Assembly: GCF_001282685.1 (NCBI RefSeq)
Contig: NZ_LN875035.1
Span: forward strand, 2,732,411-2,796,410
Length of the DNA: 64,000 nucleotides
Direction of reading: 5' to 3'
Origin: Niameybacter massiliensis
GTDB lineage: Bacteria; Bacillota; Clostridia; Lachnospirales; Cellulosilyticaceae
Shown here: piece after piece, positions 1 through 64,000 of the stretch
How positions within the stretch are numbered: the first letter of the stretch is position 1
Layout: each line of letters starts with the position of its first letter
The notes under the pieces: generated by a model
The model's input: the letters and a program-made list of their open reading frames with translations, nothing else
Database searches by the model: none
Told to the model about the DNA's origin: nothing
Translations under genes and position numbers: made by a program

Positions 1-53
1 AATTTATTATACCATACTTTCTAATTCTTAACCTACAAAATCACCCTTTCTCC

Positions 54-82
54 TTGAAACACAGTCATTCCTAAGTTATACT
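54..82 (+). promoter_or_regulatory. Sigma-A promoter of cutC
   Basis: A TTGAAA -35 box at 54-59 is separated by exactly 17 bases from a TATACT -10 box at 77-82. The start codon follows 44 bases later, after an AAGAGG ribosome site. Confidence 0.7.
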
Positions 83-126
83 GGCAACAATAACAGCAAG
101 TATTTACAAAAGAAAGAGGTTAATTT

Positions 127-873
127 ATGAAAGATTTTAACTTAGAAATATGTATTGATTCTGCTGAATCTGCTATTATAGCTGCTGCAAATGGTGCAAC
201 TCGACTTGAACTATGTGGTCATCTCATGATAGGTGGCGTTACACCTTGTACAGGCCTTATCAAAATGGTAAAAGATGTTGCCAATATCCCTGCTTATGCT
301 ATTATTCGTCCTCGTTTTGGAGATTTTGTTTATTCTGACCTAGAATTCGAACAAATGAAAAGAGATGTTGTAGCATGTCGTGAGTTAATGGTTGATGGCC
401 TTGTACTAGGTGCCCTTACACCAGACGGTCACTTGGATATAGAACGTCTTAAGCCACTAGTTGAACTGGCAAATGGTATGCATCTAACATTACATCGTGC
501 ATTTGATGTATGCTCTGACCCTTTCCGCGCCTTAGAAGAAGCAATAGAACTTGGCTTCCATACAATCCTTACTTCTGGTCAAGCTGCTAATGCTTACGAA
601 GGTCGTGAATTATTAAAACAACTTATAGAAGCTGCTAATGGCCGTATTGACATTATGCCTGGAGCTGGTGTTACAAGTTCAAACTTAAAAGAAATTTTAA
701 CTACAACAGGTGCTACCAGCGTTCATTTATCTGCCAAAACACTTCGTCCATCTTTAAGTACACATAGAAATCCTAATGTTTATATGGGCTTGCCATCGAT
801 TGATGAATCAATCATCTATGAAACTAATCCTGAAGAAGTAAAAGCCGCTCGTCAAGTTCTTGAAACGCTTTAA
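127..873 (+). CDS. cutC: CutC family protein
   Basis: This 248-residue protein matches the whole length of the CutC family, a TIM-barrel fold. The N-terminal segment with the conserved ICIDSAESA and GATRLELC stretches, and the later ILTSGQ and MPGAGV motifs, are typical. CutC was named for copper homeostasis in Escherichia coli, but its biochemical role is still uncertain, so a copper function is inherited from the family name. It is a single-gene transcript with its own sigma-A promoter and a hairpin terminator just after the stop. The ATG at 127 is preceded by an AAGAGG ribosome site. Confidence 0.93.
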   Translation: MKDFNLEICIDSAESAIIAAANGATRLELCGHLMIGGVTPCTGLIKMVKDVANIPAYAIIRPRFGDFVYSDLEFEQMKRDVVACRELMVDGLVLGALTPDGHLDIERLKPLVELANGMHLTLHRAFDVCSDPFRALEEAIELGFHTILTSGQAANAYEGRELLKQLIEAANGRIDIMPGAGVTSSNLKEILTTTGATSVHLSAKTLRPSLSTHRNPNVYMGLPSIDESIIYETNPEEVKAARQVLETL

Positions 874-883
874 TCTCCTCTAT

Positions 884-913
884 AACTCCTACATATTTTT
901 GTAGGAGTTTCTT
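884..913 (+). terminator. Terminator after cutC
   Basis: A 9-bp perfect stem (884-892 with 901-909, arm AACTCCTAC) lies 11 bases after the cutC stop and runs into a pyrimidine stretch. Confidence 0.75.
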
Positions 914-914
914 C

Positions 915-939
915 TATATATATATATATATATATATAT
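915..939. repeat. TA dinucleotide microsatellite
   Basis: An uninterrupted TA repeat of about twelve units lies between two terminators. It can form cruciforms and may vary in length between strains. Confidence 0.9.
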
Positions 940-1004
940 CTTTTTACATATACCCTTTCCACTTACTTTTATAGCATTACTAAAACTGTTTCTTTTCTCA
1001 TAGT

Positions 1005-1033
1005 AAAAAGGGCTGTTTCACAACAACCCTTTT
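1005..1033 (-). terminator. Terminator of the YeiH-like operon
   Basis: Arms at 1006-1017 and 1022-1033 pair fully on the minus strand if one G-U pair is allowed, with a 4-base loop and a T run on the minus-strand side. It lies just past the stop of the 95-residue gene. Confidence 0.75.
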
Positions 1034-1046
1034 ATTATGAGAATTA

Positions 1047-1334
1047 TTATTTTAATTTTGTATCTAAGTATACCCATGCTTTCCAGCATATAAATCCCCA
1101 TCCGCAAAATAATCCTATAATAAGAAGAGGATTTAAGTTCTGCACGAATCTATGATTAAAGAAATATTTTTCCCAACCTGGAATGTCACTATAATAGTAT
1201 GATCCTGGACCAAAGTTTAGTCCTTCTATTAATCCTATATCATTTTGCATAATATAGATTGCACAGCCTATTATAATAATGAAAATTCCTAGAGCTATGT
1301 AATTTAATACTTTAACTATTTGTGCCTGTTTCAC
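1047..1334 (-). CDS. Small two-TM membrane protein next to a YeiH-type transporter
   Basis: I do not recognise the family. The 95-residue protein has a hydrophobic segment at about residues 12-32 (ALGIFIIIIGCAIYIM) and another at about 68-88 (NPLLIIGLFCGWGFICW). Between them lies a polar, aromatic-rich loop with a GPGSYYYSDIPGW stretch. It starts 23 bases after the stop of the large transporter gene and shares its terminator, so the two are cotranscribed. A small accessory subunit of the transporter is a reasonable inference, but only the neighbourhood supports it. Confidence 0.65.
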   Translation of the reverse strand: MKQAQIVKVLNYIALGIFIIIIGCAIYIMQNDIGLIEGLNFGPGSYYYSDIPGWEKYFFNHRFVQNLNPLLIIGLFCGWGFICWKAWVYLDTKLK

Positions 1335-1357
1335 AATAATCCTCTCCTCTGTTTAGT

Positions 1358-2737
1358 TTAAGCGATAATATTAGGAATTGGTAAGAAGATACCACTTAAT
1401 AATAGCCATGCTACAAATAAAGTTAAAATTAAGTTGAATACTTGCCCAACTACATATAGTGTAAGTGGTTTACCACCTTGCATTTGACTTGCCATTTCTT
1501 TGAAGTTTGTTTCAAGACCAATACTCATAAAAGCAAGACAGAAGCACCATCCTTTAAAACCACTTAATGATTTAATAACTGCTTTAGTTGTTTCTGTACC
1601 AAATGCTGGTTCAACTAAGAATGAAAATACAACTGAAGCTAATACAAATCCAATAATAAATTTAGGGAATCTATGCCAAATTTCTGAAACCCCTACTTTA
1701 TTTCCAGCTGTGTTATCTACTTTTGTTGTAAAGAAAATTGCTACTGCAAAAGCAATAAATCCAATTAAAATATTTTGAATCATTTTTACAAGTGCTGCTA
1801 CTTGACCACCTATAGGACCTAATGCTTCACCTGCTAATACTACTGCTCCCGTTGAGTCAACAGTACCACCAATCCAAGCCCCACCAATCATTGGATCAAT
1901 ATTCATCCACTTACAAACAAATGGCATTGCTACCATCATAACAACAGTAAAGATAAGTGAAAGACCAACTGCGAAAGTTAAGTCATTCTTTTTCCCTTTA
2001 CAAGCTGCTGCACTAGCAATTGCTGCTGATGTACCACAAACAGATGTTGCACAAGCAATAATCATAACCATTGATTTATTTGTGATCTTTAAGAACTTTG
2101 TACCGAAAAGCCACATGAAAATAATAACAACCGGTGTTACTAACCACGCAATTCCAAGTCCGTAAATTCCAAATTCAGCAATATTTGAAAAAAGTACTTC
2201 CGCTCCCATAATTACTAAACCTGTTTTAATATAAAACTCTGTCTGAATTGCTGGCTTTATCCATTCTGGTGTCTTTATGGTATTACATACTAACATCCCA
2301 ATAAGAAGTGCCCAGAACGCATACTCAAGATAATTTTTCATTGTTACTTGTGCAGCTAATGTATACGCAAGTAATGCTAATAAAAATACACCTGCAAATC
2401 CTGCTATAAATTTAACAGGGCTTTTTCCCATACATTTCATACCAATACTAAATAATAGCGCTAGAACAATGAATGTAAACCCAACACCCATAATAAATTT
2501 ACCATCTGCTAAAACACTTAATACTGATGGATTCTCTGCTGTTCCCCAAGTGGCTACTTTTACACCCTTAAATGTAAAAGCTTCAGTTGTTACACTGATA
2601 AATCCTAATGTGATAACAATAAACCCTAACCAAATAGCCCACCAATCTTCATTCTTATAAAGATCTGACCATTTAAATTTACTTGCTACTACTTGTTCAG
2701 TATCAACAACCTGATCTACTACTGCTGTGTTATCCAT
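1358..2737 (-). CDS. YeiH/PF03601-type putative sulfate/anion exporter
   Basis: This 459-residue integral membrane protein has about eleven hydrophobic segments and the family signature region around CATSVCGTSAAIASAAACKGKK, followed by GGAWIGGTVDSTGAVVLAGE. YeiH of E. coli is shorter (about 350 residues). The extra length here is an N-terminal cytoplasmic stretch and additional membrane segments before the core. The family is usually described as a putative sulfate exporter, but substrates are poorly established. The ATG at 2737 has a GGGAGGGAAAGT ribosome site. A 95-residue membrane protein follows in the same transcript. A dyad just downstream of the predicted promoter suggests a repressor. 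Confidence 0.85.
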   Translation of the reverse strand: MDNTAVVDQVVDTEQVVASKFKWSDLYKNEDWWAIWLGFIVITLGFISVTTEAFTFKGVKVATWGTAENPSVLSVLADGKFIMGVGFTFIVLALLFSIGMKCMGKSPVKFIAGFAGVFLLALLAYTLAAQVTMKNYLEYAFWALLIGMLVCNTIKTPEWIKPAIQTEFYIKTGLVIMGAEVLFSNIAEFGIYGLGIAWLVTPVVIIFMWLFGTKFLKITNKSMVMIIACATSVCGTSAAIASAAACKGKKNDLTFAVGLSLIFTVVMMVAMPFVCKWMNIDPMIGGAWIGGTVDSTGAVVLAGEALGPIGGQVAALVKMIQNILIGFIAFAVAIFFTTKVDNTAGNKVGVSEIWHRFPKFIIGFVLASVVFSFLVEPAFGTETTKAVIKSLSGFKGWCFCLAFMSIGLETNFKEMASQMQGGKPLTLYVVGQVFNLILTLFVAWLLLSGIFLPIPNIIA

Positions 2738-2776
2738 ACTTTCCCTCCCATATTTTGTGTTTCTTCAAATATATCC

Positions 2777-2796
2777 ACTGTTAAAAAAATAACAGT
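2777..2796 (-). promoter_or_regulatory. Dyad operator candidate in the YeiH-like leader
   Basis: ACTGTTA and TAACAGT form a perfect 7-bp inverted repeat around six A/T bases. It lies about 15-35 bases downstream of the predicted -10 box, which is a typical roadblock position for a repressor. No U run follows, so it is not a terminator. Confidence 0.45.
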
Positions 2797-2810
2797 TATT
2801 TTATACTTTA

Positions 2811-2840
2811 AAAATAGCATATGTTATATTTATTCGTCAA
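2811..2840 (-). promoter_or_regulatory. Probable promoter of the YeiH-like operon
   Basis: On the minus strand a TTGACG -35 box (2835-2840) is followed after 18 bases by a TATTTT -10 box (2811-2816). Confidence 0.45.
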
Positions 2841-2930
2841 TAAAATAACAAAGTAAATTTTATTTTTGTACACTATATACAACCTATTTCTTTATCTCTC
2901 TATCAATTATGTAAATATTTTTCTCTTGGT

Positions 2931-2964
2931 ATAAAAAAAAGAGATGAATATAAATATTCATCTC
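2931..2964 (-). terminator. radA terminator
   Basis: A 10-bp perfect stem (2941-2950 with 2955-2964) overlaps the radA stop codon and is followed on the minus strand by a long T run. Confidence 0.85.
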
Positions 2965-4328
2965 ACTGCAATAGCATCTAATGCTTCTCCAATATTCGAT
3001 ACACCTATTATTTTAATCCCCTTTATAGGTGGTAATTTCTCTACATTAGCCTTTGGCATAATACATATTTTGAATCCTAATTTAGCAGCTTCAATAACAC
3101 GTTTTTCTGCCATTGGCACACCTCTTACTTCTCCGGTTAAACCAATCTCCCCAAAAATAACTGTATGAGGGTCTATGGATGTATTTCTAAAACTTGAAGC
3201 AATTGCAAGTGCAGCTGCTAAATCAAGTGATGGCTCATTGATTCTAAGCCCACCTGCCAAATTGACATAAACATCATAATTACCTAAATCCAGTCCTGCA
3301 CGTTTTTCAAGTACTGCAATTAAGATGACTACACGATTGTAGTCAAGACCTGTTGCTGTACGACGTGGCATCCCAAAACTTGTAAAACTTGCTAATGCCT
3401 GCACTTCTATGAGCATAGGTCTTGTTCCTTCTAGTGAACAACTTACTAACGATCCTGCAACATCCATAGGTCTTCCTGCTAGCATAATCTCTGAAGGATT
3501 TAAAACTTCTTTAAGTCCTATATCTTGCATCTCAAATACGCCAATTTCATTTGTAGAACCAAAACGATTTTTTACTGCACGTAGTATTCTAAATGAAGCA
3601 TGTCTTTCCCCTTCAAAGTAAAGTACTGTATCTACCATATGTTCTAGGACTCTTGGGCCTGCAAGTGCACCTTCCTTTGTTACATGTCCAACAATCATAA
3701 TAGTAATACCATATCCCTTACCTAAATTCATTAACTTGTGAGTCGCTTCACGAACCTGGCTCACACTTCCTGGTGCTGAAGTAACATCATCACAATAGAC
3801 CGTCTGGATTGAATCTAGTATAACAAGATCTGGTTTAGTTGTTTTTATTTGGTTTTCAATAAAGTTCATATTTGTTTCTGCTAAGAGATTTAGATTATTT
3901 GTATGAACATTTAATCTCTCCCCTCGCATTTTTATCTGACTGACAGACTCTTCACCTGAGACATATAGTACTTGTTTATCTTGTCTACCGAGTTCTTCAC
4001 AAATTTGTAAAAGCAAGGTTGATTTCCCTATCCCTGGATCTCCACCAACAAGGATTAAAGACCCTCTTACAATCCCTCCTCCTAGTACTCTATCTAATTC
4101 ATTCATACCTGTGGTTGTACGAATTTCATTTTCTATCTTAATATCTTTAAGTCTTATTGGAGCATTACTTGTCCCCTTTACACTACTTGAAGTTAAAGGT
4201 GTCTTTTTAGCCTCAACTACTTCTTCAACCAAACTGCCCCATTCATTGCAACTTGGACATTTTCCCATCCACTTTCCTGACTCATAGCCACACTGCTGGC
4301 ATACATAAACTTGCTTAAGTTTTGCCAT
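2958..4328 (-). CDS. radA: DNA repair protein RadA
   Basis: This is a full-length (456 aa) RadA/Sms, a RecA-like branch-migration helicase for recombinational repair. The N-terminal zinc finger has Cys at residues 10, 13, 24 and 27. The Walker A motif GGDPGIGKST lies near residue 95, and the RadA-specific KNRFGSTNE motif near 255. The last third is the Lon-protease-like scaffold domain. It appears to be transcribed alone and ends in a strong terminator that overlaps the stop codon. The ATG has an AGGAGAAATAT ribosome site. I see no LexA-like box upstream. Confidence 0.97.
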   Translation of the reverse strand: MAKLKQVYVCQQCGYESGKWMGKCPSCNEWGSLVEEVVEAKKTPLTSSSVKGTSNAPIRLKDIKIENEIRTTTGMNELDRVLGGGIVRGSLILVGGDPGIGKSTLLLQICEELGRQDKQVLYVSGEESVSQIKMRGERLNVHTNNLNLLAETNMNFIENQIKTTKPDLVILDSIQTVYCDDVTSAPGSVSQVREATHKLMNLGKGYGITIMIVGHVTKEGALAGPRVLEHMVDTVLYFEGERHASFRILRAVKNRFGSTNEIGVFEMQDIGLKEVLNPSEIMLAGRPMDVAGSLVSCSLEGTRPMLIEVQALASFTSFGMPRRTATGLDYNRVVILIAVLEKRAGLDLGNYDVYVNLAGGLRINEPSLDLAAALAIASSFRNTSIDPHTVIFGEIGLTGEVRGVPMAEKRVIEAAKLGFKICIMPKANVEKLPPIKGIKIIGVSNIGEALDAIAVR

Positions 4329-4516
4329 AATCTATATTTCTCCTTTTATTAACTAACTTTTTATAGTATAACCTATTTAGGTATTCTTAAAAACTTCATT
4401 TCTTATTATCATATCACATTTCTACAAACTACACATTCTATAACCTGTCACTCTCTGTACTACTAAGTCTTTTCCCATTATACTTTATAGAACTAAATCC
4501 TATCTGCTATAAATTA

Positions 4517-4546
4517 AAAGAGCCGTTCACATCGTGAACGACCCTT
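4517..4546 (-). terminator. Terminator after the 137-residue gene
   Basis: CGTTCAC (4524-4530) and GTGAACG (4534-4540) form a short-loop hairpin. Flanking bases add further pairs, and a CTTTT run follows on the minus strand. Confidence 0.75.
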
Positions 4547-4553
4547 GCTTTAA

Positions 4554-4967
4554 TTAGCCTACTCTTTTAAGAACTACATTTTTAGGTTCTTTATTAAGAT
4601 CTACTGAAAAAACAACTTTGCCTGTACTTGATGTTTTAACATGATCAACAAGCACATCTTCAATTAATAATTTATATTCAGTATCTGGCTGTATCTCTAA
4701 TGTAATTTGAGCCATTTTGTTACCTTCAACTTCAAACTTCACTACTTCGTCTGTTACCGAAAAGTGATGTACAGCTGTACCTGGTAGCGATTCGTAAACA
4801 AGTGCACCATCTCTTTTGAGTTTTGTTACCTCATAAAATGATTTTGCTTTATAGAAACGTCCATCTACCTCAAAATCATTTACTTTTGTCTTTTCTTGTA
4901 AGTCATAATTTCCAAAACTAAGTGTGCCATCCTCGTTAAGACGAATAATTTCTGTAATAACAGCCAT
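4554..4967 (-). CDS. Conserved protein of unknown function, beta-rich
   Basis: The 137-residue product starts MAVITEIIRLNEDGTLSFGNY. I chose the ATG at 4967 over a GTG five codons upstream because GGAGGG sits 7 bases before it and overlaps that GTG. The sequence is acidic and strand-rich, with no signal peptide, membrane segment or cysteine. The alternation of short strands and turns (KVNDFEVDGRFYKAKS, TEYKLLIEDVLVDHVKTS) suggests one compact beta domain. Similar clostridial proteins sometimes carry the label endosialidase, which I do not think is supported. It lies 85 bases downstream of clpC without an intervening terminator, so it may be read from the clpC transcript as well. Confidence 0.6.
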   Translation of the reverse strand: MAVITEIIRLNEDGTLSFGNYDLQEKTKVNDFEVDGRFYKAKSFYEVTKLKRDGALVYESLPGTAVHHFSVTDEVVKFEVEGNKMAQITLEIQPDTEYKLLIEDVLVDHVKTSSTGKVVFSVDLNKEPKNVVLKRVG

Positions 4968-5051
4968 GATAAAACCCTCCACTAAATAATAAATTCAACA
5001 CTTATCTATATATATGTCTATTATACACGATTTACTATAAAAAGTATAGGA

Positions 5052-7496
5052 TTATTGTTTTTTCAGGATAATTGTGTCATTTTCTAAATTTACGTATACA
5101 CTGTCCCCTTCTCTTAAATGCCCTGCAAGAATTTCATCAGCCAACTTATCTTCAATATAACTTTGAATGGTACGTTTAAGAGGTCTTGCTCCATACGCCT
5201 TATCATATCCCTTTTCAGCTAAGAAATTAAGCGCTTCAGCTGTAAGCTCAATTTGAATACCTACATTCTTGGTAATACGAGAAGTTAAATCTTTAATCAT
5301 AATTTCAGCAATTTGTTTGATATGTTCAGTTGTAAGAGAATGGAACACTAACGTCTCATCAATACGATTTAGGAATTCTGGTCTGAATGAACGTTTTAAC
5401 TCATCCATTACATTCTTTTTCATCTCTTCATAGTTTTTCTTCTCATCATTGACAGAAATAAATCCTACACGCTTAGGTTCAACAATATTACGAGCCCCCA
5501 AGTTAGAAGTCATAATAATGATTGCATTTTTAAAGTTAATACGTCTTCCTGTAGAATCTGTTATATGTCCATCATCAAGTATCTGAAGTAAAATGTTAAA
5601 TACATCTGGATGTGCTTTTTCTATCTCATCAAATAGAATAACACAATAAGGTTTACGTCTTATTTTTTCTGTTAGCTGCCCGCCCTCTTCATAACCTACA
5701 TATCCTGGTGGTGAACCAATAAGTTTGGATACAGCATGTTTTTCCATATACTCACTCATATCAAGGCGTACCATGGCATTTTCATCGCCAAACATGACTT
5801 CTGCCAATGCTTTTGTAAGCTCTGTTTTTCCTACACCCGTTGGTCCTAAGAATAAGAAAGAACCTATTGGACGATTTGGATCTTTCAATCCTACACGCCC
5901 ACGTCTTACAGCCTTAGCTACTGCTATTGTAGCTTCTTCTTGACCAATCACGCGTTCATGTAAAATATTTTCTAGATTCTTAAGCCTTTCAGCTTCTTCT
6001 TGAGCCAGTTTAATAACTGGTATGTGAGTCCATGTACTTACAACTGTTGCAATATCTTCTTCTGTCACAGCTTGACGTTCTATTGTATGTGTTGCTTCCC
6101 ATTCAGCTTGTGCTTTTACAATTTCTTCTCTTAATTCAGCTTCTAAGCGTTTAATTTCACCAGCTTTTAAGTAATCTTCACTAATAATAGCCTCTTCTTT
6201 TTGAAGTGCATACTCCTCTAATTTAGCTTCTAATTCTTTAATGTGTTCTGGTGAAGTATAACTTCTAAGACGTACACGAGATGCTGCTTCATCAATTAAA
6301 TCAATTGCTTTATCTGGTAAGAAGCGATCTGCTATATAGCGACTTGAAAGACGTACTGCTGCCTGAATCGCTTCTTTTGTAATTTGCACTTGATGATGCA
6401 CTTCATATTTTTCTTTAATACCTTCTAAGATAAGAAGTGTTTCAAGTTCAGTAGGTTCATCAACAGTTACAGGTTGGAATCTACGTTCAAGCGCTGCATC
6501 TTTTTCAATATGTTTACGATATTCTTCTAAGGTCGTTGCCCCTACAAGTTGAATTTCTCCCCTTGCTAATGATGGTTTTAAAATATTAGATGCATCCATT
6601 GCCCCTTCTGCGGCACCTGCTCCAATAATAGTATGCAACTCATCAATAAAAAGAATAATATCACCTGCTAAACGTACTTCTTCTAGTACTTTATTGATAC
6701 GTTCTTCAAATTCACCTCTATATTTCGTTCCAGAAATCATAGAAGATAAATCAAGAGACACCACACGTTTTTCTCTTAATAAATCTGGTACAATACCCTC
6801 TACAATTTTTTGAGCTAACCCTTCTACTACAGCTGTTTTACCTACTCCTGGCTCTCCAACAAGACAAGGGTTATTCTTTGTACGTCGTGAAAGAATTTGT
6901 GTTATTCTTTCAATTTCCTTTTCACGTCCTATAATTGGATCAAACTTATCTTCTCTAGCAAGTTTTGTTAAATCACGACTATAACGATCTAATGTTGGTG
7001 TTGTTGATTTAATATTACTTTTTCCTTGTGGGGAATGGAACTGCCCTGGACTTACTGAAGGTTCATTTGAAACCATGGTTAAAATCTTAGAAGTAATATC
7101 TCTTGGATCTCCATTTAATACTTCTATCAATTTAACCGCTACACTATTTTTTTCTTTTAGAAGAGCAATAAGAAGATGTTCTGTCCCAATAGTTGTCATA
7201 TTCATTTGAGCTGCAATATTGCTACTTGATTCAATCACACGTTTAAGACGAGGTGTATAGTCTCTTGAAATAACATTTGATTTGTTACCAAATCCAAGCA
7301 CTTCTCTCATCTTTTCTATAACATCATCTTCCTCGATGCCGGCTTGCTCACATGCTAAACACGCTATTGAATCTTTAACATGTAAAAGCCCTACTAACAA
7401 ATGCTCTGTTCCTAAGTAACTATGTCTAAACTGCTCTACTATTTCCTGTGCATAGGAAATGGCAGCTTTTGCTTGCACTGTAAACTTACTTTGCAT
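5052..7496 (-). CDS. clpC: ATP-dependent Clp protease ATPase subunit ClpC
   Basis: This 814-residue class I Clp/Hsp100 ATPase unfolds substrates for ClpP. It has two N-terminal Clp-N repeats (about 1-145), a first AAA+ module with GEPGVGKT near 210, a UVR-type coiled middle segment (about 415-450, [20 protein letters not shown]), and a second AAA+ module with GPTGVGKTE near 545. The ClpP-docking loop expected in ClpC lies in the second module. In Bacillus clpC sits behind ctsR, mcsA and mcsB. None of these is in this window; the gene just upstream encodes a coiled-coil zinc-ribbon protein. The ATG is preceded by AGGAGGAAACCC. Confidence 0.96.
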
Positions 7497-7518
7497 GGGT
7501 TTCCTCCTGCTTCAATTG

Positions 7519-7983
7519 TTATAATTTCTCTCCACAATGGATGCAAAATGCTGCTTCTGGTGGATTACCTATATTACAATGTGGACAAAATTTAAGAATT
7601 TTAATACCATTCTCATCTCTTTTTACACTGGCATAGGTAGGTTGGTCTTCATTCCATGTTTGACGCACTTCTCTTTTATAAGCATCAAAACTATCTTTTT
7701 GTACATTAACTGTTTGCTCAACCTCTTTTTCAAGTTTTTCTAACTCTTGTGTAAGACTTGAAATACGATTACAAAGGGCATCTGGTGTTTCTTCCACTTT
7801 CCCTTCCATATAGTTTTTATAATAAACTTCACCTAGTTTTTGATAAAGTTTCTTTAGTTCATTTTTCAGAGTTAAAATGTCACTACGATATTTCGCTTGA
7901 TCTACAGTTTTTTGAGTTTGGTCTAATGCTTCTTTACAAGTATTTTTAAGACTTGAACTAAGCTTATCAATTATATCTTTCAT
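7519..7983 (-). CDS. Coiled-coil protein with C-terminal zinc ribbon
   Basis: The 154-residue product begins MKDIIDKLSSSLKNTCKEA. Residues 1-110 are strongly helical and form a likely coiled coil. The tail carries a CPHC-x13-CIHC treble-clef or zinc-ribbon motif. The frame is open further upstream, but the GGAGG at 7993-7997 supports a start at or close to 7983; a longer start would overlap the mazF terminator. It directly precedes clpC with 22 bases between them, so the two are probably cotranscribed. A role as a ClpC adaptor like McsA is possible from position alone, since sequence similarity to McsA is not evident. Confidence 0.65.
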   Translation of the reverse strand: MKDIIDKLSSSLKNTCKEALDQTQKTVDQAKYRSDILTLKNELKKLYQKLGEVYYKNYMEGKVEETPDALCNRISSLTQELEKLEKEVEQTVNVQKDSFDAYKREVRQTWNEDQPTYASVKRDENGIKILKFCPHCNIGNPPEAAFCIHCGEKL

Positions 7984-8016
7984 ATTCAACATCGCCTCCA
8001 TTTTCTTAATTGTATC

Positions 8017-8049
8017 ACAAAAAGCGAGACTAGTGAACCAGCCTCGCTT
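8017..8049 (-). terminator. Terminator after mazF
   Basis: A 7-bp stem (8022-8028 with 8043-8049, AAGCGAG) with a 14-base loop is followed on the minus strand by TTTTT. It starts six bases beyond the mazF stop. Confidence 0.8.
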
Positions 8050-8054
8050 GTGCA

Positions 8055-8402
8055 TTATGTATCTAGTGCTAAACTTTGCTTAAGTGCTTTATCCACAAGC
8101 CTCATAAAGTCATCTTCTAAATGACATATTTTCTCTTTGAGACGTCTTTTATCAATTGTTCGAATTTGTTCAAGCAATATGACTGAATTACGTACAAGTT
8201 CATATTGTGTTGCATTAATTTCTACATGGGTTGGCATTTTAGTTTTGTGAACATTGGAAGTAATGGCTGCACATATAACAGTTGGGCTAAACTTATTGCC
8301 TACGTCATTTTGAATCACTAAAACTGGCCTTACCCCACCTTGTTCAGAACCTATAACTGGACTTAAATCTGCATAAAATATATCTCCACGTTTCACCTGC
8401 AT
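8055..8402 (-). CDS. mazF: MazF/EndoA-type mRNA interferase toxin
   Basis: This 115-residue PemK/MazF endoribonuclease cleaves mRNA at short specific sequences. The start [23 protein letters not shown] and the RPVLVIQND strand match EndoA (NdoA) of Bacillus closely. I chose the ATG at 8402, with GGAG upstream. An in-frame GTG nine bases earlier lacks a ribosome site. The antitoxin stop codon ends one base before this ATG, giving tight translational coupling. Position directly behind alr is the same as in Bacillus subtilis. Confidence 0.93.
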
Positions 8403-8403
8403 T

Positions 8404-8592
8404 CTACTCACACTCCGTGGCGTGGTCGTAATAGGATTCGACCTCTCTTTCTACTTCAAAGTATAACTTTGATAACGATAAATTTAAAGCTGCCATCTCT
8501 TGATAGCCTCTTCTCATGGTATCTAAATCCACTTTTTCTGTATTGTGCTTTAAGGAAGTTTCTCCCTTTGTATGTTCACTTGGATGAATCAT
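8404..8592 (-). CDS. mazE: MazE/EndoAI-type antitoxin lacking its ribbon-helix-helix domain
   Basis: This 62-residue protein lies between alr and mazF. Residues 26-45 ([20 protein letters not shown]) align with the C-terminal toxin-binding arm of EndoAI, which in Bacillus reads MRRGYMEMAKINL. The roughly 45-residue N-terminal ribbon-helix-helix domain of EndoAI is absent. The first 25 residues are polar and do not resemble it, and only 44 bases separate this start from the alr stop. The ATG at 8592 has a GGGAGTG ribosome site, so the short form is genuine. It should neutralise MazF but may not bind DNA. Confidence 0.8.
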
Positions 8593-8636
8593 TTAAATCA
8601 CTCCCTCATGCATACCTTTTGCCAACTTTTTTAAAA

Positions 8637-9764
8637 TTATACATAAATACGTGGGACTCTTTTACCTATCATACACATGATTTCATAGTTAATTGTATCT
8701 GTTAATCTAGCTAATTCTTCGATAGATACTGTCTTATCTCCTTGGCTTCCAAATACAACAACTTCGTCCCCTACACTAATATCATCGATATGGGTTACAT
8801 CTACCATAAATTGATCCATGCAAATATTACCAAGAACATTAGCGTACTGACCTCTTATGAGCACCCGCCCTTTATTAGAAAGTCTTCTAGAATAACCATC
8901 TGCATACCCAATAGGAATCGTTGCAACCTTCATCTCTCTAGGTGTACAGAACTTTCTACCATAACCAATATAATGCCCTTCCCCTAAAGTCTTTACATGT
9001 ACAACTTGTGTCTTTAAGGTCATAGCTGGTTGTAAGTTAATTTTCTTTCCAAATAAATAATCAGACGGGTAATAACCATACATAATAATCCCTGGTCTTA
9101 CCATGTTGACATATGCATAGCTATGTACCATTACTGCTGCACTATTGGCTGCATGCACAATAGGGAATTCTATACCTGCTTCATGGAGTTCATTTAGAAA
9201 ACCTGTAAAAATGCTCCACTGTTCTTTTGTATAAGAAGGATCACTCTCATCTGCAGTAGAAAAATGAGTGAAAATCCCCTCCATATTAATGTTTGGCAAT
9301 GTGGCAATGCGTTTAATCTCTTCCACACTTTGCGGATCTGCTAAAAAGCCAATACGTCCCATCCCTGTATCTACTTTAATATGCACATTAACAGATTTAT
9401 TAAACTTAGCTGCTTCTTCTGAAATAAATTCTGCCATTTCATAAGAAAATACAGTTTGAGTCAAGTCATATTGAATTAATGCTTCAATATCTGCAGCAGG
9501 TGTGTATCCTAATACTAAAATAGGTTTTTCTATACCAGCCTCTCTTAGTTCTTCCCCTTCTTTTGCAATGGCAACTGCAAAACAATCTGCGCCTTCATCT
9601 TGAAAAATCTTAGCAATTTCGATTGCACCATGACCATAGCCATCTGCTTTAACAATACTCATTATTTGAGTATTGTGAGGAATAACTTTTCTGATTTCGT
9701 GGTAATTATGCCTAATAGCTTCTGTACTTACTTCTGCTACAACGCGTGGTCTTAGAGATAACAT
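8637..9764 (-). CDS. alr: Alanine racemase
   Basis: This PLP enzyme interconverts L- and D-alanine for peptidoglycan. The length (375 aa) is standard. The PLP-lysine motif IVKADGYGHG lies near residue 39 in the barrel, and the C-terminal catalytic tyrosine region is at GYGRKF. An AAAGGAGG ribosome site precedes the ATG. The gene lies 21 bases behind a GerS/YdcC-like lipoprotein gene and 44 bases before mazE, reproducing the acpS-ydcC-alr-ndoAI-ndoA order of Bacillus. In Clostridioides difficile gerS is likewise paired with an alanine racemase gene, so a link with spore formation is plausible. Confidence 0.96.
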   Translation of the reverse strand: MLSLRPRVVAEVSTEAIRHNYHEIRKVIPHNTQIMSIVKADGYGHGAIEIAKIFQDEGADCFAVAIAKEGEELREAGIEKPILVLGYTPAADIEALIQYDLTQTVFSYEMAEFISEEAAKFNKSVNVHIKVDTGMGRIGFLADPQSVEEIKRIATLPNINMEGIFTHFSTADESDPSYTKEQWSIFTGFLNELHEAGIEFPIVHAANSAAVMVHSYAYVNMVRPGIIMYGYYPSDYLFGKKINLQPAMTLKTQVVHVKTLGEGHYIGYGRKFCTPREMKVATIPIGYADGYSRRLSNKGRVLIRGQYANVLGNICMDQFMVDVTHIDDISVGDEVVVFGSQGDKTVSIEELARLTDTINYEIMCMIGKRVPRIYV

Positions 9765-9785
9765 ATTGAGCCTCCTTTTAAGACC

Positions 9786-10364
9786 TTACTTTATACTATT
9801 ATACCCAAAACTTTCAAATACAATAGATATTGTAAGGTTGCCTTCTGTATCGTATATTTCCATTTTCTTTGGGTATTTTGTCTGTTCATCAAACCATACT
9901 TTTTCGCTTGCCATATATCTAAATCTGCCTGGTATTGGAATTGTAATTGTAGAATCCGTAGCTTGTGCTGGATTCTCTTTGTACTGTTTAACAAAGGTTC
10001 CAAATAAAAGCTGATTTAAAACAGGACTAACTTTTGTTTGAATGGTTTCCCCTGTTGAAGGATGATACTCTGACATTGTATTCCCATCATAGGTCGTACA
10101 ATAACCTTTTAATCTTTCAGGTTCTAAAATAGTCGTTTGATAAGTACCATCTTCATTATAAACTTGCTTCACCTTAATGTTACTCTCATCTTTGTTTTTT
10201 GTAAACGTTATTGATAGGTCTGATTCATAATTTTTTAAGTTCTTAAGCATATCCTCTATACTTTGAACACTTTTTGTACCTAATGCTGGATTTTGGCATC
10301 CCCATACACCACCTGCTAACAAGAGAATACAGCCAATTACCAAAATTCTTTTTAATTTGTACAT
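9786..10364 (-). CDS. GerS/YdcC-like lipoprotein with LolA-type fold
   Basis: The 192-residue product starts MYKLKRILVIGCILLLAGG and has a lipobox ending VWGC at residue 23, so it is a membrane-anchored lipoprotein. I preferred the ATG at 10364 to one six codons earlier because AGGAGG lies six bases before it. The mature part (YESDLSITFTKNKDESNIKVK, YPKKMEIYDTEGNLTISIVF) has the half-barrel pattern of the LolA/YdcC superfamily. Next to alr the family corresponds to YdcC in Bacillus and GerS in C. difficile, where GerS is needed for cortex modification and germination. The function is therefore inferred from family and synteny. Confidence 0.78.
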   Translation of the reverse strand: MYKLKRILVIGCILLLAGGVWGCQNPALGTKSVQSIEDMLKNLKNYESDLSITFTKNKDESNIKVKQVYNEDGTYQTTILEPERLKGYCTTYDGNTMSEYHPSTGETIQTKVSPVLNQLLFGTFVKQYKENPAQATDSTITIPIPGRFRYMASEKVWFDEQTKYPKKMEIYDTEGNLTISIVFESFGYNSIK

Positions 10365-10489
10365 AAAAAACCTCCTAAACAAGTATGAAAAGGAAGGGTT
10401 TAATCACATCCAAGCGTACTCTTTGGTGCACTCACATTCATTTCCTCTATAAATAATATACTCGTCTGAAGGTTAATATATGATAAACT

Positions 10490-12028
10490 TTACAAACTCA
10501 TTAAATTCTTAAAACTATCTCCTACATAATCAAGTAAATCTGTAGGTAATACACTATATATACCTTTATGCTCTACTACATGTAAGCTAGTATCTCCATG
10601 TAAATACGCTCCAAGAATGGCTGCTTCTAAAGGTTGGTTATTACAAGCTAATATACCTGTAATAAATCCTGTTAAAACATCCCCAGCTCCACCTTTAGCA
10701 ACTGCCTGATGCCCTTTAGCTGTTATATAAAGCGTTTCACTTGCAGGATCTACTATAAACATCCTCTCCAACTTTAATACAGTAATTACACCATATCGCT
10801 TACTAAAATCCCTAGCATATTTCATTGGATCTTTCAAAATTTCTTCAACACTCACTTCACATAGCATACTCATTTCTCCTACATGAGGTGTTAAGATGAG
10901 AGGGGTCTTACGTAGCTTCATTTGTTCTAAATAAGGCTTTAAAGCATATAACCCATCTGCATCTACAACAGTAGGCCTATCACTAGCCAGTACGACTTCC
11001 ATTATTCTTTGTGCACTTATATCCCGCCCAAGTCCAGGCCCTATTGCAATTACACTATACCTAGCTATGATCTCTTTGAGTACATCTGCCGCTTGACTAC
11101 TTAAATGTCCATCTTGTTCAGGAAGCGGTAATGTCATAGCCTCTGTTACCTTCTGCTCTACTATCTGGGTAAGTGATTTAGGTACAGCCATTGTAACTAG
11201 TCCTGCCCCTACCCTCATAGCACTCAGGCTTGTCATACAGATGGCACCACTCATTCCTATTTGCCCACCAATTACAAGAACCTTACCATAGGTCCCTTTA
11301 TTACTTCTGATAGGTCTCCTTGGAAGTAGCTTAGAAGCTAACTGTTCTTCAATAACATAATGACTACATGCCATTTCTTCTACTAGTGCTTGTGGAATAC
11401 CAATATCTACAACTCTAAGTTCACCACAATATTCTAAGCCCGGATAGACAAATTGTCCTACCTTACCTAGTTGAAAAGTAATCGTACAATCAGCTTTAAT
11501 CGCTTCTCCTAATATTACTCCTGTATCACATTGGATACCTGAAGGTATATCTATACTCACTTTAAAGGCTTTTGATTGATTGACTCTCACAAATAACGCT
11601 TTGGTTGCACCCTCTACAACTCTTGTTAAACCCGTTCCAAATATGCCATCTACAATAACATCTGAACTTTCAATAACTGTATACAATTTATCTTGTTCAT
11701 CTAGTAAACTTATAGATGGAATACACAACTTTTCACAAATTGCCTGATAACACTTACCATCTCTTGAGAGCTTCTCTGAATCTGCAACAAACCCAATCGT
11801 TACATTTTCTTTACCCAAGCAAACAAGTTGCCTTGCAAGTGCTAAACCATCTCCTCCATTATTCCCCGGACCACAAAGGATAAGTATTTCCTTTCCACTA
11901 TGTTCTTGGCTTATATACTCATATAATCTACTTGCAGCTTGCTCCATTAACAATACACTTGGTATTAAATAATTTGAAATGGCCATCTCATCTAACTGAT
12001 TCATTTCTCTTTTTGTTCCAAGCTTCAT
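10490..12028 (-). CDS. nnr: Bifunctional NAD(P)H-hydrate epimerase / ADP-dependent dehydratase
   Basis: The 512-residue enzyme repairs damaged NADH and NADPH hydrates. The N-terminal YjeF_N epimerase (about 1-215) carries CGPGNNGGDGLALAR. The C-terminal ribokinase-like dehydratase (about 230-505) carries the conserved KGGAGDVLTG near its end and LTPHVGEM before it. The fused arrangement is common in bacteria. It starts one base after the acpS stop, so the two genes are translationally coupled. Its place between acpS and the gerS-like gene extends the known acpS-alr neighbourhood. Confidence 0.95.
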   Translation of the reverse strand: MKLGTKREMNQLDEMAISNYLIPSVLLMEQAASRLYEYISQEHSGKEILILCGPGNNGGDGLALARQLVCLGKENVTIGFVADSEKLSRDGKCYQAICEKLCIPSISLLDEQDKLYTVIESSDVIVDGIFGTGLTRVVEGATKALFVRVNQSKAFKVSIDIPSGIQCDTGVILGEAIKADCTITFQLGKVGQFVYPGLEYCGELRVVDIGIPQALVEEMACSHYVIEEQLASKLLPRRPIRSNKGTYGKVLVIGGQIGMSGAICMTSLSAMRVGAGLVTMAVPKSLTQIVEQKVTEAMTLPLPEQDGHLSSQAADVLKEIIARYSVIAIGPGLGRDISAQRIMEVVLASDRPTVVDADGLYALKPYLEQMKLRKTPLILTPHVGEMSMLCEVSVEEILKDPMKYARDFSKRYGVITVLKLERMFIVDPASETLYITAKGHQAVAKGGAGDVLTGFITGILACNNQPLEAAILGAYLHGDTSLHVVEHKGIYSVLPTDLLDYVGDSFKNLMSL

Positions 12029-12029
12029 C

Positions 12030-12410
12030 TTAGTTCCCCTTTTCTAAAATAGCAACCGCCGTAGCGTACTCCTTAGTATGAGAAATAGTAAGGTGTATAT
12101 GTGTGGCTCCAAGTTGATTACATAGTTCTAATGCTCCTCCATATAACTTCACCCAAGGTTTACCATTTTCATCTTTTCTCACTTCAATATCTCTCAACTC
12201 AAAAGCTACAAATCCTGTTCCAAGTGCTTTACTTACAGCTTCTTTAGCTGCAAAAATACCTGCAATAGATTCAAACTTTATCTTATCAACTTTTATGACA
12301 CGCTCTTTTTCCTCTGCCGTTAAAAGCTTATCTACAAATGACTCTGTACGTTCAGTCGCTCGCTTAATACGTTTAACCTCTACTATGTCATTCCCTATTC
12401 CTATAATCAC
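12030..12410 (-). CDS. acpS: Holo-[acyl-carrier-protein] synthase
   Basis: This 126-residue phosphopantetheinyl transferase activates ACP by attaching the CoA-derived 4'-phosphopantetheine. Signature motifs are GIGNDIVEV at the N-terminus and FAAKEAVSKALGTGF near residue 53, with the metal-binding Asp and Glu in these. The start codon is GTG at 12410 with an AGGTGA ribosome site inside the preceding gene. Only two bases separate it from the upstream coiled-coil gene. Confidence 0.95.
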   Translation of the reverse strand: MIIGIGNDIVEVKRIKRATERTESFVDKLLTAEEKERVIKVDKIKFESIAGIFAAKEAVSKALGTGFVAFELRDIEVRKDENGKPWVKLYGGALELCNQLGATHIHLTISHTKEYATAVAILEKGN

Positions 12411-12412
12411 TT

Positions 12413-13090
12413 TTATGAATCACCTAATTTCTTATCCAATTTATCAATATGCTTATAGCCTACTATATTATGTAAGTAATGGTAAAGGGTTGTTATCTTT
12501 TGATCGTATTGTTTCTTTTCAGTTGCCTTTTCTAATAACTTTGCTCGCAGAATATCTATTTCCTCTTGTAGCTGGCTACTTGTTTCTTTATAACTTTCCA
12601 TATAAGTATAGCTTAACGCTACTGCTTCTTCTGTCAAGTCTCTATTCGTTGACTCTATCAAACCTTGAACCTCTTCAAGCCTCGTTTCTTGACTCTCTAC
12701 ATCATTATTTATTTTAGTAATAGCTTGATGTAAAGTATCTAGCTCTGCTTCCCTTTTACTATCTCCCTTACTATTAATAGCTTCACTTACTTCTAATACT
12801 TTTTTTAATAAATTTTGTTTTACTGCATGGTTTTCTTTTAGAGCATTATTTAAGCTACCTTGTTCTTTTAAATAATCAACAAGTTCCTTTTCTTTTTGTT
12901 CAATCACTTCATTTATAATAAGTTCTTTGACATTATACCAACTCTTATCTATAACAAGTATAGGTAATTTCTTTTGCTCCATTATACTTTTTACTATTTT
13001 TTCTCTTTCATTAATCACTTGGCGTGAAACATTTATCTCTATATCGTGAGCCTTTTGATTTGGCATTTTCTTCTTAAAATTAAAGAACAT
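12413..13090 (-). CDS. Coiled-coil protein of unknown function upstream of acpS
   Basis: The 225-residue product is almost entirely predicted helix with heptad-like Leu/Ile/Val spacing and high Lys/Glu content. It has no signal peptide, membrane segment or cysteine. A short N-terminal segment (LPILVIDKSWYNVKELI, about 43-60) may form a small structured element before the long coil (about 75-215). The ATG is preceded by AGGAGG. It ends two bases before acpS and so heads the acpS-nnr operon. I do not recognise a family. A structural or scaffolding role is the most that the sequence supports. Confidence 0.6.
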   Translation of the reverse strand: MFFNFKKKMPNQKAHDIEINVSRQVINEREKIVKSIMEQKKLPILVIDKSWYNVKELIINEVIEQKEKELVDYLKEQGSLNNALKENHAVKQNLLKKVLEVSEAINSKGDSKREAELDTLHQAITKINNDVESQETRLEEVQGLIESTNRDLTEEAVALSYTYMESYKETSSQLQEEIDILRAKLLEKATEKKQYDQKITTLYHYLHNIVGYKHIDKLDKKLGDS

Positions 13091-13186
13091 AATTTTTCCT
13101 CCTGCTTTATCCTATATCCTATTTACTATATCGTCATCATAAACGCTACCTAATAGCTTATTTTATCCAATTAAATAAATTTAGGC

Positions 13187-13219
13187 CCTTTTCATAGTCT
13201 ACTAACTTCTATGAAAAGG
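13187..13219 (-). terminator. Hairpin after the Cys-rich pair
   Basis: An 11-bp stem (13187-13197 with 13209-13219, CCTTTTCATAG) lies about 35 bases past the stop. The T run beyond it is weak. Confidence 0.55.
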
Positions 13220-13253
13220 ACCCTTCTATAGTTATTTACTATTCAAATAATAA

Positions 13254-13535
13254 TTAGTTATTACATCCCCAGCCTGTATTTCTTGGTTGTGGTCTATTAC
13301 ATCCACAGCCACAGCCACAGCCGCAACCTGGAGTAGTTGTATCGGCTACACCCTTAATACAACCTTCATCTTCTAACGCATCCCAAGCATCTTGTAAATC
13401 TTCAGCTAAATCTTGAATTTCTTGAATAAGATTATAAACATCGTTAGCTAAACATTTACAACCCTTCCTCTGACCACAGTTACATCCACAACTATTCCCA
13501 CAATTACATCCACATCCACGATTACAACATGCCAT
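13254..13535 (-). CDS. Cys-rich probable spore-surface protein, copy 1
   Basis: This 93-residue protein has three parts: an N-terminal Cys/Gly/Asn cluster (MACCNRGCGCNCGNSCGC...), an acidic helix (about 30-56, LIQEIQDLAEDLQDAWDAL), and a tail with alternating Gly-Cys pairs ending GCNRPQPRNTGWGCNN. It has no signal peptide. From about residue 50 onward it is nearly identical to the next gene. The AGGAGGGG ribosome site and 39-base spacing suggest cotranscription from the promoter before copy 2. Cys-rich repeats, the tail shared with the protein at 46.9 kb, and a sigma-K-like promoter point to a spore coat or exosporium protein. This is inference; no family name can be given. Confidence 0.7.
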   Translation of the reverse strand: MACCNRGCGCNCGNSCGCNCGQRKGCKCLANDVYNLIQEIQDLAEDLQDAWDALEDEGCIKGVADTTTPGCGCGCGCGCNRPQPRNTGWGCNN

Positions 13536-13574
13536 ACTAAAACCCCTCCTAATTTTTTATTCTACTATTTATTA

Positions 13575-13832
13575 TTAGTTATTCCAGCCACAATTTGTAT
13601 TTCTTGGTTGTGGTCTATTACAGCCACATCCACATCCACAGCCGCAGCCTGGAGTAGTTGTATCGGCTACACCTTTAATACAACCTTCATCTTCTAATGC
13701 ATCCCAAGCATCTTCTAACTCATCCATAAGTCCTTGAATATCTTCAATAAGATCATAAACTTCATTTGCTAATGTTCTACAATTTCTCCTTTGCCCACCA
13801 TTACATCCACATCCACAATTACAACATGCCAT
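13575..13832 (-). CDS. Cys-rich probable spore-surface protein, copy 2
   Basis: This 85-residue paralogue of the downstream gene has the same plan with a shorter N-terminal Cys cluster (MACCNCGCGCNGGQRRNC). The helix (about 23-48, VYDLIEDIQGLMDELEDAWDAL) is similar but diverged. The segment from DALEDEGCIKGVADTTTP through GCNRPQPRNT is identical. The uneven divergence suggests either constraint on the tail or gene conversion between copies. An AGGAGGG ribosome site lies before the ATG, and a CATAnnnTA box about 35 bases upstream of the start suggests mother-cell expression. Confidence 0.7.
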   Translation of the reverse strand: MACCNCGCGCNGGQRRNCRTLANEVYDLIEDIQGLMDELEDAWDALEDEGCIKGVADTTTPGCGCGCGCGCNRPQPRNTNCGWNN

Positions 13833-13865
13833 ATTAAAATCCCTCCTAAAGCTTATTTACATTTA

Positions 13866-13893
13866 TATCATATGTATAAAAAGACAAAGTGTG
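13866..13893 (-). promoter_or_regulatory. Sigma-K-like promoter of the Cys-rich pair
   Basis: On the minus strand CATATGATA (13866-13874) fits CATAnnnTA and is preceded after 15 bases by CACA (13890-13893), which fits mACm. The spacer is one base shorter than the Bacillus optimum. Confidence 0.5.
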
Positions 13894-13950
13894 ACATATT
13901 AGTCCAGAAATATCATTCTTTTTCATTATCAGTAGTTGTACTTTTCCACA

Positions 13951-13982
13951 TAAAAAAAGCAGTGGAGTAATTCCCACTGCTT
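13951..13982 (-). terminator. Terminator of the xanthine dehydrogenase operon
   Basis: AAGCAGTGG (13957-13965) pairs with 13974-13982, and seven T follow on the minus strand. Confidence 0.85.
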
Positions 13983-13992
13983 TCCCTTTAAT

Positions 13993-16272
13993 CTATTGAT
14001 TTAGCATACCCATTAAAACCTTTTCTGGTGTAATTGGAAGTGATGTAACATAAACATTTGAAGCATTATATACAGCATGTGCTATAGCTGGAGATGGTGT
14101 ATTGATTACAACCTCTCCTATTGATTTTGCTCCAAATGGACCTGTTGGTTCATAGCTGCTTTCAAAGTCTACACGAATATTTCCTACATCAAGACGTGTT
14201 GGAATTTTATATTGCATAAAGTTATTGTTCATCATCTTACCTTGTGCATTGTACCTCACATCTTCATACATAGCCATACCAATACCTTGTGCAATACCAC
14301 CTTCAGCCTGTATTCTTGCTAGATTTTTATTAATAACTGTTCCACAGTCTACAACACCCACATAATCAATTAACTCTATCTTTCCTGTTTGCTTATCTAA
14401 TTCAAGTTCCACAAAACCTGCCATAAATGGTGGTGGTGAACTTTGACTTGTATGAGCAGTTGTAACAGATATATAATCACACTCCCCACCTACTACTTGC
14501 TGTGCACCCAGTTGGTCTAAAGTCAGTACTTTATCACCATCTATTGTCTCAAATAAGTAACCATCAAATGTAATATCATCTTTTGATACTTGTAAAAACG
14601 TAGCCGCTGCTACAAGCATTTTATCTCTTAGCATTTCACTTGCTTTTATAACCGACATACCCGTTAAATAAGTTGTACGAGATGCATAAGAACCTGGATC
14701 AAATGGTGAATAGTCTGTATCAACGCCTGGTACTATAATACGTTCCACATTACAATCTAAAACTTCTGCTGCAATCTGAGCAAGGATTGTATCACAACCA
14801 GTTCCCATATCTGTTGCACCTATCATAAGTGTGTAGAAACCATCATCATTAAGTCGCATTTCTACTGCTGATACATCTAGATTTGCAAGTGCTGATCCTT
14901 GCATAGTCATCGCTACACCTACTGAACGCACTTTATCCTTACTAACTTCTTTACTTGGATATTTTTCTTCCCATCCAATTAACTCGCGTCCTTTTTCAAG
15001 ACATTCTTTAAGTTTCGTGCTTTTAAGTTCTTCACCATAGTAAGCTGGCATGATTTCTCCAACCTCACCAATATTTTTAAGACGAAGCTCTACTGGATCC
15101 ATTCCCAGCTTTTCTGCTAATTGGTTGACTGTACTTTCAACTGCAAAAGTTCCTTGAGTAGCCCCATATCCTCTAAAGGCACCACCGCCCATTGTATTGG
15201 TATAAACAACATCATAATCAAAAAGATATGCCTTTGCTTTATTATAAAGTGGCATTGTTTTATGCGCTACAAGCCCAATAGTTGTAGATGCATGCTCACC
15301 ATATGCCCCTGCATTAGAAAGAGTATAGATTTGAATCCCTTTAATATTTCCTTCTTTATCACTACCTATTTTAACTTTAATTTTCATTTCATGGCGGCTA
15401 TTAGATGCTCTAAAACACTCTTCTCTTGTGAAAACAATTCCTGCTGGCTTACCTGTTTTCATTGTTACAAATGCAGCAAACATTTCACTTGCAGCAGTTT
15501 GCTTTGCACCAAATCCACCTCCAATACGAGGCTTAATAATACGTACTTTAGATTTTGGCATTTCTAATGCACGTGATAAAATATGTCTTAAATGGAATGG
15601 AATTTGTGTACTACTTACAACTGTTAATCTGTTTTGGTGATCTAAGTAAGTATATGTTTTAAAAGGTTCCATCATTGCTTGAGCATTGGCTTTTGTATGA
15701 TAAGTTTCTTCTACGATAACATCACTTTCTGACCATGCAGCTTCAATATCTCCATGTTCAAAATGTCCTGAAGAACAAATATTACGTTTAACTTCATTAC
15801 CTATATCAAAGTTTAAAGAATAGTTATCTTCTGGATGGATTACTGAGCTATGATCAATAGACTTTTCCATATCTAATACAGGTTCCATTTTTTCATATTC
15901 TACTTTAATAATACGAAGTGCTTTATCTACTGCTTTTTCACTTGTTCCAGCAATAATCGCTACAGGATCTCCTACATATCTTACATATTCATCTAAAATA
16001 AGACGATCATATGGACTAGGCTCTGGATATGTTTGCCCTGCTAAAGTAAATCTTGTTTGAGGTACATCTTCATATGTATAAATAGCTTCAATTCCTGGCA
16101 CTTTTAAAGCGATTTGCTTATTAATACTTTTAATTTTTGCATAGGCATGAGGGCTTCTTAATATTTTTACAACTAAACATTCCTTTGGCATTAAATCTTC
16201 TGTATAAACAGGCTTACCTGTTAATAAAGCCATTGCATCTACTTTTACAACCTTTTGATTGACTACCTTCAT
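13993..16272 (-). CDS. xdhA: Xanthine dehydrogenase-type molybdenum-binding subunit
   Basis: This 759-residue large subunit of a molybdenum hydroxylase has the N-terminal a/b hammerhead domain and the two molybdopterin-binding domains. GGGFGAKQ near residue 253, GGGAFRGYGATQG near 365 and GPFGAKSIGE near the C-terminus (with the catalytic Glu) are in place. Subunit order FAD - FeS - Mo within one operon matches clostridial xanthine dehydrogenases. Related nicotinate or aldehyde enzymes share these motifs, so the purine substrate is probable, not proven. No cofactor maturation genes lie beside it. Confidence 0.88.
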   Translation of the reverse strand: MKVVNQKVVKVDAMALLTGKPVYTEDLMPKECLVVKILRSPHAYAKIKSINKQIALKVPGIEAIYTYEDVPQTRFTLAGQTYPEPSPYDRLILDEYVRYVGDPVAIIAGTSEKAVDKALRIIKVEYEKMEPVLDMEKSIDHSSVIHPEDNYSLNFDIGNEVKRNICSSGHFEHGDIEAAWSESDVIVEETYHTKANAQAMMEPFKTYTYLDHQNRLTVVSSTQIPFHLRHILSRALEMPKSKVRIIKPRIGGGFGAKQTAASEMFAAFVTMKTGKPAGIVFTREECFRASNSRHEMKIKVKIGSDKEGNIKGIQIYTLSNAGAYGEHASTTIGLVAHKTMPLYNKAKAYLFDYDVVYTNTMGGGAFRGYGATQGTFAVESTVNQLAEKLGMDPVELRLKNIGEVGEIMPAYYGEELKSTKLKECLEKGRELIGWEEKYPSKEVSKDKVRSVGVAMTMQGSALANLDVSAVEMRLNDDGFYTLMIGATDMGTGCDTILAQIAAEVLDCNVERIIVPGVDTDYSPFDPGSYASRTTYLTGMSVIKASEMLRDKMLVAAATFLQVSKDDITFDGYLFETIDGDKVLTLDQLGAQQVVGGECDYISVTTAHTSQSSPPPFMAGFVELELDKQTGKIELIDYVGVVDCGTVINKNLARIQAEGGIAQGIGMAMYEDVRYNAQGKMMNNNFMQYKIPTRLDVGNIRVDFESSYEPTGPFGAKSIGEVVINTPSPAIAHAVYNASNVYVTSLPITPEKVLMGMLNQ

Positions 16273-16274
16273 AT

Positions 16275-16730
16275 TTATGCCTCCTCTGAATGCAAGAATT
16301 TCTCAACAGCACGCATTTGCCCCATATAACCTGTACAACGGCATAAGTTTCCTGCTAAATAATGTTTAATCTCATCTACTGTTGGATTAACTAATTCTTT
16401 TTTCATTGCTAATACGTTCATAATAAAGCCTGGGCTACAGTAACCACATTGTTCTGCACCCTCATTAGCCATAAATTCTGCAAATGCATTAACTTCTTCT
16501 TCAAGCCCTTCTAATGTTGTCACCTTTCTTCCATTTGCACGTGCTGCTAATGTTGAGCAAGATAAAACAGGCACTTCATCTAACCACACTGTACATAAGC
16601 CACAATTAGCTGTATCACAACCACGTTTTACACTGTAATAACCTTCACTACGCAAGAAATCAATAAGGAGTAAATCACTTTCAATTTCTCTTTCATGTAC
16701 TTTACTATTAATCCATACTTTTATTTTCAT
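16275..16730 (-). CDS. xdhC: Xanthine dehydrogenase-type [2Fe-2S] subunit
   Basis: This 151-residue electron-transfer subunit has two [2Fe-2S] domains. The N-terminal plant-type ferredoxin has CDTANCGLC and a further Cys at SCSTLA. The C-terminal four-helix domain has CGYCSPG and CRCTG. It passes electrons from the molybdenum centre to FAD. It starts 14 bases after the FAD subunit stop and ends two bases before the large subunit start. Confidence 0.93.
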   Translation of the reverse strand: MKIKVWINSKVHEREIESDLLLIDFLRSEGYYSVKRGCDTANCGLCTVWLDEVPVLSCSTLAARANGRKVTTLEGLEEEVNAFAEFMANEGAEQCGYCSPGFIMNVLAMKKELVNPTVDEIKHYLAGNLCRCTGYMGQMRAVEKFLHSEEA

Positions 16731-16744
16731 GATGCTCTCCTCAC

Positions 16745-17533
16745 TTATGCTCTAATCTCGTCTATAGCTCTTTTAACTAATGCTTGTGCTAACTGTTTGC
16801 GATAAGCTTCACCTGCTCGTAAGTTAGTCCCAAAATCTAACTCCTCTGCAACCTTTTGTGCAGCCACATCAATTGTAGATTCTGTTAAACCACCTTGTAA
16901 TAAAGCTTCTGCTTCATAGGCACGTTTTGCTTTATGAGGTCTTGCCCCTACCGAAATTTTTACCCCTTCATCAGCCTGACTTACAGCTACTGCAAGTACT
17001 GGGAAATCTGTTGCACTATTGCGCTGAGTATGATAGCTTGCTTTACTATCACTTTTTCGGATCATAACTTTTACAAGTATATCTTTATTTCTCTTTGCAT
17101 TTACAAAGTCTTCTAAAGGCATAACACCACCTTTGTAAAGTTCCACATAAGTATCTAAAGCAAGCAGTGCTGTTAATACATCTGAAAAACCAAATCTTCC
17201 AAATACACTTCCACCTATAGTTGCAACATTTCTAAATTGTGTTCCTACAATGTCCTTAACACAATTTGCTACAATACCATTAAAATACTCTTGTAAAAGC
17301 CTACTTGTTTCTACCTGTCTTAGGCTTGTCATACATCCGATTTCAATGTATTCATCTGTTTCTGTAATTTGGTCAAGTCCAAGTTTAGATAAATCAATAG
17401 CAGTATGTACAGCTTGTTTACCCATTTTAAGCCATAGCATGCCCCCTAAAATAACATTTTTCTTGTTGGCTACAAGCGTTTCGTACGCTTCTTCTAAACT
17501 AGTTGCTAATAAATACTGGTTAATGGTAATCAC
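16745..17533 (-). CDS. xdhB: Xanthine dehydrogenase-type FAD-binding subunit
   Basis: This 262-residue CO-dehydrogenase-flavoprotein-like subunit is the first gene of the operon. The FAD-contact motifs are NVILGGMLWLKMG near residue 25 and TIGGSVFGR near 105, with the C-terminal CO_deh_flav_C domain after about 165. The start is GTG at 17533 with an AAGGAGAG ribosome site. It is somewhat shorter than many homologues, which have about 280-290 residues. Confidence 0.9.
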   Translation of the reverse strand: MITINQYLLATSLEEAYETLVANKKNVILGGMLWLKMGKQAVHTAIDLSKLGLDQITETDEYIEIGCMTSLRQVETSRLLQEYFNGIVANCVKDIVGTQFRNVATIGGSVFGRFGFSDVLTALLALDTYVELYKGGVMPLEDFVNAKRNKDILVKVMIRKSDSKASYHTQRNSATDFPVLAVAVSQADEGVKISVGARPHKAKRAYEAEALLQGGLTESTIDVAAQKVAEELDFGTNLRAGEAYRKQLAQALVKRAIDEIRA

Positions 17534-17673
17534 GCAAGACTCTCCTTTTATATTAAATCTATTTTTAAAATATTTTAGGCGCTAAAAAAGAGAAAAACTA
17601 CAGTTTTCTAGCTTCCCTCTATCTATTTTCTTAATTATTTTTTTAAAATCCTATAATAATTTCTCTAATTATT

Positions 17674-17702
17674 ATATTAGAATGTAAACTTACGTAAGTC
17701 AA
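17674..17702 (-). promoter_or_regulatory. Promoter of the xdh operon
   Basis: On the minus strand a TTGACT -35 box (17697-17702) lies 17 bases before a TAATAT -10 box (17674-17679). The transcript would carry a leader of about 130 bases with no recognisable purine riboswitch. Confidence 0.5.
17688..17699. promoter_or_regulatory. 12-bp palindrome overlapping the xdh -35 box
   Basis: ACTTACGTAAGT is a perfect palindrome lying across the -35 box and spacer, a classic position for an operator. The regulator is unknown. Confidence 0.5.
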
Positions 17703-17705
17703 TAC

Positions 17706-17718
17706 AATTTCGAACATT
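17706..17718 (+). promoter_or_regulatory. PurBox-like motif 1
   Basis: AATTTCGAACATT differs at one position from the Bacillus PurR box AWWWCCGAACWWT. It lies immediately upstream of the xdh -35 box. Confidence 0.35.
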
Positions 17719-17789
17719 TTTCATTTCTTTCGACTTTATAGTTCTATTTTTTCTTTGTTTTATACAGAACCACTTATTTTTCAAAAAAA

Positions 17790-17802
17790 AATGTTCGGAA
17801 TT
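17790..17802 (-). promoter_or_regulatory. PurBox-like motif 2
   Basis: On the minus strand AATTCCGAACATT matches AWWWCCGAACWWT at every position. It faces motif 1 in inverted orientation, but about 71 bases lie between them instead of the usual 16-17. Confidence 0.4.
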
Positions 17803-17857
17803 CTTTTATTACATTCTGCCATCATTCTTATCTTTTTTCTAAGATAAATGTACAAAA

Positions 17858-17909
17858 AAAATGTCCATCTATCTCTGTTATTTTTCAACGTATGATAGAC
17901 GAACATTTT
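17858..17909 (-). terminator. rex terminator
   Basis: The 16-base arms 17858-17873 and 17894-17909 pair along their whole length on the minus strand with two G-U pairs, followed by a T run. Confidence 0.75.
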
Positions 17910-17948
17910 AAGTTTACGACTTTCCATATAGTTTGGAAGTTATTGATT

Positions 17949-18587
17949 TTATTCACCTTCACATTCATTAATTCTATAAGCTAATGTCATTAATGAATGT
18001 GATAAATGTACATTTTCTACTTGTACGCCGTCTGGTACAAATAAATCTACCGGTGAGAAGTTCCATAAACCTCTTACACCCCATTTAGCCAGATTTTCGG
18101 CTGTTTCTTTAACTTTAGTCTTAGGCATTGTCAAAATAGCAATATCTACTTTATGTTCCTTAACGAACTCTTCCATTTTGTCTATATCCAGAACTTCTAT
18201 TCCACGAATACTCATACCTACAAGTCTTGGATTGACATCAAATAATCCGATTAAATTAAAACCACGCTTTTCAAAGCTTGTATAATTTGCAAGAGCCTGT
18301 CCTAAATTCCCTACCCCTACAATAATCATACTATGTGTATTTTCAAGTCCTAATATTTTTCCGATCTCTTTGTGTAAATATTCAACATTATATCCATATC
18401 CTTGTTGTCCGAAACCGCCGAAGTTGTTAAGATCCTGCCTAATTTGAGAAGCTGTAACTTTCATTTTTTCACTTAGTTCTCTAGAAGATATTTTAGTTAC
18501 GCCGTTGTCAAGCAATTCTCCTAAATACCTATAGTACCTTGGCAATCTTCTAATTACTGCCATTGAAATCTTTCTCTCTTCAGTCAC
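17949..18587 (-). CDS. rex: Redox-sensing transcriptional repressor Rex
   Basis: This 212-residue repressor binds DNA when the NADH/NAD+ ratio is low and controls fermentation genes. The N-terminal winged helix (about 1-80) includes RLPRYYRYL and the recognition region SQIRQDLNNFGGFGQQGYGY. The Rossmann domain has GVGNLGQAL near residue 93, followed by the C-terminal swapped helix. It is a single-gene transcript, divergent from an ABC-F gene, and ends in a long hairpin terminator. I did not see a clear Rex operator in its own upstream region. Confidence 0.96.
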   Translation of the reverse strand: MTEERKISMAVIRRLPRYYRYLGELLDNGVTKISSRELSEKMKVTASQIRQDLNNFGGFGQQGYGYNVEYLHKEIGKILGLENTHSMIIVGVGNLGQALANYTSFEKRGFNLIGLFDVNPRLVGMSIRGIEVLDIDKMEEFVKEHKVDIAILTMPKTKVKETAENLAKWGVRGLWNFSPVDLFVPDGVQVENVHLSHSLMTLAYRINECEGE

Positions 18588-18728
18588 ATCTTTACCTCCT
18601 TCTTTTTACTCTTATTCTATAGTATAGCATTTTAGTTTTTTTTTTGTCAATCTACATAGTTCATTCATAGCTTTTATTTTTGTCGTTTTTCTGTTAATAT
18701 GAAACTACAATAATGAGGAGGTTCACTT

Positions 18729-20675
18729 ATGATTGCTAATTGTCATGGTATTCGTAAGTCTTTTAACGAAGAACTTGTGTTAAAAGATGTTTCATTTCAT
18801 ATAGAAGATACAGAAAAAGTTGCCCTAGTTGGAAATAACGGGGCCGGCAAAACAACTTTATTCCGAATTTTAACTGGGGAACTTCACCCTGATGAAGGTG
18901 ATCTATTTTTTGCAAAAGGATCCACTATTGGTTACTTAGAACAAAATATGCAGTTTAATTCTACTCATACGGTATATGAGGAATTACTTCATGTATTTGA
19001 TGAGGTCATTGCATTAGAAGCTAAGCTTCATCAAATGGAAGAAGAAATTTCTCGTACCCATTCTATGGACTTAACCCATACGTATGATGCACTCCGTATA
19101 ACTTTTGAAGATAAAAAGGGCTATGAATATAAAAGTCTTGTAAAAGGCGTTCTAAAAGGATTAGGCCTTAAAGAAGAAATTTATAATCAACCCATTATCA
19201 CTTTATCTGGTGGCCAAAAAACACGTGTTGCCCTTGCTAAGCTTCTTTTAGAAGAGCCTAGTCTTCTCCTTCTTGACGAACCAACTAACCATCTTGATAT
19301 CGCAGCTACAGAATGGTTAGAAAATTATTTAAGAAGTTACAAAGGTGCAGTTCTTGTAATCTCTCATGACCGTTACTTCCTTGATCGTGTTGTAACGAAA
19401 GTCGTTCACTTAGAATTTGGTCGTGCTATGGTCTATAATGGCAATTATAGTAACTTTATCATTGAAAGTGAAAAAGTCTATGAAGCAGCTATGCATCAAT
19501 ATGAAAAACAGCAACAAGAAATTGCCAAACAACGTGCTGTTATCGCTAAACTTCGTCAATTTAATCGAGAAAAATCTATCAAACGTGCAAGAAGCCGTGA
19601 AAAACTTTTAGATAAAATAGAAGTTATGGACCTACCTACGATAGATGACAAGCCTATGAATCTAGTACTTACACCACGTATTACTAGTGGAAACGATGTC
19701 CTCACTGTTAAAGAATTATCTAAGTCATTTGAAGATGGGGCACTCTTTAGCCATATTAACTTTAATATCAAACGCGGTGAGAAGGTTGCTATTGTAGGTC
19801 CTAATGGAATTGGTAAAACCACTCTTTTCCGTATGATTATGGGTACAAGCGATATTACAACTGGAACAGTTACACTTGGCACCAATGTATACATTGGTTA
19901 CTATGATCAAGAACATGCTACCCTAAATCAACATGCTAGTATTATAGAAGAAATTCAAAATGAGTTTCCTGATCTTACAAATACTGAAATCCGTAATATG
20001 TTGGCATCTTTCCTATTTACAGGTGAAGATGTTTTTAAACCTATTCATGCCCTTAGCGGTGGTGAAAAAGGCCGTGTTGCACTTGCTAAGATCATGCTTT
20101 CAAAAGCTAACTTCCTCATCCTTGATGAGCCAACTAATCACCTTGATATGATGTCCAAAGAAGTTCTTGAAAATGCACTGAATCAATATGAAGGTACAAT
20201 CCTTTATGTTTCACACGACCGTTACTTCATCAATCAAACAGCTACTAAAGTTTTAGATATGTCAAAAGATAATATGGCTATGTATTTAGGTGACTACGAT
20301 TACTTTATGGAAAAGAAAAAAGAACTTTCTACTTCTCATTCAGTAAGTACAAACACCCCTACTGGCACAAATTTATCTTATCAATCTATAACTACTTCTC
20401 CAACAGCTTCTACCAAAGAAGATTGGCAAAAACAAAAGGAATTACAAAATCGAATAAAAAAACTTCAAACAACACTTAAAGATATTGAAAGTCAAATTGA
20501 AGTTCAAGAAACTCTCGTTCTAGAATTAGATGAGCAACTTTGTCTAGAAGAAGTCTATACTAACCCTGATAAATCTCGTGAAGTCATGAACAAAAAATCC
20601 GAAGTTGAAATATATATTACAGAGCTTTATGCTAACTGGGAGTCTACTTCAGAAGAACTGGAAAGTTTAAACTAA
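18729..20675 (+). CDS. ABC-F family ATPase, YdiF-like
   Basis: This 648-residue soluble ATPase has two ABC domains and no membrane segment, the hallmark of ABC-F ribosome-associated factors. Walker A motifs are GNNGAGKTT (near 36) and GPNGIGKTT (near 357). Signature motifs are LSGGQKTRVALAKLL and LSGGEKGRVALAKI, each followed by LLLLDEPTNHLD or FLILDEPTNHLD. The charged P-site tRNA interaction linker lies at about 240-310. A coiled C-terminal extension (about 575-645) fits the YdiF/Uup groups. It may resolve stalled ribosomes or give antibiotic protection; sequence alone cannot decide. A GAGGAGG ribosome site precedes the ATG. Confidence 0.9.
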   Translation: MIANCHGIRKSFNEELVLKDVSFHIEDTEKVALVGNNGAGKTTLFRILTGELHPDEGDLFFAKGSTIGYLEQNMQFNSTHTVYEELLHVFDEVIALEAKLHQMEEEISRTHSMDLTHTYDALRITFEDKKGYEYKSLVKGVLKGLGLKEEIYNQPIITLSGGQKTRVALAKLLLEEPSLLLLDEPTNHLDIAATEWLENYLRSYKGAVLVISHDRYFLDRVVTKVVHLEFGRAMVYNGNYSNFIIESEKVYEAAMHQYEKQQQEIAKQRAVIAKLRQFNREKSIKRARSREKLLDKIEVMDLPTIDDKPMNLVLTPRITSGNDVLTVKELSKSFEDGALFSHINFNIKRGEKVAIVGPNGIGKTTLFRMIMGTSDITTGTVTLGTNVYIGYYDQEHATLNQHASIIEEIQNEFPDLTNTEIRNMLASFLFTGEDVFKPIHALSGGEKGRVALAKIMLSKANFLILDEPTNHLDMMSKEVLENALNQYEGTILYVSHDRYFINQTATKVLDMSKDNMAMYLGDYDYFMEKKKELSTSHSVSTNTPTGTNLSYQSITTSPTASTKEDWQKQKELQNRIKKLQTTLKDIESQIEVQETLVLELDEQLCLEEVYTNPDKSREVMNKKSEVEIYITELYANWESTSEELESLN

Positions 20676-20678
20676 ACA

Positions 20679-20713
20679 AAAAGGGCCATTGCATGACATT
20701 GCAAGGCCCTTTT
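20679..20713. terminator. Bidirectional terminator
   Basis: AAAAGGGCC (20679-20687) pairs with 20705-20713 between the converging ABC-F and GntR genes. The A and T runs serve both directions. Confidence 0.85.
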
Positions 20714-20714
20714 A

Positions 20715-21377
20715 TTATTCATTTGTATTAATATGCATATTGTATTCAACGTTTTTAATATGTTGTCCAACAAGTTTTTCCGCTTTTTCACCATCTCGTT
20801 CTTTAAGTGCTAAATAGATAGCTTCATGCTCTTTCCAAGACTCTTTAGCTCTACCTGGTGTAGAAATAGAAGCCTTCCTTGCTTTTTGTACATAATGATG
20901 AAAATCCGATAAAATATGGTTAAGCGTCTTACTACGCGTTGCATTATAAATAATATCATGGAACTTATGATCTAACTCTTTTAATTGATTAAACTCATTC
21001 TTCTCAACATAAAAAGCTGTAAGTGCTAGAATCTCTTCCATTTGTTTTAAATCTTCTTCTGTAATTTTTGTTGCAGCTTTTCGTGCTGCTAACCCCTCTA
21101 ACCTTGATCTAATAAGATAAATATCTTCAACATCTTCATCTGTAATCCCTGCTACAACGGTCTCTTTATTTGGAATAGATTGTACTAATCCTTCAAGTTC
21201 TAGCTGTCTAATCGCTTCTCTTACAGGTGTTCTACTTACCCCTAGTTCATTGGCTATTGTACTTTCACGTAAAACATCCCCTGGCTTATAGCTCCCATCT
21301 AAAATAGCTTCTCTAATTGCATTAAATACTCTTCCCCTTAAAGAAGCTTTGTCTGTTCCAGCTGTACTGTAACTCAC
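20715..21377 (-). CDS. GntR family regulator, FCD subfamily
   Basis: The 220-residue product has an N-terminal winged helix (about 10-75, IANELGVSRTPVREAIRQLELEGLV) and an all-helical FCD effector domain (about 90-210). FCD domains usually bind metal and a carboxylate ligand, and the DHKFHDIIY segment carries candidate ligands. I chose the GTG at 21377 because AGGAGG lies six bases upstream. The GTG seven codons earlier has no such site. A TGTATACA palindrome just upstream of the gene also occurs twice at the promoter of the Re-citrate synthase gene at 27.9 kb, so this protein probably controls both. Confidence 0.9.
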   Translation of the reverse strand: MSYSTAGTDKASLRGRVFNAIREAILDGSYKPGDVLRESTIANELGVSRTPVREAIRQLELEGLVQSIPNKETVVAGITDEDVEDIYLIRSRLEGLAARKAATKITEEDLKQMEEILALTAFYVEKNEFNQLKELDHKFHDIIYNATRSKTLNHILSDFHHYVQKARKASISTPGRAKESWKEHEAIYLALKERDGEKAEKLVGQHIKNVEYNMHINTNE

Positions 21378-21417
21378 TTTTGTCCTCCTTACCCGCACCT
21401 TTTGGTACGCGTATCTA

Positions 21418-21425
21418 TGTATACA
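21418..21425. promoter_or_regulatory. TGTATACA palindrome at the gntR promoter
   Basis: This 8-bp palindrome lies 41 bases before the start codon, at the expected transcription start of a promoter with TTGCAC (21454-21459) and TAGAAT (21432-21437) on the minus strand. The position suits autorepression. Confidence 0.55.
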
Positions 21426-21474
21426 AACCTTATTCTAACAAATTCTAAGAAAAGTGCAATGGTTTTTTCTATTT

Positions 21475-22743
21475 TTAATAAGCAACCCATCTTCCATCTT
21501 TATCCTTATAAGAAACAAGGCTTTCTGCTATGGTTCTATCCTTCAATTTATAACTTTCACCCTCACGAATAAGCTCCATAATCCACTTTAAAGTAACTTG
21601 ATATTCTCTTTCATAAATCTTTCCGCCTGCATCTGCTTCTTTATTAGTCATTTTTACAACTTCAAGAGTTTCTACTTCTACTACACCTTCACTGTTCATA
21701 TTAATTTGTTCAATTTCTACTTCCATCCTAGCATCTTTTAAATTCTTTCCATCCACAAACCATGCTTCAAATTCTTCTATTAAATGTGCACTAATTTCTG
21801 CTACAGCAAAATCATTGATAAAATTACTTTCATGATTTTTAATTCCATCAATATAGGCACTATAAAAATTATCAACACTCTTTTTAAGCCTTTCATTCCC
21901 TAAAGTAGAAAGTGTAAACTTTTCAACATTGAAACTTCTATTCTCTTGTGAAACACTAATAGGCTCTTCATATGTTTCAATATTACCATATGTATCATAA
22001 ATCTTTAAAGGATATGTCCCTTCTAATACATTCTCAAATAACACAACCCCATCTTTATTAACTTGTTGCTCTCCTCCTAGCTCTACAACTGTACCACTCA
22101 TACACTCTACGCTTACTTCTACAGTTTGATAAGGTACAATTACTTCTGTTTCTGTAGGAACATTAATAGTCGTTACATAATCTCCACACATTTCATTAGG
22201 AAAGACAACACGTACCACATAATTCCCAGGTAATACATTCTTAACCACATATTTATTATCCTCTTTATCTGTTACTTGCTGATCGTCAAACCATACACTT
22301 GAACCTAATGGTGTATAAATATGAATATCTTCTATACGAAACGGAAAAACAACCTGCCACTTATTTTCTATCTGTATAAGGCTTAGTGTATTAGTAATAC
22401 TTTTCGTTGCGAAATTATATTTAACCTCATAAAATTTCTTTTTAGCATCTTTACTTTGGTCACCTATCTTACTAGATGTCGCCTTTACTTTTATAAATTC
22501 TTTTTCCTCAAAATAATTTTGTATAAAATTAGATAACGCTTCTTCAGTAAAGCTTAAAAGCTTTTCATCTTTATACATATATGACACTGCAGTACTGTAA
22601 TCTCTATTATTAATAGCTTCTAAATATTTATTCAAAATATACTTGGGCTGACCTTTATAGCTACTCCATAAGCAACATGATGTAATCACTATAAGACATA
22701 CCGCAATACCAACTCCTATAATAACCCTTTTTCCCACCTTCAT
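21475..22743 (-). CDS. Membrane-anchored TcaA-like protein
   Basis: The 422-residue product has one N-terminal membrane anchor (about 7-27, VIIGVGIAVCLIVITSCCLW), and the rest is outside the cell. Residues about 33-130 look like an NTF2-like domain (YILNKYLEAINNRDYSTAVSYM). Two small beta repeats follow (about 135-215 and 215-280; each contains a PGNYVV or EGTYPL strand). A second NTF2-like domain closes the protein (about 290-420). This order resembles TcaA/YvbJ proteins of Firmicutes, but the usual N-terminal zinc ribbon is missing. The function is unknown; cell-envelope stress is a guess by analogy. Confidence 0.65.
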   Translation of the reverse strand: MKVGKRVIIGVGIAVCLIVITSCCLWSSYKGQPKYILNKYLEAINNRDYSTAVSYMYKDEKLLSFTEEALSNFIQNYFEEKEFIKVKATSSKIGDQSKDAKKKFYEVKYNFATKSITNTLSLIQIENKWQVVFPFRIEDIHIYTPLGSSVWFDDQQVTDKEDNKYVVKNVLPGNYVVRVVFPNEMCGDYVTTINVPTETEVIVPYQTVEVSVECMSGTVVELGGEQQVNKDGVVLFENVLEGTYPLKIYDTYGNIETYEEPISVSQENRSFNVEKFTLSTLGNERLKKSVDNFYSAYIDGIKNHESNFINDFAVAEISAHLIEEFEAWFVDGKNLKDARMEVEIEQINMNSEGVVEVETLEVVKMTNKEADAGGKIYEREYQVTLKWIMELIREGESYKLKDRTIAESLVSYKDKDGRWVAY

Positions 22744-22842
22744 TGGTTTCCCCCCATTTTATTATACTTTTGTACTAATAAAATATATGAAGATGGTTGT
22801 CCAATTTATGCCTCCCTCTATATAAAATTTTTTTATCTTTTA

Positions 22843-23088
22843 TTAAATAAATTCTCCTATAATAAATACAATAAATATAAAATAAAAGGTTCCAGCTAAT
22901 ACCTTTGCCCATATTCCTTCCTTATATGTAAGGAGCAAGCCTCCACCTAAACAAAATAATTCAACCACATCATTCCAGTAATTACATTGTTGTATATACA
23001 TCATAAGAACTGAGATCAAGCTCATACCTATACATGTTATTCCGATCCATTCCCCTGGCGTTTTAACAAAATCCCATTTTCTCTTCAT
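22843..23088 (-). CDS. Small integral membrane protein
   Basis: The 81-residue product has three hydrophobic segments (about 14-31, 38-54 and 62-80) and a short basic N-terminus (MKRKWDFVK). The upstream GGGGGGAGTAAG gives a good ribosome site. No family is recognised. It lies upstream of the TcaA-like gene on the same strand with a 99-base gap and could share a transcript. Confidence 0.55.
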   Translation of the reverse strand: MKRKWDFVKTPGEWIGITCIGMSLISVLMMYIQQCNYWNDVVELFCLGGGLLLTYKEGIWAKVLAGTFYFIFIVFIIGEFI

Positions 23089-23207
23089 CTTACTCCCCCC
23101 TTCAATTACTTCACCTTTTATAGATAAAATGTAATTTCACTTAGCCCTTTGACTTTTTATTTAAATATATGAAATATATTCTTTTTTAATGCTTTAGATA
23201 TTAAACA

Positions 23208-23234
23208 AGGCTGTTACACCTGGTGCAACAGCCT
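23208..23234 (-). terminator. Terminator of the citrate-isocitrate operon
   Basis: AGGCTGTT (from 23208) pairs with AACAGCCT (to 23234), and further pairs form inside. It lies shortly past the isocitrate dehydrogenase stop. Confidence 0.7.
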
Positions 23235-23262
23235 CTCTTGTACTCTATTAAAACCTTATATC

Positions 23263-24399
23263 TTATAGATTATTAATTACACAATCTGCAAATTCAGCAC
23301 CTGTAGCACCATCACTACGGCCTGTCAATTTTACTGTTTCATTGGCAATATTCAGCGCCCTAATGACGCAATCAGCTTTATCTTTATAACCAATATGACG
23401 AAGAAGAAGTTCTGCTGCTTTGATCATACTTGCTGGATTAGCATACTGCGCGCGCCCTGTTTCTACCATACGTGGTGCACTACCATGGATAGCTTCAAAC
23501 ATTGCATAACGATTCCCAACATTGGCACTACCTGCTGTTCCTACTCCACCTTGAATTTGAGCCGCTTCATCAGTAATGATATCACCATATAAGTTTGGAA
23601 GTACAAATACTTCAAAACCACTTCTTACTTTTTCATTGATTAAGTTAGCTGAAATAATATCTACAAACCAGTCATCAGCCTCAATCTCTGGATATTCACG
23701 AGCTACTTCATAGCAAAGTTCTAAGAACTTACCATCCGTTTTCTTGAGAATATTTGCTTTTGTAATAATTGCAACACGTTTTTTTCCATTTTTACGTGCA
23801 AATTCAAAAGCTGCTCTTGCAATACGTTTAACCCCTTGTGTTGTGATTACTCTAAAATCAAAAGCTACATCCTCATCAATATGTATACCACGACTACCAA
23901 GTACATATTCACCTTCTGTATTCTCGCGGTAGAAAGTCCAATCAATACCAAGTTCTGGGACACTTACAGGACGTACATTTGCAAATAAGTCTAATTCACG
24001 GCGCATTGCTACATTGGCACTTTCAATATTAGGTCCATCACCTTTTGATGGTGTAGTTGTTGGTCCCTTAAGAATGATATCACAAGCTTTAAGTTCTTCT
24101 AATACATCATCTGGAATTGCTTTATTTACAGCAATACGATTTTCAATGGTCAAACCTTCAATGGTTCTAAACTCAATTTTTCCACTTTCTACTTCATCTT
24201 TTAAAACAGCTTTAAGTACGCGTTCTGCTTCTGCTGTAATAGCAGGCCCAATTCCATCTCCACCACAACATCCGATAATAATTTTATCCATGGTTTCATA
24301 GTCCACAGGTCCTGGATCTTGTTTCATACGTTCTACGCGTGCTAATTGCTCTTCAACGATTTTTGCAAAATGTTCACTTGCTACCTGTAATTTTTCCAT
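23263..24399 (-). CDS. Isocitrate dehydrogenase, NAD-type of the IDH/IMDH family
   Basis: This 378-residue beta-decarboxylating dehydrogenase converts isocitrate to 2-oxoglutarate. The substrate loop ESANVAMRRELDLFANVRPV has the Ser-x-Asn-x-x-x-Arg pattern of isocitrate enzymes, where isopropylmalate enzymes have a Leu-rich version. YRENTEGEY and NLYGDIITDEAAQIQGG are the catalytic and metal-binding segments. Its place behind aconitase and Re-citrate synthase supports isocitrate over isopropylmalate. A 40-residue N-terminal helix extension is usual in this clostridial group. Cofactor choice (NAD or NADP) cannot be read with confidence. Confidence 0.87.
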   Translation of the reverse strand: MEKLQVASEHFAKIVEEQLARVERMKQDPGPVDYETMDKIIIGCCGGDGIGPAITAEAERVLKAVLKDEVESGKIEFRTIEGLTIENRIAVNKAIPDDVLEELKACDIILKGPTTTPSKGDGPNIESANVAMRRELDLFANVRPVSVPELGIDWTFYRENTEGEYVLGSRGIHIDEDVAFDFRVITTQGVKRIARAAFEFARKNGKKRVAIITKANILKKTDGKFLELCYEVAREYPEIEADDWFVDIISANLINEKVRSGFEVFVLPNLYGDIITDEAAQIQGGVGTAGSANVGNRYAMFEAIHGSAPRMVETGRAQYANPASMIKAAELLLRHIGYKDKADCVIRALNIANETVKLTGRSDGATGAEFADCVINNL

Positions 24400-24454
24400 T
24401 CTTTATGTCCTCCCTTAATATCACTCTTTGTCTTATTTCATTTGATCTACTTTC

Positions 24455-26380
24455 TTATTGTGCTTCTTTAATCATGTTGATTTTCCCACCTAAAAGGAGC
24501 ATTTGTCTTTCACGATCAGATATTTCTAATTTCACATTATAATCTAGACCCTTCGTTGTATTTCTCACTGTTAAATAGTCTTCTGTCTCTACTTTTGCTT
24601 TAACATCTAAAATATCTAATTCATCCATCACATCAATAGTGTCATAGTCTTCTGGATTTACAAACACAAGTGGTAAAATACCTGAATTAATTAAATTTGC
24701 TTTATGAATACGTGCAAAGCTCTTTGTAAGAACAGCACGAATACCAAGTTGGAGTGGTGCAAGTGCAGCATGCTCACGGGAAGAACCTTGACCATAATTG
24801 TCCCCACCTACAATAATTCCTCCACCATTTTCTACTGCACGTTCTGGGAAACTTTCATCACATGGTGTTAAACAGAATTTTGCAAGATATGGTACATTCG
24901 AACGGAATGGCAGTAAGCTTGCATTAGAAGGCATAATATGGTCAGTCGTAATATTATCTTCTACTTTAATAAGTACTTTTCCACTACATGTCTCAAGTAC
25001 CTTATTAAGAGGGAATGGTTTAATATTTGGTCCTCTTACAACTTCCACTTCATTTGGTGAAGTACTTGGAGGGATAACCATATTATCATTTGCAACAAAC
25101 GTTTCTGGCATTTCGATAGTTAAGTCTATATCTTCTATAGTAAGTGGTGAAGTAAGAACACCTGTTAAAGCACTTACTGCTGCAGTTTCTGGACTTACGA
25201 GGTATACCCCTGCTGAAGTGGTACCACAACGACCCTTAAAGTTACGATTGAAAGTACGAAGTGAAATGGCATCAGTTGCTGGAGCTTGCCCCATACCGAT
25301 ACAAGGCCCACACCCTGATTCTAATATACGTGCACCAGCAGCTACTAAATCTGCAAGTGCACCATTAGCTGCAAGCATAGTTAAAACTTGTTTAGAACCT
25401 GGTGCAATAACCAAACTTACATCTTTATGAACTGTTTTACCTTTAAGAATCTTAGCTACTTTCATTAAATCTAAATAAGATCCGTTTGTACAACTTCCAA
25501 TAGCTACTTGGTCTACTTTAACACCGGCTGCTTCACTAACTGTTTTTACATTATCAGGACTATGAGGAAGGGCTACTAATGGTTCTAACTCATCTAAATT
25601 AATAGTAAGTTTTTCATCATATACAGCATCTTGATCTGCAGTTAATGGTGTGAAATCTGCTTCTCTAGATTGAGCTTTTAAAAAGGCATGTGTCACTTCA
25701 TCACTTGGAAAAATAGAAGTTGTAGCACCTAATTCTGCTCCCATATTGGTAATGGTTGCACGTTCTGGAACAGATAAAGATTTAACCCCTTCTCCTGTGT
25801 ACTCAATAACCTTGCCAACACCACCTTTAACACTTAAGTTACGAAGTACTTCTAAAATGATATCTTTAGCTGATACGCCAGATTTAAGCTTACCTATAAG
25901 CTCAACATTTACTACTTTAGGCATCGTAATATAATAAGTACCGCCTCCCATAGCAACTGCTACATCTAGTCCCCCAGCTCCTATAGCTATCATTCCTATT
26001 CCACCACCTGTTGGTGTATGGCTATCAGAACCTAATAGAGTTTGCCCTGGCACACCAAAACGTTCTACATGTACTTGATGGCAAATTCCATTTCCAGGCT
26101 TAGAAAAATAAATTCCATGTTTATGTGTAACTGTTTGAATGTATTTATGGTCATCTGCATTTTCGAACCCTTGTTGAAGCATATTGTGATCAATGTATGC
26201 TACAGAACGTTTTGTCTTAGCTTGATCAATACCCATTGCTTCAAATTGTAAATAAGCCATTGTTCCTGTTGAATCTTGTGTTAATGTTTGATCTATACGA
26301 ATTCCTATTTCTTGCCCTTTTACCATTTCACCTTCTACAAGATGAGCTTTTAATACTTTCTCAGTTAATGTAAATCCCAT
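24455..26380 (-). CDS. acnA: Aconitate hydratase
   Basis: This 641-residue monomeric aconitase interconverts citrate and isocitrate. The [4Fe-4S] ligands lie in GSCTNGS and GCGPCIGMGQAP. The C-terminal swivel domain carries GDNYGQGSSREHAAL with the catalytic Ser. The length fits the shorter Aquifex/clostridial type, not the 890-residue AcnA. AGGAGGGGAAGC precedes the ATG. It lies between the citrate synthase and isocitrate dehydrogenase genes, giving a complete oxaloacetate-to-2-oxoglutarate branch. Confidence 0.95.
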   Translation of the reverse strand: MGFTLTEKVLKAHLVEGEMVKGQEIGIRIDQTLTQDSTGTMAYLQFEAMGIDQAKTKRSVAYIDHNMLQQGFENADDHKYIQTVTHKHGIYFSKPGNGICHQVHVERFGVPGQTLLGSDSHTPTGGGIGMIAIGAGGLDVAVAMGGGTYYITMPKVVNVELIGKLKSGVSAKDIILEVLRNLSVKGGVGKVIEYTGEGVKSLSVPERATITNMGAELGATTSIFPSDEVTHAFLKAQSREADFTPLTADQDAVYDEKLTINLDELEPLVALPHSPDNVKTVSEAAGVKVDQVAIGSCTNGSYLDLMKVAKILKGKTVHKDVSLVIAPGSKQVLTMLAANGALADLVAAGARILESGCGPCIGMGQAPATDAISLRTFNRNFKGRCGTTSAGVYLVSPETAAVSALTGVLTSPLTIEDIDLTIEMPETFVANDNMVIPPSTSPNEVEVVRGPNIKPFPLNKVLETCSGKVLIKVEDNITTDHIMPSNASLLPFRSNVPYLAKFCLTPCDESFPERAVENGGGIIVGGDNYGQGSSREHAALAPLQLGIRAVLTKSFARIHKANLINSGILPLVFVNPEDYDTIDVMDELDILDVKAKVETEDYLTVRNTTKGLDYNVKLEISDRERQMLLLGGKINMIKEAQ

Positions 26381-26504
26381 GCTTCCCCTCCTATATTCTA
26401 ATCTATATAAAATATTATATATAATTATAAAAATTTAATCTAGAGTATATTTGTACAACCCTGTTTTCATTAGTACATTATTTTTTTATCCATTTCCTAT
26501 AGTT

Positions 26505-27872
26505 CTATTGTTTTTTACTCATATATTCTTCGATTAATTGTTCTAACTCTTCATCTGTAATTAAAGTTACACGTCCATTTTCATATTCTTCATCTACCCA
26601 TTGCTTCAAATATAGACACAGTGGATCATTTTTATCTAACTCATTTAAATCATAAAGACTTGGGTTACTATTAATCCAATGAGCGATACCTGCTAGCCCT
26701 GATGTGTTACTAATAGCAACACGTGCTGGACGATTCAATAATTTATCTGTATCAAAAATATTATAGATTTCTTCATTTTTAAGAAGTCCATCTGCATGGA
26801 TTCCTGCACGCGTTACATTAAAGTTCTTACCTACAAATGGTGTTCTTGGTGGAATAACTTCACCGAGTTCTCTCTCATAGTATTCCGCAAGTTCTGTTAT
26901 AACTGTAGGGTCCATTCCATCTAATGTACCTTTTAACTGTGCATACTCTATAACCATTGCTTCTAATGGTGTATTTCCTGTGCGCTCTCCTATTCCAAAT
27001 AAAGAACAGTTAACACTACTTGCTCCGTATAACCATGCTACTGTTGAGTTTGCTACTGCACGATAAAAGTCATTATGTCCATGCCATTCAAGAAGTTCAT
27101 GAGGTACACCTGCATCTTTGTGCAAGTTATAAATAATGCCATGCACACTTCTTGGAATCATAGAACCTGGGTAGCATACGCCATAGCCCATAGTATCACA
27201 AGCACGAATTTTCACTGGTACACCAGTTTCTTCCATTAATTTCATAAGCTCGCGTGCAAACGGAATAACAAAATGGAAAATATCTGCTCTCGTTATATCC
27301 TCAAAGTGGCAACGAGGTTTAACACCAGCTTCAATACACTCCTTCACTACACCTAAATAATGTTCAATTGCTTCGCTACGTTTCATATGAAGTTTATGGA
27401 AAATATGATAATCCGAGCAACTTACTAAAATACCCGTTTCTTTAATCCCCATATCCTTTACAAGTTGGAAATCTTTCTTTGAAGCACGAATCCATGATGT
27501 AATCTCAGGGAACTCATATCCTAGCTCCATACATTCTAATGCAGCACGCCTATCTTGCTCACTATAAAGGAAAAATTCCGTTTGTCTGATAATCCCTTTA
27601 GGTCCACCTAATCTATTCAACATCTTATAAATCTTAACTATTTGCTCTGTTGTATAAGGGGCTCTAGACTGTTGGCCATCTCTAAAAGTTGTATCCGTAA
27701 TCCAGATATCTGATGGCATGTTAATTGGAACATGCACATTATTGAAGGCAATCTTAGGAATTTCTTCATATGGATAAAATTCTCTAAACATAACTGGTGC
27801 ATCAACTTCTTTAAGCTGATAGCGGTATTCTGGTAATTCCAACAAATTCGATTTCTTATCTATTTCAAACAT
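26505..27872 (-). CDS. Re-citrate synthase (HMGL/isopropylmalate synthase-like)
   Basis: The 455-residue TIM-barrel protein belongs to the DRE-TIM family. The DTTFRDGQQSRAPYT motif near residue 60 carries the catalytic Arg and metal-binding Asp. HFEDITRAD and EWHGHNDFYRAV supply further metal and acid/base residues. Automated pipelines often call such proteins isopropylmalate or homocitrate synthase. Directly upstream of aconitase and isocitrate dehydrogenase, with no canonical si-citrate synthase here, the best reading is Re-citrate synthase as characterised in Clostridium kluyveri. It condenses acetyl-CoA with oxaloacetate for glutamate synthesis. The regulatory LeuA C-terminal domain is absent. 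Confidence 0.85.
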   Translation of the reverse strand: MFEIDKKSNLLELPEYRYQLKEVDAPVMFREFYPYEEIPKIAFNNVHVPINMPSDIWITDTTFRDGQQSRAPYTTEQIVKIYKMLNRLGGPKGIIRQTEFFLYSEQDRRAALECMELGYEFPEITSWIRASKKDFQLVKDMGIKETGILVSCSDYHIFHKLHMKRSEAIEHYLGVVKECIEAGVKPRCHFEDITRADIFHFVIPFARELMKLMEETGVPVKIRACDTMGYGVCYPGSMIPRSVHGIIYNLHKDAGVPHELLEWHGHNDFYRAVANSTVAWLYGASSVNCSLFGIGERTGNTPLEAMVIEYAQLKGTLDGMDPTVITELAEYYERELGEVIPPRTPFVGKNFNVTRAGIHADGLLKNEEIYNIFDTDKLLNRPARVAISNTSGLAGIAHWINSNPSLYDLNELDKNDPLCLYLKQWVDEEYENGRVTLITDEELEQLIEEYMSKKQ

Positions 27873-27901
27873 TCTAATCCCCCTTTTGAATTAACATGTA
27901 T

Positions 27902-27909
27902 TGTATACA
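27902..27909. promoter_or_regulatory. TGTATACA operator candidate in the Re-citrate synthase leader
   Basis: This palindrome lies 30 bases before the start codon, downstream of the promoter, 39 bases from the second copy (about four helical turns). Confidence 0.5.
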
Positions 27910-27938
27910 TTAAATTTCTGAAAATTATTATTGGTATA

Positions 27939-27967
27939 ATTGTATACAATAGTAATTTAGATGTCAA
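27939..27967 (-). promoter_or_regulatory. Promoter with embedded operator for Re-citrate synthase
   Basis: A perfect TTGACA -35 box (27962-27967, minus strand) lies 17 bases before TACAAT (27939-27944). The -10 box is inside the 12-bp palindrome ATTGTATACAAT (27939-27950), so a bound regulator would block polymerase. Confidence 0.7.
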
Positions 27968-27985
27968 TATATAATTTTCATTTTT

Positions 27986-28015
27986 GTATATAAAATTATA
28001 TAAGCTCATATTATA
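27986..28015 (+). promoter_or_regulatory. Sigma-E-like promoter of the 54-residue gene
   Basis: GTATATA (27986-27992) resembles the sigma-E -35 consensus kmATATT at five of seven positions. After 14 bases CATATTATA (28007-28015) fits CATAnnnT. Confidence 0.4.
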
Positions 28016-28048
28016 GTACAAAACATTTCATTAAAAGGAAGTGAATTT

Positions 28049-28213
28049 ATGCATCTTTTTACTCCAGACCAAGAAAATCATAAAGATATTGATCCAAATT
28101 TCTTAAACACTGCAAATTCTAAAAGACAACTTCATTCCTCCTTTTCTACAGACACTATCCTCCTTTTTTTACTTTTAATTTTTTTATTAGATAAAAATGG
28201 AAAAAACGAGTAA
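28049..28213 (+). CDS. Small protein with hydrophobic tail, 54 aa
   Basis: This ORF encodes MHLFTPDQENHKDID... and ends ILLFLLLIFLLDKNGKNE. It has a polar N-terminal 34 residues and one C-terminal membrane segment. An AAAGGAAGTGA ribosome site precedes the ATG at 28049. The plan (polar start, short Leu/Ile/Phe-rich run, charged end) resembles small hydrophobic sporulation proteins and the two genes that follow. No function is known. Confidence 0.6.
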   Translation: MHLFTPDQENHKDIDPNFLNTANSKRQLHSSFSTDTILLFLLLIFLLDKNGKNE

Positions 28214-28239
28214 CATTTTTTCCCTAATCTCATAAGATA
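28212..28239 (+). promoter_or_regulatory. Sigma-K-like promoter of the 66-residue gene
   Basis: AACA (28212-28215), a 15-base spacer and CATAAGATA (28231-28239, CATAnnnTA) lie over the stop codon of the preceding gene. The same 15-base spacing is seen before the Cys-rich pair at 13.8 kb. Confidence 0.45.
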
Positions 28240-28270
28240 ATATTGAAGTAACAATCAAAACTTCAAACTT

Positions 28271-28298
28271 CAAACTTAGGCTTTATAGCTTAAGTTTG
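28271..28298 (+). other. Leader hairpin
   Basis: The 11-base arms 28271-28281 and 28288-28298 pair with one G-U and a 6-base loop, within a tract containing several AAACTT repeats. No U run follows, so it is more likely an mRNA stability or leader element than a terminator. Confidence 0.45.
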
Positions 28299-28380
28299 AC
28301 TCTAAACTTAAAACTTAAATTTAATTGTAAATAACTCCAAACATTAACTTTGTGAAATTCATGAAAGGTGGTAACTATAT

Positions 28381-28581
28381 ATGTGTAACAATACTTGGAT
28401 CTGGATCATTATCGCTTTCTTCTTCTTCTGCTGCTTAGATGGATGTGAATTAATTGAGAATTTATTTAGTGGAAATAGTTGTGGCTGTGGCTGCAAGAAC
28501 GAATGCGGATTTGGAAACTACTGGTGGATTATCATCGCTGTTCTTTTCTTCTGCTGCTTTAACAATGGCGGTTTATGCTAA
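28381..28581 (+). CDS. Cys-rich small membrane protein, 66 aa
   Basis: Two near-repeat hydrophobic segments, NTWIWIIIAFFFFCC (about 4-18) and NYWWIIIAVLFFCC (about 45-58), flank a central NSCGCGCKNECGFG stretch. The segments have the same W-I-I-A-FF-CC layout, which suggests internal duplication. An AAAGGTGG ribosome site lies upstream. No signal peptide cleavage site is evident. Location behind a CATAnnnTA promoter and among similar small genes suggests a spore-associated membrane or coat protein. No named family is recognised. Confidence 0.65.
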   Translation: MCNNTWIWIIIAFFFFCCLDGCELIENLFSGNSCGCGCKNECGFGNYWWIIIAVLFFCCFNNGGLC

Positions 28582-28670
28582 TCCTATCTTAGCCCATTGA
28601 TTAATTAGTTATTTTTTGCCATATCCTATAATAAAATAGTTGTAGATAAGTATTTCAGGAGGTATTTCCT

Positions 28671-28937
28671 ATGTCAGACTTTATCAACACTCATTCTCAA
28701 GCGGAAGACTCAACAAACTGCTTCTACAACTCCACTACTGAAAATACATCTCAGGCACAGACTTCACTATTTAGATTCGGTTGTGGCAATAATGAATGGA
28801 TATGGCTTATCCTTATAGCACTTGTCTTTTTAAACGGCAAAGACCTATTTGGAGGATGTGACGGCAAATCATCCAACATGCTTATTCTTATTATTCTTGC
28901 TTTCTTTTTCTTTTCCAACACATCCTTCAGCAAATAA
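28671..28937 (+). CDS. Small membrane protein with NEWIW motif, 88 aa
   Basis: The first 35 residues are polar (Ser, Thr, Asn and Gln-rich). They are followed by CGNNEWIWLILIALVFLNG and, after a short GGCDGKSSN loop, a second hydrophobic run (LILIILAFFFFS). The NxWIWxxxxA layout matches the 66-residue gene 89 bases upstream, so the two are related. The AGGAGG ribosome site is strong. The gene ends at a perfect bidirectional terminator. Confidence 0.65.
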   Translation: MSDFINTHSQAEDSTNCFYNSTTENTSQAQTSLFRFGCGNNEWIWLILIALVFLNGKDLFGGCDGKSSNMLILIILAFFFFSNTSFSK

Positions 28938-28972
28938 AAAAACGCTAGAACATTGAATGTTCTAGCGTTTTT
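28936..28972. terminator. Bidirectional terminator
   Basis: Fourteen-base perfect arms around a single central base are flanked by A and T runs. The structure covers the stop codon of the converging minus-strand gene. Confidence 0.92.
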
Positions 28973-29342
28973 CAATTGTATTCATAATCTTAAACAAAAG
29001 TACTTTAATAATAATTTCTTGCATAAACTGTTCATTGCTATCTTGTCGCATGCCATCATGCTGATGTGGAATCGCTATTTTAGGCAATATCATATCTGCC
29101 ACCTGTTCATATCTTAACATCTTACCTACTTCTTCAAATAATCCTCTTTTTTCTACAGGTAAAAAAGGTGTCAATGCTTCTAAAAGTTGTACTTCTTTAG
29201 AACGATTATTATTACATAAATCTTCACATCTGCTTACTTCCCTTGTTAATTCATCTATATAAGTTTTGGTCATATAACCTTTGATAAGTTTGGTAATCTC
29301 ATTAATATCTCTTTCTAAATTAATGCGCATAAACTGATCCAT
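28962..29342 (-). CDS. Helical protein of unknown function, 126 aa
   Basis: The product is all-helical and charged, with no signal peptide. Residues about 55-75 (LEALTPFLPVEKRGLFEEVG) contain an LPxxKRxxF motif that recurs in the proteins at 31.0 and 31.6 kb. The end (EQFMQEIIIKVLLFKIMNTIEKR) is amphipathic. The start codon ATG lies in TTATGGATCAG, with AAAGTAGGTAAG as a modest ribosome site. It is a single gene, convergent with the small membrane-protein genes. Confidence 0.6.
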   Translation of the reverse strand: MDQFMRINLERDINEITKLIKGYMTKTYIDELTREVSRCEDLCNNNRSKEVQLLEALTPFLPVEKRGLFEEVGKMLRYEQVADMILPKIAIPHQHDGMRQDSNEQFMQEIIIKVLLFKIMNTIEKR

Positions 29343-29411
29343 AACTTACCTACTTTCTCTATAGGTTCGTTATTATTATATTCCACCTATTATGTAAAAA
29401 TGACCTTTTCT

Positions 29412-30827
29412 CTATTCATACTGAGGTATAGTTCCTAAGCGCCAATAAGATACATTATTAACTCCAAATAATTTTGCTAAATCTATTTTTGCCTTAACAC
29501 TTTTATTATTCTCATACCATATAACATTTTTAATACCTTCTTGTTCATAGGTTGCATATGCATTTTGATATTGTTCGTTATATATTCCTTTCGTGCCCTC
29601 CATATTAAGCCTGCCATAAATTTTATCATAGCTTGGTGTATAAGGTTTTGCATTTATTATCTTATTATCTTTTACTTGCCATTGTACACTTCCATAAGAA
29701 ATTTGAAGTACAATCTTATCCCTATTTTCAGTTCCTGTTACTGGATGAGTAATCTCATTAAGTACTTTATAAATTTCATTAATAGGAGTAATTGGTGTCA
29801 TCACAACTCCTAGTTCTTGCTCAAATACTGATAATTTTGTAGGTGCATAATCGTGAGCCATAAGAATTATTTTATCTGCTATTTGGCCTATTCCTTTATA
29901 ATCATATCCCTTAAAATAGGTATTAGGTTGTAATGCTACATTTAACTTTTTATTATTCTTTTTTAATTCTAGATTTAACTTGTCTAAAAAATTTATATAT
30001 GCTTCTTTCAAATCACTACTTATAAAGTTTTCAAAGTCAATTGTTACACCATCAAAACTTCTTGTAACACCATCTTTTGAAACCTGGTTACATAATCCCA
30101 CTATTTGACTAATTAGATACTCACTTTTTCCAGAGTCATTTAACAACTTTTGAGTCAATTGATTGTGGTCTTCAAAGAAAACCATAAGATAGGCTTCTCC
30201 TCCATTTTCTTTTACTAAATCCAATGGTATAGAAAATCCTGCTGGTATCTTAAAATCATTATTTCCATTAGTACTTTCCAAATTAAAATTTTGGTTAGTA
30301 TCATCATATACTACCTGAGACCATCCAAAACTAATCGCATCATACTCAGGTATTAAATCCATCTGGTTACTGGATGAAATCGCATAAAATGCATGATTCC
30401 ATTTAGTAGGTATACTTAATTTAGTCATTAGACGTTCATAAATAGTATCTGCCTGTTCTTTAGAAACTTTCCCTGTAGGATTAAAAGTTGTTTCACTCAC
30501 TCCACTCATAATTCCTAATTCCTTAACAAGAGCAATATTGCCCTTATATTGGGTTACATCTTTAAACTCACTACTATTTTCATAATCTTTTGCTATACCT
30601 TCATATCCCATTAACTTCACCAATATGTTTGCTGCATCTTTTCTAGTAAGTACTGCTTCTATATTACTTACATCCTCTAAACGTCTATAGGTATCCAATG
30701 ATTCTAATAACTTTACAAACTCACCAGTTGTCATGTACCCTTGGCTAGTAGATGCATACATTAGATTAGGTATCACTAAACAGCTTATAAGCATAATACT
30801 CATCAATGCATTCCTTATACTCTTCAT
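29412..30827 (-). CDS. Secreted GH18-family glycosidase with SLH-like repeats
   Basis: The 471-residue product has a signal peptide (about 1-26, ending YAS). An S-layer-homology-like region follows (about 30-130, with the typical DVTQYKGNIALVKELGIMSG), then a GH18 barrel (about 140-470). The catalytic strand reads SFDGVTIDFENF, so the acid/base Glu is present while the third Asp of DGxDxDxE is Thr, as in some spore YaaH/SleL-type enzymes. GH18 members cleave chitin or peptidoglycan GlcNAc linkages; cell-wall or cortex action is more likely here. The SLH part should hold it at the cell surface. Confidence 0.82.
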   Translation of the reverse strand: MKSIRNALMSIMLISCLVIPNLMYASTSQGYMTTGEFVKLLESLDTYRRLEDVSNIEAVLTRKDAANILVKLMGYEGIAKDYENSSEFKDVTQYKGNIALVKELGIMSGVSETTFNPTGKVSKEQADTIYERLMTKLSIPTKWNHAFYAISSSNQMDLIPEYDAISFGWSQVVYDDTNQNFNLESTNGNNDFKIPAGFSIPLDLVKENGGEAYLMVFFEDHNQLTQKLLNDSGKSEYLISQIVGLCNQVSKDGVTRSFDGVTIDFENFISSDLKEAYINFLDKLNLELKKNNKKLNVALQPNTYFKGYDYKGIGQIADKIILMAHDYAPTKLSVFEQELGVVMTPITPINEIYKVLNEITHPVTGTENRDKIVLQISYGSVQWQVKDNKIINAKPYTPSYDKIYGRLNMEGTKGIYNEQYQNAYATYEQEGIKNVIWYENNKSVKAKIDLAKLFGVNNVSYWRLGTIPQYE

Positions 30828-31004
30828 TGACTTTTACATCCCCTTTTCTCATTTTATTAACTATCACTATTCCTTTTTCTGATTTCTATTATATATTAGT
30901 ATACAATAATTACCACTTTTAATGGCATTATTTTCTGACTTTTTGTTCTATGCCAAGTCTCCTCTCACATACATTATATAGATAATTAATAAGGAGGGGC
31001 CACT

Positions 31005-31610
31005 ATGACCACATCACCAGTACCTTATCGCAGTGGTAATCAATTAGATGACCAAGTGAATACAGAATTTATGCGTGTATGTAAAAGTGTTCTACCCTAT
31101 TTAGATAGAGGAATGCAAAAAAATTTGGCTATTTCCCTCAAACTCTTAGAATTTATTTCTGTTGTTCAGCTTTATAATAGTGATACTATCCCCGTTGAAC
31201 CCGAACCTTCTATGATGCGTGGCGAAAACTGGGAAAATAGATTGCTTACAGATATACGTAATAGCTTGGATTCAGATAAAACATATATTATAGATGCTCT
31301 CATGAAATTAAGTGAGGTTAAAAATATTATGAGTCGTTCTAATCAACAAGCTGATACATCGACTGCAGATATTGTCTCCTCTATAGATCCTGAACCAACA
31401 TCCGACTCAGCATCTTCACCTTTTAACTTTGCAAACTTCTTTAATAGTATGCCTTCATCAAATACAGGAACAGATCCAGAGCCTCAACATAACACATCAT
31501 CCGGTCCTAACCCTGCTGATATGATTAATGCATTTGCACCTTTGTTAGATGATAAGCAAAAACAATTACTCAATTTGCTTTCTGTTTTTATGAAACCAAG
31601 TAATTCTTAA
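31005..31610 (+). CDS. Helical protein with Ser/Pro-rich linker, 201 aa
   Basis: The first 120 residues are helical (VCKSVLPYLDRGMQKNLAIS). A low-complexity Ser, Pro, Asp and Asn-rich linker follows (about 120-168), then a short C-terminal helix with PLLDDKQKQLLNLLSVFM. The latter matches the LPxxKRxxFxxxxxM helix of the neighbouring genes. AAGGAGGGG precedes the ATG, and an upstream CATACATTA box (30968-30976) could be a sigma-E -10. No family is recognised. It forms a pair with the next gene. Confidence 0.6.
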   Translation: MTTSPVPYRSGNQLDDQVNTEFMRVCKSVLPYLDRGMQKNLAISLKLLEFISVVQLYNSDTIPVEPEPSMMRGENWENRLLTDIRNSLDSDKTYIIDALMKLSEVKNIMSRSNQQADTSTADIVSSIDPEPTSDSASSPFNFANFFNSMPSSNTGTDPEPQHNTSSGPNPADMINAFAPLLDDKQKQLLNLLSVFMKPSNS

Positions 31611-31637
31611 TTATTTAAATATAAGGAGGTATTATTT

Positions 31638-31898
31638 ATGGCATTTGTTGATCATCCTGCTTTTGCAGGTATAAATAAAAACTTTTTAATTACCCTAGAA
31701 CGTACTTTACGTTCTATAAAGGACCCTTCACAATTGCTCCCTGCTATGATGACTATTTCTAATGAAGCACAACGCTATAATGTTCAAATGACACCCGAAA
31801 GGCAACAAGCACTTATGGTTGAATTGCGTAATTCTCTTCCACCATCAAAACGTACTCAATTTGATGCCTTTATAAGGATGATGCAAAATAATATGTAA
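31638..31898 (+). CDS. Small helical protein, 86 aa
   Basis: The product starts MAFVDHPAFAGINKNFLITLE and ends with NSLPPSKRTQFDAFIRMMQN, the clearest copy of the shared motif. It lies 27 bases after the 201-residue gene with an AGGAGG ribosome site, so the two are cotranscribed. It has no cysteine, signal peptide or membrane segment. The function is unknown. Confidence 0.6.
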   Translation: MAFVDHPAFAGINKNFLITLERTLRSIKDPSQLLPAMMTISNEAQRYNVQMTPERQQALMVELRNSLPPSKRTQFDAFIRMMQNNM

Positions 31899-32020
31899 AT
31901 GTTCTTTAACATGTTTGGGCACGTTAAAGCATATAATAATACTAGATAGGTTATATAACTTTCCAATATCAGTCCTCCTTTTCTAGTAATACACCTCTAT
32001 TAAGGTGTATACATCGTAAG

Positions 32021-32060
32021 AAAAACATCCCACGATATCTTTTATCGTGGGATGTTTTTT
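32021..32060 (+). terminator. Terminator of the 31.0-31.9 kb gene pair
   Basis: A 16-bp perfect stem (32021-32036 with 32044-32059) with a 7-base loop and T run lies about 120 bases past the last stop. Two smaller hairpins precede it (about 31905-31930 and 31990-32010). Confidence 0.85.
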
Positions 32061-32181
32061 CTGTTTCTCTGAATATATTTTTCATTTTTATCAGCTATAT
32101 AAAAGCATCAGAAAATTATTTTTATATTTTCTATATTATGTTATACTATTCTCATAATTATTTCTATAGGAGGTGGTTTTA

Positions 32182-32817
32182 TTGAATAAGAAAAGAATAG
32201 TTTGCTATGGAGATTCTAATACTTGGGGCTATGATGCTGAGACCAATGATCGCTTTGAAGATGATATACGTTGGACTCAAGTCCTTCAGCAATTGCTTGG
32301 CAATGAATATATGATTATAGAAGAAGGGGTAAGCGGAAGAACAACCGTATTCGATGATCCTCTCAACGAAGGTCTAAACGGAAAATGGCATCTACATACA
32401 ACTTTAATGTCTCACTGCCCTATTGATGGATTAGTTATTATGCTGGGCACTAATGACTGTAAAGAACGTTTTTCAGCCAGCCCTCAAAATATTGCTGATG
32501 GTATTGACCGTCTCATTCAAAAAGCTAAAAGTATGCCTGTTTGGAAGTCAGATATAAAAATACTTATAGTCGCACCTATTATTATTTTAGATGAAGTCTA
32601 TGCTTCTCCTGTAGCTGGTGAAATGGGAAAAGATTGTGTAAGGAAATCACAACAACTGCCTGAGCTTATGCGAATTTGTGCCAAACGTCATGGATGTTAT
32701 TTCTTCAACGCTAACGAGGTCGTGACTGCCAATCCTATAGACTTTATGCATTTTGATAAAGAAAGCCATGCTCACTTCGCCAAGGCACTTGCTCCTATTA
32801 TTCTCAAAAATATGTAA
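32182..32817 (+). CDS. SGNH/GDSL-type esterase or lipase
   Basis: This 211-residue cytosolic hydrolase has block I CYGDSNTWGYD with the nucleophile Ser at residue 10, block III LGTNDCK, and block V DFMHFDKESHAHFA with Asp and His of the triad. The best start is TTG at 32182, eight bases behind AGGAGG. A GTG three codons earlier lies inside that ribosome site. Close relatives act on acetylated sugars or aryl esters, but the substrate cannot be told. It is a single gene between two terminators. Confidence 0.87.
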   Translation: MNKKRIVCYGDSNTWGYDAETNDRFEDDIRWTQVLQQLLGNEYMIIEEGVSGRTTVFDDPLNEGLNGKWHLHTTLMSHCPIDGLVIMLGTNDCKERFSASPQNIADGIDRLIQKAKSMPVWKSDIKILIVAPIIILDEVYASPVAGEMGKDCVRKSQQLPELMRICAKRHGCYFFNANEVVTANPIDFMHFDKESHAHFAKALAPIILKNM

Positions 32818-32840
32818 GCCAGAGTATTTTCTTAAAATAT

Positions 32841-32870
32841 AAAAAGAGCTGTTTATAAACAGCTCTTTTT
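32841..32870. terminator. Bidirectional terminator
   Basis: A perfect 30-base palindromic hairpin (arm AAAAAGAGCTGTTT) lies between the converging SGNH hydrolase and leuS genes. Confidence 0.92.
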
Positions 32871-32878
32871 ATATTTTA

Positions 32879-35275
32879 TTATTTAGCTACAATGTTAACG
32901 ATACGACCTTTAACATAGATTTCTTTTACAATTTGTTTTCCTTCAAGACGTGCTGCAGCTACTTCATGAGCTTTTGCAAGTACACTCTCTTCTGCTTCTT
33001 CTACACCAACTTTAATCTTACCAGCCATTTTACCACTTACTTGAACAGCTACTTCGATTTCATCTTCTACCATTTTAGACTCATCATATGTTGGCCACGC
33101 TTGTTTGAATACACTACCTGCTTCACCTGCTTGTTCCCATAACTCTTCACTAATGTGAGGTGTAAATGGTGCAAGTAATACAATAAGTGTTTTGATTGTT
33201 TCATGATCAATACCACCAGCTTGTTTTTGGATATCTACTAAGCTGTTTGTGTATTGCATAAATCCACTTACAACGGTATTTAAGTTGAAACTTTCCATAC
33301 GTTGTGTGATATCGTATACCATTTTGTGACGAATACGCTCCATTTCTTTTGTAGCAGGTACTTCTTTGTTTTCACTAATAAGTCTCCATACTTTATTTAA
33401 GAAACGGTATACCCCTTCAATACCTCTATCATCCCACTCACTATCAAGTTCTGGTGGTCCAATAAAGAGTTCGTACATACGAAGTGAGTCACAACCATAT
33501 TTAGAAACAAGTTCATCTGGAGAAACAACATTTCCTTTTGATTTACTCATTTTAGCACCATCTTTTGTAACCATACCTTGGTTGAAAAGACGTTTGAATG
33601 GTTCTGCAAAGTCTACTACACCAATATCATTTAAGAATTTTGTATAGAAACGTGCATAAAGTAAGTGAAGAACAGCATGTTCGATACCACCTACATACAT
33701 ATCAACAGGTAACCATTTTTTCATATCTTCTTGGCTAATAAGCTCTTTGTCATTGTGTGGGTTTGGATATCTTAAGAAGTACCAAGAAGATCCAGCCCAT
33801 TGTGGCATTGTATTTGTTTCACGTTTAGCAGGACCACCACATTTTGGACATGTTGTGTTTACCCACTCTTCAATAGCAGCAAGTGGAGATTCACCTGTAC
33901 CTGTTGGTTCATAGCTTTCTACATCTGGAAGTCTAACAGGAAGATCTTCTTCTTTAACACCAACTACGCCACAGCAGTCACAGTGTACAACTGGAATTGG
34001 CTCACCCCAGTAACGTTGACGTGAAAATACCCAGTCACGAAGTTTGTAGTTTGTTGTTTTTGTACCAATACCTTTTGATTCAAGGTAATCTGGAATTTTA
34101 ACTTTAGCCTCACTTGATTTCATACCATTAAACTCACCAGAGTTAATCATGATACCTTCTTCAGTAAAAGCTTCTTCAAGTTTTTCTTCTTCACCAGTTT
34201 TTGAAATAACTTGGATAATTGGAAGTTCAAACTTAGTTGCAAATGCAAAGTCACGTTCATCATGTGCTGGTACACACATAATAGCACCTGTACCATAGTC
34301 TGCAAGTACATAGTCTGAAATCCAAATTGGAAGACGATTTCCGTTAAGTGGATTAATCGCATATTTACCTAAGAACACACCTGTTTTTTCTTTGTCAGCC
34401 ATACGGTCAACTGATGATTTAGTAGATGCATCAAATACATATTTCTCAACAGCTTCTTTTTGACTTTCATCTGCAAGTTCAAGTACATCTGCATGTTCTG
34501 GAGCAAGTACCATAAAACTTGCCCCATAAAGTGTATCTGGGCGTGTTGTGAAAACTTTAAGACTCTTATCAGTTCCTTCTACATTAAAGTCGATCTCAGC
34601 ACCATAGCTTTTACCGATCCAGTCAGCTTGCATTTTCTTAACTTTTTCTGGCCACTCTAAACCATCTAAGTCGTTAAGAAGTCTTTCTGCATAAGCTGTG
34701 ATTTTAAGCATCCATTGACGAAGGTTTTTCTTTGTCACTGTGCTACCACAACGTTCACATCCACCATCTTTAACTTCTTCGTTTGCAAGACCTGTTTTAC
34801 ATGATGGACACCAGTTAATTGGCATTTCTTTTTCATAAGCTAAGCCATTTTCAAACATTTTAAGGAAGATCCATTGTGTCCATTTGTAGTAGTTAGGATC
34901 TGTTGTATTAACTTCTTTATCCCAGTCATAAACTGCACTGATTTCTTGAAGCTGACGTTTGAAGTTTGCAACATTTTCTGCTGTAGCAGTTGCTGGATGT
35001 ACTTTCTTTTGGATTGCATAGTTTTCAGCTGGAAGACCGAAGGCATCCCACCCCATTGGATGAAGGACATGGTATCCATGAAGGATTTGATAACGACTCC
35101 AAACATCTGATAAAACATATCCTCTCCAGTGACCTACATGAAGACCATTACCTGATGGATATGGGAACATATCTAAACAGTAGTAATGTTTTTTGTCTTC
35201 AGTATCTTCATTAATTGGGCTTTCTTCCCATCTTTTTCTCCACTTTTGTTCAACTTCTTGTGGGTTGTATTGCAT
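32879..35275 (-). CDS. leuS: Leucyl-tRNA synthetase
   Basis: This 798-residue class I synthetase charges tRNA-Leu. The HIGH-type motif is HVGHWRGY near residue 47. A zinc-type Cys cluster (CPSC and CERC) precedes the CP1 editing domain at about 220-420, and KMSKS appears as AKMSKSKGN near 575. The C-terminal anticodon-binding and tail domains are complete. Expression is controlled by a T-box leader upstream. The ATG has an AAAGGAGGAATC ribosome site. Confidence 0.98.
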   Translation of the reverse strand: MQYNPQEVEQKWRKRWEESPINEDTEDKKHYYCLDMFPYPSGNGLHVGHWRGYVLSDVWSRYQILHGYHVLHPMGWDAFGLPAENYAIQKKVHPATATAENVANFKRQLQEISAVYDWDKEVNTTDPNYYKWTQWIFLKMFENGLAYEKEMPINWCPSCKTGLANEEVKDGGCERCGSTVTKKNLRQWMLKITAYAERLLNDLDGLEWPEKVKKMQADWIGKSYGAEIDFNVEGTDKSLKVFTTRPDTLYGASFMVLAPEHADVLELADESQKEAVEKYVFDASTKSSVDRMADKEKTGVFLGKYAINPLNGNRLPIWISDYVLADYGTGAIMCVPAHDERDFAFATKFELPIIQVISKTGEEEKLEEAFTEEGIMINSGEFNGMKSSEAKVKIPDYLESKGIGTKTTNYKLRDWVFSRQRYWGEPIPVVHCDCCGVVGVKEEDLPVRLPDVESYEPTGTGESPLAAIEEWVNTTCPKCGGPAKRETNTMPQWAGSSWYFLRYPNPHNDKELISQEDMKKWLPVDMYVGGIEHAVLHLLYARFYTKFLNDIGVVDFAEPFKRLFNQGMVTKDGAKMSKSKGNVVSPDELVSKYGCDSLRMYELFIGPPELDSEWDDRGIEGVYRFLNKVWRLISENKEVPATKEMERIRHKMVYDITQRMESFNLNTVVSGFMQYTNSLVDIQKQAGGIDHETIKTLIVLLAPFTPHISEELWEQAGEAGSVFKQAWPTYDESKMVEDEIEVAVQVSGKMAGKIKVGVEEAEESVLAKAHEVAAARLEGKQIVKEIYVKGRIVNIVAK

Positions 35276-35357
35276 GATGATTCCTCCTTTATAGTTAACT
35301 TAAGATATTTTGTTTATAGTATTAACTGGAATGATGAAATAATTTCCATATTAATAT

Positions 35358-35620
35358 AAAAAAGCCCTTCATCTCTATTCTTTTATAGAGACGAAAGGCA
35401 TTATTTCGCGGTACCACTCTAATTCAACCTACACGGTTGCACTTGTATCTTCTATAACGGGAAGTCCCGCTTAATCTACTCTAGTTCAATCAAGATGCTC
35501 CACGACGAGTTCATACACTTTCTTGCTATTTCTCACCACCCAATAGCTCTCTGAAAAGGAAGTTGGTACTACTACTTCGTTTCTTCACATTACACAAATA
35601 TTCATATTTCTTTATATTAT
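35358..35620 (-). promoter_or_regulatory. T-box leader of leuS
   Basis: On the minus strand the T-box motif AGAGTGGTACCGCG (35407-35420) is followed by a terminator stem (about 35361-35400) and a T run. Upstream lies a structured stem I region. The triplet CTC at 35507-35509, in the sequence GAACTCGTC, is the likely Leu specifier. Uncharged tRNA-Leu should stabilise the antiterminator and allow leuS transcription. The T-box call is firm and the specifier is inferred. Confidence 0.92.
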
Positions 35621-35675
35621 GTCGAAGTAATTTTATCATATCATTTATGCAAAATCAACGTCTTTAGGAAATTAT

Positions 35676-36365
35676 TTATAATTCTTCAATATACTCTACT
35701 TCTGAAATAAGAGCCAACGTCTCAATTAGATTTAAGTGGGTGCAATGCCTAAAAGGTTTTAATGTAATAAAAAGTCCTATTTTTTCCAACCCCTCTAGTC
35801 TACACTTAGTAATTTCCAAAGATATTATTTGAATCTTTTCTTCCTTTAAGCTTTCTAATACTCCTTTTAGATCTTGAATACTAGCAATCTCTATATAAAA
35901 CTCTGCTTCTTTTGCTTTGTCAATTAATTTCCTATCTAGTTTATGCAGAACAGTCATACCTCCTAAAATAAATAAGCATCCTATAACTGCTCCTTCGTAA
36001 AAGCCTATACCTATAGCTAATCCCATACAGGCAGATGCCCATAATCCTGCTGCTGTTGTTAAACCTTTCACCTGTTGTTTACCTGTTACTAATATGGTTC
36101 CTGCACCTAAAAAACCTATTCCACTAATAACTTGTGCGCCTAATCTTGTTGGATCACCATCCATCCCTAATATTTGTACAATATATTGATTGGTAATCAT
36201 CGCAAGACTGGCTCCAATGCACACTAATATATGTGTTCTTAGCCCTGCTGGCCGTTTCTTTCTTCCTCTTTCAAATCCAATAATCCCCCCAAAAAGTGTG
36301 GCGAGACTTAATCTAAGGATAATAGATACTGTATTAATTTCTCTTAAATACTCAATAAGCTCCAT
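35676..36365 (-). CDS. MgtC/SapB family membrane protein
   Basis: The 229-residue product has the MgtC N-terminal domain with about five membrane segments and the conserved GGIIGFERGRKKRPAGLRTH near residue 27. IGFLGAGTI and GLTTAAGLWASACMG follow. The cytoplasmic C-terminal domain (about 145-229) is ACT-like. I preferred the ATG at 36365, behind GAGGTGGG, to an upstream start. MgtC proteins are linked to magnesium limitation and to control of ATP synthase in pathogens; the family is broad and the role here is not known. Confidence 0.88.
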   Translation of the reverse strand: MELIEYLREINTVSIILRLSLATLFGGIIGFERGRKKRPAGLRTHILVCIGASLAMITNQYIVQILGMDGDPTRLGAQVISGIGFLGAGTILVTGKQQVKGLTTAAGLWASACMGLAIGIGFYEGAVIGCLFILGGMTVLHKLDRKLIDKAKEAEFYIEIASIQDLKGVLESLKEEKIQIISLEITKCRLEGLEKIGLFITLKPFRHCTHLNLIETLALISEVEYIEEL

Positions 36366-36590
36366 GGTCCCACCTCTTTTTCTCTCTAGAATTTGTTTTA
36401 TCAAACGGCTAACCGCCCTATTATTCCATTTTAAAAAATAATGTATAAATAGCTGGTCTCCACTAGATATTTTGGGTATGTTCTAGGTATATGCCAAGAC
36501 TATAAGAAAGGTGACATTTAGTTTTAAGTGATATATACTTAAGCTATAATCATATACTTGTTTTAATCAAACTATTTAGGGAGGAATCTT

Positions 36591-37019
36591 ATGAATTGCC
36601 CAATCTGTCATACTGAACTACATGGGGAAAACTTTTGCCCAAAGTGCGGTCAAGCAATTACTTATGATGGTATTAAAATGAACTATCAAACTCAAGCTGG
36701 GATACCTGTAGAAATTAAAAAATGGAACTGGGGTGCTTTTATCTTCAATATATGGTGGGGCGTTGGCAATAAAACCTATCTACCTCTTTTATGTCTTATT
36801 CCTTACTTTAACTTTATTTGGATGTTTGTTTGTGGATTTAAAGGGAATGAGTGGGCTTGGAAAAGTAATAACTATCAACATGAAGATCTTCAAAAGTTCT
36901 TAACAATCCAAAAAACCTGGAATCGTGGTGGTATTGCTAAATTTATCTTTTCTCTTGTAATGGGTGTATTTGGCGTAATCCTTTATACTGCACTCTTTTC
37001 TATGTTACTTTATTGGTAA
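36591..37019 (+). CDS. Zinc-ribbon membrane protein, copy 1
   Basis: The 142-residue product has an N-terminal zinc ribbon (CPIC-x10-CPKCG). A conserved block KKWNWGAFIFNIWWGVGN with membrane segments follows (about 48-85 and 115-140), and KGNEWAWKS lies in between. The same block occurs in the next gene. AGGGAGG precedes the ATG. Such zinc-ribbon proteins are common in Firmicutes without known function. Confidence 0.7.
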   Translation: MNCPICHTELHGENFCPKCGQAITYDGIKMNYQTQAGIPVEIKKWNWGAFIFNIWWGVGNKTYLPLLCLIPYFNFIWMFVCGFKGNEWAWKSNNYQHEDLQKFLTIQKTWNRGGIAKFIFSLVMGVFGVILYTALFSMLLYW

Positions 37020-37046
37020 AATTTAATTTAAAAGGAGATTATATCT

Positions 37047-37565
37047 ATGAACTGTCCAAAATGTAATGCCCCTCTTGAAGGGAATGAAGCCTTTTGCCCT
37101 TCTTGTGGTGTTTTCATTTCACAAGAAGCTCCTATGGTACCTACAATCAATGTAGAACCTTCTTCTGATAGTACATATAACTATACAGATACTGCTCCAA
37201 ATATGCATGTTCAAGCTACATACTCACATCAACCTGGTACTGTGCCAGCTGAAATTAAAAAATGGAATTGGGGTGCCTTTTTCTTTAACATCATGTGGGG
37301 AATTGGTAACTATAGCTATTTACCACTACTTTGTCTTATACCTATATTTAATATTGTTTGGATTTTTGTATGTGGTGCTAAAGGCAATGAGTGGGCTTGG
37401 AAAAGTGGAAAATTTAATAATGTTGAAGACTTTTTAGCAACTCAAGCTACATGGAATCGTGCTGGATTTGTTGCTTTTATTGTAGGCATTATTTTCTTCG
37501 TACTTTATATTCTTGTTCTCATTAGCATTTTTGCCGTTGGTGCATCTTCTTATTTATATTACTAA
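37047..37565 (+). CDS. Zinc-ribbon membrane protein, copy 2
   Basis: The 172-residue paralogue of the preceding gene lies 27 bases downstream. It has a CPKC-x10-CPSCG ribbon, a longer Ser/Thr/Pro linker (about 28-65), and the same KKWNWGAFFFNIMWGIGN block, KGNEWAWKS and TWNR. The last segment (about 135-170) is hydrophobic. AAAGGAGA is the ribosome site. The membrane block is conserved and the linker is not, which shows where selection acts. Confidence 0.7.
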   Translation: MNCPKCNAPLEGNEAFCPSCGVFISQEAPMVPTINVEPSSDSTYNYTDTAPNMHVQATYSHQPGTVPAEIKKWNWGAFFFNIMWGIGNYSYLPLLCLIPIFNIVWIFVCGAKGNEWAWKSGKFNNVEDFLATQATWNRAGFVAFIVGIIFFVLYILVLISIFAVGASSYLYY

Positions 37566-37606
37566 ATTCTATTGTCGTACAATCACTTTATATGATTATA
37601 TAACTA

Positions 37607-37651
37607 AAGCCCCTATATAATTAGATTAATACTCTAATTATATAGGGGCTT
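37607..37651. terminator. Long hairpin between converging genes
   Basis: A perfect 19-bp stem (37607-37625 with 37633-37651) has a 7-base loop. T runs are weak on both sides, so termination efficiency is uncertain. Confidence 0.6.
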
Positions 37652-37693
37652 CACCTTTATTAAATCCACTTATCTATTTACATGACAGATATT

Positions 37694-39724
37694 CTATGCC
37701 ATTTCTTTTCTTGCTTCAATCACTTTATCTTGAACATCTTGTGGTGCTTCCTCATAACGTTCAAAGTTGTATTCTACAACACCGCGTCCCTGTGTTATAG
37801 AACGAAGGTCTGTAGCATAACGATAAATTTCTGACATAGGTACTTCAGCAACAATGATTTGCTTCTTACCTTTAAGTTCCATTCCAATTAGGCGTCCACG
37901 ACGCTTTTTCATATCTCCCATAATATCACCAGTGTATTCTTCTGGCACACAAATTTCAACGTGTGCAATAGGTTCAAGAATAGTTGGTTTCGCCTTTACT
38001 ACACCTTCTTTAAAAGCAATAGTTGTTGCCATTTTAAAGGCCATTTCTGAAGAATCAACTGGATGATAAGAACCATCTAATAACACAGCTTTTAGCCCCA
38101 CTACAGGATATCCTGCAAGTACACCTCTATGAATACATTCTTCTAAACCTTTTTCTACAGCTGGGAAGTATTGTTTGGGAACTGCTCCACCAAAGACCTT
38201 TTCTTCAAAGATATAAGGCATCTCTAAATCACCTGATGGTTCAAACTCCATAACCACATCTCCATATTGGCCGTGGCCACCTGATTGTTTCTTATGCTTA
38301 CCACGTACTTGCATTTTCCCTTTAATTGTTTCACGATAACGTGTTGTTGGCCTTTCAAGCTTAACAGCTACTTTGAATTTGTCTGCTAGCATACTTACAA
38401 TGACATCAAGCTGTTGCTCGCCAATACCATGAATAACTGTTTCATGTGTTTCTTTATCATACTCTGTATAGAAAGTCTTATCTTCTGCCATAAGTTTAGC
38501 AAGAGATGTAGACATCTTTTCTTCATCACCTTTTCCAAGAGGGAAGATTGCCATTTTTACATAAGGTTTATCAAATTCTATAGGTTCATATTCTAAATTT
38601 GCATCTTTATCACACAAAGTATCATTTGTGCTTACATCTTTAAGTTTAGCAACAGCTCCAATATCACCTGCATTTAAAGTCTCAACCTCTGTTTGTTCTT
38701 TACCTTGTAGAACATAAATATGAACAAATTTCTCTGTGTCACCTGTACGCACATTGAGTAAGCTGTCATCTCGACTAATCTTACCACTTCTTACTTTAAA
38801 TAAGGAGAATTTACCAATGAATGGGTCTACCATTGTCTTAAACACAAAGATGCCTGCTTTACCATCAATATCACATGCATGGATCGCTTCATCTGGAGAA
38901 GGAAAACAACGAATAATATTATCCATTAACGTACGAATACCTGCACGATCTACAGAGTTACCACATAATACAGGTACAATATCACCATTTGCTACACCCA
39001 CTTTAAGGGCTTTTTCTATCTCACTAATTGTAATCTCTTCTTCAGCAAAATATTTTTCCATAAGCATTTCATCTGTCTCAGCAACAGCCTCAAGAATCAT
39101 TGTACGTACAAGGTGAAGTTCATCCTCATAGCCTTCTGGAATAGGACATTCAACAACCCTATCACCTTCAAATCTTCTTGCTACCATTTTTACTGCATGA
39201 ATATACCCAATATACTTTTCACCATCATACCAAGGTACTTGCATAGGTGCTACACTAGGACCAAATTTGGCTTTGCAATTTTCTAAAATGGCTTCATAGT
39301 TTACATTGGGTGCATCCATTTCTGTAATATAAAGCATACGTGGTAACTTCATTGTCTCACAAGCTTCCCATGCTTTCTCTGTCCCAACTTCAACACCACT
39401 TGATGCTTTCATAACAATAACTGCTGCATCTGAAACACTTAAGGCCTCTTTTACATTTCCTACAAAATCAAAATATCCTGGTGTATCTAATACATTTATC
39501 TTGTGCTCTTTCCATTCTACAGGAATAAGAGATGTACGAATCGAAATCTTACGTTTGACTTCTTCTGGATCAAAATCACTAGATGTTGTTCCATTCTCTA
39601 CCTTCCCATATCTATTTTTGCCTCCTGCTGTATATAGCATACCTTCTGCGAGTGTAGTCTTGCCGCATCCTCCGTGTCCCAATAGCGCAATGTTACGAAT
39701 ATTTTTTGTTTCATAGACATTCAT
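37694..39724 (-). CDS. EF-G paralogue (translation GTPase)
   Basis: This 676-residue protein has the five-domain EF-G layout. G1 is GHGGCGKTT and G3 is VLDTPGY. The G4 position reads TEMD in LPRMLYITEMDAP instead of the usual NKMD. The C-terminal domains IV-V are present (RGKHKKQSGGHGQYGDVV, IEARKE). The window holds no rpsL, rpsG or tuf, so this is the stand-alone EF-G-like paralogue common in Clostridia, not the main fusA. I chose the ATG at 39724, seven bases behind AGGAGG. A start two codons earlier is too close to that site. Confidence 0.85.
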   Translation of the reverse strand: MNVYETKNIRNIALLGHGGCGKTTLAEGMLYTAGGKNRYGKVENGTTSSDFDPEEVKRKISIRTSLIPVEWKEHKINVLDTPGYFDFVGNVKEALSVSDAAVIVMKASSGVEVGTEKAWEACETMKLPRMLYITEMDAPNVNYEAILENCKAKFGPSVAPMQVPWYDGEKYIGYIHAVKMVARRFEGDRVVECPIPEGYEDELHLVRTMILEAVAETDEMLMEKYFAEEEITISEIEKALKVGVANGDIVPVLCGNSVDRAGIRTLMDNIIRCFPSPDEAIHACDIDGKAGIFVFKTMVDPFIGKFSLFKVRSGKISRDDSLLNVRTGDTEKFVHIYVLQGKEQTEVETLNAGDIGAVAKLKDVSTNDTLCDKDANLEYEPIEFDKPYVKMAIFPLGKGDEEKMSTSLAKLMAEDKTFYTEYDKETHETVIHGIGEQQLDVIVSMLADKFKVAVKLERPTTRYRETIKGKMQVRGKHKKQSGGHGQYGDVVMEFEPSGDLEMPYIFEEKVFGGAVPKQYFPAVEKGLEECIHRGVLAGYPVVGLKAVLLDGSYHPVDSSEMAFKMATTIAFKEGVVKAKPTILEPIAHVEICVPEEYTGDIMGDMKKRRGRLIGMELKGKKQIIVAEVPMSEIYRYATDLRSITQGRGVVEYNFERYEEAPQDVQDKVIEARKEMA

Positions 39725-40001
39725 AGACATACCTCCTATAGAATTAGATTAAGCATATTCCCTTATAATATATGTTCTACAAAGTACATAAAAATCCTTC
39801 TATATTTTTTAAATTTTTATGAAATATATATTATAAAAGTTGTCCTTTCAAATTATATGAAAGAAAATGTGAAAAAATACCTATTCCTAGTATGGTTGAA
39901 TAGGTGTAAAAGTATACAAAATAAATTTCTTATCTTAAACATCATATTATAAATATTAAACCTCCCCCCTATACATAAAATCAAAGTATTTATTTTCTCA
40001 T

Positions 40002-40039
40002 AAAAAAACTCCTCCAAGATATCTCGGAGGAGTTTTTTT
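40002..40039 (-). terminator. glyA terminator
   Basis: The arms AAAAAACTCCTCC and GGAGGAGTTTTTT flank a 10-base loop, with the stop codon at the edge. Confidence 0.9.
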
Positions 40040-41279
40040 ATTCTCTATAAAGTGGATACTTTGCTAATAGTGTATGAACACGTTCTTGACATACACTACG
40101 ATTTGCTTCAAAGTCTGAAATTGCAAGATACATAATTTCTGCTATTTCTTTCATATCTTCTTCTTTCATACCACGACTTGTTACAGCCGGTGTACCAAGA
40201 CGAATACCACTTGTAACAAATGGACTTTCTGGATCAAATGGAATCGTATTTTTGTTACATGTAATACCAATCTCATCTAATAAATGTTCTGCATTTTTTC
40301 CTGTTACATGCATATTACGAAGGTCTACATTCATCAAATGATTTTCTGTATCTCCTGATACAATTGTAAAACCTTTCTCTTTAAGAGCTGCACAAAGTGC
40401 TTTTGCATTATCTAAGATTTGTTGCTGATAGGTTACAAACTCTTTGGTTAATGCTTCTTTAAAACATACTGCTTTAGCTGCAATAACATGCATAAGTGGT
40501 CCACCTTGAATACCTGGGAAAATAGCTTTATCAATTGCTTTAGCATGCTGTTCTTTACATAGGATCATACCACCACGTGGTCCTCTTAAAGTTTTATGCG
40601 TCGTTGTTGTTACAAAATCTGCATAAGGTACTGGAGATGGATGAAGATCTGCTGCAATTAATCCTGCAATATGTGCCATATCTACCATTAAATATGCGCC
40701 TACTTCATCTGCAATCTCACGGAACTTTTTAAAATCAATAATACGACCATATGCACTTGCCCCTGCAATAATCATTTTAGGGCGTGATTCTAGCGCTTTT
40801 TCTCTTACAATATCATAATTGATCAAACCTGTTTCTTTGTCTACTTCATAAGATACAATGTTATAATGTTTGCCTGAAATATTAACTGGGCTACCATGAG
40901 TTAAATGACCACCATGGCTTAAATTCATCCCCATTACTGTATCTCCTGGTTTAAGTACAGCAAAGAATACTGCTTGATTAGCTTGTGATCCTGAATTGGG
41001 TTGAACATTTGCGTGGTCTGCTCCAAAAAGTTGCTTTGCACGTTCTCTTGCTAAGTCTTCTACTTGATCTACTACTTCACATCCACCGTAGTAACGCTTA
41101 CCTGGATAACCTTCAGCATATTTATTTGTTAAAGTACTTCCCATAGCTGCCATTACTGCTTCACTTACAAAATTCTCTGAGGCAATCAACTCAATTTTAC
41201 TTTGTTGTCTTTTTGTTTCTTGTTCTATTAAAGCTGCAATTTCTGGGTCTACTTTTTTAACTTCATTTATTGAATACAT
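40038..41279 (-). CDS. glyA: Serine hydroxymethyltransferase
   Basis: This 413-residue PLP enzyme makes glycine and methylene-tetrahydrofolate from serine. The PLP-lysine lies in [13 protein letters not shown], and [23 protein letters not shown] and DMAHIAGL are also typical. The ATG at 41279 has AGGTG at six bases. A GTG three codons upstream has no ribosome site. No riboswitch is evident in the short gap to iorB. Confidence 0.97.
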
Positions 41280-41340
41280 TTTTAACACCTGCTTTCTATT
41301 TTTATCTTACAAGATAACCATCATTATGTACAGATAATTA

Positions 41341-41922
41341 TTATCTGTTAAGATAAGCTTCATATCCCTTTTTAAGAGCTACTTTATTCATCTCTACTGT
41401 ATGTTTAGGAACTGTAACTTCTACAATTTCTTCCCATTCTTCTAGACTATCCCCAATATATGCTGCATATGCACCGATCATAATCATATTTACTACTTTG
41501 ACATTACCGATTTCTTTCGCAATCGCTAATGCATCTATTAAGCATGCATCCTTATTAATTTCTTTAATTGTTGATTCTATATCCTCCGGATACTTAGCTT
41601 GCCCCATCACGACTGGCATGGGATCAATGCGTTGAGTATTTGCAATAATAATGCCATCTTTTTTAAGATAGTGACTGTATCTAAGCGCTTCTAATTTTTC
41701 GAAAGCAAATATAATATCAGCTTCTCCTACTTCTACAAGTGGAGAGTATACTTTATCACCATATTTTACTTGCATCACTACACTCCCACCACGTTGTGCC
41801 ATACCATGCACTTCTGACATTTTTACATCTTGCCCTTTGCTTAAAGCGTAGTTACCTATAATGCGTCCTGTAAGCAATGTACCTTGACCGCCTACGCCTA
41901 CAATAAGTATATTTTTAGTCAT
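41341..41922 (-). CDS. iorB: Indolepyruvate ferredoxin oxidoreductase, beta subunit
   Basis: This 193-residue gamma-type domain starts with GVGGQGTLLTGRIIG. The subunit pairs with IorA to oxidise aryl pyruvates from aromatic amino acid transamination to aryl-acetyl-CoA, reducing ferredoxin. MAQRGGSVVMQVKYG is a conserved family segment. It starts one base after the iorA stop, so translation is coupled. Confidence 0.93.
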   Translation of the reverse strand: MTKNILIVGVGGQGTLLTGRIIGNYALSKGQDVKMSEVHGMAQRGGSVVMQVKYGDKVYSPLVEVGEADIIFAFEKLEALRYSHYLKKDGIIIANTQRIDPMPVVMGQAKYPEDIESTIKEINKDACLIDALAIAKEIGNVKVVNMIMIGAYAAYIGDSLEEWEEIVEVTVPKHTVEMNKVALKKGYEAYLNR

Positions 41923-41923
41923 C

Positions 41924-43648
41924 TTAGTTCTCTCCTTTTCTTATAGCTTTTTTAGGACAAATAGACGCACAAAGTCCACATCCTGCACACAATGCATCAT
42001 TAATCTCTGTACAAGACTCCCCTTTTACGATTGCTGGACATCCAAGTCTCATACAAATTCCACAGTTGATACAATCTTCTGTTACTTCATAAGGTACCCA
42101 TCTCTCTTTAATGAGTAATTTACATGGTGCTTTGGTAATAATAACTGATGGCTCCATTCTTTCAGTTTCTTCTTTAAGTGCCACCTCTACTGCTTTCATA
42201 TCATATGCATTTACAACACGCACATTTTTAACACCAATTGCTTTAACCAGTTCTTCCAAGTTCAGCGTACTTGTAATATCACCTCTTAGTGTCTTACCTG
42301 TTGCTGGATGGTTCTGATGACCTGTCATACCTGTTGTAGAATTATCTGCAATAATTACAGTTCCTACACCGTGGTTATAAACAATATTTATAAGCCCTGT
42401 AATACCTGAATGAATAAATGTTGAATCTCCAATAATAGCTACTGTATGTTTCATAGATTCTTTACCATGAGCTTTTTCAAAGCCATGTGTCATACCAATA
42501 CTTGCGCCCATACATACACAACTATCCATTGCCGCATGTGGCTCAGAAGATCCAAGGGTATAGCATCCAATGTCTCCTGTTACAGTTAAATTAAGTTTCT
42601 TAAGAATGGTATAAACACCTCTATGAGGACATCCTGGACAAAGTACTGGTGGTCGAATAGGGAGTTGTATTGGTGCTTTAGCTGTCTCTACCTTCATTCC
42701 AAGAACTTCACGAATTTTACGTACCGTTATTTCTCCTTGCCTTCCAAAAAGTTCTTTTCCTTTTGCATCAATCCCTAAACTTCTTACCTGCTCTTCTATT
42801 GCTGGCTCTAATTCTTCTACTATATAAAGTTGGTCGACTTTACTTGCAAAAGTCTGAATAATATCTAATGGTAATGGATTAATCATATCTAATTTTAATA
42901 TATTTGCTTTAATACCACTCTCTTTTACATATTGATAACATACACCACTAGTAATAATTCCTATTGGACTATCATTTAGCTCTTCTGTATATAATCCTAA
43001 TGTTTTTATATCTTTTGCAAGACGATTCATACGTTCTTCTACAATAAGGTGCCTATTTTTTGCATTCGCTGGTGTCATAACATATTTACGTATATTCTTT
43101 TCATAAGGTTTTACTTCAAAAGCTACTTTATCTTCACACTCAACAATACTTTGTGAATGGGAAACTCTTGTTGTAAGTCGTATAATAACTGGTGTATCAT
43201 AAGTTTCACTCAGTTCCATAGCACATTTTACAAATGTTTTGCACTCCATACTATCGCTTGGTTCAAGTACAGGGATATTAGCAGCCCTAGCAATAAGTCT
43301 TGTATCTTGTTCATTCTGGGAACTATGCATCCCAGGATCATCAGCTACAAATACAACAAGCCCTGCATTAACCCCTGTATAAGCTGCTGTAAAGAGTGGA
43401 TCTGCTGCTACATTAAGCCCGACATGTTTCATAGATACGACTGACCTTGCACCTGCAATAGAACTTCCTATTGCAACTTCCATTGCTACCTTTTCATTAG
43501 GTGACCACTCTGCATATATTTCATCATACTTTGCAATACATTCTGTTATTTCCGTACTTGGTGTCCCTGGATATGCAGCTGCTACGCTAGCCCCTGATTC
43601 ATAAACACCTCTTGCTATCGCTTCGTTACCAAGCATTAGTTTTTTCAT
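41924..43648 (-). CDS. iorA: Indolepyruvate ferredoxin oxidoreductase, alpha subunit
   Basis: The 574-residue product has an N-terminal pyrimidine-binding domain (about 1-180, AYPGTPSTE). The thiamine diphosphate domain has GDIGCYTLG and IGDSTFIHSG. The C-terminal 2x[4Fe-4S] ferredoxin module has CINCGICMRLGCP and CAGCGLCASICPK. The first cluster motif has the shortened spacing known for IorA. I chose the ATG at 43648, with a GGGGGA ribosome site. It is typical of amino-acid-fermenting anaerobes. Confidence 0.95.
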   Translation of the reverse strand: MKKLMLGNEAIARGVYESGASVAAAYPGTPSTEITECIAKYDEIYAEWSPNEKVAMEVAIGSSIAGARSVVSMKHVGLNVAADPLFTAAYTGVNAGLVVFVADDPGMHSSQNEQDTRLIARAANIPVLEPSDSMECKTFVKCAMELSETYDTPVIIRLTTRVSHSQSIVECEDKVAFEVKPYEKNIRKYVMTPANAKNRHLIVEERMNRLAKDIKTLGLYTEELNDSPIGIITSGVCYQYVKESGIKANILKLDMINPLPLDIIQTFASKVDQLYIVEELEPAIEEQVRSLGIDAKGKELFGRQGEITVRKIREVLGMKVETAKAPIQLPIRPPVLCPGCPHRGVYTILKKLNLTVTGDIGCYTLGSSEPHAAMDSCVCMGASIGMTHGFEKAHGKESMKHTVAIIGDSTFIHSGITGLINIVYNHGVGTVIIADNSTTGMTGHQNHPATGKTLRGDITSTLNLEELVKAIGVKNVRVVNAYDMKAVEVALKEETERMEPSVIITKAPCKLLIKERWVPYEVTEDCINCGICMRLGCPAIVKGESCTEINDALCAGCGLCASICPKKAIRKGEN

Positions 43649-43771
43649 AGTATCCCCCTTTATTTTACCCAATAATATACTTCTTATATTTTATAAAATT
43701 GAATTATATTTTAATATTAACATCATTATTCTGTATTTTACAAGCATTTACTCATAAGAATTCTAAATCCC

Positions 43772-43800
43772 TTTACACACCTTGTCTCACATTGTATACT
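43772..43800 (+). promoter_or_regulatory. Promoter of the threonine/serine exporter genes
   Basis: TTTACA (43772-43777), a 17-base spacer and TATACT (43795-43800) lie 34 bases before the start codon. Confidence 0.65.
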
Positions 43801-43834
43801 TATGTTAAATATTTTTACTCAGTGAGGCCTTATT

Positions 43835-44617
43835 ATGGAACAAAACAATGACTTTGAAGCAGTACTTGCTTTTGCTGTTAACCTGGGTGAAATCATGCTA
43901 AAAAGTGGTGCTGAAACCTATCGTGTAGAAGATACTATTTGTAGAATTCTATCTCATCACCATTTTGATAAAGTAGATACATTTGTTACACCTACTGTAG
44001 TTATGGCAACCCTCAAAACAAAAAATTCTCATAACGCAACGACGTTAACACGTATTAAAAATCGTAGTACGCGTATGGATAAAATCGAAAAAGTCAATCA
44101 ACTTTCTCGTAATTATGTTGAAGGTACCCTTACTCTAGATGAAGCTATCGTTACTTTAAAAGCAATTGATACTGCCCCTTCCTATTCACCTAGAATCATG
44201 ACCTTTGCTACAGCCTTTAGTGCTGGCTTTTTCTCCATTATGTTCAATGGGAAATTAACAGAGTTTTTGATTGCTTGTGTTATAGGTGCTTGCGTCTCTG
44301 TTATACAACAGAATCTACGCTCTAAAGAGATCGTAAACTATTTAATTCTCTTTATGGTTTCTCTCTTTATTGGTACAATTATTGCAATCCTCAACTTATT
44401 TGTTGCCAATATTGTAGATACAGAAGCGATTGTTATTGGTGGTATCATGCCACTTGTACCTGGACTCGCCTTTACTAATGGTATTCGCGATACTATAGGA
44501 GATGAGCTTCTTTCTGGTATTTCACGCCTTGCTGAAGCACTCTTTATTGCAGTTGCCATTGCAGCTGGTGTTGGTATTCCAATGAGTATTGGTTTTTATC
44601 TAGGAGGTTTAATATGA
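43835..44617 (+). CDS. ThrE/YjjP-type exporter, N-terminal half
   Basis: The 260-residue product belongs to the DUF1212/ThrE family. A cytoplasmic N-terminal part (about 1-120) contains GEIMLKSGAETYRVEDTI, followed by five membrane segments. In Corynebacterium ThrE is one polypeptide exporting threonine and serine. Here, as with YjjP-YjjB of E. coli, it is split in two genes. The E. coli pair exports succinate, so the substrate is open. It overlaps the next gene by four bases. Confidence 0.87.
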   Translation: MEQNNDFEAVLAFAVNLGEIMLKSGAETYRVEDTICRILSHHHFDKVDTFVTPTVVMATLKTKNSHNATTLTRIKNRSTRMDKIEKVNQLSRNYVEGTLTLDEAIVTLKAIDTAPSYSPRIMTFATAFSAGFFSIMFNGKLTEFLIACVIGACVSVIQQNLRSKEIVNYLILFMVSLFIGTIIAILNLFVANIVDTEAIVIGGIMPLVPGLAFTNGIRDTIGDELLSGISRLAEALFIAVAIAAGVGIPMSIGFYLGGLI

Positions 44618-45057
44618 TTTTATCCTTTTTCGTCCATGTAATTAGTGCCTTTTTTGCTACAATCTTCTTTTCTATACTTTTTAATGTCCAGAAGAAGCAT
44701 CTTATTGCTTGTGGCATCATAGGTGCTATAGGATGGGGTATTTATATTGTTGGAGTACTAAATAATTATTCAGATGTACTGTTTACTTTTTTAGGTGCTT
44801 ATTTTGTAGCCCAAGGCTCTTACTTTTTAGCTAAATATAAAAGAGCACCTGTTACAGTCTTCTTAATTCCTGGTATTATACCTCTTGTTCCCGGTATAGG
44901 GCTTTATCGAACCATGTATGCACTACTTTTTTCTGATCATACAAAAGCATTAGAATATGCACTTACCACCTTTCAACTTTCAGGTGTTATAGCAGGTGCT
45001 ATCATTATGGCAGCCCTTTTACCACTACTTTTCCGTCCTCGTAGACAAAAAATATAA
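44614..45057 (+). CDS. ThrE/YjjB-type exporter, C-terminal half
   Basis: The 147-residue membrane protein has about four or five segments and the motif FLIPGIIPLVPGIGLYRTMY of the ThrE_2/DUF3815 family. The ATGA overlap with the preceding gene couples translation and supports a two-subunit exporter. The terminator begins inside the stop codon. Confidence 0.87.
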   Translation: MILSFFVHVISAFFATIFFSILFNVQKKHLIACGIIGAIGWGIYIVGVLNNYSDVLFTFLGAYFVAQGSYFLAKYKRAPVTVFLIPGIIPLVPGIGLYRTMYALLFSDHTKALEYALTTFQLSGVIAGAIIMAALLPLLFRPRRQKI

Positions 45058-45085
45058 GGAAGTGCTTTATAGCACTTCCTTTTTA
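45056..45085 (+). terminator. Terminator of the exporter genes
   Basis: An 11-bp stem (45056-45066 with 45071-45081) has a TTAT loop and a T run. Confidence 0.9.
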
Positions 45086-45199
45086 TTTACATCAGTTCAA
45101 ACTTTACATATTTCTAATCTCTTTTTAACCAAAATTTAACCTTCTTTGAGTAAGCTAACCCTATATTACTTTATATTTACTACTCAAGGGGGCTTTCCA

Positions 45200-46876
45200 T
45201 TGATAAAACATTTGACACGTTGTTCTATACGCCAAAGAAATCTTATAGGATTCTTTTCTCTTATTTCACTTCTTATTATGGTTTCTAGTATTTCATTATT
45301 CAGCCTAGATATCCTTTCCCGTAATACCGAGTCATTATATAACCAATCTTTTTCAACTGAACACTATAGTTGGGTTATTAAAAATGGCTTTAATACTTTA
45401 GAAAAAGAAATGTACAAAATCATCATCAATAATAGTACAAGCTCTATCCTTCAAACAAATGCAGATATGTTAAATGCCATTGGAAATCTCTATAGTATTA
45501 ATGAAAATCCAGATATAACATATTTAGAGCAATTAGAAAATCTGGAACTTTATCTCAATGAACTTAAAGTATTTCATCAAGATATTCTAGCAGCTAGCTT
45601 AGCATCAGATACAGAACGTGCATTGTCTATTTTACAAAATGATTATGTTATAACAATCTCTAAAGCACACACTATTGCTACAAATCTTACAGATTATGCT
45701 CAAATGTCTGCTCAAGCTAAAATTGAACAGATCTTACTCTTAAAAACTATTGTAATCTCAATTATTGCTTGCCTTACTATAGTCAGTATTCTATTAGGCC
45801 TTTATATTTCATTTATTATTACAAAAAGCATCACACAACCTCTAGATACCTTTAAAGATTGCCTTACAAAATTTGCTGGTGGACATCTAAATATTACTGT
45901 TCCTTATAAAAATAATGATGAAATTGGTCAGCTTGCAATTTGCCTTGAAGAGTCTACCTCTACGCTTAAAAGTTATATTGAAGATATTTCTCATACACTT
46001 TCTCTTTTAGCGAACGGGCACATGGACATTCAGATTGCAAGCCATTATAAAGGAGATTTCAAAACAATTGAACATTCTATTTTACATATCTCTAATTCTC
46101 TTAATACAACCTTACATCAGATCCATTTAGCTACTCATGATGTAAGTGAAAATGCACTTCATGTGCTAGAAGGCTCTAAAGAACTTGCTGCACAAAATAT
46201 TCATCAAAAGGGACTCATTACTCAACTTTTCAAAGTCATTGATGATGTATCTGTAAAATCTAATGAAAATACATTATCTGCCCATTCATTGTATGATCTA
46301 TCTCTTGAACTTACTTCCTTTATCGAAGATAATAGTGAACAAATCATTGCTCTCACTCATACTATGGACGATATCAAAAAATCAACCTTTGATATTAAGC
46401 AGATTATAGAAGTTATTGATGGTATTGCTTCAGAAAGTCATCTTCTATCTCTTAATGCAACTATTGAAGCTTCTCGCTTTGGTAGTCAAGCTAATGCATT
46501 TAATCTCATTGCTAGGGAAATGCACGAACTCTCTATTAAAAGTGCATCCGCTGTCAAGAAGTCTACTACCCTTATTGAAAACAGTATAAATACTACCTTG
46601 AAAGGTAATGAAATCGTTCAACAAACAATAGATATATTAGACGTGTTAATTACCAAAGTCCACTCTACCTTATCTCCTATTACTTCTATTACATACTCTT
46701 CTAAAGAACAAGCTACAACACTTACTCATATGGAAGAAGATATAAAAGAAGTTTCAACTATTACTACAGATATTGCAGACTTTGCATCTAAAAGCGCTAT
46801 GATTTCTGAAAATCTGGCTGCCAAATCTCAAGAACTTAATCTTCTGTTAAGTCAATTTACTTTTAATATTGAATAA
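45200..46876 (+). CDS. Chemoreceptor-like protein with divergent signalling tip
   Basis: The 558-residue product has TM1 (about 15-35), an extracytoplasmic four-helix-type sensor (about 36-180), TM2 (about 182-208), a HAMP domain (about 209-262) and a long cytoplasmic coiled coil. The tip reads LLSLNATIEASRFGSQANAF, where chemoreceptors have LLALNAAIEAARAGExGxGF, so CheA/CheW contact may be changed. I chose the TTG at 45200, behind AAGGGGG. The longer frame has no ribosome site. No other chemotaxis gene is nearby. Confidence 0.8.
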   Translation: MIKHLTRCSIRQRNLIGFFSLISLLIMVSSISLFSLDILSRNTESLYNQSFSTEHYSWVIKNGFNTLEKEMYKIIINNSTSSILQTNADMLNAIGNLYSINENPDITYLEQLENLELYLNELKVFHQDILAASLASDTERALSILQNDYVITISKAHTIATNLTDYAQMSAQAKIEQILLLKTIVISIIACLTIVSILLGLYISFIITKSITQPLDTFKDCLTKFAGGHLNITVPYKNNDEIGQLAICLEESTSTLKSYIEDISHTLSLLANGHMDIQIASHYKGDFKTIEHSILHISNSLNTTLHQIHLATHDVSENALHVLEGSKELAAQNIHQKGLITQLFKVIDDVSVKSNENTLSAHSLYDLSLELTSFIEDNSEQIIALTHTMDDIKKSTFDIKQIIEVIDGIASESHLLSLNATIEASRFGSQANAFNLIAREMHELSIKSASAVKKSTTLIENSINTTLKGNEIVQQTIDILDVLITKVHSTLSPITSITYSSKEQATTLTHMEEDIKEVSTITTDIADFASKSAMISENLAAKSQELNLLLSQFTFNIE

Positions 46877-46917
46877 ATAAAGAGGGCTACCTACTAAAGG
46901 TAGCCCTCTTTATTTAT
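46873..46917. terminator. Bidirectional terminator
   Basis: A perfect 19-bp stem (46873-46891 with 46899-46917) has a 7-base loop and lies between converging genes. Confidence 0.92.
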
Positions 46918-46940
46918 ATCTATCTACAATCCCACTTAAA

Positions 46941-47969
46941 TTAGTTTCTAGGTTCAGGTCTTCTAGGAGTACATCCACAACCTTGTTCTAAACATTTTGG
47001 TCTTTCACCTACGTTAAGAGGTTGGATACATGGCTCAAGAAGATCGCCATCACAGAATTCTTTACAGCTACTTACTTCTGTACTGTTAACTGCTAAGAAT
47101 TTAGGAGGTACACAAAGTCCTTCATGATGGAATTTGTATTGTACGAAGTAAACAACTTTGAAATACATTGTAAGACCAATTGCCATACAATCGTCATCTT
47201 TACCAATAACTTTTGCAAGACCTTGAGCTGAGATTCCTTGACGTAAGCTGTTGTTAGCTTCAAATTCACGGAATACATGATGTGGTTCTGGGCAGTTGCA
47301 GTTTTGGCAATGTTGATTTTCTACGAAACCAATATAGTTAATTGTTGGAACAAGTTTGTTACAACCTGCTGGGTTTTCTGGAGCGTAAGAAATACCATAT
47401 GGTGTATAAAGATCAAATGCGATGTTGCTAGGATTAGTGTCTTCTGAGTAACCTGGGCAGTTTTCGCCTGGAAGGTATCTTAATGTCATCATACCTTCTT
47501 TACAAACTTTACAAGTAGAATCCATGATGCTTACTACGAATGTTACGTCGATGTCTCTTAATACTACTCTTGATAAATTAGGTGTGTTCTTGCTTGGTTT
47601 AATTTCTGAATATCTGCAGGTTTCTGGGCATATAAAATTGAAGTCGATATCTACTACTTTAACTTGGATAGTGTTTGCATTTTTCAAATCTAAAGTTGTA
47701 AGACCATCGAACACGATGTCTGTTGTACGATTTGTTGGTCCTTCACATGCGTCTACTAAATCATCTATTGAGAAAACACGGCAAAGATTAATACCGCATT
47801 CATCGAATACAACAGGAGCCATCATGGTTAAACATTTTGGTTCACCAATTGGTGGACACATTGCAGTTGCTTCAAGTTTAGTTGTTGTTTCACATGGATG
47901 ACATATATCACAAATACCTGCATTAGGTGTTTTGAAAAATCTTGTGTCTGTATTTGAACATTTGCTCAT
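46941..47969 (-). CDS. Cys-rich probable spore coat protein, 342 aa
   Basis: The product has about 30 cysteines in pairs such as CDICHPC, CKVCKEG and CQNCNCPEP, spread along a beta-rich body, and no signal peptide. It ends QGCGCTPRRPEPRN, a tail very like GCGCNRPQPRN of the two small Cys-rich proteins at 13.2-13.8 kb. I chose the ATG at 47969, ten bases behind AGGAGG; 13 codons further upstream no ribosome site exists. The promoter matches the Bacillus sigma-K consensus, so expression late in the mother cell is likely. I cannot name a family. A coat or exosporium structural protein is the inference. Confidence 0.72.
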   Translation of the reverse strand: MSKCSNTDTRFFKTPNAGICDICHPCETTTKLEATAMCPPIGEPKCLTMMAPVVFDECGINLCRVFSIDDLVDACEGPTNRTTDIVFDGLTTLDLKNANTIQVKVVDIDFNFICPETCRYSEIKPSKNTPNLSRVVLRDIDVTFVVSIMDSTCKVCKEGMMTLRYLPGENCPGYSEDTNPSNIAFDLYTPYGISYAPENPAGCNKLVPTINYIGFVENQHCQNCNCPEPHHVFREFEANNSLRQGISAQGLAKVIGKDDDCMAIGLTMYFKVVYFVQYKFHHEGLCVPPKFLAVNSTEVSSCKEFCDGDLLEPCIQPLNVGERPKCLEQGCGCTPRRPEPRN

Positions 47970-48027
47970 AAAATTCAAACCTCCTACATGTTTGCTAAGG
48001 TGCATCATAAAATGTCGTTTTCAATAC

Positions 48028-48056
48028 TATAATATGGAAATTCTAGTAAAAGGGTG
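48028..48056 (-). promoter_or_regulatory. Sigma-K promoter of the Cys-rich coat protein gene
   Basis: On the minus strand CACC (48053-48056) lies 16 bases before CATATTATA (48028-48036). Both elements and the spacing fit mACm-16-CATAnnnTA exactly. Confidence 0.7.
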
Positions 48057-48123
48057 ACATTTATGTATAAATTAATTTTTAAATAAATATGATTATATTA
48101 AGTACTCAATAGGAGGTATCTCT

Positions 48124-49422
48124 ATGCCCTTTTTATTACGTATTTCCGATGGTTTTATTATTGTAGATGAAAAGCCTAAACAAGGAGTCTTTTATCAACT
48201 TTACAATAAAGACGGTTTTCAACGACCTGTAATGATCTACCCAAGCTCTTGCTTGGCTTATAGTGTTGCCCTAGATCCACAAGATGTACTACATGTAGCA
48301 GTAGAAGGTACAAATCGCCAAGTTACTTATTACTGTTTTTCTCCTACTGCTCCTAGTAAACGTGTAGTTTTAGAAGATAGCAGGTCTATGTACTTATTTG
48401 AAAATCTCTCAATTCAATGGTTGGAAAATGAACCACATCTATTTTATACCGTTATCCACCCTAATGGACTCCATCGTTCATTAGTTCATCAAACGCTTTC
48501 ATCTACTTCACCTACACTTGAAAATTTAGTAACTTCCTTACCACTTAGAACATCTCTAACTTATTACAAGATAAATTCTACCCTTTATATTCTATACCCT
48601 AACTTCGAAGAAAGTTACTGTCTAAACATGCTCTCTTTTACAAATCAAGAAAAAAGTGTTACAACTCTGGTCCGTTCACCTATTCCTATTATTGATTGGA
48701 ATATGTGTAAACATCAAAATGCACTTTATCTTCTTTGCAAAGCAGACCAATATGGACATGCAAACTTCTATCTTACTAATTTAAGTACTGGAGAAAATCT
48801 CCCTGTACAGCTTCCAGATAATGCTAATAATCCAGTTCTCCTTAGCTATTTAGATACTTTATGGATACATTATGAGTCAAATAACCACTATTATACACTC
48901 CTTGCTCTGCCTGAAAATCAAACCTTTAGCAGTCCTATCTCAAGTAGCTTACAAAATCATATCAACACTTACACTTATATTGATTCGCTTCATGAAGACC
49001 TAGATGCCTCTGTTATCTATGCGAGCCTTTCTAACACCTTAAGATTATCTACGATCGCTGACTTAGATATCCGCAATATTCATCCTGACTTAGTTAATAA
49101 AGATGAACTTGCATTATTTTTAGAAGGCATTAACTTTAAGAGAACCCAATCCGTTGCATCTGTTTTGCCGCCTCCTTCTAGTCCTATAGATACAACTTTA
49201 AATACATCTTTTCAAGTACAACCTAATTTTATGAATACCTTTAGCCAAACCCCTATACCCTTTACACCAGACGCACCAATAACACCTTTAAATACACTAC
49301 CTTCTTTATCTGATATTATGCCTACTTCATCATCTACACCACCTAGCTTTACTGCAACAAAAAAAGACCTCCATTCTTTATCTGAGGCCTTTATGAATAC
49401 TGGTAATACTTTTGATTCTTAA
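48124..49422 (+). CDS. Propeller-like protein with Ser/Pro-rich tail, unknown function
   Basis: The 432-residue product has no signal peptide. Residues 1-320 consist of short beta strands with repeated Tyr/Trp and Asp turns at about 45-50 residue spacing (for example ALDPQDVLHVAVEGTNRQV), which suggests a beta propeller. Residues 340-410 are rich in Pro, Ser and Thr (FSQTPIPFTPDAPITPLN). An AGGAGG ribosome site precedes the ATG. It is divergent from the coat-protein gene. Cytoplasmic propellers with such tails occur among sporulation proteins of Clostridia, but I make no functional claim. Confidence 0.6.
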   Translation: MPFLLRISDGFIIVDEKPKQGVFYQLYNKDGFQRPVMIYPSSCLAYSVALDPQDVLHVAVEGTNRQVTYYCFSPTAPSKRVVLEDSRSMYLFENLSIQWLENEPHLFYTVIHPNGLHRSLVHQTLSSTSPTLENLVTSLPLRTSLTYYKINSTLYILYPNFEESYCLNMLSFTNQEKSVTTLVRSPIPIIDWNMCKHQNALYLLCKADQYGHANFYLTNLSTGENLPVQLPDNANNPVLLSYLDTLWIHYESNNHYYTLLALPENQTFSSPISSSLQNHINTYTYIDSLHEDLDASVIYASLSNTLRLSTIADLDIRNIHPDLVNKDELALFLEGINFKRTQSVASVLPPPSSPIDTTLNTSFQVQPNFMNTFSQTPIPFTPDAPITPLNTLPSLSDIMPTSSSTPPSFTATKKDLHSLSEAFMNTGNTFDS

Positions 49423-49452
49423 AAGAGCTGTTATACATAACAGCTCTTTTTT
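49421..49452. terminator. Bidirectional terminator
   Basis: AAAAGAGCTGTTAT pairs perfectly with its complement and a T run follows. It lies between converging genes. Confidence 0.9.
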
Positions 49453-49457
49453 ATAAT

Positions 49458-49853
49458 CTATTCCAAAACACGTACCGCTGCTGGGAGCATTTTGTTGTAT
49501 TTATTCTTTTTATCTCCCCATTTTACACCTGCATAAATTAGTCCCATACAGATGATCCCTAAAACAAGAGAGGCTAGTTCCGATATAAAATATCCCATTC
49601 CTATTCCTAGTAAAAGTCCTAAAAGAGGTAAGCCATACATAATAAGAGTCGCTTTTAAAAAGGATGCTTTAGCTACATCTACTTCTACCTTATCCCCTAT
49701 CTTACTATGGCACGAATTAACACATTTAAGGGTACATTTCTTAGTTTCACCCATCAGTTCACATGCATGACATTCACCACACATATCTTGTCTTTCCATC
49801 GTTACAATCGCAAATCCTCTTTCTAGCTTATCAACTGTCCCCACTACTGACAT
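49458..49853 (-). CDS. SoxR-reducing/RseC family protein
   Basis: The 131-residue product has the RseC/RsxE-related layout. An N-terminal beta part has clustered cysteines (CGECHACELMGETKKC and CVNSC), followed by two membrane helices (about 67-85 and 90-108). RseC proteins in Proteobacteria act in sigma-E signalling or SoxR reduction with the Rnf complex. In Clostridia the role is unknown, though the Cys cluster suggests redox or metal sensing. Its ATG overlaps the stop of the upstream membrane-protein gene by one base. Confidence 0.8.
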   Translation of the reverse strand: MSVVGTVDKLERGFAIVTMERQDMCGECHACELMGETKKCTLKCVNSCHSKIGDKVEVDVAKASFLKATLIMYGLPLLGLLLGIGMGYFISELASLVLGIICMGLIYAGVKWGDKKNKYNKMLPAAVRVLE

Positions 49854-50512
49854 TAATGGTCCTCCTCATCGTGTGACTTTTTCGTTTTAATAAAACTTCT
49901 TGCAATAAGAATAAGCCCAATAAGTACCACAATAATTGCTGTAATATTAAAAAGTATAAGTCTTGCTACTTCTCCTAGCCCCATAGTAATAATGATAATT
50001 CCTACAATACCTAAAACTAAGCTAGGAATACCAGCCCATACCTCTTGTTCAATAAGAAATATAATAAAGAATGCAAGTGCAGTAAAGACAAAGCCCATTC
50101 CTAAAATCATGCTAAATCCAGAAATCACATCTGCAGAAATAAGAAAGATAAAGATTCCCCATGAAGTTAAAAGCGCTCCTGGGATTAAAAATGAAGACAT
50201 CCTTTTAACAATAAATGCTACCATAAACATAAGTCCTGGTATAATAAAAACGCCTGAAAAATAATTCCATCCTTGAATATATTTATCAGCAATGAGTAGG
50301 ATTCCATTAAAAATGAAGAAACTTGCTACCATTAAAGTTGAGAATCTTTTATTTCTAAAATAAGCTACAAATATTACGACTCCTATAATTAAACTTATAT
50401 AATCACTTAGATATTCTCTTGGTAATAAACCATTTAAGTCAAGAAAAGCTACAATACCACTTAATACTAATAATAGACCTATATAAAGTCTAACATTATT
50501 CTCTCTCTTCAC
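49853..50512 (-). CDS. Polytopic membrane protein of unknown function
   Basis: The 219-residue product has about eight short hydrophobic segments and a charged C-terminal end (RSFIKTKKSHDEEDH). The start is GTG at 50512. An ATG further upstream in another frame hits a stop after eight codons. Distant resemblance to LiaI/LiaF-type membrane domains exists but is not enough for a name. It is translationally coupled to the RseC-like gene, so the two products probably work together in the membrane. Confidence 0.6.
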   Translation of the reverse strand: MKRENNVRLYIGLLLVLSGIVAFLDLNGLLPREYLSDYISLIIGVVIFVAYFRNKRFSTLMVASFFIFNGILLIADKYIQGWNYFSGVFIIPGLMFMVAFIVKRMSSFLIPGALLTSWGIFIFLISADVISGFSMILGMGFVFTALAFFIIFLIEQEVWAGIPSLVLGIVGIIIITMGLGEVARLILFNITAIIVVLIGLILIARSFIKTKKSHDEEDH

Positions 50513-50629
50513 TCATTACCATCCTCTCCTATTTATAGTATATATCATATAATATCTCATTATAAAGTATATTCTATTAAACAACAATAGCAACCCCTTT
50601 AATCTCAAGAATATTATACAATATTCCTT

Positions 50630-51967
50630 CTATATCAAAGCACGTCCTCGCCAAGTTCCTTTTTTCCATCTTCTATAAACAAGAATGGCTCTTATAATCT
50701 CATCAAGGGCCATAGCAATCCATACCCCTACTAATCCCATACCTAGAATAATACCAAATACATATGATAATAGTGCCGCTACACCCCACATTGATAGTAT
50801 CCCTATCATAACCGGATACTTGATATCTCCTGCTGCTTGCATCGAACGTATAATTACTAAATTAAATGTTCTTCCAACTTCTAAAAAGATTTGTATAAAC
50901 ATAATCTGTTTTCCCAATGCCAACATAGCTGGATCCTTTGTAAATAATCCAAAGAAAATATCACTTCCTAGATAAAGTAAAATGGCTACTACTAATGAGA
51001 TAAGTACTGTTGGCCTAAGGATTTTCATTACTAATTCATCTGCATCATCAATATCTCCTGCTCCAATTAAGTGCCCCACAATAATTTGTACAGCCGATGA
51101 AATAGCCGCTGAATAGATACAAGATATATTCGTAATCATTGTACTATAAACTCTTGTTGCAACAACATATGTACCCATTGTATTGACAAATGCTAAAATA
51201 CACATTTGCGCAATATCATAAGATAGTGACTCACCTGCCGATGGTACACCTATTTTTAATAAACTTGCTAAAGTTTCCTTAGGAAATGGTCTTAAATATT
51301 TGATGCTTATCTTGGCATCTAACTTTTTGCTAAATAACCACATAACTACAATAAGCCCTATGGATCTACTGATAACACTTGACATGGCAACCCCTGTTAC
51401 ACCCATTTGTGGCAAACCAAATAATCCATTTAAGAATATAAAGTTCCCTACTACATTAATAATGTTAATAATCATGGAAATAATCATAGTTTGCTTCATA
51501 AGACCATTACTTCTAAAAATAGCCGCATAAGACATAAATACACCTTGTAAAAAAATCATCCCACCCACAATAACAATATAAATGGTTGCATCTTGATATA
51601 ATTCAGCTGGCATATTCATGAGTGTAAAAATAGGTTTATGGAAAATAATCATAATACTTCCTAAAACAATACTAAAAAAGAGATTTGTATACGTTGCTAA
51701 AGAATAAATCTCTGATACTTTTTCCTTATTATTAGAACCTAAAAATTGTGAAACTAAAATTGTTGTAGCCATAGTAATGATGTTAAAAGTAATAAGAAGA
51801 AGTGTCATAATCTGATTGACATTTCCAATAGCTGCTACTGATGTTTGTGAATATCTACTAATCATCATCTGATCCACATTTCCAATAAGCATCTGCAATA
51901 ATAGCTCTACAATAATAGGCCATGTTAGCATAAATAGTGAAGTATTCTTGTTAATTTTTGTATTCAT
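50630..51967 (-). CDS. MATE family efflux transporter
   Basis: This 445-residue transporter has twelve membrane segments in two related halves. N-terminal TWPIIVELLLQMLIGNVDQMMISR and the second-half AGDIKYPVMIGILSMWG region match the NorM/DinF superfamily. It would expel cationic drugs or metabolites using a sodium or proton gradient. It is a single gene with a GAGGCAAG ribosome site. The substrate cannot be told. Confidence 0.9.
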   Translation of the reverse strand: MNTKINKNTSLFMLTWPIIVELLLQMLIGNVDQMMISRYSQTSVAAIGNVNQIMTLLLITFNIITMATTILVSQFLGSNNKEKVSEIYSLATYTNLFFSIVLGSIMIIFHKPIFTLMNMPAELYQDATIYIVIVGGMIFLQGVFMSYAAIFRSNGLMKQTMIISMIINIINVVGNFIFLNGLFGLPQMGVTGVAMSSVISRSIGLIVVMWLFSKKLDAKISIKYLRPFPKETLASLLKIGVPSAGESLSYDIAQMCILAFVNTMGTYVVATRVYSTMITNISCIYSAAISSAVQIIVGHLIGAGDIDDADELVMKILRPTVLISLVVAILLYLGSDIFFGLFTKDPAMLALGKQIMFIQIFLEVGRTFNLVIIRSMQAAGDIKYPVMIGILSMWGVAALLSYVFGIILGMGLVGVWIAMALDEIIRAILVYRRWKKGTWRGRALI

Positions 51968-52107
51968 CTTGCCTCCTCAGTTGTTGTACGATATAAACTG
52001 TTTTATTATATCAATAACGCTTTCAAACTTCTACTGTTTTGGACTATTTATTCTTTCAATCTAATATATATAACTATAAATTATCCTTCGCTTAGGCAGG
52101 TGTTATT

Positions 52108-53229
52108 ATGGAAATCTTGTACGAAAGCTTTAAACAGTTCACCTTTGGTCACTTCTTTATGATTCTCATCGGCTTTCTCCTCATCTATTTAGCTATTGTA
52201 AAAAAATACGAGCCTACACTTTTACTCCCTATGGGTTTTGGCGTACTTCTAGTCAATATCCCTCTTTCGGGTGCTATTACACAGGCTACCGAAGGAACCT
52301 CAATGGAAGGAATCTTAGATCTACTCTTTAACAATGGAATTGCCACTGAACTCTTTCCTTTACTTATCTTTATAGGGATTGGTGCAATGATCGATTTTGG
52401 TCCTCTACTTGAACGGCCTTTTATGCTCTTTTTAGGTGCTGCTGCTCAATTTGGTATTTTCTTTACACTCATCATTGCATTACTTTTTGGTTTTTCTCTA
52501 CCCGAAGCTGCTTCTATCGGTATTATTGGTGCTGCTGATGGACCTACTTCTATATTCGTTGCAAGTAAACTTGCTCCAAACTTACTAGGTCCTATTTCTG
52601 TAGCTGCTTACTCTTATATGGCTCTTGTACCACTTATTCAGCCTATAGCTATTAAGTGTGTAACAACAAAAAAAGAACGTTGTATACGTATGACTTATAC
52701 CTCTGGCCATATATCAAAACGTGCTAAATTATTATTTCCTATCATCGTAACCTTAGTTGCTGGTTTTATAGCGCCTCACTCTATTCCACTCATTGGTTTC
52801 TTAATGTTTGGAAATCTTATGCGTGAAAGTGGTGTCGTAGACCGTCTAAGCCAAACCGCACAAAATGAGCTTGTAAATATTGTTACCATTTTACTCGGTC
52901 TTGCTATTTCTTCTACTATGCGTGCAGATACTTTCTTAAAGACAAGTACAATCATTATTATTGCTATGGGACTTATCGCTTTCGTTTTCGATACTATCGG
53001 TGGTGTTCTTTTTGTAAAACTCATTAATCTTTTTAGAAAAGATAAGATTAATCCTATGGTAGGTGCAGCTGGTATATCTGCTTTCCCTATGTCATCTCGT
53101 ACTATTCAAAAACTCGCTAAAGAAGAAGACCCTCAGAACTTTGTTCTTATGCAAGCTGTAAGTGCTAATGTTGCTGGACAGATTGCTTCTGTTATTGCTG
53201 GAGGACTGATTTTAGCTCTATTACTTTAA
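52108..53229 (+). CDS. oadB: Sodium-pumping decarboxylase beta subunit
   Basis: The 373-residue membrane carrier belongs to the OadB/GcdB/MmdB family, which couples decarboxylation of carboxybiotin to sodium export. Conserved segments include IGIGAMIDFGPLLERP, GAADGPTSIFVASKLAP with the sodium-binding Asp, and GNLMRESGVVDRL. It is followed 19 bases later by a tiny gamma subunit gene. No carboxyltransferase (alpha) or biotin carrier lies in this window, so the substrate (oxaloacetate, methylmalonyl-CoA or glutaconyl-CoA) cannot be set. Confidence 0.93.
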   Translation: MEILYESFKQFTFGHFFMILIGFLLIYLAIVKKYEPTLLLPMGFGVLLVNIPLSGAITQATEGTSMEGILDLLFNNGIATELFPLLIFIGIGAMIDFGPLLERPFMLFLGAAAQFGIFFTLIIALLFGFSLPEAASIGIIGAADGPTSIFVASKLAPNLLGPISVAAYSYMALVPLIQPIAIKCVTTKKERCIRMTYTSGHISKRAKLLFPIIVTLVAGFIAPHSIPLIGFLMFGNLMRESGVVDRLSQTAQNELVNIVTILLGLAISSTMRADTFLKTSTIIIIAMGLIAFVFDTIGGVLFVKLINLFRKDKINPMVGAAGISAFPMSSRTIQKLAKEEDPQNFVLMQAVSANVAGQIASVIAGGLILALLL

Positions 53230-53248
53230 TTTCAATAGGAGGCGTACT

Positions 53249-53368
53249 ATGTTACAAGAAGGTTTTATGATTATGTTGGGTGGTATGGGTGGTATCTTTA
53301 TTGTTATGGGTATCATCTATATAATGATTAAACTACTTAACTTTTTTGCTAAATCTCATTCTAAATAA
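53249..53368 (+). CDS. Small OadG-like gamma subunit, 39 aa
   Basis: The product reads MLQEGFMIMLGGMGGIFIVM... and ends FFAKSHSK, with one membrane helix and a short basic tail. AGGAGG lies six bases before the ATG. OadG subunits are single-helix proteins that hold the decarboxylase complex together. This position directly after oadB and the N-terminal GFMIMLGGMGGIF pattern fit that family, though the His/Pro-rich C-terminal tail of the longer OadG is missing. Confidence 0.72.
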   Translation: MLQEGFMIMLGGMGGIFIVMGIIYIMIKLLNFFAKSHSK

Positions 53369-53407
53369 ACCAATCACATAATTCATATCTATTGCTACAC
53401 ATAAATA

Positions 53408-53454
53408 AATGAGCTCTAAAACTAAATTTATATTAGTTTTAGAGCTCATTTTGC
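53408..53454. terminator. Bidirectional terminator
   Basis: A perfect 18-bp stem (53408-53425 with 53433-53450) has a 7-base loop and a TTTT run. Confidence 0.9.
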
Positions 53455-53481
53455 ATTAAGTAGTCTACTTCTTCATAGCTA

Positions 53482-54408
53482 CTATTTTTTTGTTTTAATA
53501 CGATAATAAAATTCCTGTGTCTGCTCATTAATAGCTTTAAAAACATATCCTTGAGATTTATAATAATTAATAATTTCAGGAAGTGCATTATAGGTATTCT
53601 TATTATTTGAGTTACAATGTGCTAGAATAATACGTTTTGTTGTATTACGGCTACATTTTTTTGCATTTTGAACCATCTGACTTGGTGATAAATTTGGATT
53701 CACACCATCTTCTAAGCTTACATTCCAATCATAAATTTTATACTCTTCATCATGTAGCTTATTTAAAAGTCCTTCACTAAGTCTTCCTGAACTACCACCT
53801 GGGAAGCGAATAATCTTTGGATTTACATCCTCGCCAAGTACTTCATGTATTTTGTCTGTTGTCTTTTCCATTTCTGCTAAGAAATTTTCATCGCTAGCAT
53901 AAATAGATTTTAAGTTATGAGAATAAGTATGAAGTCCTATACTATGTCCTTCTTCGTGAATACGTTTAAGTACTTCTTCCCTTTGTATAATTTCCTTTCC
54001 TACTACGAAGAAAGTTGCTTTGACATCATGTTCCTTCAATATATCTAATATTTTTTCTGTCACTTTTCCTGTTGGACCATCGTCAAAAGTTAAATATACA
54101 ACTTTCTCTTCCTCATCTACATTTTCTTGAACTTGTTCCTTTGATTGATTCTTTTCGGGATCAGGTTTAGGAATGAGAGGCTCTTCAATAAGTTGTTCCA
54201 TTGTTTCATCTTTTATTTGTCCAATTGCTTTTTCTACATTGGGTTCTGTAGAATGCTCTTCATTTTTTTCTGCTGGTTGAGTCACAAATTGTTCCATAAC
54301 CTGTTCACTTACTTGTCCTATCTCATGATTTAGGATAAACTGATTGCACCCAAGGACAACTAAGAAAGCTATCACAATATAAGATAGACTTAAAGTAATT
54401 TTTTTCAT
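53482..54408 (-). CDS. Polysaccharide deacetylase (NodB domain)
   Basis: The 308-residue product starts MKKITLSLSYIVIAFLVVLGC, a membrane anchor or lipoprotein signal ending in LGC. An acidic Glu/Gln/Lys linker follows (about 25-105), then a NodB domain: YLTFDDGPTG (catalytic Asp pair), HSIGLHTYSHN (metal His), RFPGGSSGR, and IILAHCNSN where many relatives have LLHD. It probably removes acetyl groups from peptidoglycan GlcNAc or MurNAc. The ATG at 54408 has a GGAGATGG ribosome site. Confidence 0.87.
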   Translation of the reverse strand: MKKITLSLSYIVIAFLVVLGCNQFILNHEIGQVSEQVMEQFVTQPAEKNEEHSTEPNVEKAIGQIKDETMEQLIEEPLIPKPDPEKNQSKEQVQENVDEEEKVVYLTFDDGPTGKVTEKILDILKEHDVKATFFVVGKEIIQREEVLKRIHEEGHSIGLHTYSHNLKSIYASDENFLAEMEKTTDKIHEVLGEDVNPKIIRFPGGSSGRLSEGLLNKLHDEEYKIYDWNVSLEDGVNPNLSPSQMVQNAKKCSRNTTKRIILAHCNSNNKNTYNALPEIINYYKSQGYVFKAINEQTQEFYYRIKTKK

Positions 54409-54453
54409 TCGACCATCTCCTTTGGGCTTATTATGTGCCATTTCATAAAAATA

Positions 54454-54501
54454 AAAGAGAGCAAAAAGATTGTAATTTCTACCAATCTTTTTGCTCTCTT
54501 T
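54454..54501 (-). terminator. Terminator of the stalk-domain protein gene
   Basis: A 19-bp stem (54454-54472 with 54483-54501) is followed by a T-rich stretch on the minus strand. It separates this gene from the deacetylase gene downstream. Confidence 0.85.
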
Positions 54502-54585
54502 ATTATTTCCGCTATTTATGTTAATTATCCTATTTCTCTATATGGATATTTTAAATCCTGACTTTTTAACTTTTTTATAAATAAT

Positions 54586-56877
54586 CTATTTTCCCCATTG
54601 ACTTTCTGGAATAAAGCCAAAGAGTACGGGTGCAGAAGATCCATTTGGTAACATATAAGTAAATGTTCTTGTTTCACCTGCTTTAATTACACCTACAAAT
54701 GCAGCACGATTAGAACTTGGGAAATAGCCAGAAGTTGGTGTTAAGTAGGCTTTATCATTCTCCCACTTGATCGCACCTTTAAACATATTACCACGAGGAT
54801 TTAAAATAACTGCTGTATCCTCTTTAGCAGTTACTGTAACATGATAGTTCACACCAAAGTTACCTCTATTAGCTGACTCTGTACCAAGTAAAGCATCATA
54901 GCCTTGTACCCATTCTGTTGCATCTTTTCCAATAACTAATTTTGTGTTTTCCTCTTCATCCCTTAGGTCTATCATAATATTTTTATCTAAAATGCCAAAT
55001 GTTCCTCTTGGGTGTACATCTCTATCTGGTCTTGGCATAAGAGGGATATTTTCGATTGTATCATTTTGTCCAAGTAGTGCTACTGTAAAGGTTACAGGAC
55101 CACTTAATTCTACATCAAACATTCCGGAAATTGCTTGACCTTTTAACCAGTTTTTATTTTGACTATCATAAATAATTTGCTGTGCACCTGGTTGTAAGTT
55201 TAGGCTTTGTACTGAATTATTATCTAAATAACTTAAAAGAAGTTGCTGTCCTACAAAGAGTACATCATCAGAAGGACCTTTTGTTGTAAGTTTAGAAATT
55301 GTTCCCGCTACAGGTGCTTCAGTATTATTTTTTGCAATAACAACAAGACGTTTTTTATCTAATTGGTTATCTGTACTGTCAAAGTTATTAATATGATGGA
55401 ACATAACGCGTCCTGTTCCAATTAAAGTATCTTCATAAAGAAGTCCTTTTTGTGTCACTACTTCAGGAGAGTTACTCATCATAAGTAATCCTTTAGTATC
55501 TTCTAAGTACATTGCATCTGCTTCTTTATAGGTTTGATAGTTTGTTCCTTCAAAGTTTGCAATAGTGTTGCCTATATTACCCGATTTAAAGATTGCTTCA
55601 AACTCAGTTTGTAACGTTTCATCTGTTACTTCCACTGTTGTTTGTGCTTTTGTACTCCAATTTCCATATGCATCTTTTAATTCTAATGTTACTATGTATT
55701 CGCCTTCTGTGTAAATGGCAGTTGGTTTTGTAAATAAGTAGTTGTTTGCTGGATCTTTTGTACTACGATAAGTCCATTTTTCAGCTACAATATCTTCCCA
55801 TTCTTCATTATCGTACTCATAATCGAAAGTAATTGCTTCACCTTGCTTATAGTGGCTCTTAACAGTCTCAAATGTTACAACTTCTGGAGCCTCATTTGGT
55901 AAAATCATAATAGTCTTTGTTGTCCATTCACTCCAAAGACCTCTCTCATCTCTAACCTTTAAAGCAATTTCATAATACCCTTGTTTTGGTGTTTTAAAAA
56001 TCTTTTCAAGACTTGATGCTGTTTTCGTTTGATCGCCATCAATCATCCACTGGCGTTCTGTAATTCTATGTCCATCTGGATCAAAACTTGATTCTATAGT
56101 CTGTACAGTTTGACCTGCTACATAACTTTCTGATACAAATTCAAATTGTGCAATAGGTGGAGTATTGGGAACTTCTACAGGTTTTTCAATAGAAATTGTA
56201 CGTGTTGGTGCATCGTATTCAATAAGAAGTTCAAATTGCTCTGCCATGAAACGTAGTGGTAAAAGTGTTGTACCATTTTCTACAATAGGTATAGCTTCTA
56301 TTGCTACCTCTTCACCATTTACAAATGCCTTTGCTTCTTTTGTGCTTAGTACAACTTCTCTACCATCTTTTGTCACACGTACTTCTTGTGTTTCAGGCAA
56401 CCACTCCACTTGAGCTTGTAGGATTTCTTCTCCTACAAATCTAAGTGGCAAATAAGTACGCCCTTCAACAACTTTAGGTGCTAAAAGAAGTTCTCTTTTT
56501 TCTCCATACAACCATACTGTTGTCTTATCTAAAGTAAGTAATACTTTATTAGGATCTATAACCTGTTCAGTTTCTCCTGGTACTTCCTCTGACACTTCCC
56601 CTTCCACTTCTGTTTCTTCTTTAGGTATTGTTTCTTCTAGAGTCCCTTCTGGTAATACAGGTGTCTCCTCTACTTTATCTTTTTCTGGTAGCACACCTGG
56701 ATTATCACCAATTGGATTGCCATCTTCACCAATGACGATACCTAAGTTTTCATCTTTCCCTTGACTAGTTTCTATACTATCTAATACCTCTTTGATTGGA
56801 TCGAGTTCTTCTGCTTGCACATAAATTGGGCTAAAAAAAAGTGTGCCAGCCATGAATAATGTCCAAATTTTTCGCAT
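54586..56877 (-). CDS. Secreted stalk-domain protein with PKD-like repeats
   Basis: The 763-residue product has a signal peptide (about 1-22, ending VQA) and an acidic Glu/Pro-rich segment (about 25-100). A copper-amine-oxidase-N-type stalk domain follows (about 108-225, with RTYLPLRFVGEEI and TTLLPLRFMAEQF), then two PKD/Ig-like domains (about 230-425) and a C-terminal beta domain of about 330 residues that I do not recognise. The stalk domain binds envelope components, not copper. The ATG at 56877 has AGGAGG. It is a surface protein, possibly structural. Confidence 0.75.
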   Translation of the reverse strand: MRKIWTLFMAGTLFFSPIYVQAEELDPIKEVLDSIETSQGKDENLGIVIGEDGNPIGDNPGVLPEKDKVEETPVLPEGTLEETIPKEETEVEGEVSEEVPGETEQVIDPNKVLLTLDKTTVWLYGEKRELLLAPKVVEGRTYLPLRFVGEEILQAQVEWLPETQEVRVTKDGREVVLSTKEAKAFVNGEEVAIEAIPIVENGTTLLPLRFMAEQFELLIEYDAPTRTISIEKPVEVPNTPPIAQFEFVSESYVAGQTVQTIESSFDPDGHRITERQWMIDGDQTKTASSLEKIFKTPKQGYYEIALKVRDERGLWSEWTTKTIMILPNEAPEVVTFETVKSHYKQGEAITFDYEYDNEEWEDIVAEKWTYRSTKDPANNYLFTKPTAIYTEGEYIVTLELKDAYGNWSTKAQTTVEVTDETLQTEFEAIFKSGNIGNTIANFEGTNYQTYKEADAMYLEDTKGLLMMSNSPEVVTQKGLLYEDTLIGTGRVMFHHINNFDSTDNQLDKKRLVVIAKNNTEAPVAGTISKLTTKGPSDDVLFVGQQLLLSYLDNNSVQSLNLQPGAQQIIYDSQNKNWLKGQAISGMFDVELSGPVTFTVALLGQNDTIENIPLMPRPDRDVHPRGTFGILDKNIMIDLRDEEENTKLVIGKDATEWVQGYDALLGTESANRGNFGVNYHVTVTAKEDTAVILNPRGNMFKGAIKWENDKAYLTPTSGYFPSSNRAAFVGVIKAGETRTFTYMLPNGSSAPVLFGFIPESQWGK

Positions 56878-57002
56878 ATATTCTAACCTCCTTGCCGGTT
56901 TAAACGCGTTCATTTTTAGTAACATCTTTCATTTTAACACACTTTAAATTTTTGTTAAGTTAGTTTAATAGAATGTTATCAAATTTTAACATTCTATTCT
57001 TA

Positions 57003-57464
57003 TTATAAAATTTCTACCAGATACTCTTTATTTTCATATTGAGGAAATTTAGCTCTTTCCACTACAAGACCACATGGGAAGGTTGCAAAAAGTACCTCTT
57101 CAAAAGTTCCAGATAACTCACCTTTTGCCACAAGTTCATTAAAAAGTATTTCTGCCTGTTCTCTATGGCTTTCAAGAATAATATTATATGTCCCTACATG
57201 CCCCATATTCTTGCTAATTTCCCCTGTTTGAAGACGTTCTTGCACACGGTCATTTTGCATATCTATCATAATCTCTGCGATTAAAAGACTTGCAATATCA
57301 TGCTCTAAAATAGCTTTAATACGTTCTTTAAGATCCTCATCATCTGTTCGATAGTATAATTTTGTAAGAGCTGTTAAGTTTGGCATTTTTAATTCTTCAC
57401 CATTTGCTTTTACAAAAATCACTTCATCATTTGTATATTTAAGTGTATCAAGTTGTTTCATCAT
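57003..57464 (-). CDS. Conserved protein of unknown function, 153 aa
   Basis: The cytosolic alpha/beta protein starts MKQLDTLKYTNDEVIFVKANG after one or two Met. The ATG choice among three close ones is uncertain. The central part (GHVGTYNIILESHREQAEILF) is helical, and the end (EVLFATFPCGLVVERAKFPQYENKEYLVEIL) is strand-rich. No catalytic motif is evident. It follows the LtaS-like gene by 52 bases on the same strand. Confidence 0.55.
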   Translation of the reverse strand: MMKQLDTLKYTNDEVIFVKANGEELKMPNLTALTKLYYRTDDEDLKERIKAILEHDIASLLIAEIMIDMQNDRVQERLQTGEISKNMGHVGTYNIILESHREQAEILFNELVAKGELSGTFEEVLFATFPCGLVVERAKFPQYENKEYLVEIL

Positions 57465-57516
57465 CAGTGTCATCTTCCTTACTGTAGTCTATTTTTATTC
57501 TTTTATTAGCTTATCA

Positions 57517-59310
57517 TCAATTTTCTTCAATGCCAAGTCTATTATACTGAATCATCCATAAGTTATTGAGTGTTATTTTTTCTTGTTCTGTTAAGTCTTC
57601 TAAAGTTTTAATCTGCCCTTTTCCATCAATAACAAAATGCTCTCCATAAGCCTTTAATATCTTACTCGTATCTAAAAGGTAGTTCATATAGGCATCTTTA
57701 TGATAACCAATATAATCTAATACTTGACCCCCTAAATACGTTGCATCAATGGTTCCAAAATCCTTCTGAGGTAAATTATAATTATTCCATATTACAAAAG
57801 GTGTTTGATAAAGTTTTACACAGTCTTCCTTATCAAAGTTCCCTTCTATAAAATGACTATCTTTATATAGTTCATATTGTTCATCTAAGGCTGGTAAATG
57901 ATCACCGTACATAACAATAACCGTTGGTTCATCTACTTGACTAAAATAATCTATAAGCTGCTTCAATGCCTTATCTGAATCCTTTATGCTATTTACATAA
58001 CTGGTTAAACTATTTAGCTGTGTATCTGATAAATTAGGATGGGATACCGTAATATTATTCGCTGTATAGGTATCACTATAAGGCATATGGTTTTGCATGG
58101 TTACAACATGATAAAACAAAGGATTATTATCTTTATGCTCATATAGATCTATAATTTTGTCTACTAAAGCTTCATCCGAGATATAGCCCCTTGCTAACTT
58201 AGGATTTTCAAAATCCTCACTTGCAATAAACTGGTCAAGCCCTAAGTTTGGATAAGCTTCATCACGTGAAAAGAACTTCTTCTCATATCCATGTAAAGCA
58301 ACTGTCTTATAGCCTTCTGCCTTAAGTAACTTTGCCATACTTTGAGTATCTTCATGTACAAACTTACTATATGCAATATTGCTTGGGTCCGTAAAATATA
58401 CAGATTCTCCTGTAAGAACCTCGTACTCTGTTTGACTCGTACGCCCACCATATATAGAAGTAGCAATACTTCCTTTTGCAAAGCTATTTTGATAATCTTT
58501 AAAGTTACTTAAAGGATTCTCTGAAAAACTTACTTCTTCTAGCTTTGTTACATCAAAGAACGATTCATTCATAATCATAATAATATTAGGTTTAACTTTC
58601 ATTTCTTCTTCTGTACCCATTTGATAAGGTGCCAGCAGTCTTTGCACCTCTTCTTCACTGTAACCTTCTGGCTTCTCTAGCATAAGTTCCATAATTTCTT
58701 GAGTAAAGCCAACTATAAACCCATTTTCATTATACTGCTCATTTACTGTAAGATCTGAGGAATGAACGCTGATGTCCTTCTCACTAGGACACACTTTAAC
58801 GCCTACTATTGCTGTTGTAAAAAATAAAAGAGCACAAAGTATTGTTCCAACAAAGCGATAACCTTTTTTTAACTCAATCCATTTACATTTAAATGCACTA
58901 ATAATGATAGTGATAGACAAAAGTACGCCTATTACAACATTTCGCTCTATTCGTATATTCATCTCTTTACTAATACTCGCAGCTTCCCCTGCAAGTGCTA
59001 AATCTGCCGGTACTAAATATTCTCCACTAATGACAAACTTATAAAAAGAGATGATACATAGTGTCATATAGATTCCACCTACAATCAATACACTAGTTCC
59101 TATCTTATTAAACATTATGGAAAATATCATAAGTAAACTAAAAATTAAAATCCAATTTATAATAAAGCTTTTAGGATAGTCACATACCCACTTAAAAAGC
59201 CCAAAGAAATTCTGCCTGAGTAGTGCTTCCCCACAAAATAAAATAAGAAAACTAAATAGAATCATCCATCCTGAACTTATATAAAATTCTTTTTTTAAAT
59301 CCCTTTTCAT
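57517..59310 (-). CDS. LtaS-like sulfatase-family phosphoglycerol transferase
   Basis: The 597-residue membrane enzyme has five N-terminal membrane segments (about 1-185) and an extracellular sulfatase fold (about 235-560). The metal site Glu lies in IMNESFFDV, the catalytic Thr in GGRTSQTEYEVLTG, and YGDHLPAL is the C-terminal metal motif. LtaS polymerises glycerol phosphate for lipoteichoic acid. Clostridial relatives may modify other envelope glycans, so the product is not certain. It lies 15 bases after a 264-residue gene of unknown function. Confidence 0.87.
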   Translation of the reverse strand: MKRDLKKEFYISSGWMILFSFLILFCGEALLRQNFFGLFKWVCDYPKSFIINWILIFSLLMIFSIMFNKIGTSVLIVGGIYMTLCIISFYKFVISGEYLVPADLALAGEAASISKEMNIRIERNVVIGVLLSITIIISAFKCKWIELKKGYRFVGTILCALLFFTTAIVGVKVCPSEKDISVHSSDLTVNEQYNENGFIVGFTQEIMELMLEKPEGYSEEEVQRLLAPYQMGTEEEMKVKPNIIMIMNESFFDVTKLEEVSFSENPLSNFKDYQNSFAKGSIATSIYGGRTSQTEYEVLTGESVYFTDPSNIAYSKFVHEDTQSMAKLLKAEGYKTVALHGYEKKFFSRDEAYPNLGLDQFIASEDFENPKLARGYISDEALVDKIIDLYEHKDNNPLFYHVVTMQNHMPYSDTYTANNITVSHPNLSDTQLNSLTSYVNSIKDSDKALKQLIDYFSQVDEPTVIVMYGDHLPALDEQYELYKDSHFIEGNFDKEDCVKLYQTPFVIWNNYNLPQKDFGTIDATYLGGQVLDYIGYHKDAYMNYLLDTSKILKAYGEHFVIDGKGQIKTLEDLTEQEKITLNNLWMIQYNRLGIEEN

Positions 59311-59325
59311 TCCCTCACCACATTC

Positions 59326-60120
59326 TTATAAAATCTTTTTACACCATCCTAGCATCTCTTCTCTAGTTCCTTTTTTATAGTCAATAACTCCAATTACTTC
59401 ATCTTTATTAACAAAAATTCTATCATCTTTTTGAGGCAAATGCCAATAAAAACAACCTTCAGAGTTTACTCTTTTACTTAAATGTTCTATTTTAGTGCCT
59501 CCAAAAAGTTTTTTTACATAGTGATCGTATTCTAAAACTTCATCTCCTTTTTTTACCCATGTTTCATCTGCAATCAATGAGTTCAAATCTACAATATCTT
59601 CAACATGCAAATACTGTTTTTTCCCTTCTTCTTTTCTTTTATATAACGTTGCAGGGCTAAGTACTAATTCATATCGTAAGGTGGTTTCATACTTACTCCA
59701 ATCCATATCTAATACATACTTATAGATGTCAGCAACTGCAGCAGGAAGTTTATCTGCCTCTTCCTCATGTTCATTACCTTCTTTTATTATACGCCCTTGC
59801 TCTTTTTGTACAACCTCTAGCATTGGTTCTATACGTTCGGCATAGATTTGTTCACTTTGTGCCACATATCGCTTTGCCTTCATAAGCCATTCATAAAAGC
59901 GTATGTCGTCAAAAAGAAAAATGAGACGGTTATTTTTAAAATTATTATACTTAAGAGGATATTGCATATATTCCAATAGTTTTTCAAAATCCTCATAATG
60001 ATACACTTCCCACGAATCTGCTTTCTCAAATTTAACTTCTTTAATTTTCTCTTTGTAATAATCTCCTACGTATATTTCATGCTTATAATATAAAAATATA
60101 ATTGTATCCATTGTTCTCAT
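59326..60120 (-). CDS. Unknown protein upstream of the LtaS-like gene, 264 aa
   Basis: The soluble protein has an N-terminal alpha/beta part (about 5-75), a long charged helical region (about 78-140) and a C-terminal part whose FYWHLPQKDDRIFVNKDEVIGVI stretch resembles a small barrel or biotinyl/lipoyl-like hammerhead fold without its lysine. No family is recognised. It heads a probable three-gene operon with the LtaS-like gene and the 153-residue gene, and its 15-base spacing to the former suggests related roles in envelope synthesis. Confidence 0.55.
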   Translation of the reverse strand: MRTMDTIIFLYYKHEIYVGDYYKEKIKEVKFEKADSWEVYHYEDFEKLLEYMQYPLKYNNFKNNRLIFLFDDIRFYEWLMKAKRYVAQSEQIYAERIEPMLEVVQKEQGRIIKEGNEHEEEADKLPAAVADIYKYVLDMDWSKYETTLRYELVLSPATLYKRKEEGKKQYLHVEDIVDLNSLIADETWVKKGDEVLEYDHYVKKLFGGTKIEHLSKRVNSEGCFYWHLPQKDDRIFVNKDEVIGVIDYKKGTREEMLGWCKKIL

Positions 60121-60212
60121 CCTACCTTCTGCTATTCAAATCATTAACTATTGTATACCTATTTTAATCATTAGACCACATTAATTTGTTATAGTATTTA
60201 TGTACTTAACTT

Positions 60213-60220
60213 GCTATAAT
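60213..60220 (+). promoter_or_regulatory. Extended -10 promoter of the DUF5685 gene group
   Basis: TGCTATAAT combines a TGn extension with a perfect TATAAT -10. A -35 box is not obvious. It lies 40 bases before the first start codon. Confidence 0.5.
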
Positions 60221-60260
60221 AGAATAAAATAAAAATGATAAGTAAAACGAGGTGATTTTC

Positions 60261-60662
60261 ATGTCTTCCACTTATGAGGAAGTATGTACCCTTCTTTCTA
60301 ATAGGGAATTTAAAAAAGCGGAATCTTGGCTCATTGGTCATCCTATTAAAGATGATAAATGGCATTTTTTATATAGTAAAGTATTAATGCAAAAAGCATG
60401 GTTTGACTCAGCTAAAAGTCATTTAGAAAAAGCTATTGCACTTAATCCTTCTAATGAAGGTTATAAAAAGCAACTTGCTAGCTTTATGGCTAGACCTGGT
60501 CGTTATAGTGATGACTACTATAATGCTAGACGCTATAGAAGACGTAGCGGATGCTGTTGTTGCTGTTGTGACGATGATTGTTGTCACTTTAGTTGTCTTG
60601 ATCTTATCTGCCTAGACTCTTGTTGTGAATGTATGGGTGGCGATTTAATCGAATGTATTTAA
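60261..60662 (+). CDS. TPR protein with poly-Cys tail
   Basis: The 133-residue product has one to two TPR-like helical hairpins (about 28-75, WHFLYSKVLMQKAWFDSAKS) and then a basic YNARRYRRR linker. The tail has 14 cysteines among its last 36 residues, including six in a row and the motif CCECMGGDLIEC. I chose the ATG at 60261, with GAGGTG. A GTG nine bases upstream lies in that ribosome site. Such a tail suggests metal binding, lipid or disulfide attachment, or assembly with the next protein. No signal peptide is present. Confidence 0.7.
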   Translation: MSSTYEEVCTLLSNREFKKAESWLIGHPIKDDKWHFLYSKVLMQKAWFDSAKSHLEKAIALNPSNEGYKKQLASFMARPGRYSDDYYNARRYRRRSGCCCCCCDDDCCHFSCLDLICLDSCCECMGGDLIECI

Positions 60663-60674
60663 AGGGGGCTTCTT

Positions 60675-61571
60675 ATGTTTGGTTATGTTACACCCTTAAA
60701 AGATGAACTTAAAGTACGTGAATTTGAAGCCTTTAAAGCCTATTATTGTGGTCTATGTTCTCATATTAAGCAAAACTTTGGTCAACTTCCACGTATGGTT
60801 CTTAATTACGACCTCGTTGCACTGGCTCTTCTTTTAGATGGATTAAGTCCAAATAAAGCTTACGTACAAAAACGTTCTTGTATGGTACATCCTGTCAAGA
60901 GCAAACCTATGATTGTTAATAATGAAGCTTTAGACTACGCAGCAAGTATGAATGTATCCTTAGCATACTATAAACTTCTAGATGATGTAGAAGACGAACG
61001 CAATCTTAAAAGTGAAGCCTTTGCTTCACTTTTAAAACCCTACAGTTCTAAGTTTAGCCCTGATGTAGTCAAAGTTAATCACTTAATTGAACGTGAATTA
61101 AAAAATTTACATGTTCTTGAAAAAAATAAGGATTTTGATTCTATTGATGAAATCAGCCATCCTTCTAGCTTGATCGTGGCTAATATTTTAAAACACTATC
61201 CTTATTCTTTTGAAAATGATAGCCCTGAACTTCGAGAACAGCTTTTTGATTTTGGGTATGCCCTCGGAAAGTGGATTTATGTTATTGATGCATTAGATGA
61301 TTTAGAAAAGGATATGAAAACTGGGCAATTTAATCCTATTGTTATTCTTTATAATCATGAAGATTTAAGCTATGAAACTTTAGTTAAAAAAATTCGTGAA
61401 CCTATTAGTTTTACACTTTTAAACTGTGGCTATAACTGTAGCCATCTTTTAAAAGCATTACCACTCAAACGTCATCGTGTACTACTTCATAATATTATTA
61501 ATTTAGGCATGATGGATAAATATAATAAAATCATTTCTCCTTGTGCCCATCATTGTAAGGGAGGTAAATAG
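60675..61571 (+). CDS. DUF5685 family protein with two Asp-rich motifs
   Basis: The 298-residue all-helical protein begins MFGYVTPLKDELKVREFEAF. It carries YYCGLCSH near residue 24 and two Asp-rich motifs, KLLDDVEDERN (about 105) and IDALDDLEKDMKTGQFNP (about 210). The pair has the spacing and context of the DDxxD motifs of isoprenoid synthases, squalene/phytoene type included. Conserved Cys at the N-terminus and a terminal CAHHCKGGK may bind metal. It starts 12 bases after the Cys-tail gene with an AAAGGGGG ribosome site. DUF5685 has no established function; the enzyme idea is my inference. Confidence 0.78.
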   Translation: MFGYVTPLKDELKVREFEAFKAYYCGLCSHIKQNFGQLPRMVLNYDLVALALLLDGLSPNKAYVQKRSCMVHPVKSKPMIVNNEALDYAASMNVSLAYYKLLDDVEDERNLKSEAFASLLKPYSSKFSPDVVKVNHLIERELKNLHVLEKNKDFDSIDEISHPSSLIVANILKHYPYSFENDSPELREQLFDFGYALGKWIYVIDALDDLEKDMKTGQFNPIVILYNHEDLSYETLVKKIREPISFTLLNCGYNCSHLLKALPLKRHRVLLHNIINLGMMDKYNKIISPCAHHCKGGK

Positions 61572-62114
61572 ATGTCTACAAAGCAACTCGTAAGTGGTAG
61601 TATTTTAACTGCACTTACTATTATTATCTTGTATTTAACTTTACTCATTCCAACAAATACACTGACTTTGCTTACATTAGCATCTATTACTGTACCTATT
61701 GCACTTATTCGAGAAAATGTAAAGACTTCCTTAATGGTCTATATAACCTCTAGCTTATTAGGGGTTATTCTTTTACCACTTAACATTAGTTTACTTTATA
61801 TCTTATTCTTTGGCTGTTACGGAATCATTAAATATTTTATTGAAAAACTAAATCGTATTCCTCTGGAATGGTTACTAAAACTTATTTTTTTCAATATAAT
61901 GTTTACTCTCGCCTATTTTTTATTTGATAACTTAATAACCCCTGGTGCTTTTGCTGGACTGATTAACTTAATACATCAGTTATTTCCTGGTTTACAACTT
62001 CCACCTACTGTTATTATTTTTGTTTTAGCTCAAATTGGTTTTATTATTTTCGATTATGCATTTACATTACTTATTGATTTTTATTATACTTACTGTGAAC
62101 AACATATAAAGTAA
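61572..62114 (+). CDS. Integral membrane protein, possibly ECF S-component-like
   Basis: The 180-residue product has about six hydrophobic segments in the layout of substrate-binding S-components of ECF transporters (ALTIIILYLTLLIPTN, ITVPIALIRENVKTSLMVY, VILLPLNISLLYILFFG). It begins at the base after the DUF5685 stop codon, with GGGAGG inside the preceding gene, so translation is coupled. No A or T component lies in the window; shared energising modules are common. The S-component assignment is tentative. Confidence 0.6.
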   Translation: MSTKQLVSGSILTALTIIILYLTLLIPTNTLTLLTLASITVPIALIRENVKTSLMVYITSSLLGVILLPLNISLLYILFFGCYGIIKYFIEKLNRIPLEWLLKLIFFNIMFTLAYFLFDNLITPGAFAGLINLIHQLFPGLQLPPTVIIFVLAQIGFIIFDYAFTLLIDFYYTYCEQHIK

Positions 62115-62118
62115 TATT

Positions 62119-62180
62119 ATACTCTCTGTATTTGTAACTTCTTTTCTTTTATAGAATAGACTAAATACAGAGAGTATTTC
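62119..62180 (+). terminator. Inverted repeat after the membrane-protein gene
   Basis: Arms at 62119-62133 and 62163-62177 (ATACTCTCTGTATTT) pair perfectly over 15 bases with a 29-base loop, followed by a T-rich tail. It could act as a partial terminator before the DUF4430 gene. Confidence 0.5.
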
Positions 62181-62201
62181 TTTTGTTAAAGGATGATGAC
62201 T

Positions 62202-62660
62202 ATGAATAATTTACTTCCGTTAGCAGCACTAAGCTTGTTTTATTTAAATCATCAAAAAGCATCTTATAGACAATCTGACTCAGATACAATGCCAATTACT
62301 TTCTCTGTACTCGGACCAAGTGCTGCTACAATTTTACTACCTCCTACTCCAGAAGATGTTACTATTGGTGATTCCGTTCTTCAAGCCTCAATAGAAGTAT
62401 TTACTAATCAAAACATCCCCTATGTATTAGGTGGAAAAAATAATAACGCTTATATTACAAGTATTAATAATATCACTCAAAACGATTATGGTAGCTCTAG
62501 TCGTTGGTTTTATAAAGTAAATGGTACCTTTTCATCTCTCCCTCCTACTGATTACACACTTAAAAGTGGAGATATTGTTGAATGGGTCTATACAACCAAT
62601 GATGGCATAGATATTGGCGTACCTTTTAAAAACACTGCAGGAAAAAATAATACACCTTAA
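62202..62660 (+). CDS. DUF4430 domain protein
   Basis: The 152-residue product has a short hydrophobic N-terminus (NLLPLAALSLFYL) and then a DUF4430 domain (about 55-142). The pattern GDSVLQASIEVF...YITSINNITQNDYGSSSRWFYKVNG...GDIVEWVYT is typical. The fold is shared with the C-terminal domain of transcobalamin. In Firmicutes such proteins often accompany ECF-type uptake genes, as the neighbour here may be. The ATG at 62202 has AAAGGATG. No clear lipobox or sortase motif is seen, so attachment is by the N-terminal helix if at all. Confidence 0.8.
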   Translation: MNNLLPLAALSLFYLNHQKASYRQSDSDTMPITFSVLGPSAATILLPPTPEDVTIGDSVLQASIEVFTNQNIPYVLGGKNNNAYITSINNITQNDYGSSSRWFYKVNGTFSSLPPTDYTLKSGDIVEWVYTTNDGIDIGVPFKNTAGKNNTP

Positions 62661-62680
62661 ATAAATCTTAAACATACAAA

Positions 62681-62720
62681 AAGGAACGCATTCATCATTA
62701 AGATTCTGCGTTCCTTCTTT
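62681..62720 (+). terminator. Terminator after the DUF4430 gene
   Basis: AAGGAACGCA (62681-62690) pairs with 62707-62716, followed by CTTTATT. Confidence 0.75.
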
Positions 62721-63005
62721 ATTAATACCTTCTATAGATATTATTACTTTGGATATTCCGTTCCCCTACGTTCTCTATCTCTTATAGCACTTCTATCCCC
62801 TTATAGTACTGCCATCCCTTATAGCAATACTACTTCTTTTATTCCCCTGTTCTTGCTTTCCCCTTATGAGAATAGATTATATCTACTTTTTAGTGCCTTT
62901 TTTTATTTATGTAACGAACACTACAAACTTATGTAGTGAACTAAGTTATTTAATATAAATTAATATATGACTTACAAAAAATTAAACATAACTTTACAAA
63001 TCAAT
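62721..63005. other. Non-coding region with a 19-base tandem repeat
   Basis: No gene is supported. Three degenerate copies of a 19-base unit (core ATCCCTTATAG) lie at 62776-62832. A small inverted repeat (CACTACA with TGTAGTG) lies at about 62928-62943. Confidence 0.7.
62776..62832. repeat. Three tandem 19-base repeats
   Basis: The copies start at about 62776, 62794 and 62813, each with CTATCyCCTTATAGyA-like sequence and two to four differences. The unit contains the half-palindrome CTAT...ATAG. Confidence 0.55.
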
Positions 63006-63039
63006 AAAAAAGTAGTGTGTAGTTATCCTACACACTACT
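63006..63039 (-). terminator. Terminator of the surface glycosidase-like gene
   Basis: AGTAGTGTGTAG (63011-63022) pairs perfectly with 63028-63039. A T run follows on the minus strand. Confidence 0.9.
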
Positions 63040-63044
63040 CAACT

Positions 63045-64000
63045 CTATTCAATTGTAATAATTTTACTACTACTATTCCAATCAACTTTGGCTCCTAATT
63101 TTTCACTAATAAAGCGAATGGGTACCATTGTTGTTCCATTAACCATTTGCGGTGCCTCAAGTAAAGTTTCAGTCTTCCCATTAACCATAGCCTTTTTGCT
63201 ATCTATAGTTAAAACCATCATATTATTATCTTGTTGAATAATAATACTTCTACTTTCACTTTCCCATTCTACCTCTGCACCTAAGTTTTCACTAATAATA
63301 CGAAGTGGTACAAGTGTTGTCCCATTTTGAATAAATGGTGCTACTGGTGGCTTAACTTGTTTCCCCTTAATAATTAGTTTGATTGTTCCATCACTTACTG
63401 TTTGATCATTTGAATTAGGTGGAATAATTACTTCTTGATCCTCCTCTTCAACTACTTCATTATCTCCTAGTATACGAACATAATTAGAACTTACAAAACC
63501 TACTTGTCCATTTGTAAGTCCTACTTGATACCATCCATTTGCCTCTGCAAAAATAGTTACTTTTGTCCCTTTATTCAATTTGCCAATGCTACTATAAGTA
63601 GTTCCTGGTCCTTCTCTAAAGTTAAGACTATCTTCTGTAACAACGCCCATTTTCCCTACTAATTCTGGATTAGAAGTATCACCTATTTGCCCACTATCTA
63701 CCTGGTCATCCTTGATCTCATCATCACTATCATCTACCCAGGAGCCTTTATAGTAAGTTTGTAATGCTGTTGAGACACCTTTCCTATTATTCATTAAATC
63801 TTTCATACTGAAATAAATACTACCTTCAATCTGAGGGTATTTTTCATTTTCTTTTAACTGAGTAATCATTTCTTCTGCTACAGTATCTTTGTAGATACCT
63901 TGCCCTATGTAAAGTTTTACCTTTGTTCCTTTAACTTCATTTGACCACCACTCTACAAGTGTCTTGTAGTTAGCTGTTTGATGTGTTGTCTCCCAATAAA
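63045..64000 (-). CDS. Surface glycosidase-like protein with SH3 and stalk domains (5' end missing)
   Basis: The frame stays open to the window edge, so the N-terminus lies outside; about 317 residues are visible. The first visible part (LVEWWSNEVKGTKVKLYIGQGIYKD, then IEGSIYFSMKDLMNNR) matches the end of family-10-like hydrolase barrels of the YngK/DUF187 group. It is followed by an acidic linker, a bacterial SH3 domain (SLNFREGPGTTYSSIGKL) and a stalk domain with two repeats (NGTTLVPLRIISENLGAEVEW and NGTTMVPIRFISEKLGAKVDW). It probably binds or cuts wall polymers. An internal ATG at 63869 is not the start, because coding similarity continues upstream. Confidence 0.8.
   Translation of the reverse strand, partial: YWETTHQTANYKTLVEWWSNEVKGTKVKLYIGQGIYKDTVAEEMITQLKENEKYPQIEGSIYFSMKDLMNNRKGVSTALQTYYKGSWVDDSDDEIKDDQVDSGQIGDTSNPELVGKMGVVTEDSLNFREGPGTTYSSIGKLNKGTKVTIFAEANGWYQVGLTNGQVGFVSSNYVRILGDNEVVEEEDQEVIIPPNSNDQTVSDGTIKLIIKGKQVKPPVAPFIQNGTTLVPLRIISENLGAEVEWESESRSIIIQQDNNMMVLTIDSKKAMVNGKTETLLEAPQMVNGTTMVPIRFISEKLGAKVDWNSSSKIITIE

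Follow-up and report, generated by a model that had tools for sequence, protein, structure and literature searches.

Squalene and phytoene synthases carry a DxxxD first motif and a second motif with 0, +4, +8 spacing, and the cysteine string protein (CSP) of eukaryotes carries a string of Cys residues. Several described systems resemble the locus reported here in one part each, among them the trans-isoprenyl diphosphate synthases (PF00348) and the peptide prenyltransferases related to them. The characterised peptide prenyltransferases of the trans-isoprenyl diphosphate synthase type are all said to target Trp (PMC13290415), ComQ-type enzymes have in common a Gln that directly precedes the second motif (PMC5331326, PMC13290415), and ComQ itself has a pseudo-SARM as degenerate second motif (PMC5331326). 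In the literature searched, DUF5685 was named in a single paper, within a list of superfamilies, and the accession PF18937 was not found.

The window analyzed here, a stretch of 64,000 nucleotides from Niameybacter massiliensis, contains four consecutive genes with intergenic gaps of 12, 0 and 78 nt (Table 1). A preliminary description had reported a DUF5685 protein with two Asp-rich motifs and, directly upstream, a TPR protein with 14 Cys within its last 36 residues, and both were confirmed from the open reading frames. It had also counted the DUF4430 gene into the system, which was not borne out. The third and fourth genes are separated by an inverted repeat with 15-nt arms (62119–62133 and 62163–62177), which are 100% complementary and 29 nt apart, followed 3′ by a T-rich stretch, so that the DUF4430 gene probably lies outside the operon. 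A search of 177 further loci, many of which span just 3–4 kb, revealed no DUF4430-like ORF, and on these two grounds the gene was dropped as a system member. The repeat had no match in a stricter terminator scan, and consensus scans for promoters (15 found, 13.3 expected) and terminators (2 found, 1.2 expected) remained at about the level of shuffled sequence, so that their results were left out of account.

Table 1. Features of the DUF5685 locus in the window of Niameybacter massiliensis.
Feature	Coordinates	Strand	Basis or remark
TPR protein with poly-Cys C-terminal tail, 133 aa	60261..60662	+	ORF; variant without the J domain that the partner usually has
Cys-rich tail, last 36 residues, ending CLDLICLDSCCECMGGDLIECI	60552..60659	+	Match to tail profile A3
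DUF5685, 298 aa, predicted trans-isoprenyl-synthase fold	60675..61571	+	PF18937, E 3.4e-94; AlphaFold2
C25-G-L-C28 pair of DUF5685	60747..60758	+	Both Cys 71/71 in A2, 12/12 distant members
C69 of DUF5685	60879..60881	+	71/71 in A2, 12/12 distant members
First Asp motif D103xxxD107, in LDDVEDE	60981..60995	+	C-end of predicted helix 84–108
Second Asp motif D205AxxD209xxxD213, in YVIDALDDLEKD	61287..61313	+	C-end of predicted helix 184–208 and just beyond
N220 of (Y/F)N motif, after second Asp motif	61332..61334	+	71/71 in A2, 12/12 distant members
S-component-like polytopic membrane protein, 180 aa	61572..62114	+	AlphaFold2 and VIA-align
Terminator-like inverted repeat, end of three-gene unit	62119..62177	+	15-nt arms
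DUF4430 gene	62193..62660	+	Pfam, E 1.3e-13

The DUF5685 protein of the window matched PF18937 in full length with 315.7 bits (cut-off 26.7; residues 1–285). Its fold was not revealed by sequence searches alone, since the sequence had no match in the PDB at E up to 10 and none in NCBIfam, hhalign against PF00348 gave a probability of 2%, and a PF00348 profile built here did not find the DUF5685 ORFs at E 1e-3. A Pfam search at E up to 10 also showed no match to PF00348. The AlphaFold2 model (pLDDT 94, pTM 0.91) was most similar to PDB entry 4jxy in VIA-align (Z 19.1, rmsd 3.3, 249 residues aligned), and the best 50 entries all belonged to the isoprenoid synthase superfamily (Z 19.1–16.3, 213–260 residues), comprising polyprenyl, GGPP and FPP synthases as well as related proteins like MoeN5, a prenyltransferase. 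The best 50 Foldseek rows consisted of isoprenyl synthases and the prenyltransferase Ord1, with a best E of 1.1e-3. DUF5685 is predicted from this model to adopt the all-alpha fold of class I trans-isoprenyl diphosphate synthases, and the earlier suggestion of a divergent protein of this type, drawn from the Asp motifs, withstood the structural comparison. Regarding a viral origin, no relative of DUF5685 was found in viral contigs; BFVD matches were weak, the best being a phage trans-prenyltransferase (E 0.025). Two unannotated phage records gave weak, near full-length matches to DUF5685.

Conservation was assessed in an alignment of 71 DUF5685 sequences (A2; the window and 70 of 80 loci) and in a second set of 12 distant members from two phyla. 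The preliminary description had drawn attention to the two Asp motifs and the CxxC pair, and all of these were conserved in both sets. D103, D205 and D209 were each kept in 71/71 sequences and 12/12 distant members and D107 in 70/71 and 11/12, the distant exception being D107E. Position 213 was occupied by D in 61 and by N in 10 of the 71 sequences and was kept in 12/12 distant members. Furthermore, E149 was invariant in A2 (71/71) and also kept in the 12 distant members, and position 202 was Tyr throughout A2 (71/71) and either Tyr (9/12) or His (3/12) in the distant set. The only always-basic position in A2 was K/R199, where one of the 12 distant members has Glu.

DUF5685 resembles the PF00348 synthases in its predicted fold and in its two acidic motifs, which lie at the C-ends of two helices in the model. 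At the second motif, hhalign placed LGKWIYLIDA of DUF5685 on the PF00348 region IGKxFQIxDD, a local profile alignment without significance. In contrast to PF00348, DUF5685 has no DDxxD or DDxx(xx)D but DxxxD and DAxxDxxxD/N, it contains extra invariant Cys residues, and apart from K/R199 it lacks invariant counterparts of the PF00348 basic residues (GGKxxRP of the IPP site and others; alignment A4). The DxxxD first motif and the 0, +4, +8 spacing of the second are shared with squalene and phytoene synthases; such enzymes were absent among the best 50 Foldseek and the best 50 VIA-align rows. Where the ComQ-type enzymes have Gln (PMC5331326, PMC13290415), DUF5685 has Tyr, replaced by His in three of the distant members.

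With a probability somewhat short of even, we propose that DUF5685, as a divergent enzyme that has the class I isoprenoid synthase fold and depends on metal, prenylates thiols of an accompanying Cys-rich tail, giving rise to a membrane-anchored co-chaperone or TPR scaffold. The most likely ligands of the two Asp motifs would be Mg2+ and a prenyl diphosphate, bound through its diphosphate, and a thiol of the tail would be the most likely acceptor. Several points count against this proposal: DUF5685 has no significant sequence match to PF00348, K/R199 as sole always-basic residue leaves few candidates for diphosphate binding, and Trp is the target ascribed to all characterised peptide prenyltransferases of the type (PMC13290415). 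The predicted fold and the conserved Asp motifs would also suit an enzyme acting on a small molecule by chain synthesis, prenyl transfer or cyclisation, in which case the tail would be a docking, redox or metal module tying DUF5685 to Hsp70 and the membrane rather than a substrate. The spacing of the second motif, which resembles that of metal triads in terpene and squalene/phytoene synthases, agrees with this explanation, which we consider fairly unlikely; no recurring accessory biosynthetic genes were seen by eye among the neighborhoods listed. The invariant C25, C28 and C69 could, against the prenylation proposal, mean a metal role. In the main rival explanation, the tail binds metal (Zn, Cu or Fe-S) or is redox-active, and DUF5685 handles metal or has a regulatory role, having kept only the helical fold. 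This is unlikely in our estimation, as residues that look catalytic in the alignments, namely the acidic ones, are kept across phyla.

DUF5685 usually has as its partner a protein that combines a J domain and TPRs with a Cys-rich tail at the C-terminus. DnaJ was detected with E 2.7e-18 in the single relative partner scanned with Pfam, and HPD was present in 132 of 146 distinct partners. All 146 had at least four Cys in the last 36 residues (range 4 to 15), where J partners had been chosen regardless of Cys, except that among several J candidates the one richer in Cys was preferred, and 14 J-less partners had been chosen on Cys content. The tail ended with C in 95/146 partners and with CC in 79/146, and a W occurred within the last 26 residues in 64/146 but not in the window tail. 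Metal or redox binding would fit the Cys content and the CECxGGD core shared by canonical tails (alignment A3, rows chosen partly on this core); it accords poorly with the widely varying number and register of the Cys residues and with their preference for the very end. A3 comprises 46 rows including the window tail (L001): 97 of 158 partners passed the pattern CxCxGGD, 80 distinct tails were compiled, and the alignment took in 46 of the 80. The CxCxGGD columns are invariant because rows were selected on that pattern, and only the other conserved columns are informative. In its own genome the A3 profile matched the window tail alone (E 5.6e-9).

The window partner showed weak TPR_2 and TPR_8 matches (E 8e-4 and 2e-3, below the Pfam cut-offs) and no J domain by Pfam. 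A J domain and a Cys string in one protein, as in CSP, were found in relatives, whereas the window partner is of the TPR type only, which counts against the prenylation proposal. The Cys tail was kept in this J-less partner and likewise at L161–L163, where the J part is also absent.

Of 391 genomes sampled from the class Clostridia, 211 encode DUF5685, mostly in single copy; among 14 control genomes only that of Thermotoga maritima does, and the protein also occurs in Actinomycetota. The profile detected the canonical tail in 135 of the 391 genomes, 134 of which also have DUF5685. A J or Cys-tail partner was adjacent at 158 of 176 DUF5685 loci (redundant set). In the family Cellulosilyticaceae, 16 of 24 genomes have DUF5685, and 14 of these 16 carry the TPR-polyCys gene directly upstream; in the two exceptions (G690, G705) no tail was present in the stretch examined around DUF5685. 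The association of DUF5685 with the poly-Cys protein is therefore more than chance, and the Cys-tail gene is the conserved neighbor that the preliminary description had envisaged. An explanation by chance or lineage, with no function in common, is left some room by a Fisher test of co-occurrence that ignores relatedness. It appears highly improbable because of fusions of the two parts, and differing arrangements in several lineages also oppose it. Against prenylation of the tail, 77 of the 211 genomes with DUF5685 lack a canonical tail by profile; some of them carry other Cys-rich tails. A conserved enzyme accompanied by small C-terminal segments rich in Cys is also reminiscent of peptide-modifying systems, and DUF5685 might modify the tail by other chemistry to give a released modified Cys peptide. 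This is very unlikely: no recurring protease or exporter was seen by eye among the neighborhoods listed, and the wide distribution, mostly with one copy, is unlike that of peptide-product clusters.

Most of the 18 loci without adjacent partner had a tail in another position. It was fused to DUF5685 in L164, encoded 4–8 kb away inside the same cluster in L166–L169, and located elsewhere in the genome or on another contig in L019, L022, L026, L031, L046, L060 and L070. For L049 and L111 a tail elsewhere was seen in a relative only (G037), and no tail partner was found for L055, L088, L096 and L178.

Distant members displayed further arrangements. In all four Actinomycetota examples found, the tail is fused to DUF5685. 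As the tail is kept in J-less partners and fused to DUF5685, it suits a substrate better than an adaptor, which argues against an enzyme acting on a small molecule. The fused tails are rich in Cys, Gly and Asp and look metallothionein-like, an appearance that favors metal binding over prenylation. A polyprenyl synthetase (PF00348) is located near DUF5685 in five of nine distant loci (L164, L166, L167, L169 and L222, the last extending L168). Such neighbors are compatible with synthesis of a small molecule and are left unexplained by a metal or redox function. Their first motif keeps DD(L/Y)xD and their second reads NDxNN, similar to the pseudo-SARM described for the peptide prenyltransferase ComQ (PMC5331326). 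Hsp70 is encoded in three of the five loci (L166 and L222 by Pfam, L169 by similarity), GrpE in L222 and L225, and Hsp70-like genes also lie near DUF5685 in L050, L065, L122 and L152. A PF00348 profile scan of 225 loci matched only the five distant clusters and L209, which has a J-tail gene and no DUF5685; hence no polyprenyl synthetase stands beside DUF5685 in window-type operons in the stretches examined. This restriction to five clusters among the loci scanned counts against prenylation. The genome of the window encodes two canonical polyprenyl synthetases, a possible source of the donor.

In the prenylation proposal, the acceptor tail would be carried by a TPR or J-TPR protein distinct from DUF5685 in the phylum of the window, as in the window itself, and by DUF5685 in Actinomycetota. 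Once prenylated, it would fix an Hsp70 co-chaperone or TPR scaffold to the membrane. The proposal is backed by computed evidence, namely the predicted fold, the conserved motifs, the partnership, the fusions and, in distant members, the Hsp70 and polyprenyl synthetase neighbors; the prenyl diphosphate donor, the Cys acceptor, the anchoring and the role of the third protein are inferred. The ComQ-ComX pair likewise combines an enzyme of the isoprenyl synthase fold with a small protein that is modified near its C-terminus, where DUF5685 partners offer candidate residues; it differs in its Trp acceptor, whereas DUF5685 goes with Cys-rich tails and, in addition, with a co-chaperone and a membrane protein. 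In eukaryotes, CSP and the prenylated Hsp40 Ydj1 are J-domain proteins with lipid-modifiable C-terminal Cys. No homology between these and the bacterial partners was seen beyond the J domain, and the bacterial tails lie at the extreme C-terminus. A more specific version, in which DUF5685 is a bacterial cysteine S-prenyltransferase acting on C-terminal Cys strings of Hsp70 co-chaperones or on itself and builds a chaperone platform anchored at the membrane, corresponding by convergence to the eukaryotic prenylated Hsp40s and CSP, is put forward with clearly less than even probability.

The third gene had been described as encoding an S-component-like membrane protein. This was supported at the level of the fold: in VIA-align the top eight rows for the AlphaFold2 model (pLDDT 95.5) were all ECF S components (Z 10.7–7.0), a family including RibU and ThiT, and the next row was unrelated (Z 6.1). 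Identity as an S component was not proven, as the best Foldseek match had an E of 1.1, and the best VIA-align match, TmRibU (Z 10.7, rmsd 3.7, 149 aligned), falls below the value of about Z 13 under which helical bundles may share arrangement only. No ECF module was seen in the operon. Pfam identified DUF2232 in four of 58 third-gene proteins and not in that of the window, and three distant versions matched DUF2232 with E values of 5e-9, 2e-7 and 2e-4, the last below the cut-off. In the prenylation proposal the protein may serve as a membrane dock or handle the lipid substrate, and it could also be the substrate carrier of an enzyme acting on small molecules.

With a predicted isoprenoid synthase fold, a conserved acidic site, a Cys-tail partner and a link to Hsp70, a gene of no assigned function becomes an enzyme that can be put to the test. 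The connection to the J domain and Hsp70, the fused tails of Actinomycetota and the polyprenyl synthetase neighbors of distant members extend beyond the view offered by a single window. If the tail Cys residues are prenylated, this would be a new route of bacterial protein lipidation, and DUF5685 would be a Cys-directed member of the trans-isoprenyl diphosphate synthase-like prenyltransferases, the characterised ones all being Trp-directed according to PMC13290415. Should the S-prenyltransferase reading be true, such an enzyme would occur in roughly every second genome sampled from the class.

On the + strand of the window, three closely packed genes encode a TPR protein with a poly-Cys tail, a DUF5685 protein and a membrane protein. 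The preliminary description had coupled the downstream DUF4430 gene to them. We excluded this gene from the system because it lies behind a terminator-like, perfect 15-nt inverted repeat and because none of the other 177 loci searched, a large share of them short, contains a counterpart.

Coordinates of the DUF5685 operon and of nearby genes in the window
Position	Strand	Product	Size	Remarks
57517-59310	-	Sulfatase-domain protein (PF00884, E 1.4e-45)		Hydrophobic N-terminal part, presumably of the kind found in lipoteichoic-acid synthases
60261-60662	+	TPR-polyCys protein	133 aa	14 Cys within the last 36 residues
60675-61571	+	DUF5685 protein (PF18937)	298 aa	
61572-62114	+	Membrane protein (third gene)	180 aa	
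62193-62660	+	DUF4430 protein		78 nt downstream of the third gene, past the inverted repeat
63045-63998	-	Protein with SH3-like stretch and repeats		Repeats probably of the type found in copper amine oxidase N-terminal-like domains; gene extends past the window edge

The DUF5685 structure was predicted with AlphaFold2 from 71 sequences, that of the window and 70 loci from named genomes (mean pLDDT 94.0, pTM 0.91). In a Foldseek comparison with the PDB, the best 50 of 455 matches were isoprenyl synthases and the prenyltransferase Ord1; the best E value was 1.1e-3, and none of these 50 reached E ≤ 0.001. VIA-align 2, run on Foldseek's top 1000, supported the originally suggested kinship with isoprenoid synthases at the level of the predicted fold. 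All 50 matches listed were polyprenyl, GGPP and FPP synthases or close relatives including the prenyltransferase MoeN5, with Z scores from 19.1 (4jxy; rmsd 3.3, 249 aligned) to 16.3, exceeding the level of about 13 below which the tool advises caution with helical bundles. When the DUF5685 profile was compared with that of 19 PF00348 proteins, the result was non-significant (probability 2%, E 0.024), the sole aligned stretch being LGKWIYLIDA on IGKxFQIxDD at the second motif.

In the alignment of the 71 sequences (numbering of the window protein), C25, C28, C69, D103, E149, D158, G198, Y202, D205, A206, D209, N220 and N273 are invariant. D107 and D46 are present in 70 of 71 each, D213 in 61 (Asn in 10) and H72 in 57. 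All 12 remote members compared, of which nine belong to the window's phylum and three to Actinomycetota, retain C25, C28, C69, D103, E149, G198, D205, D209, D213 and N220; D107 is found in 11 and replaced by Glu in one, while D158, K/R199 (11/12), Y202, A206 and N273 vary. The two Asp motifs and the Cys pair first noticed in the window protein are thus conserved in these sequences, with the exceptions given at D107 and D213. In the model, helix 84-108 ends in D103xxxD107, and helix 184-208 has D205xxxD209 at its end. The two Asp motifs of isoprenyl synthases likewise sit at helix ends, and those of class I enzymes bind Mg2+ and help to ionise the prenyl diphosphate. In contrast to the 19 PF00348 synthases with their invariant basic IPP-site residues, aligned DUF5685 proteins are always basic at K/R199 alone. 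The predicted fold and the few invariant basic residues together make DUF5685, by prediction, a member of the fold superfamily and not a canonical chain-elongating synthase.

The Cys-tail gene proved to be a conserved neighbour, as had been suspected. A partner, defined as a same-strand product encoded within 1.5 kb and bearing an HPD J motif or, in its final 45 residues, 8 or more Cys, was present at 158 of 176 loci with a DUF5685 ORF (redundant set). Each of the 146 distinct partners contains 4 or more Cys among its final 36 residues; HPD occurs in 132, a C-terminal Cys in 95, a terminal CC in 79 and a Trp within the last 26 residues in 64. The single J partner scanned with Pfam matched DnaJ (E 2.7e-18) and, weakly, TPR. 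Aligned rows selected on CxCxGGD gave the canonical tail consensus xCxxCxxLWCxDxCCECxGGDLIxCC, and non-canonical tails carry Cys amid hydrophobic residues in different registers. J-less partners occur in 14 of 16 DUF5685-bearing genomes of the window's family, in named Epulopiscium records (L083, L085, L086) and at loci L017, L025, L040 and L161-L163. At L039 a J gene sits between the TPR-polyCys gene and DUF5685; two J proteins are encoded in the window's own genome, but not next to the operon. A short protein with a zinc-ribbon-like end (CPxC...CxxC) adjoins DUF5685 upstream at L032, L044 and L071 and downstream at L045, L052 and L170. At L221 (NZ_AP023421.1 157565-168245), DUF5685 and a J-domain gene adjoin cdaA, CdaR and an RseC-family gene, with ispD/ispF about 4 kb upstream. 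L042, L064 and L216 have what we take, from sequence, to be a pgsA-like gene upstream of the operon and a mutS2-like gene downstream.

Among 391 genomes of the window's class, DUF5685 was found in 211 and the profile of canonical tails in 135 (both 134, tail only 1, DUF5685 only 77, neither 179), an odds ratio of 311 uncorrected for relatedness. In the tail-only genome, which is 65% complete, the J-tail gene adjoins a membrane gene of the third-gene type. A membrane gene of this type also adjoins the tail gene of G146, where tail gene and DUF5685 lie on different contigs; in G037 they are about 1.5 Mb apart on one 3.1-Mb contig. In tblastn, two unannotated faecal phage records (MT835850.1, MT835652.1) matched DUF5685 weakly over nearly its whole length, at 18-21% identity (E 2e-6 to 6e-6).

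The third-gene product was modelled with a pLDDT of 95.5. The top eight VIA-align rows were all ECF transporter S components (TmRibU: Z 10.7, rmsd 3.7, 149 aligned; ThiT: Z 7.8), the ninth being unrelated (Z 6.1); the Foldseek match was weak (E 1.1). Judged by size, place and hydropathy, such a protein is present at 116 of 176 loci, and 116 of 117 sequences match a profile built, circularly, from these same sequences.

A polyprenyl synthetase is encoded near four of the nine distant loci of the window's phylum, L161-L169 (L164, E 2.9e-49; L166, 2e-42; L169, 1.9e-39; L167, 2.3e-19, split over two ORFs), and a fifth in L222, the extension of L168 (1.8e-37). All five have a first motif DD(L/Y)xD, whereas the second reads NDxNN instead of the canonical DDxxD. 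They resemble ComQ, which retains the first motif and has its second reduced to the second Asp (PMC5331326), and may form a second ComQ-like prenyltransferase family. Three of the five clusters contain Hsp70 (L166 and L222 by Pfam, L169 by similarity), and GrpE is encoded in L222 as well as in L225, which extends L169; Hsp70-like genes also occur in L050, L065, L122 and L152. Small proteins with Cys-rich ends, e.g. DACYQGVCLGLLLQAICRGGCK, are encoded in the clusters of L167, L222, L224 and L225, and DUF2232-like membrane proteins in L166, L167 and L168. Proteins looking alike by eye (L166:1541-2248, L167:1972-2550, L222:5257-6147) have no Pfam match over the cut-off. The PF00348 profile detected no further synthetase beside a DUF5685 in 225 loci, so the isoprenoid neighbour link is limited to distant members and excludes window-type operons. 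Its one extra match was at L209, where a J-tail and a membrane gene lack an adjacent DUF5685 and the canonical-looking synthetase lies about 2.8 kb downstream.

ComQ is an example of this fold prenylating a peptide close to the peptide's C-terminus (PMC5331326). According to a review (PMC13290415), Trp is the target of every trans-IDS-like peptide prenyltransferase characterised, and these enzymes have in common a Gln that precedes the second motif. In contrast, DUF5685 has Tyr or His at this place and its companion tails offer Cys, with Trp occurring irregularly. From these two differences we infer that tail Cys would be the acceptor of a prenyl group transferred by DUF5685. Prenylated J proteins occur in eukaryotes, as yeast Hsp40 Ydj1 is named as one in the abstract of PMC9927470. 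Alternatively, the tails may bind metal rather than accept a prenyl group. In all four Actinomycetota records found (Nonomuraea, two Nocardia, Tsukamurella; from a plasmid collection, two megabase-sized), a Cys-rich tail is fused to the DUF5685 end, and these tails look like metal-binding ones; their annotated rows read merely 'DUF5685 family protein'. L164, from the window's phylum, carries such a fusion as well.

Judging by title and abstract opening, farnesyltransferase inhibitors acting on bacteria are the subject of PMC8669142 and PMC12412981. In the literature searched, which left most subscription journals outside, DUF5685 was named only within a list of superfamilies (PMC9403866). PF18937 was not mentioned in that literature, and titles and abstract openings of the matches listed contained neither a bacterial J/Cys-tail system nor bacterial Cys prenylation. 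We know of no system in which this fold is assembled with a Cys tail, with Hsp70 partners and with a membrane protein of the S-component type. On the predicted structure, DUF5685 forms a new branch within an established fold.
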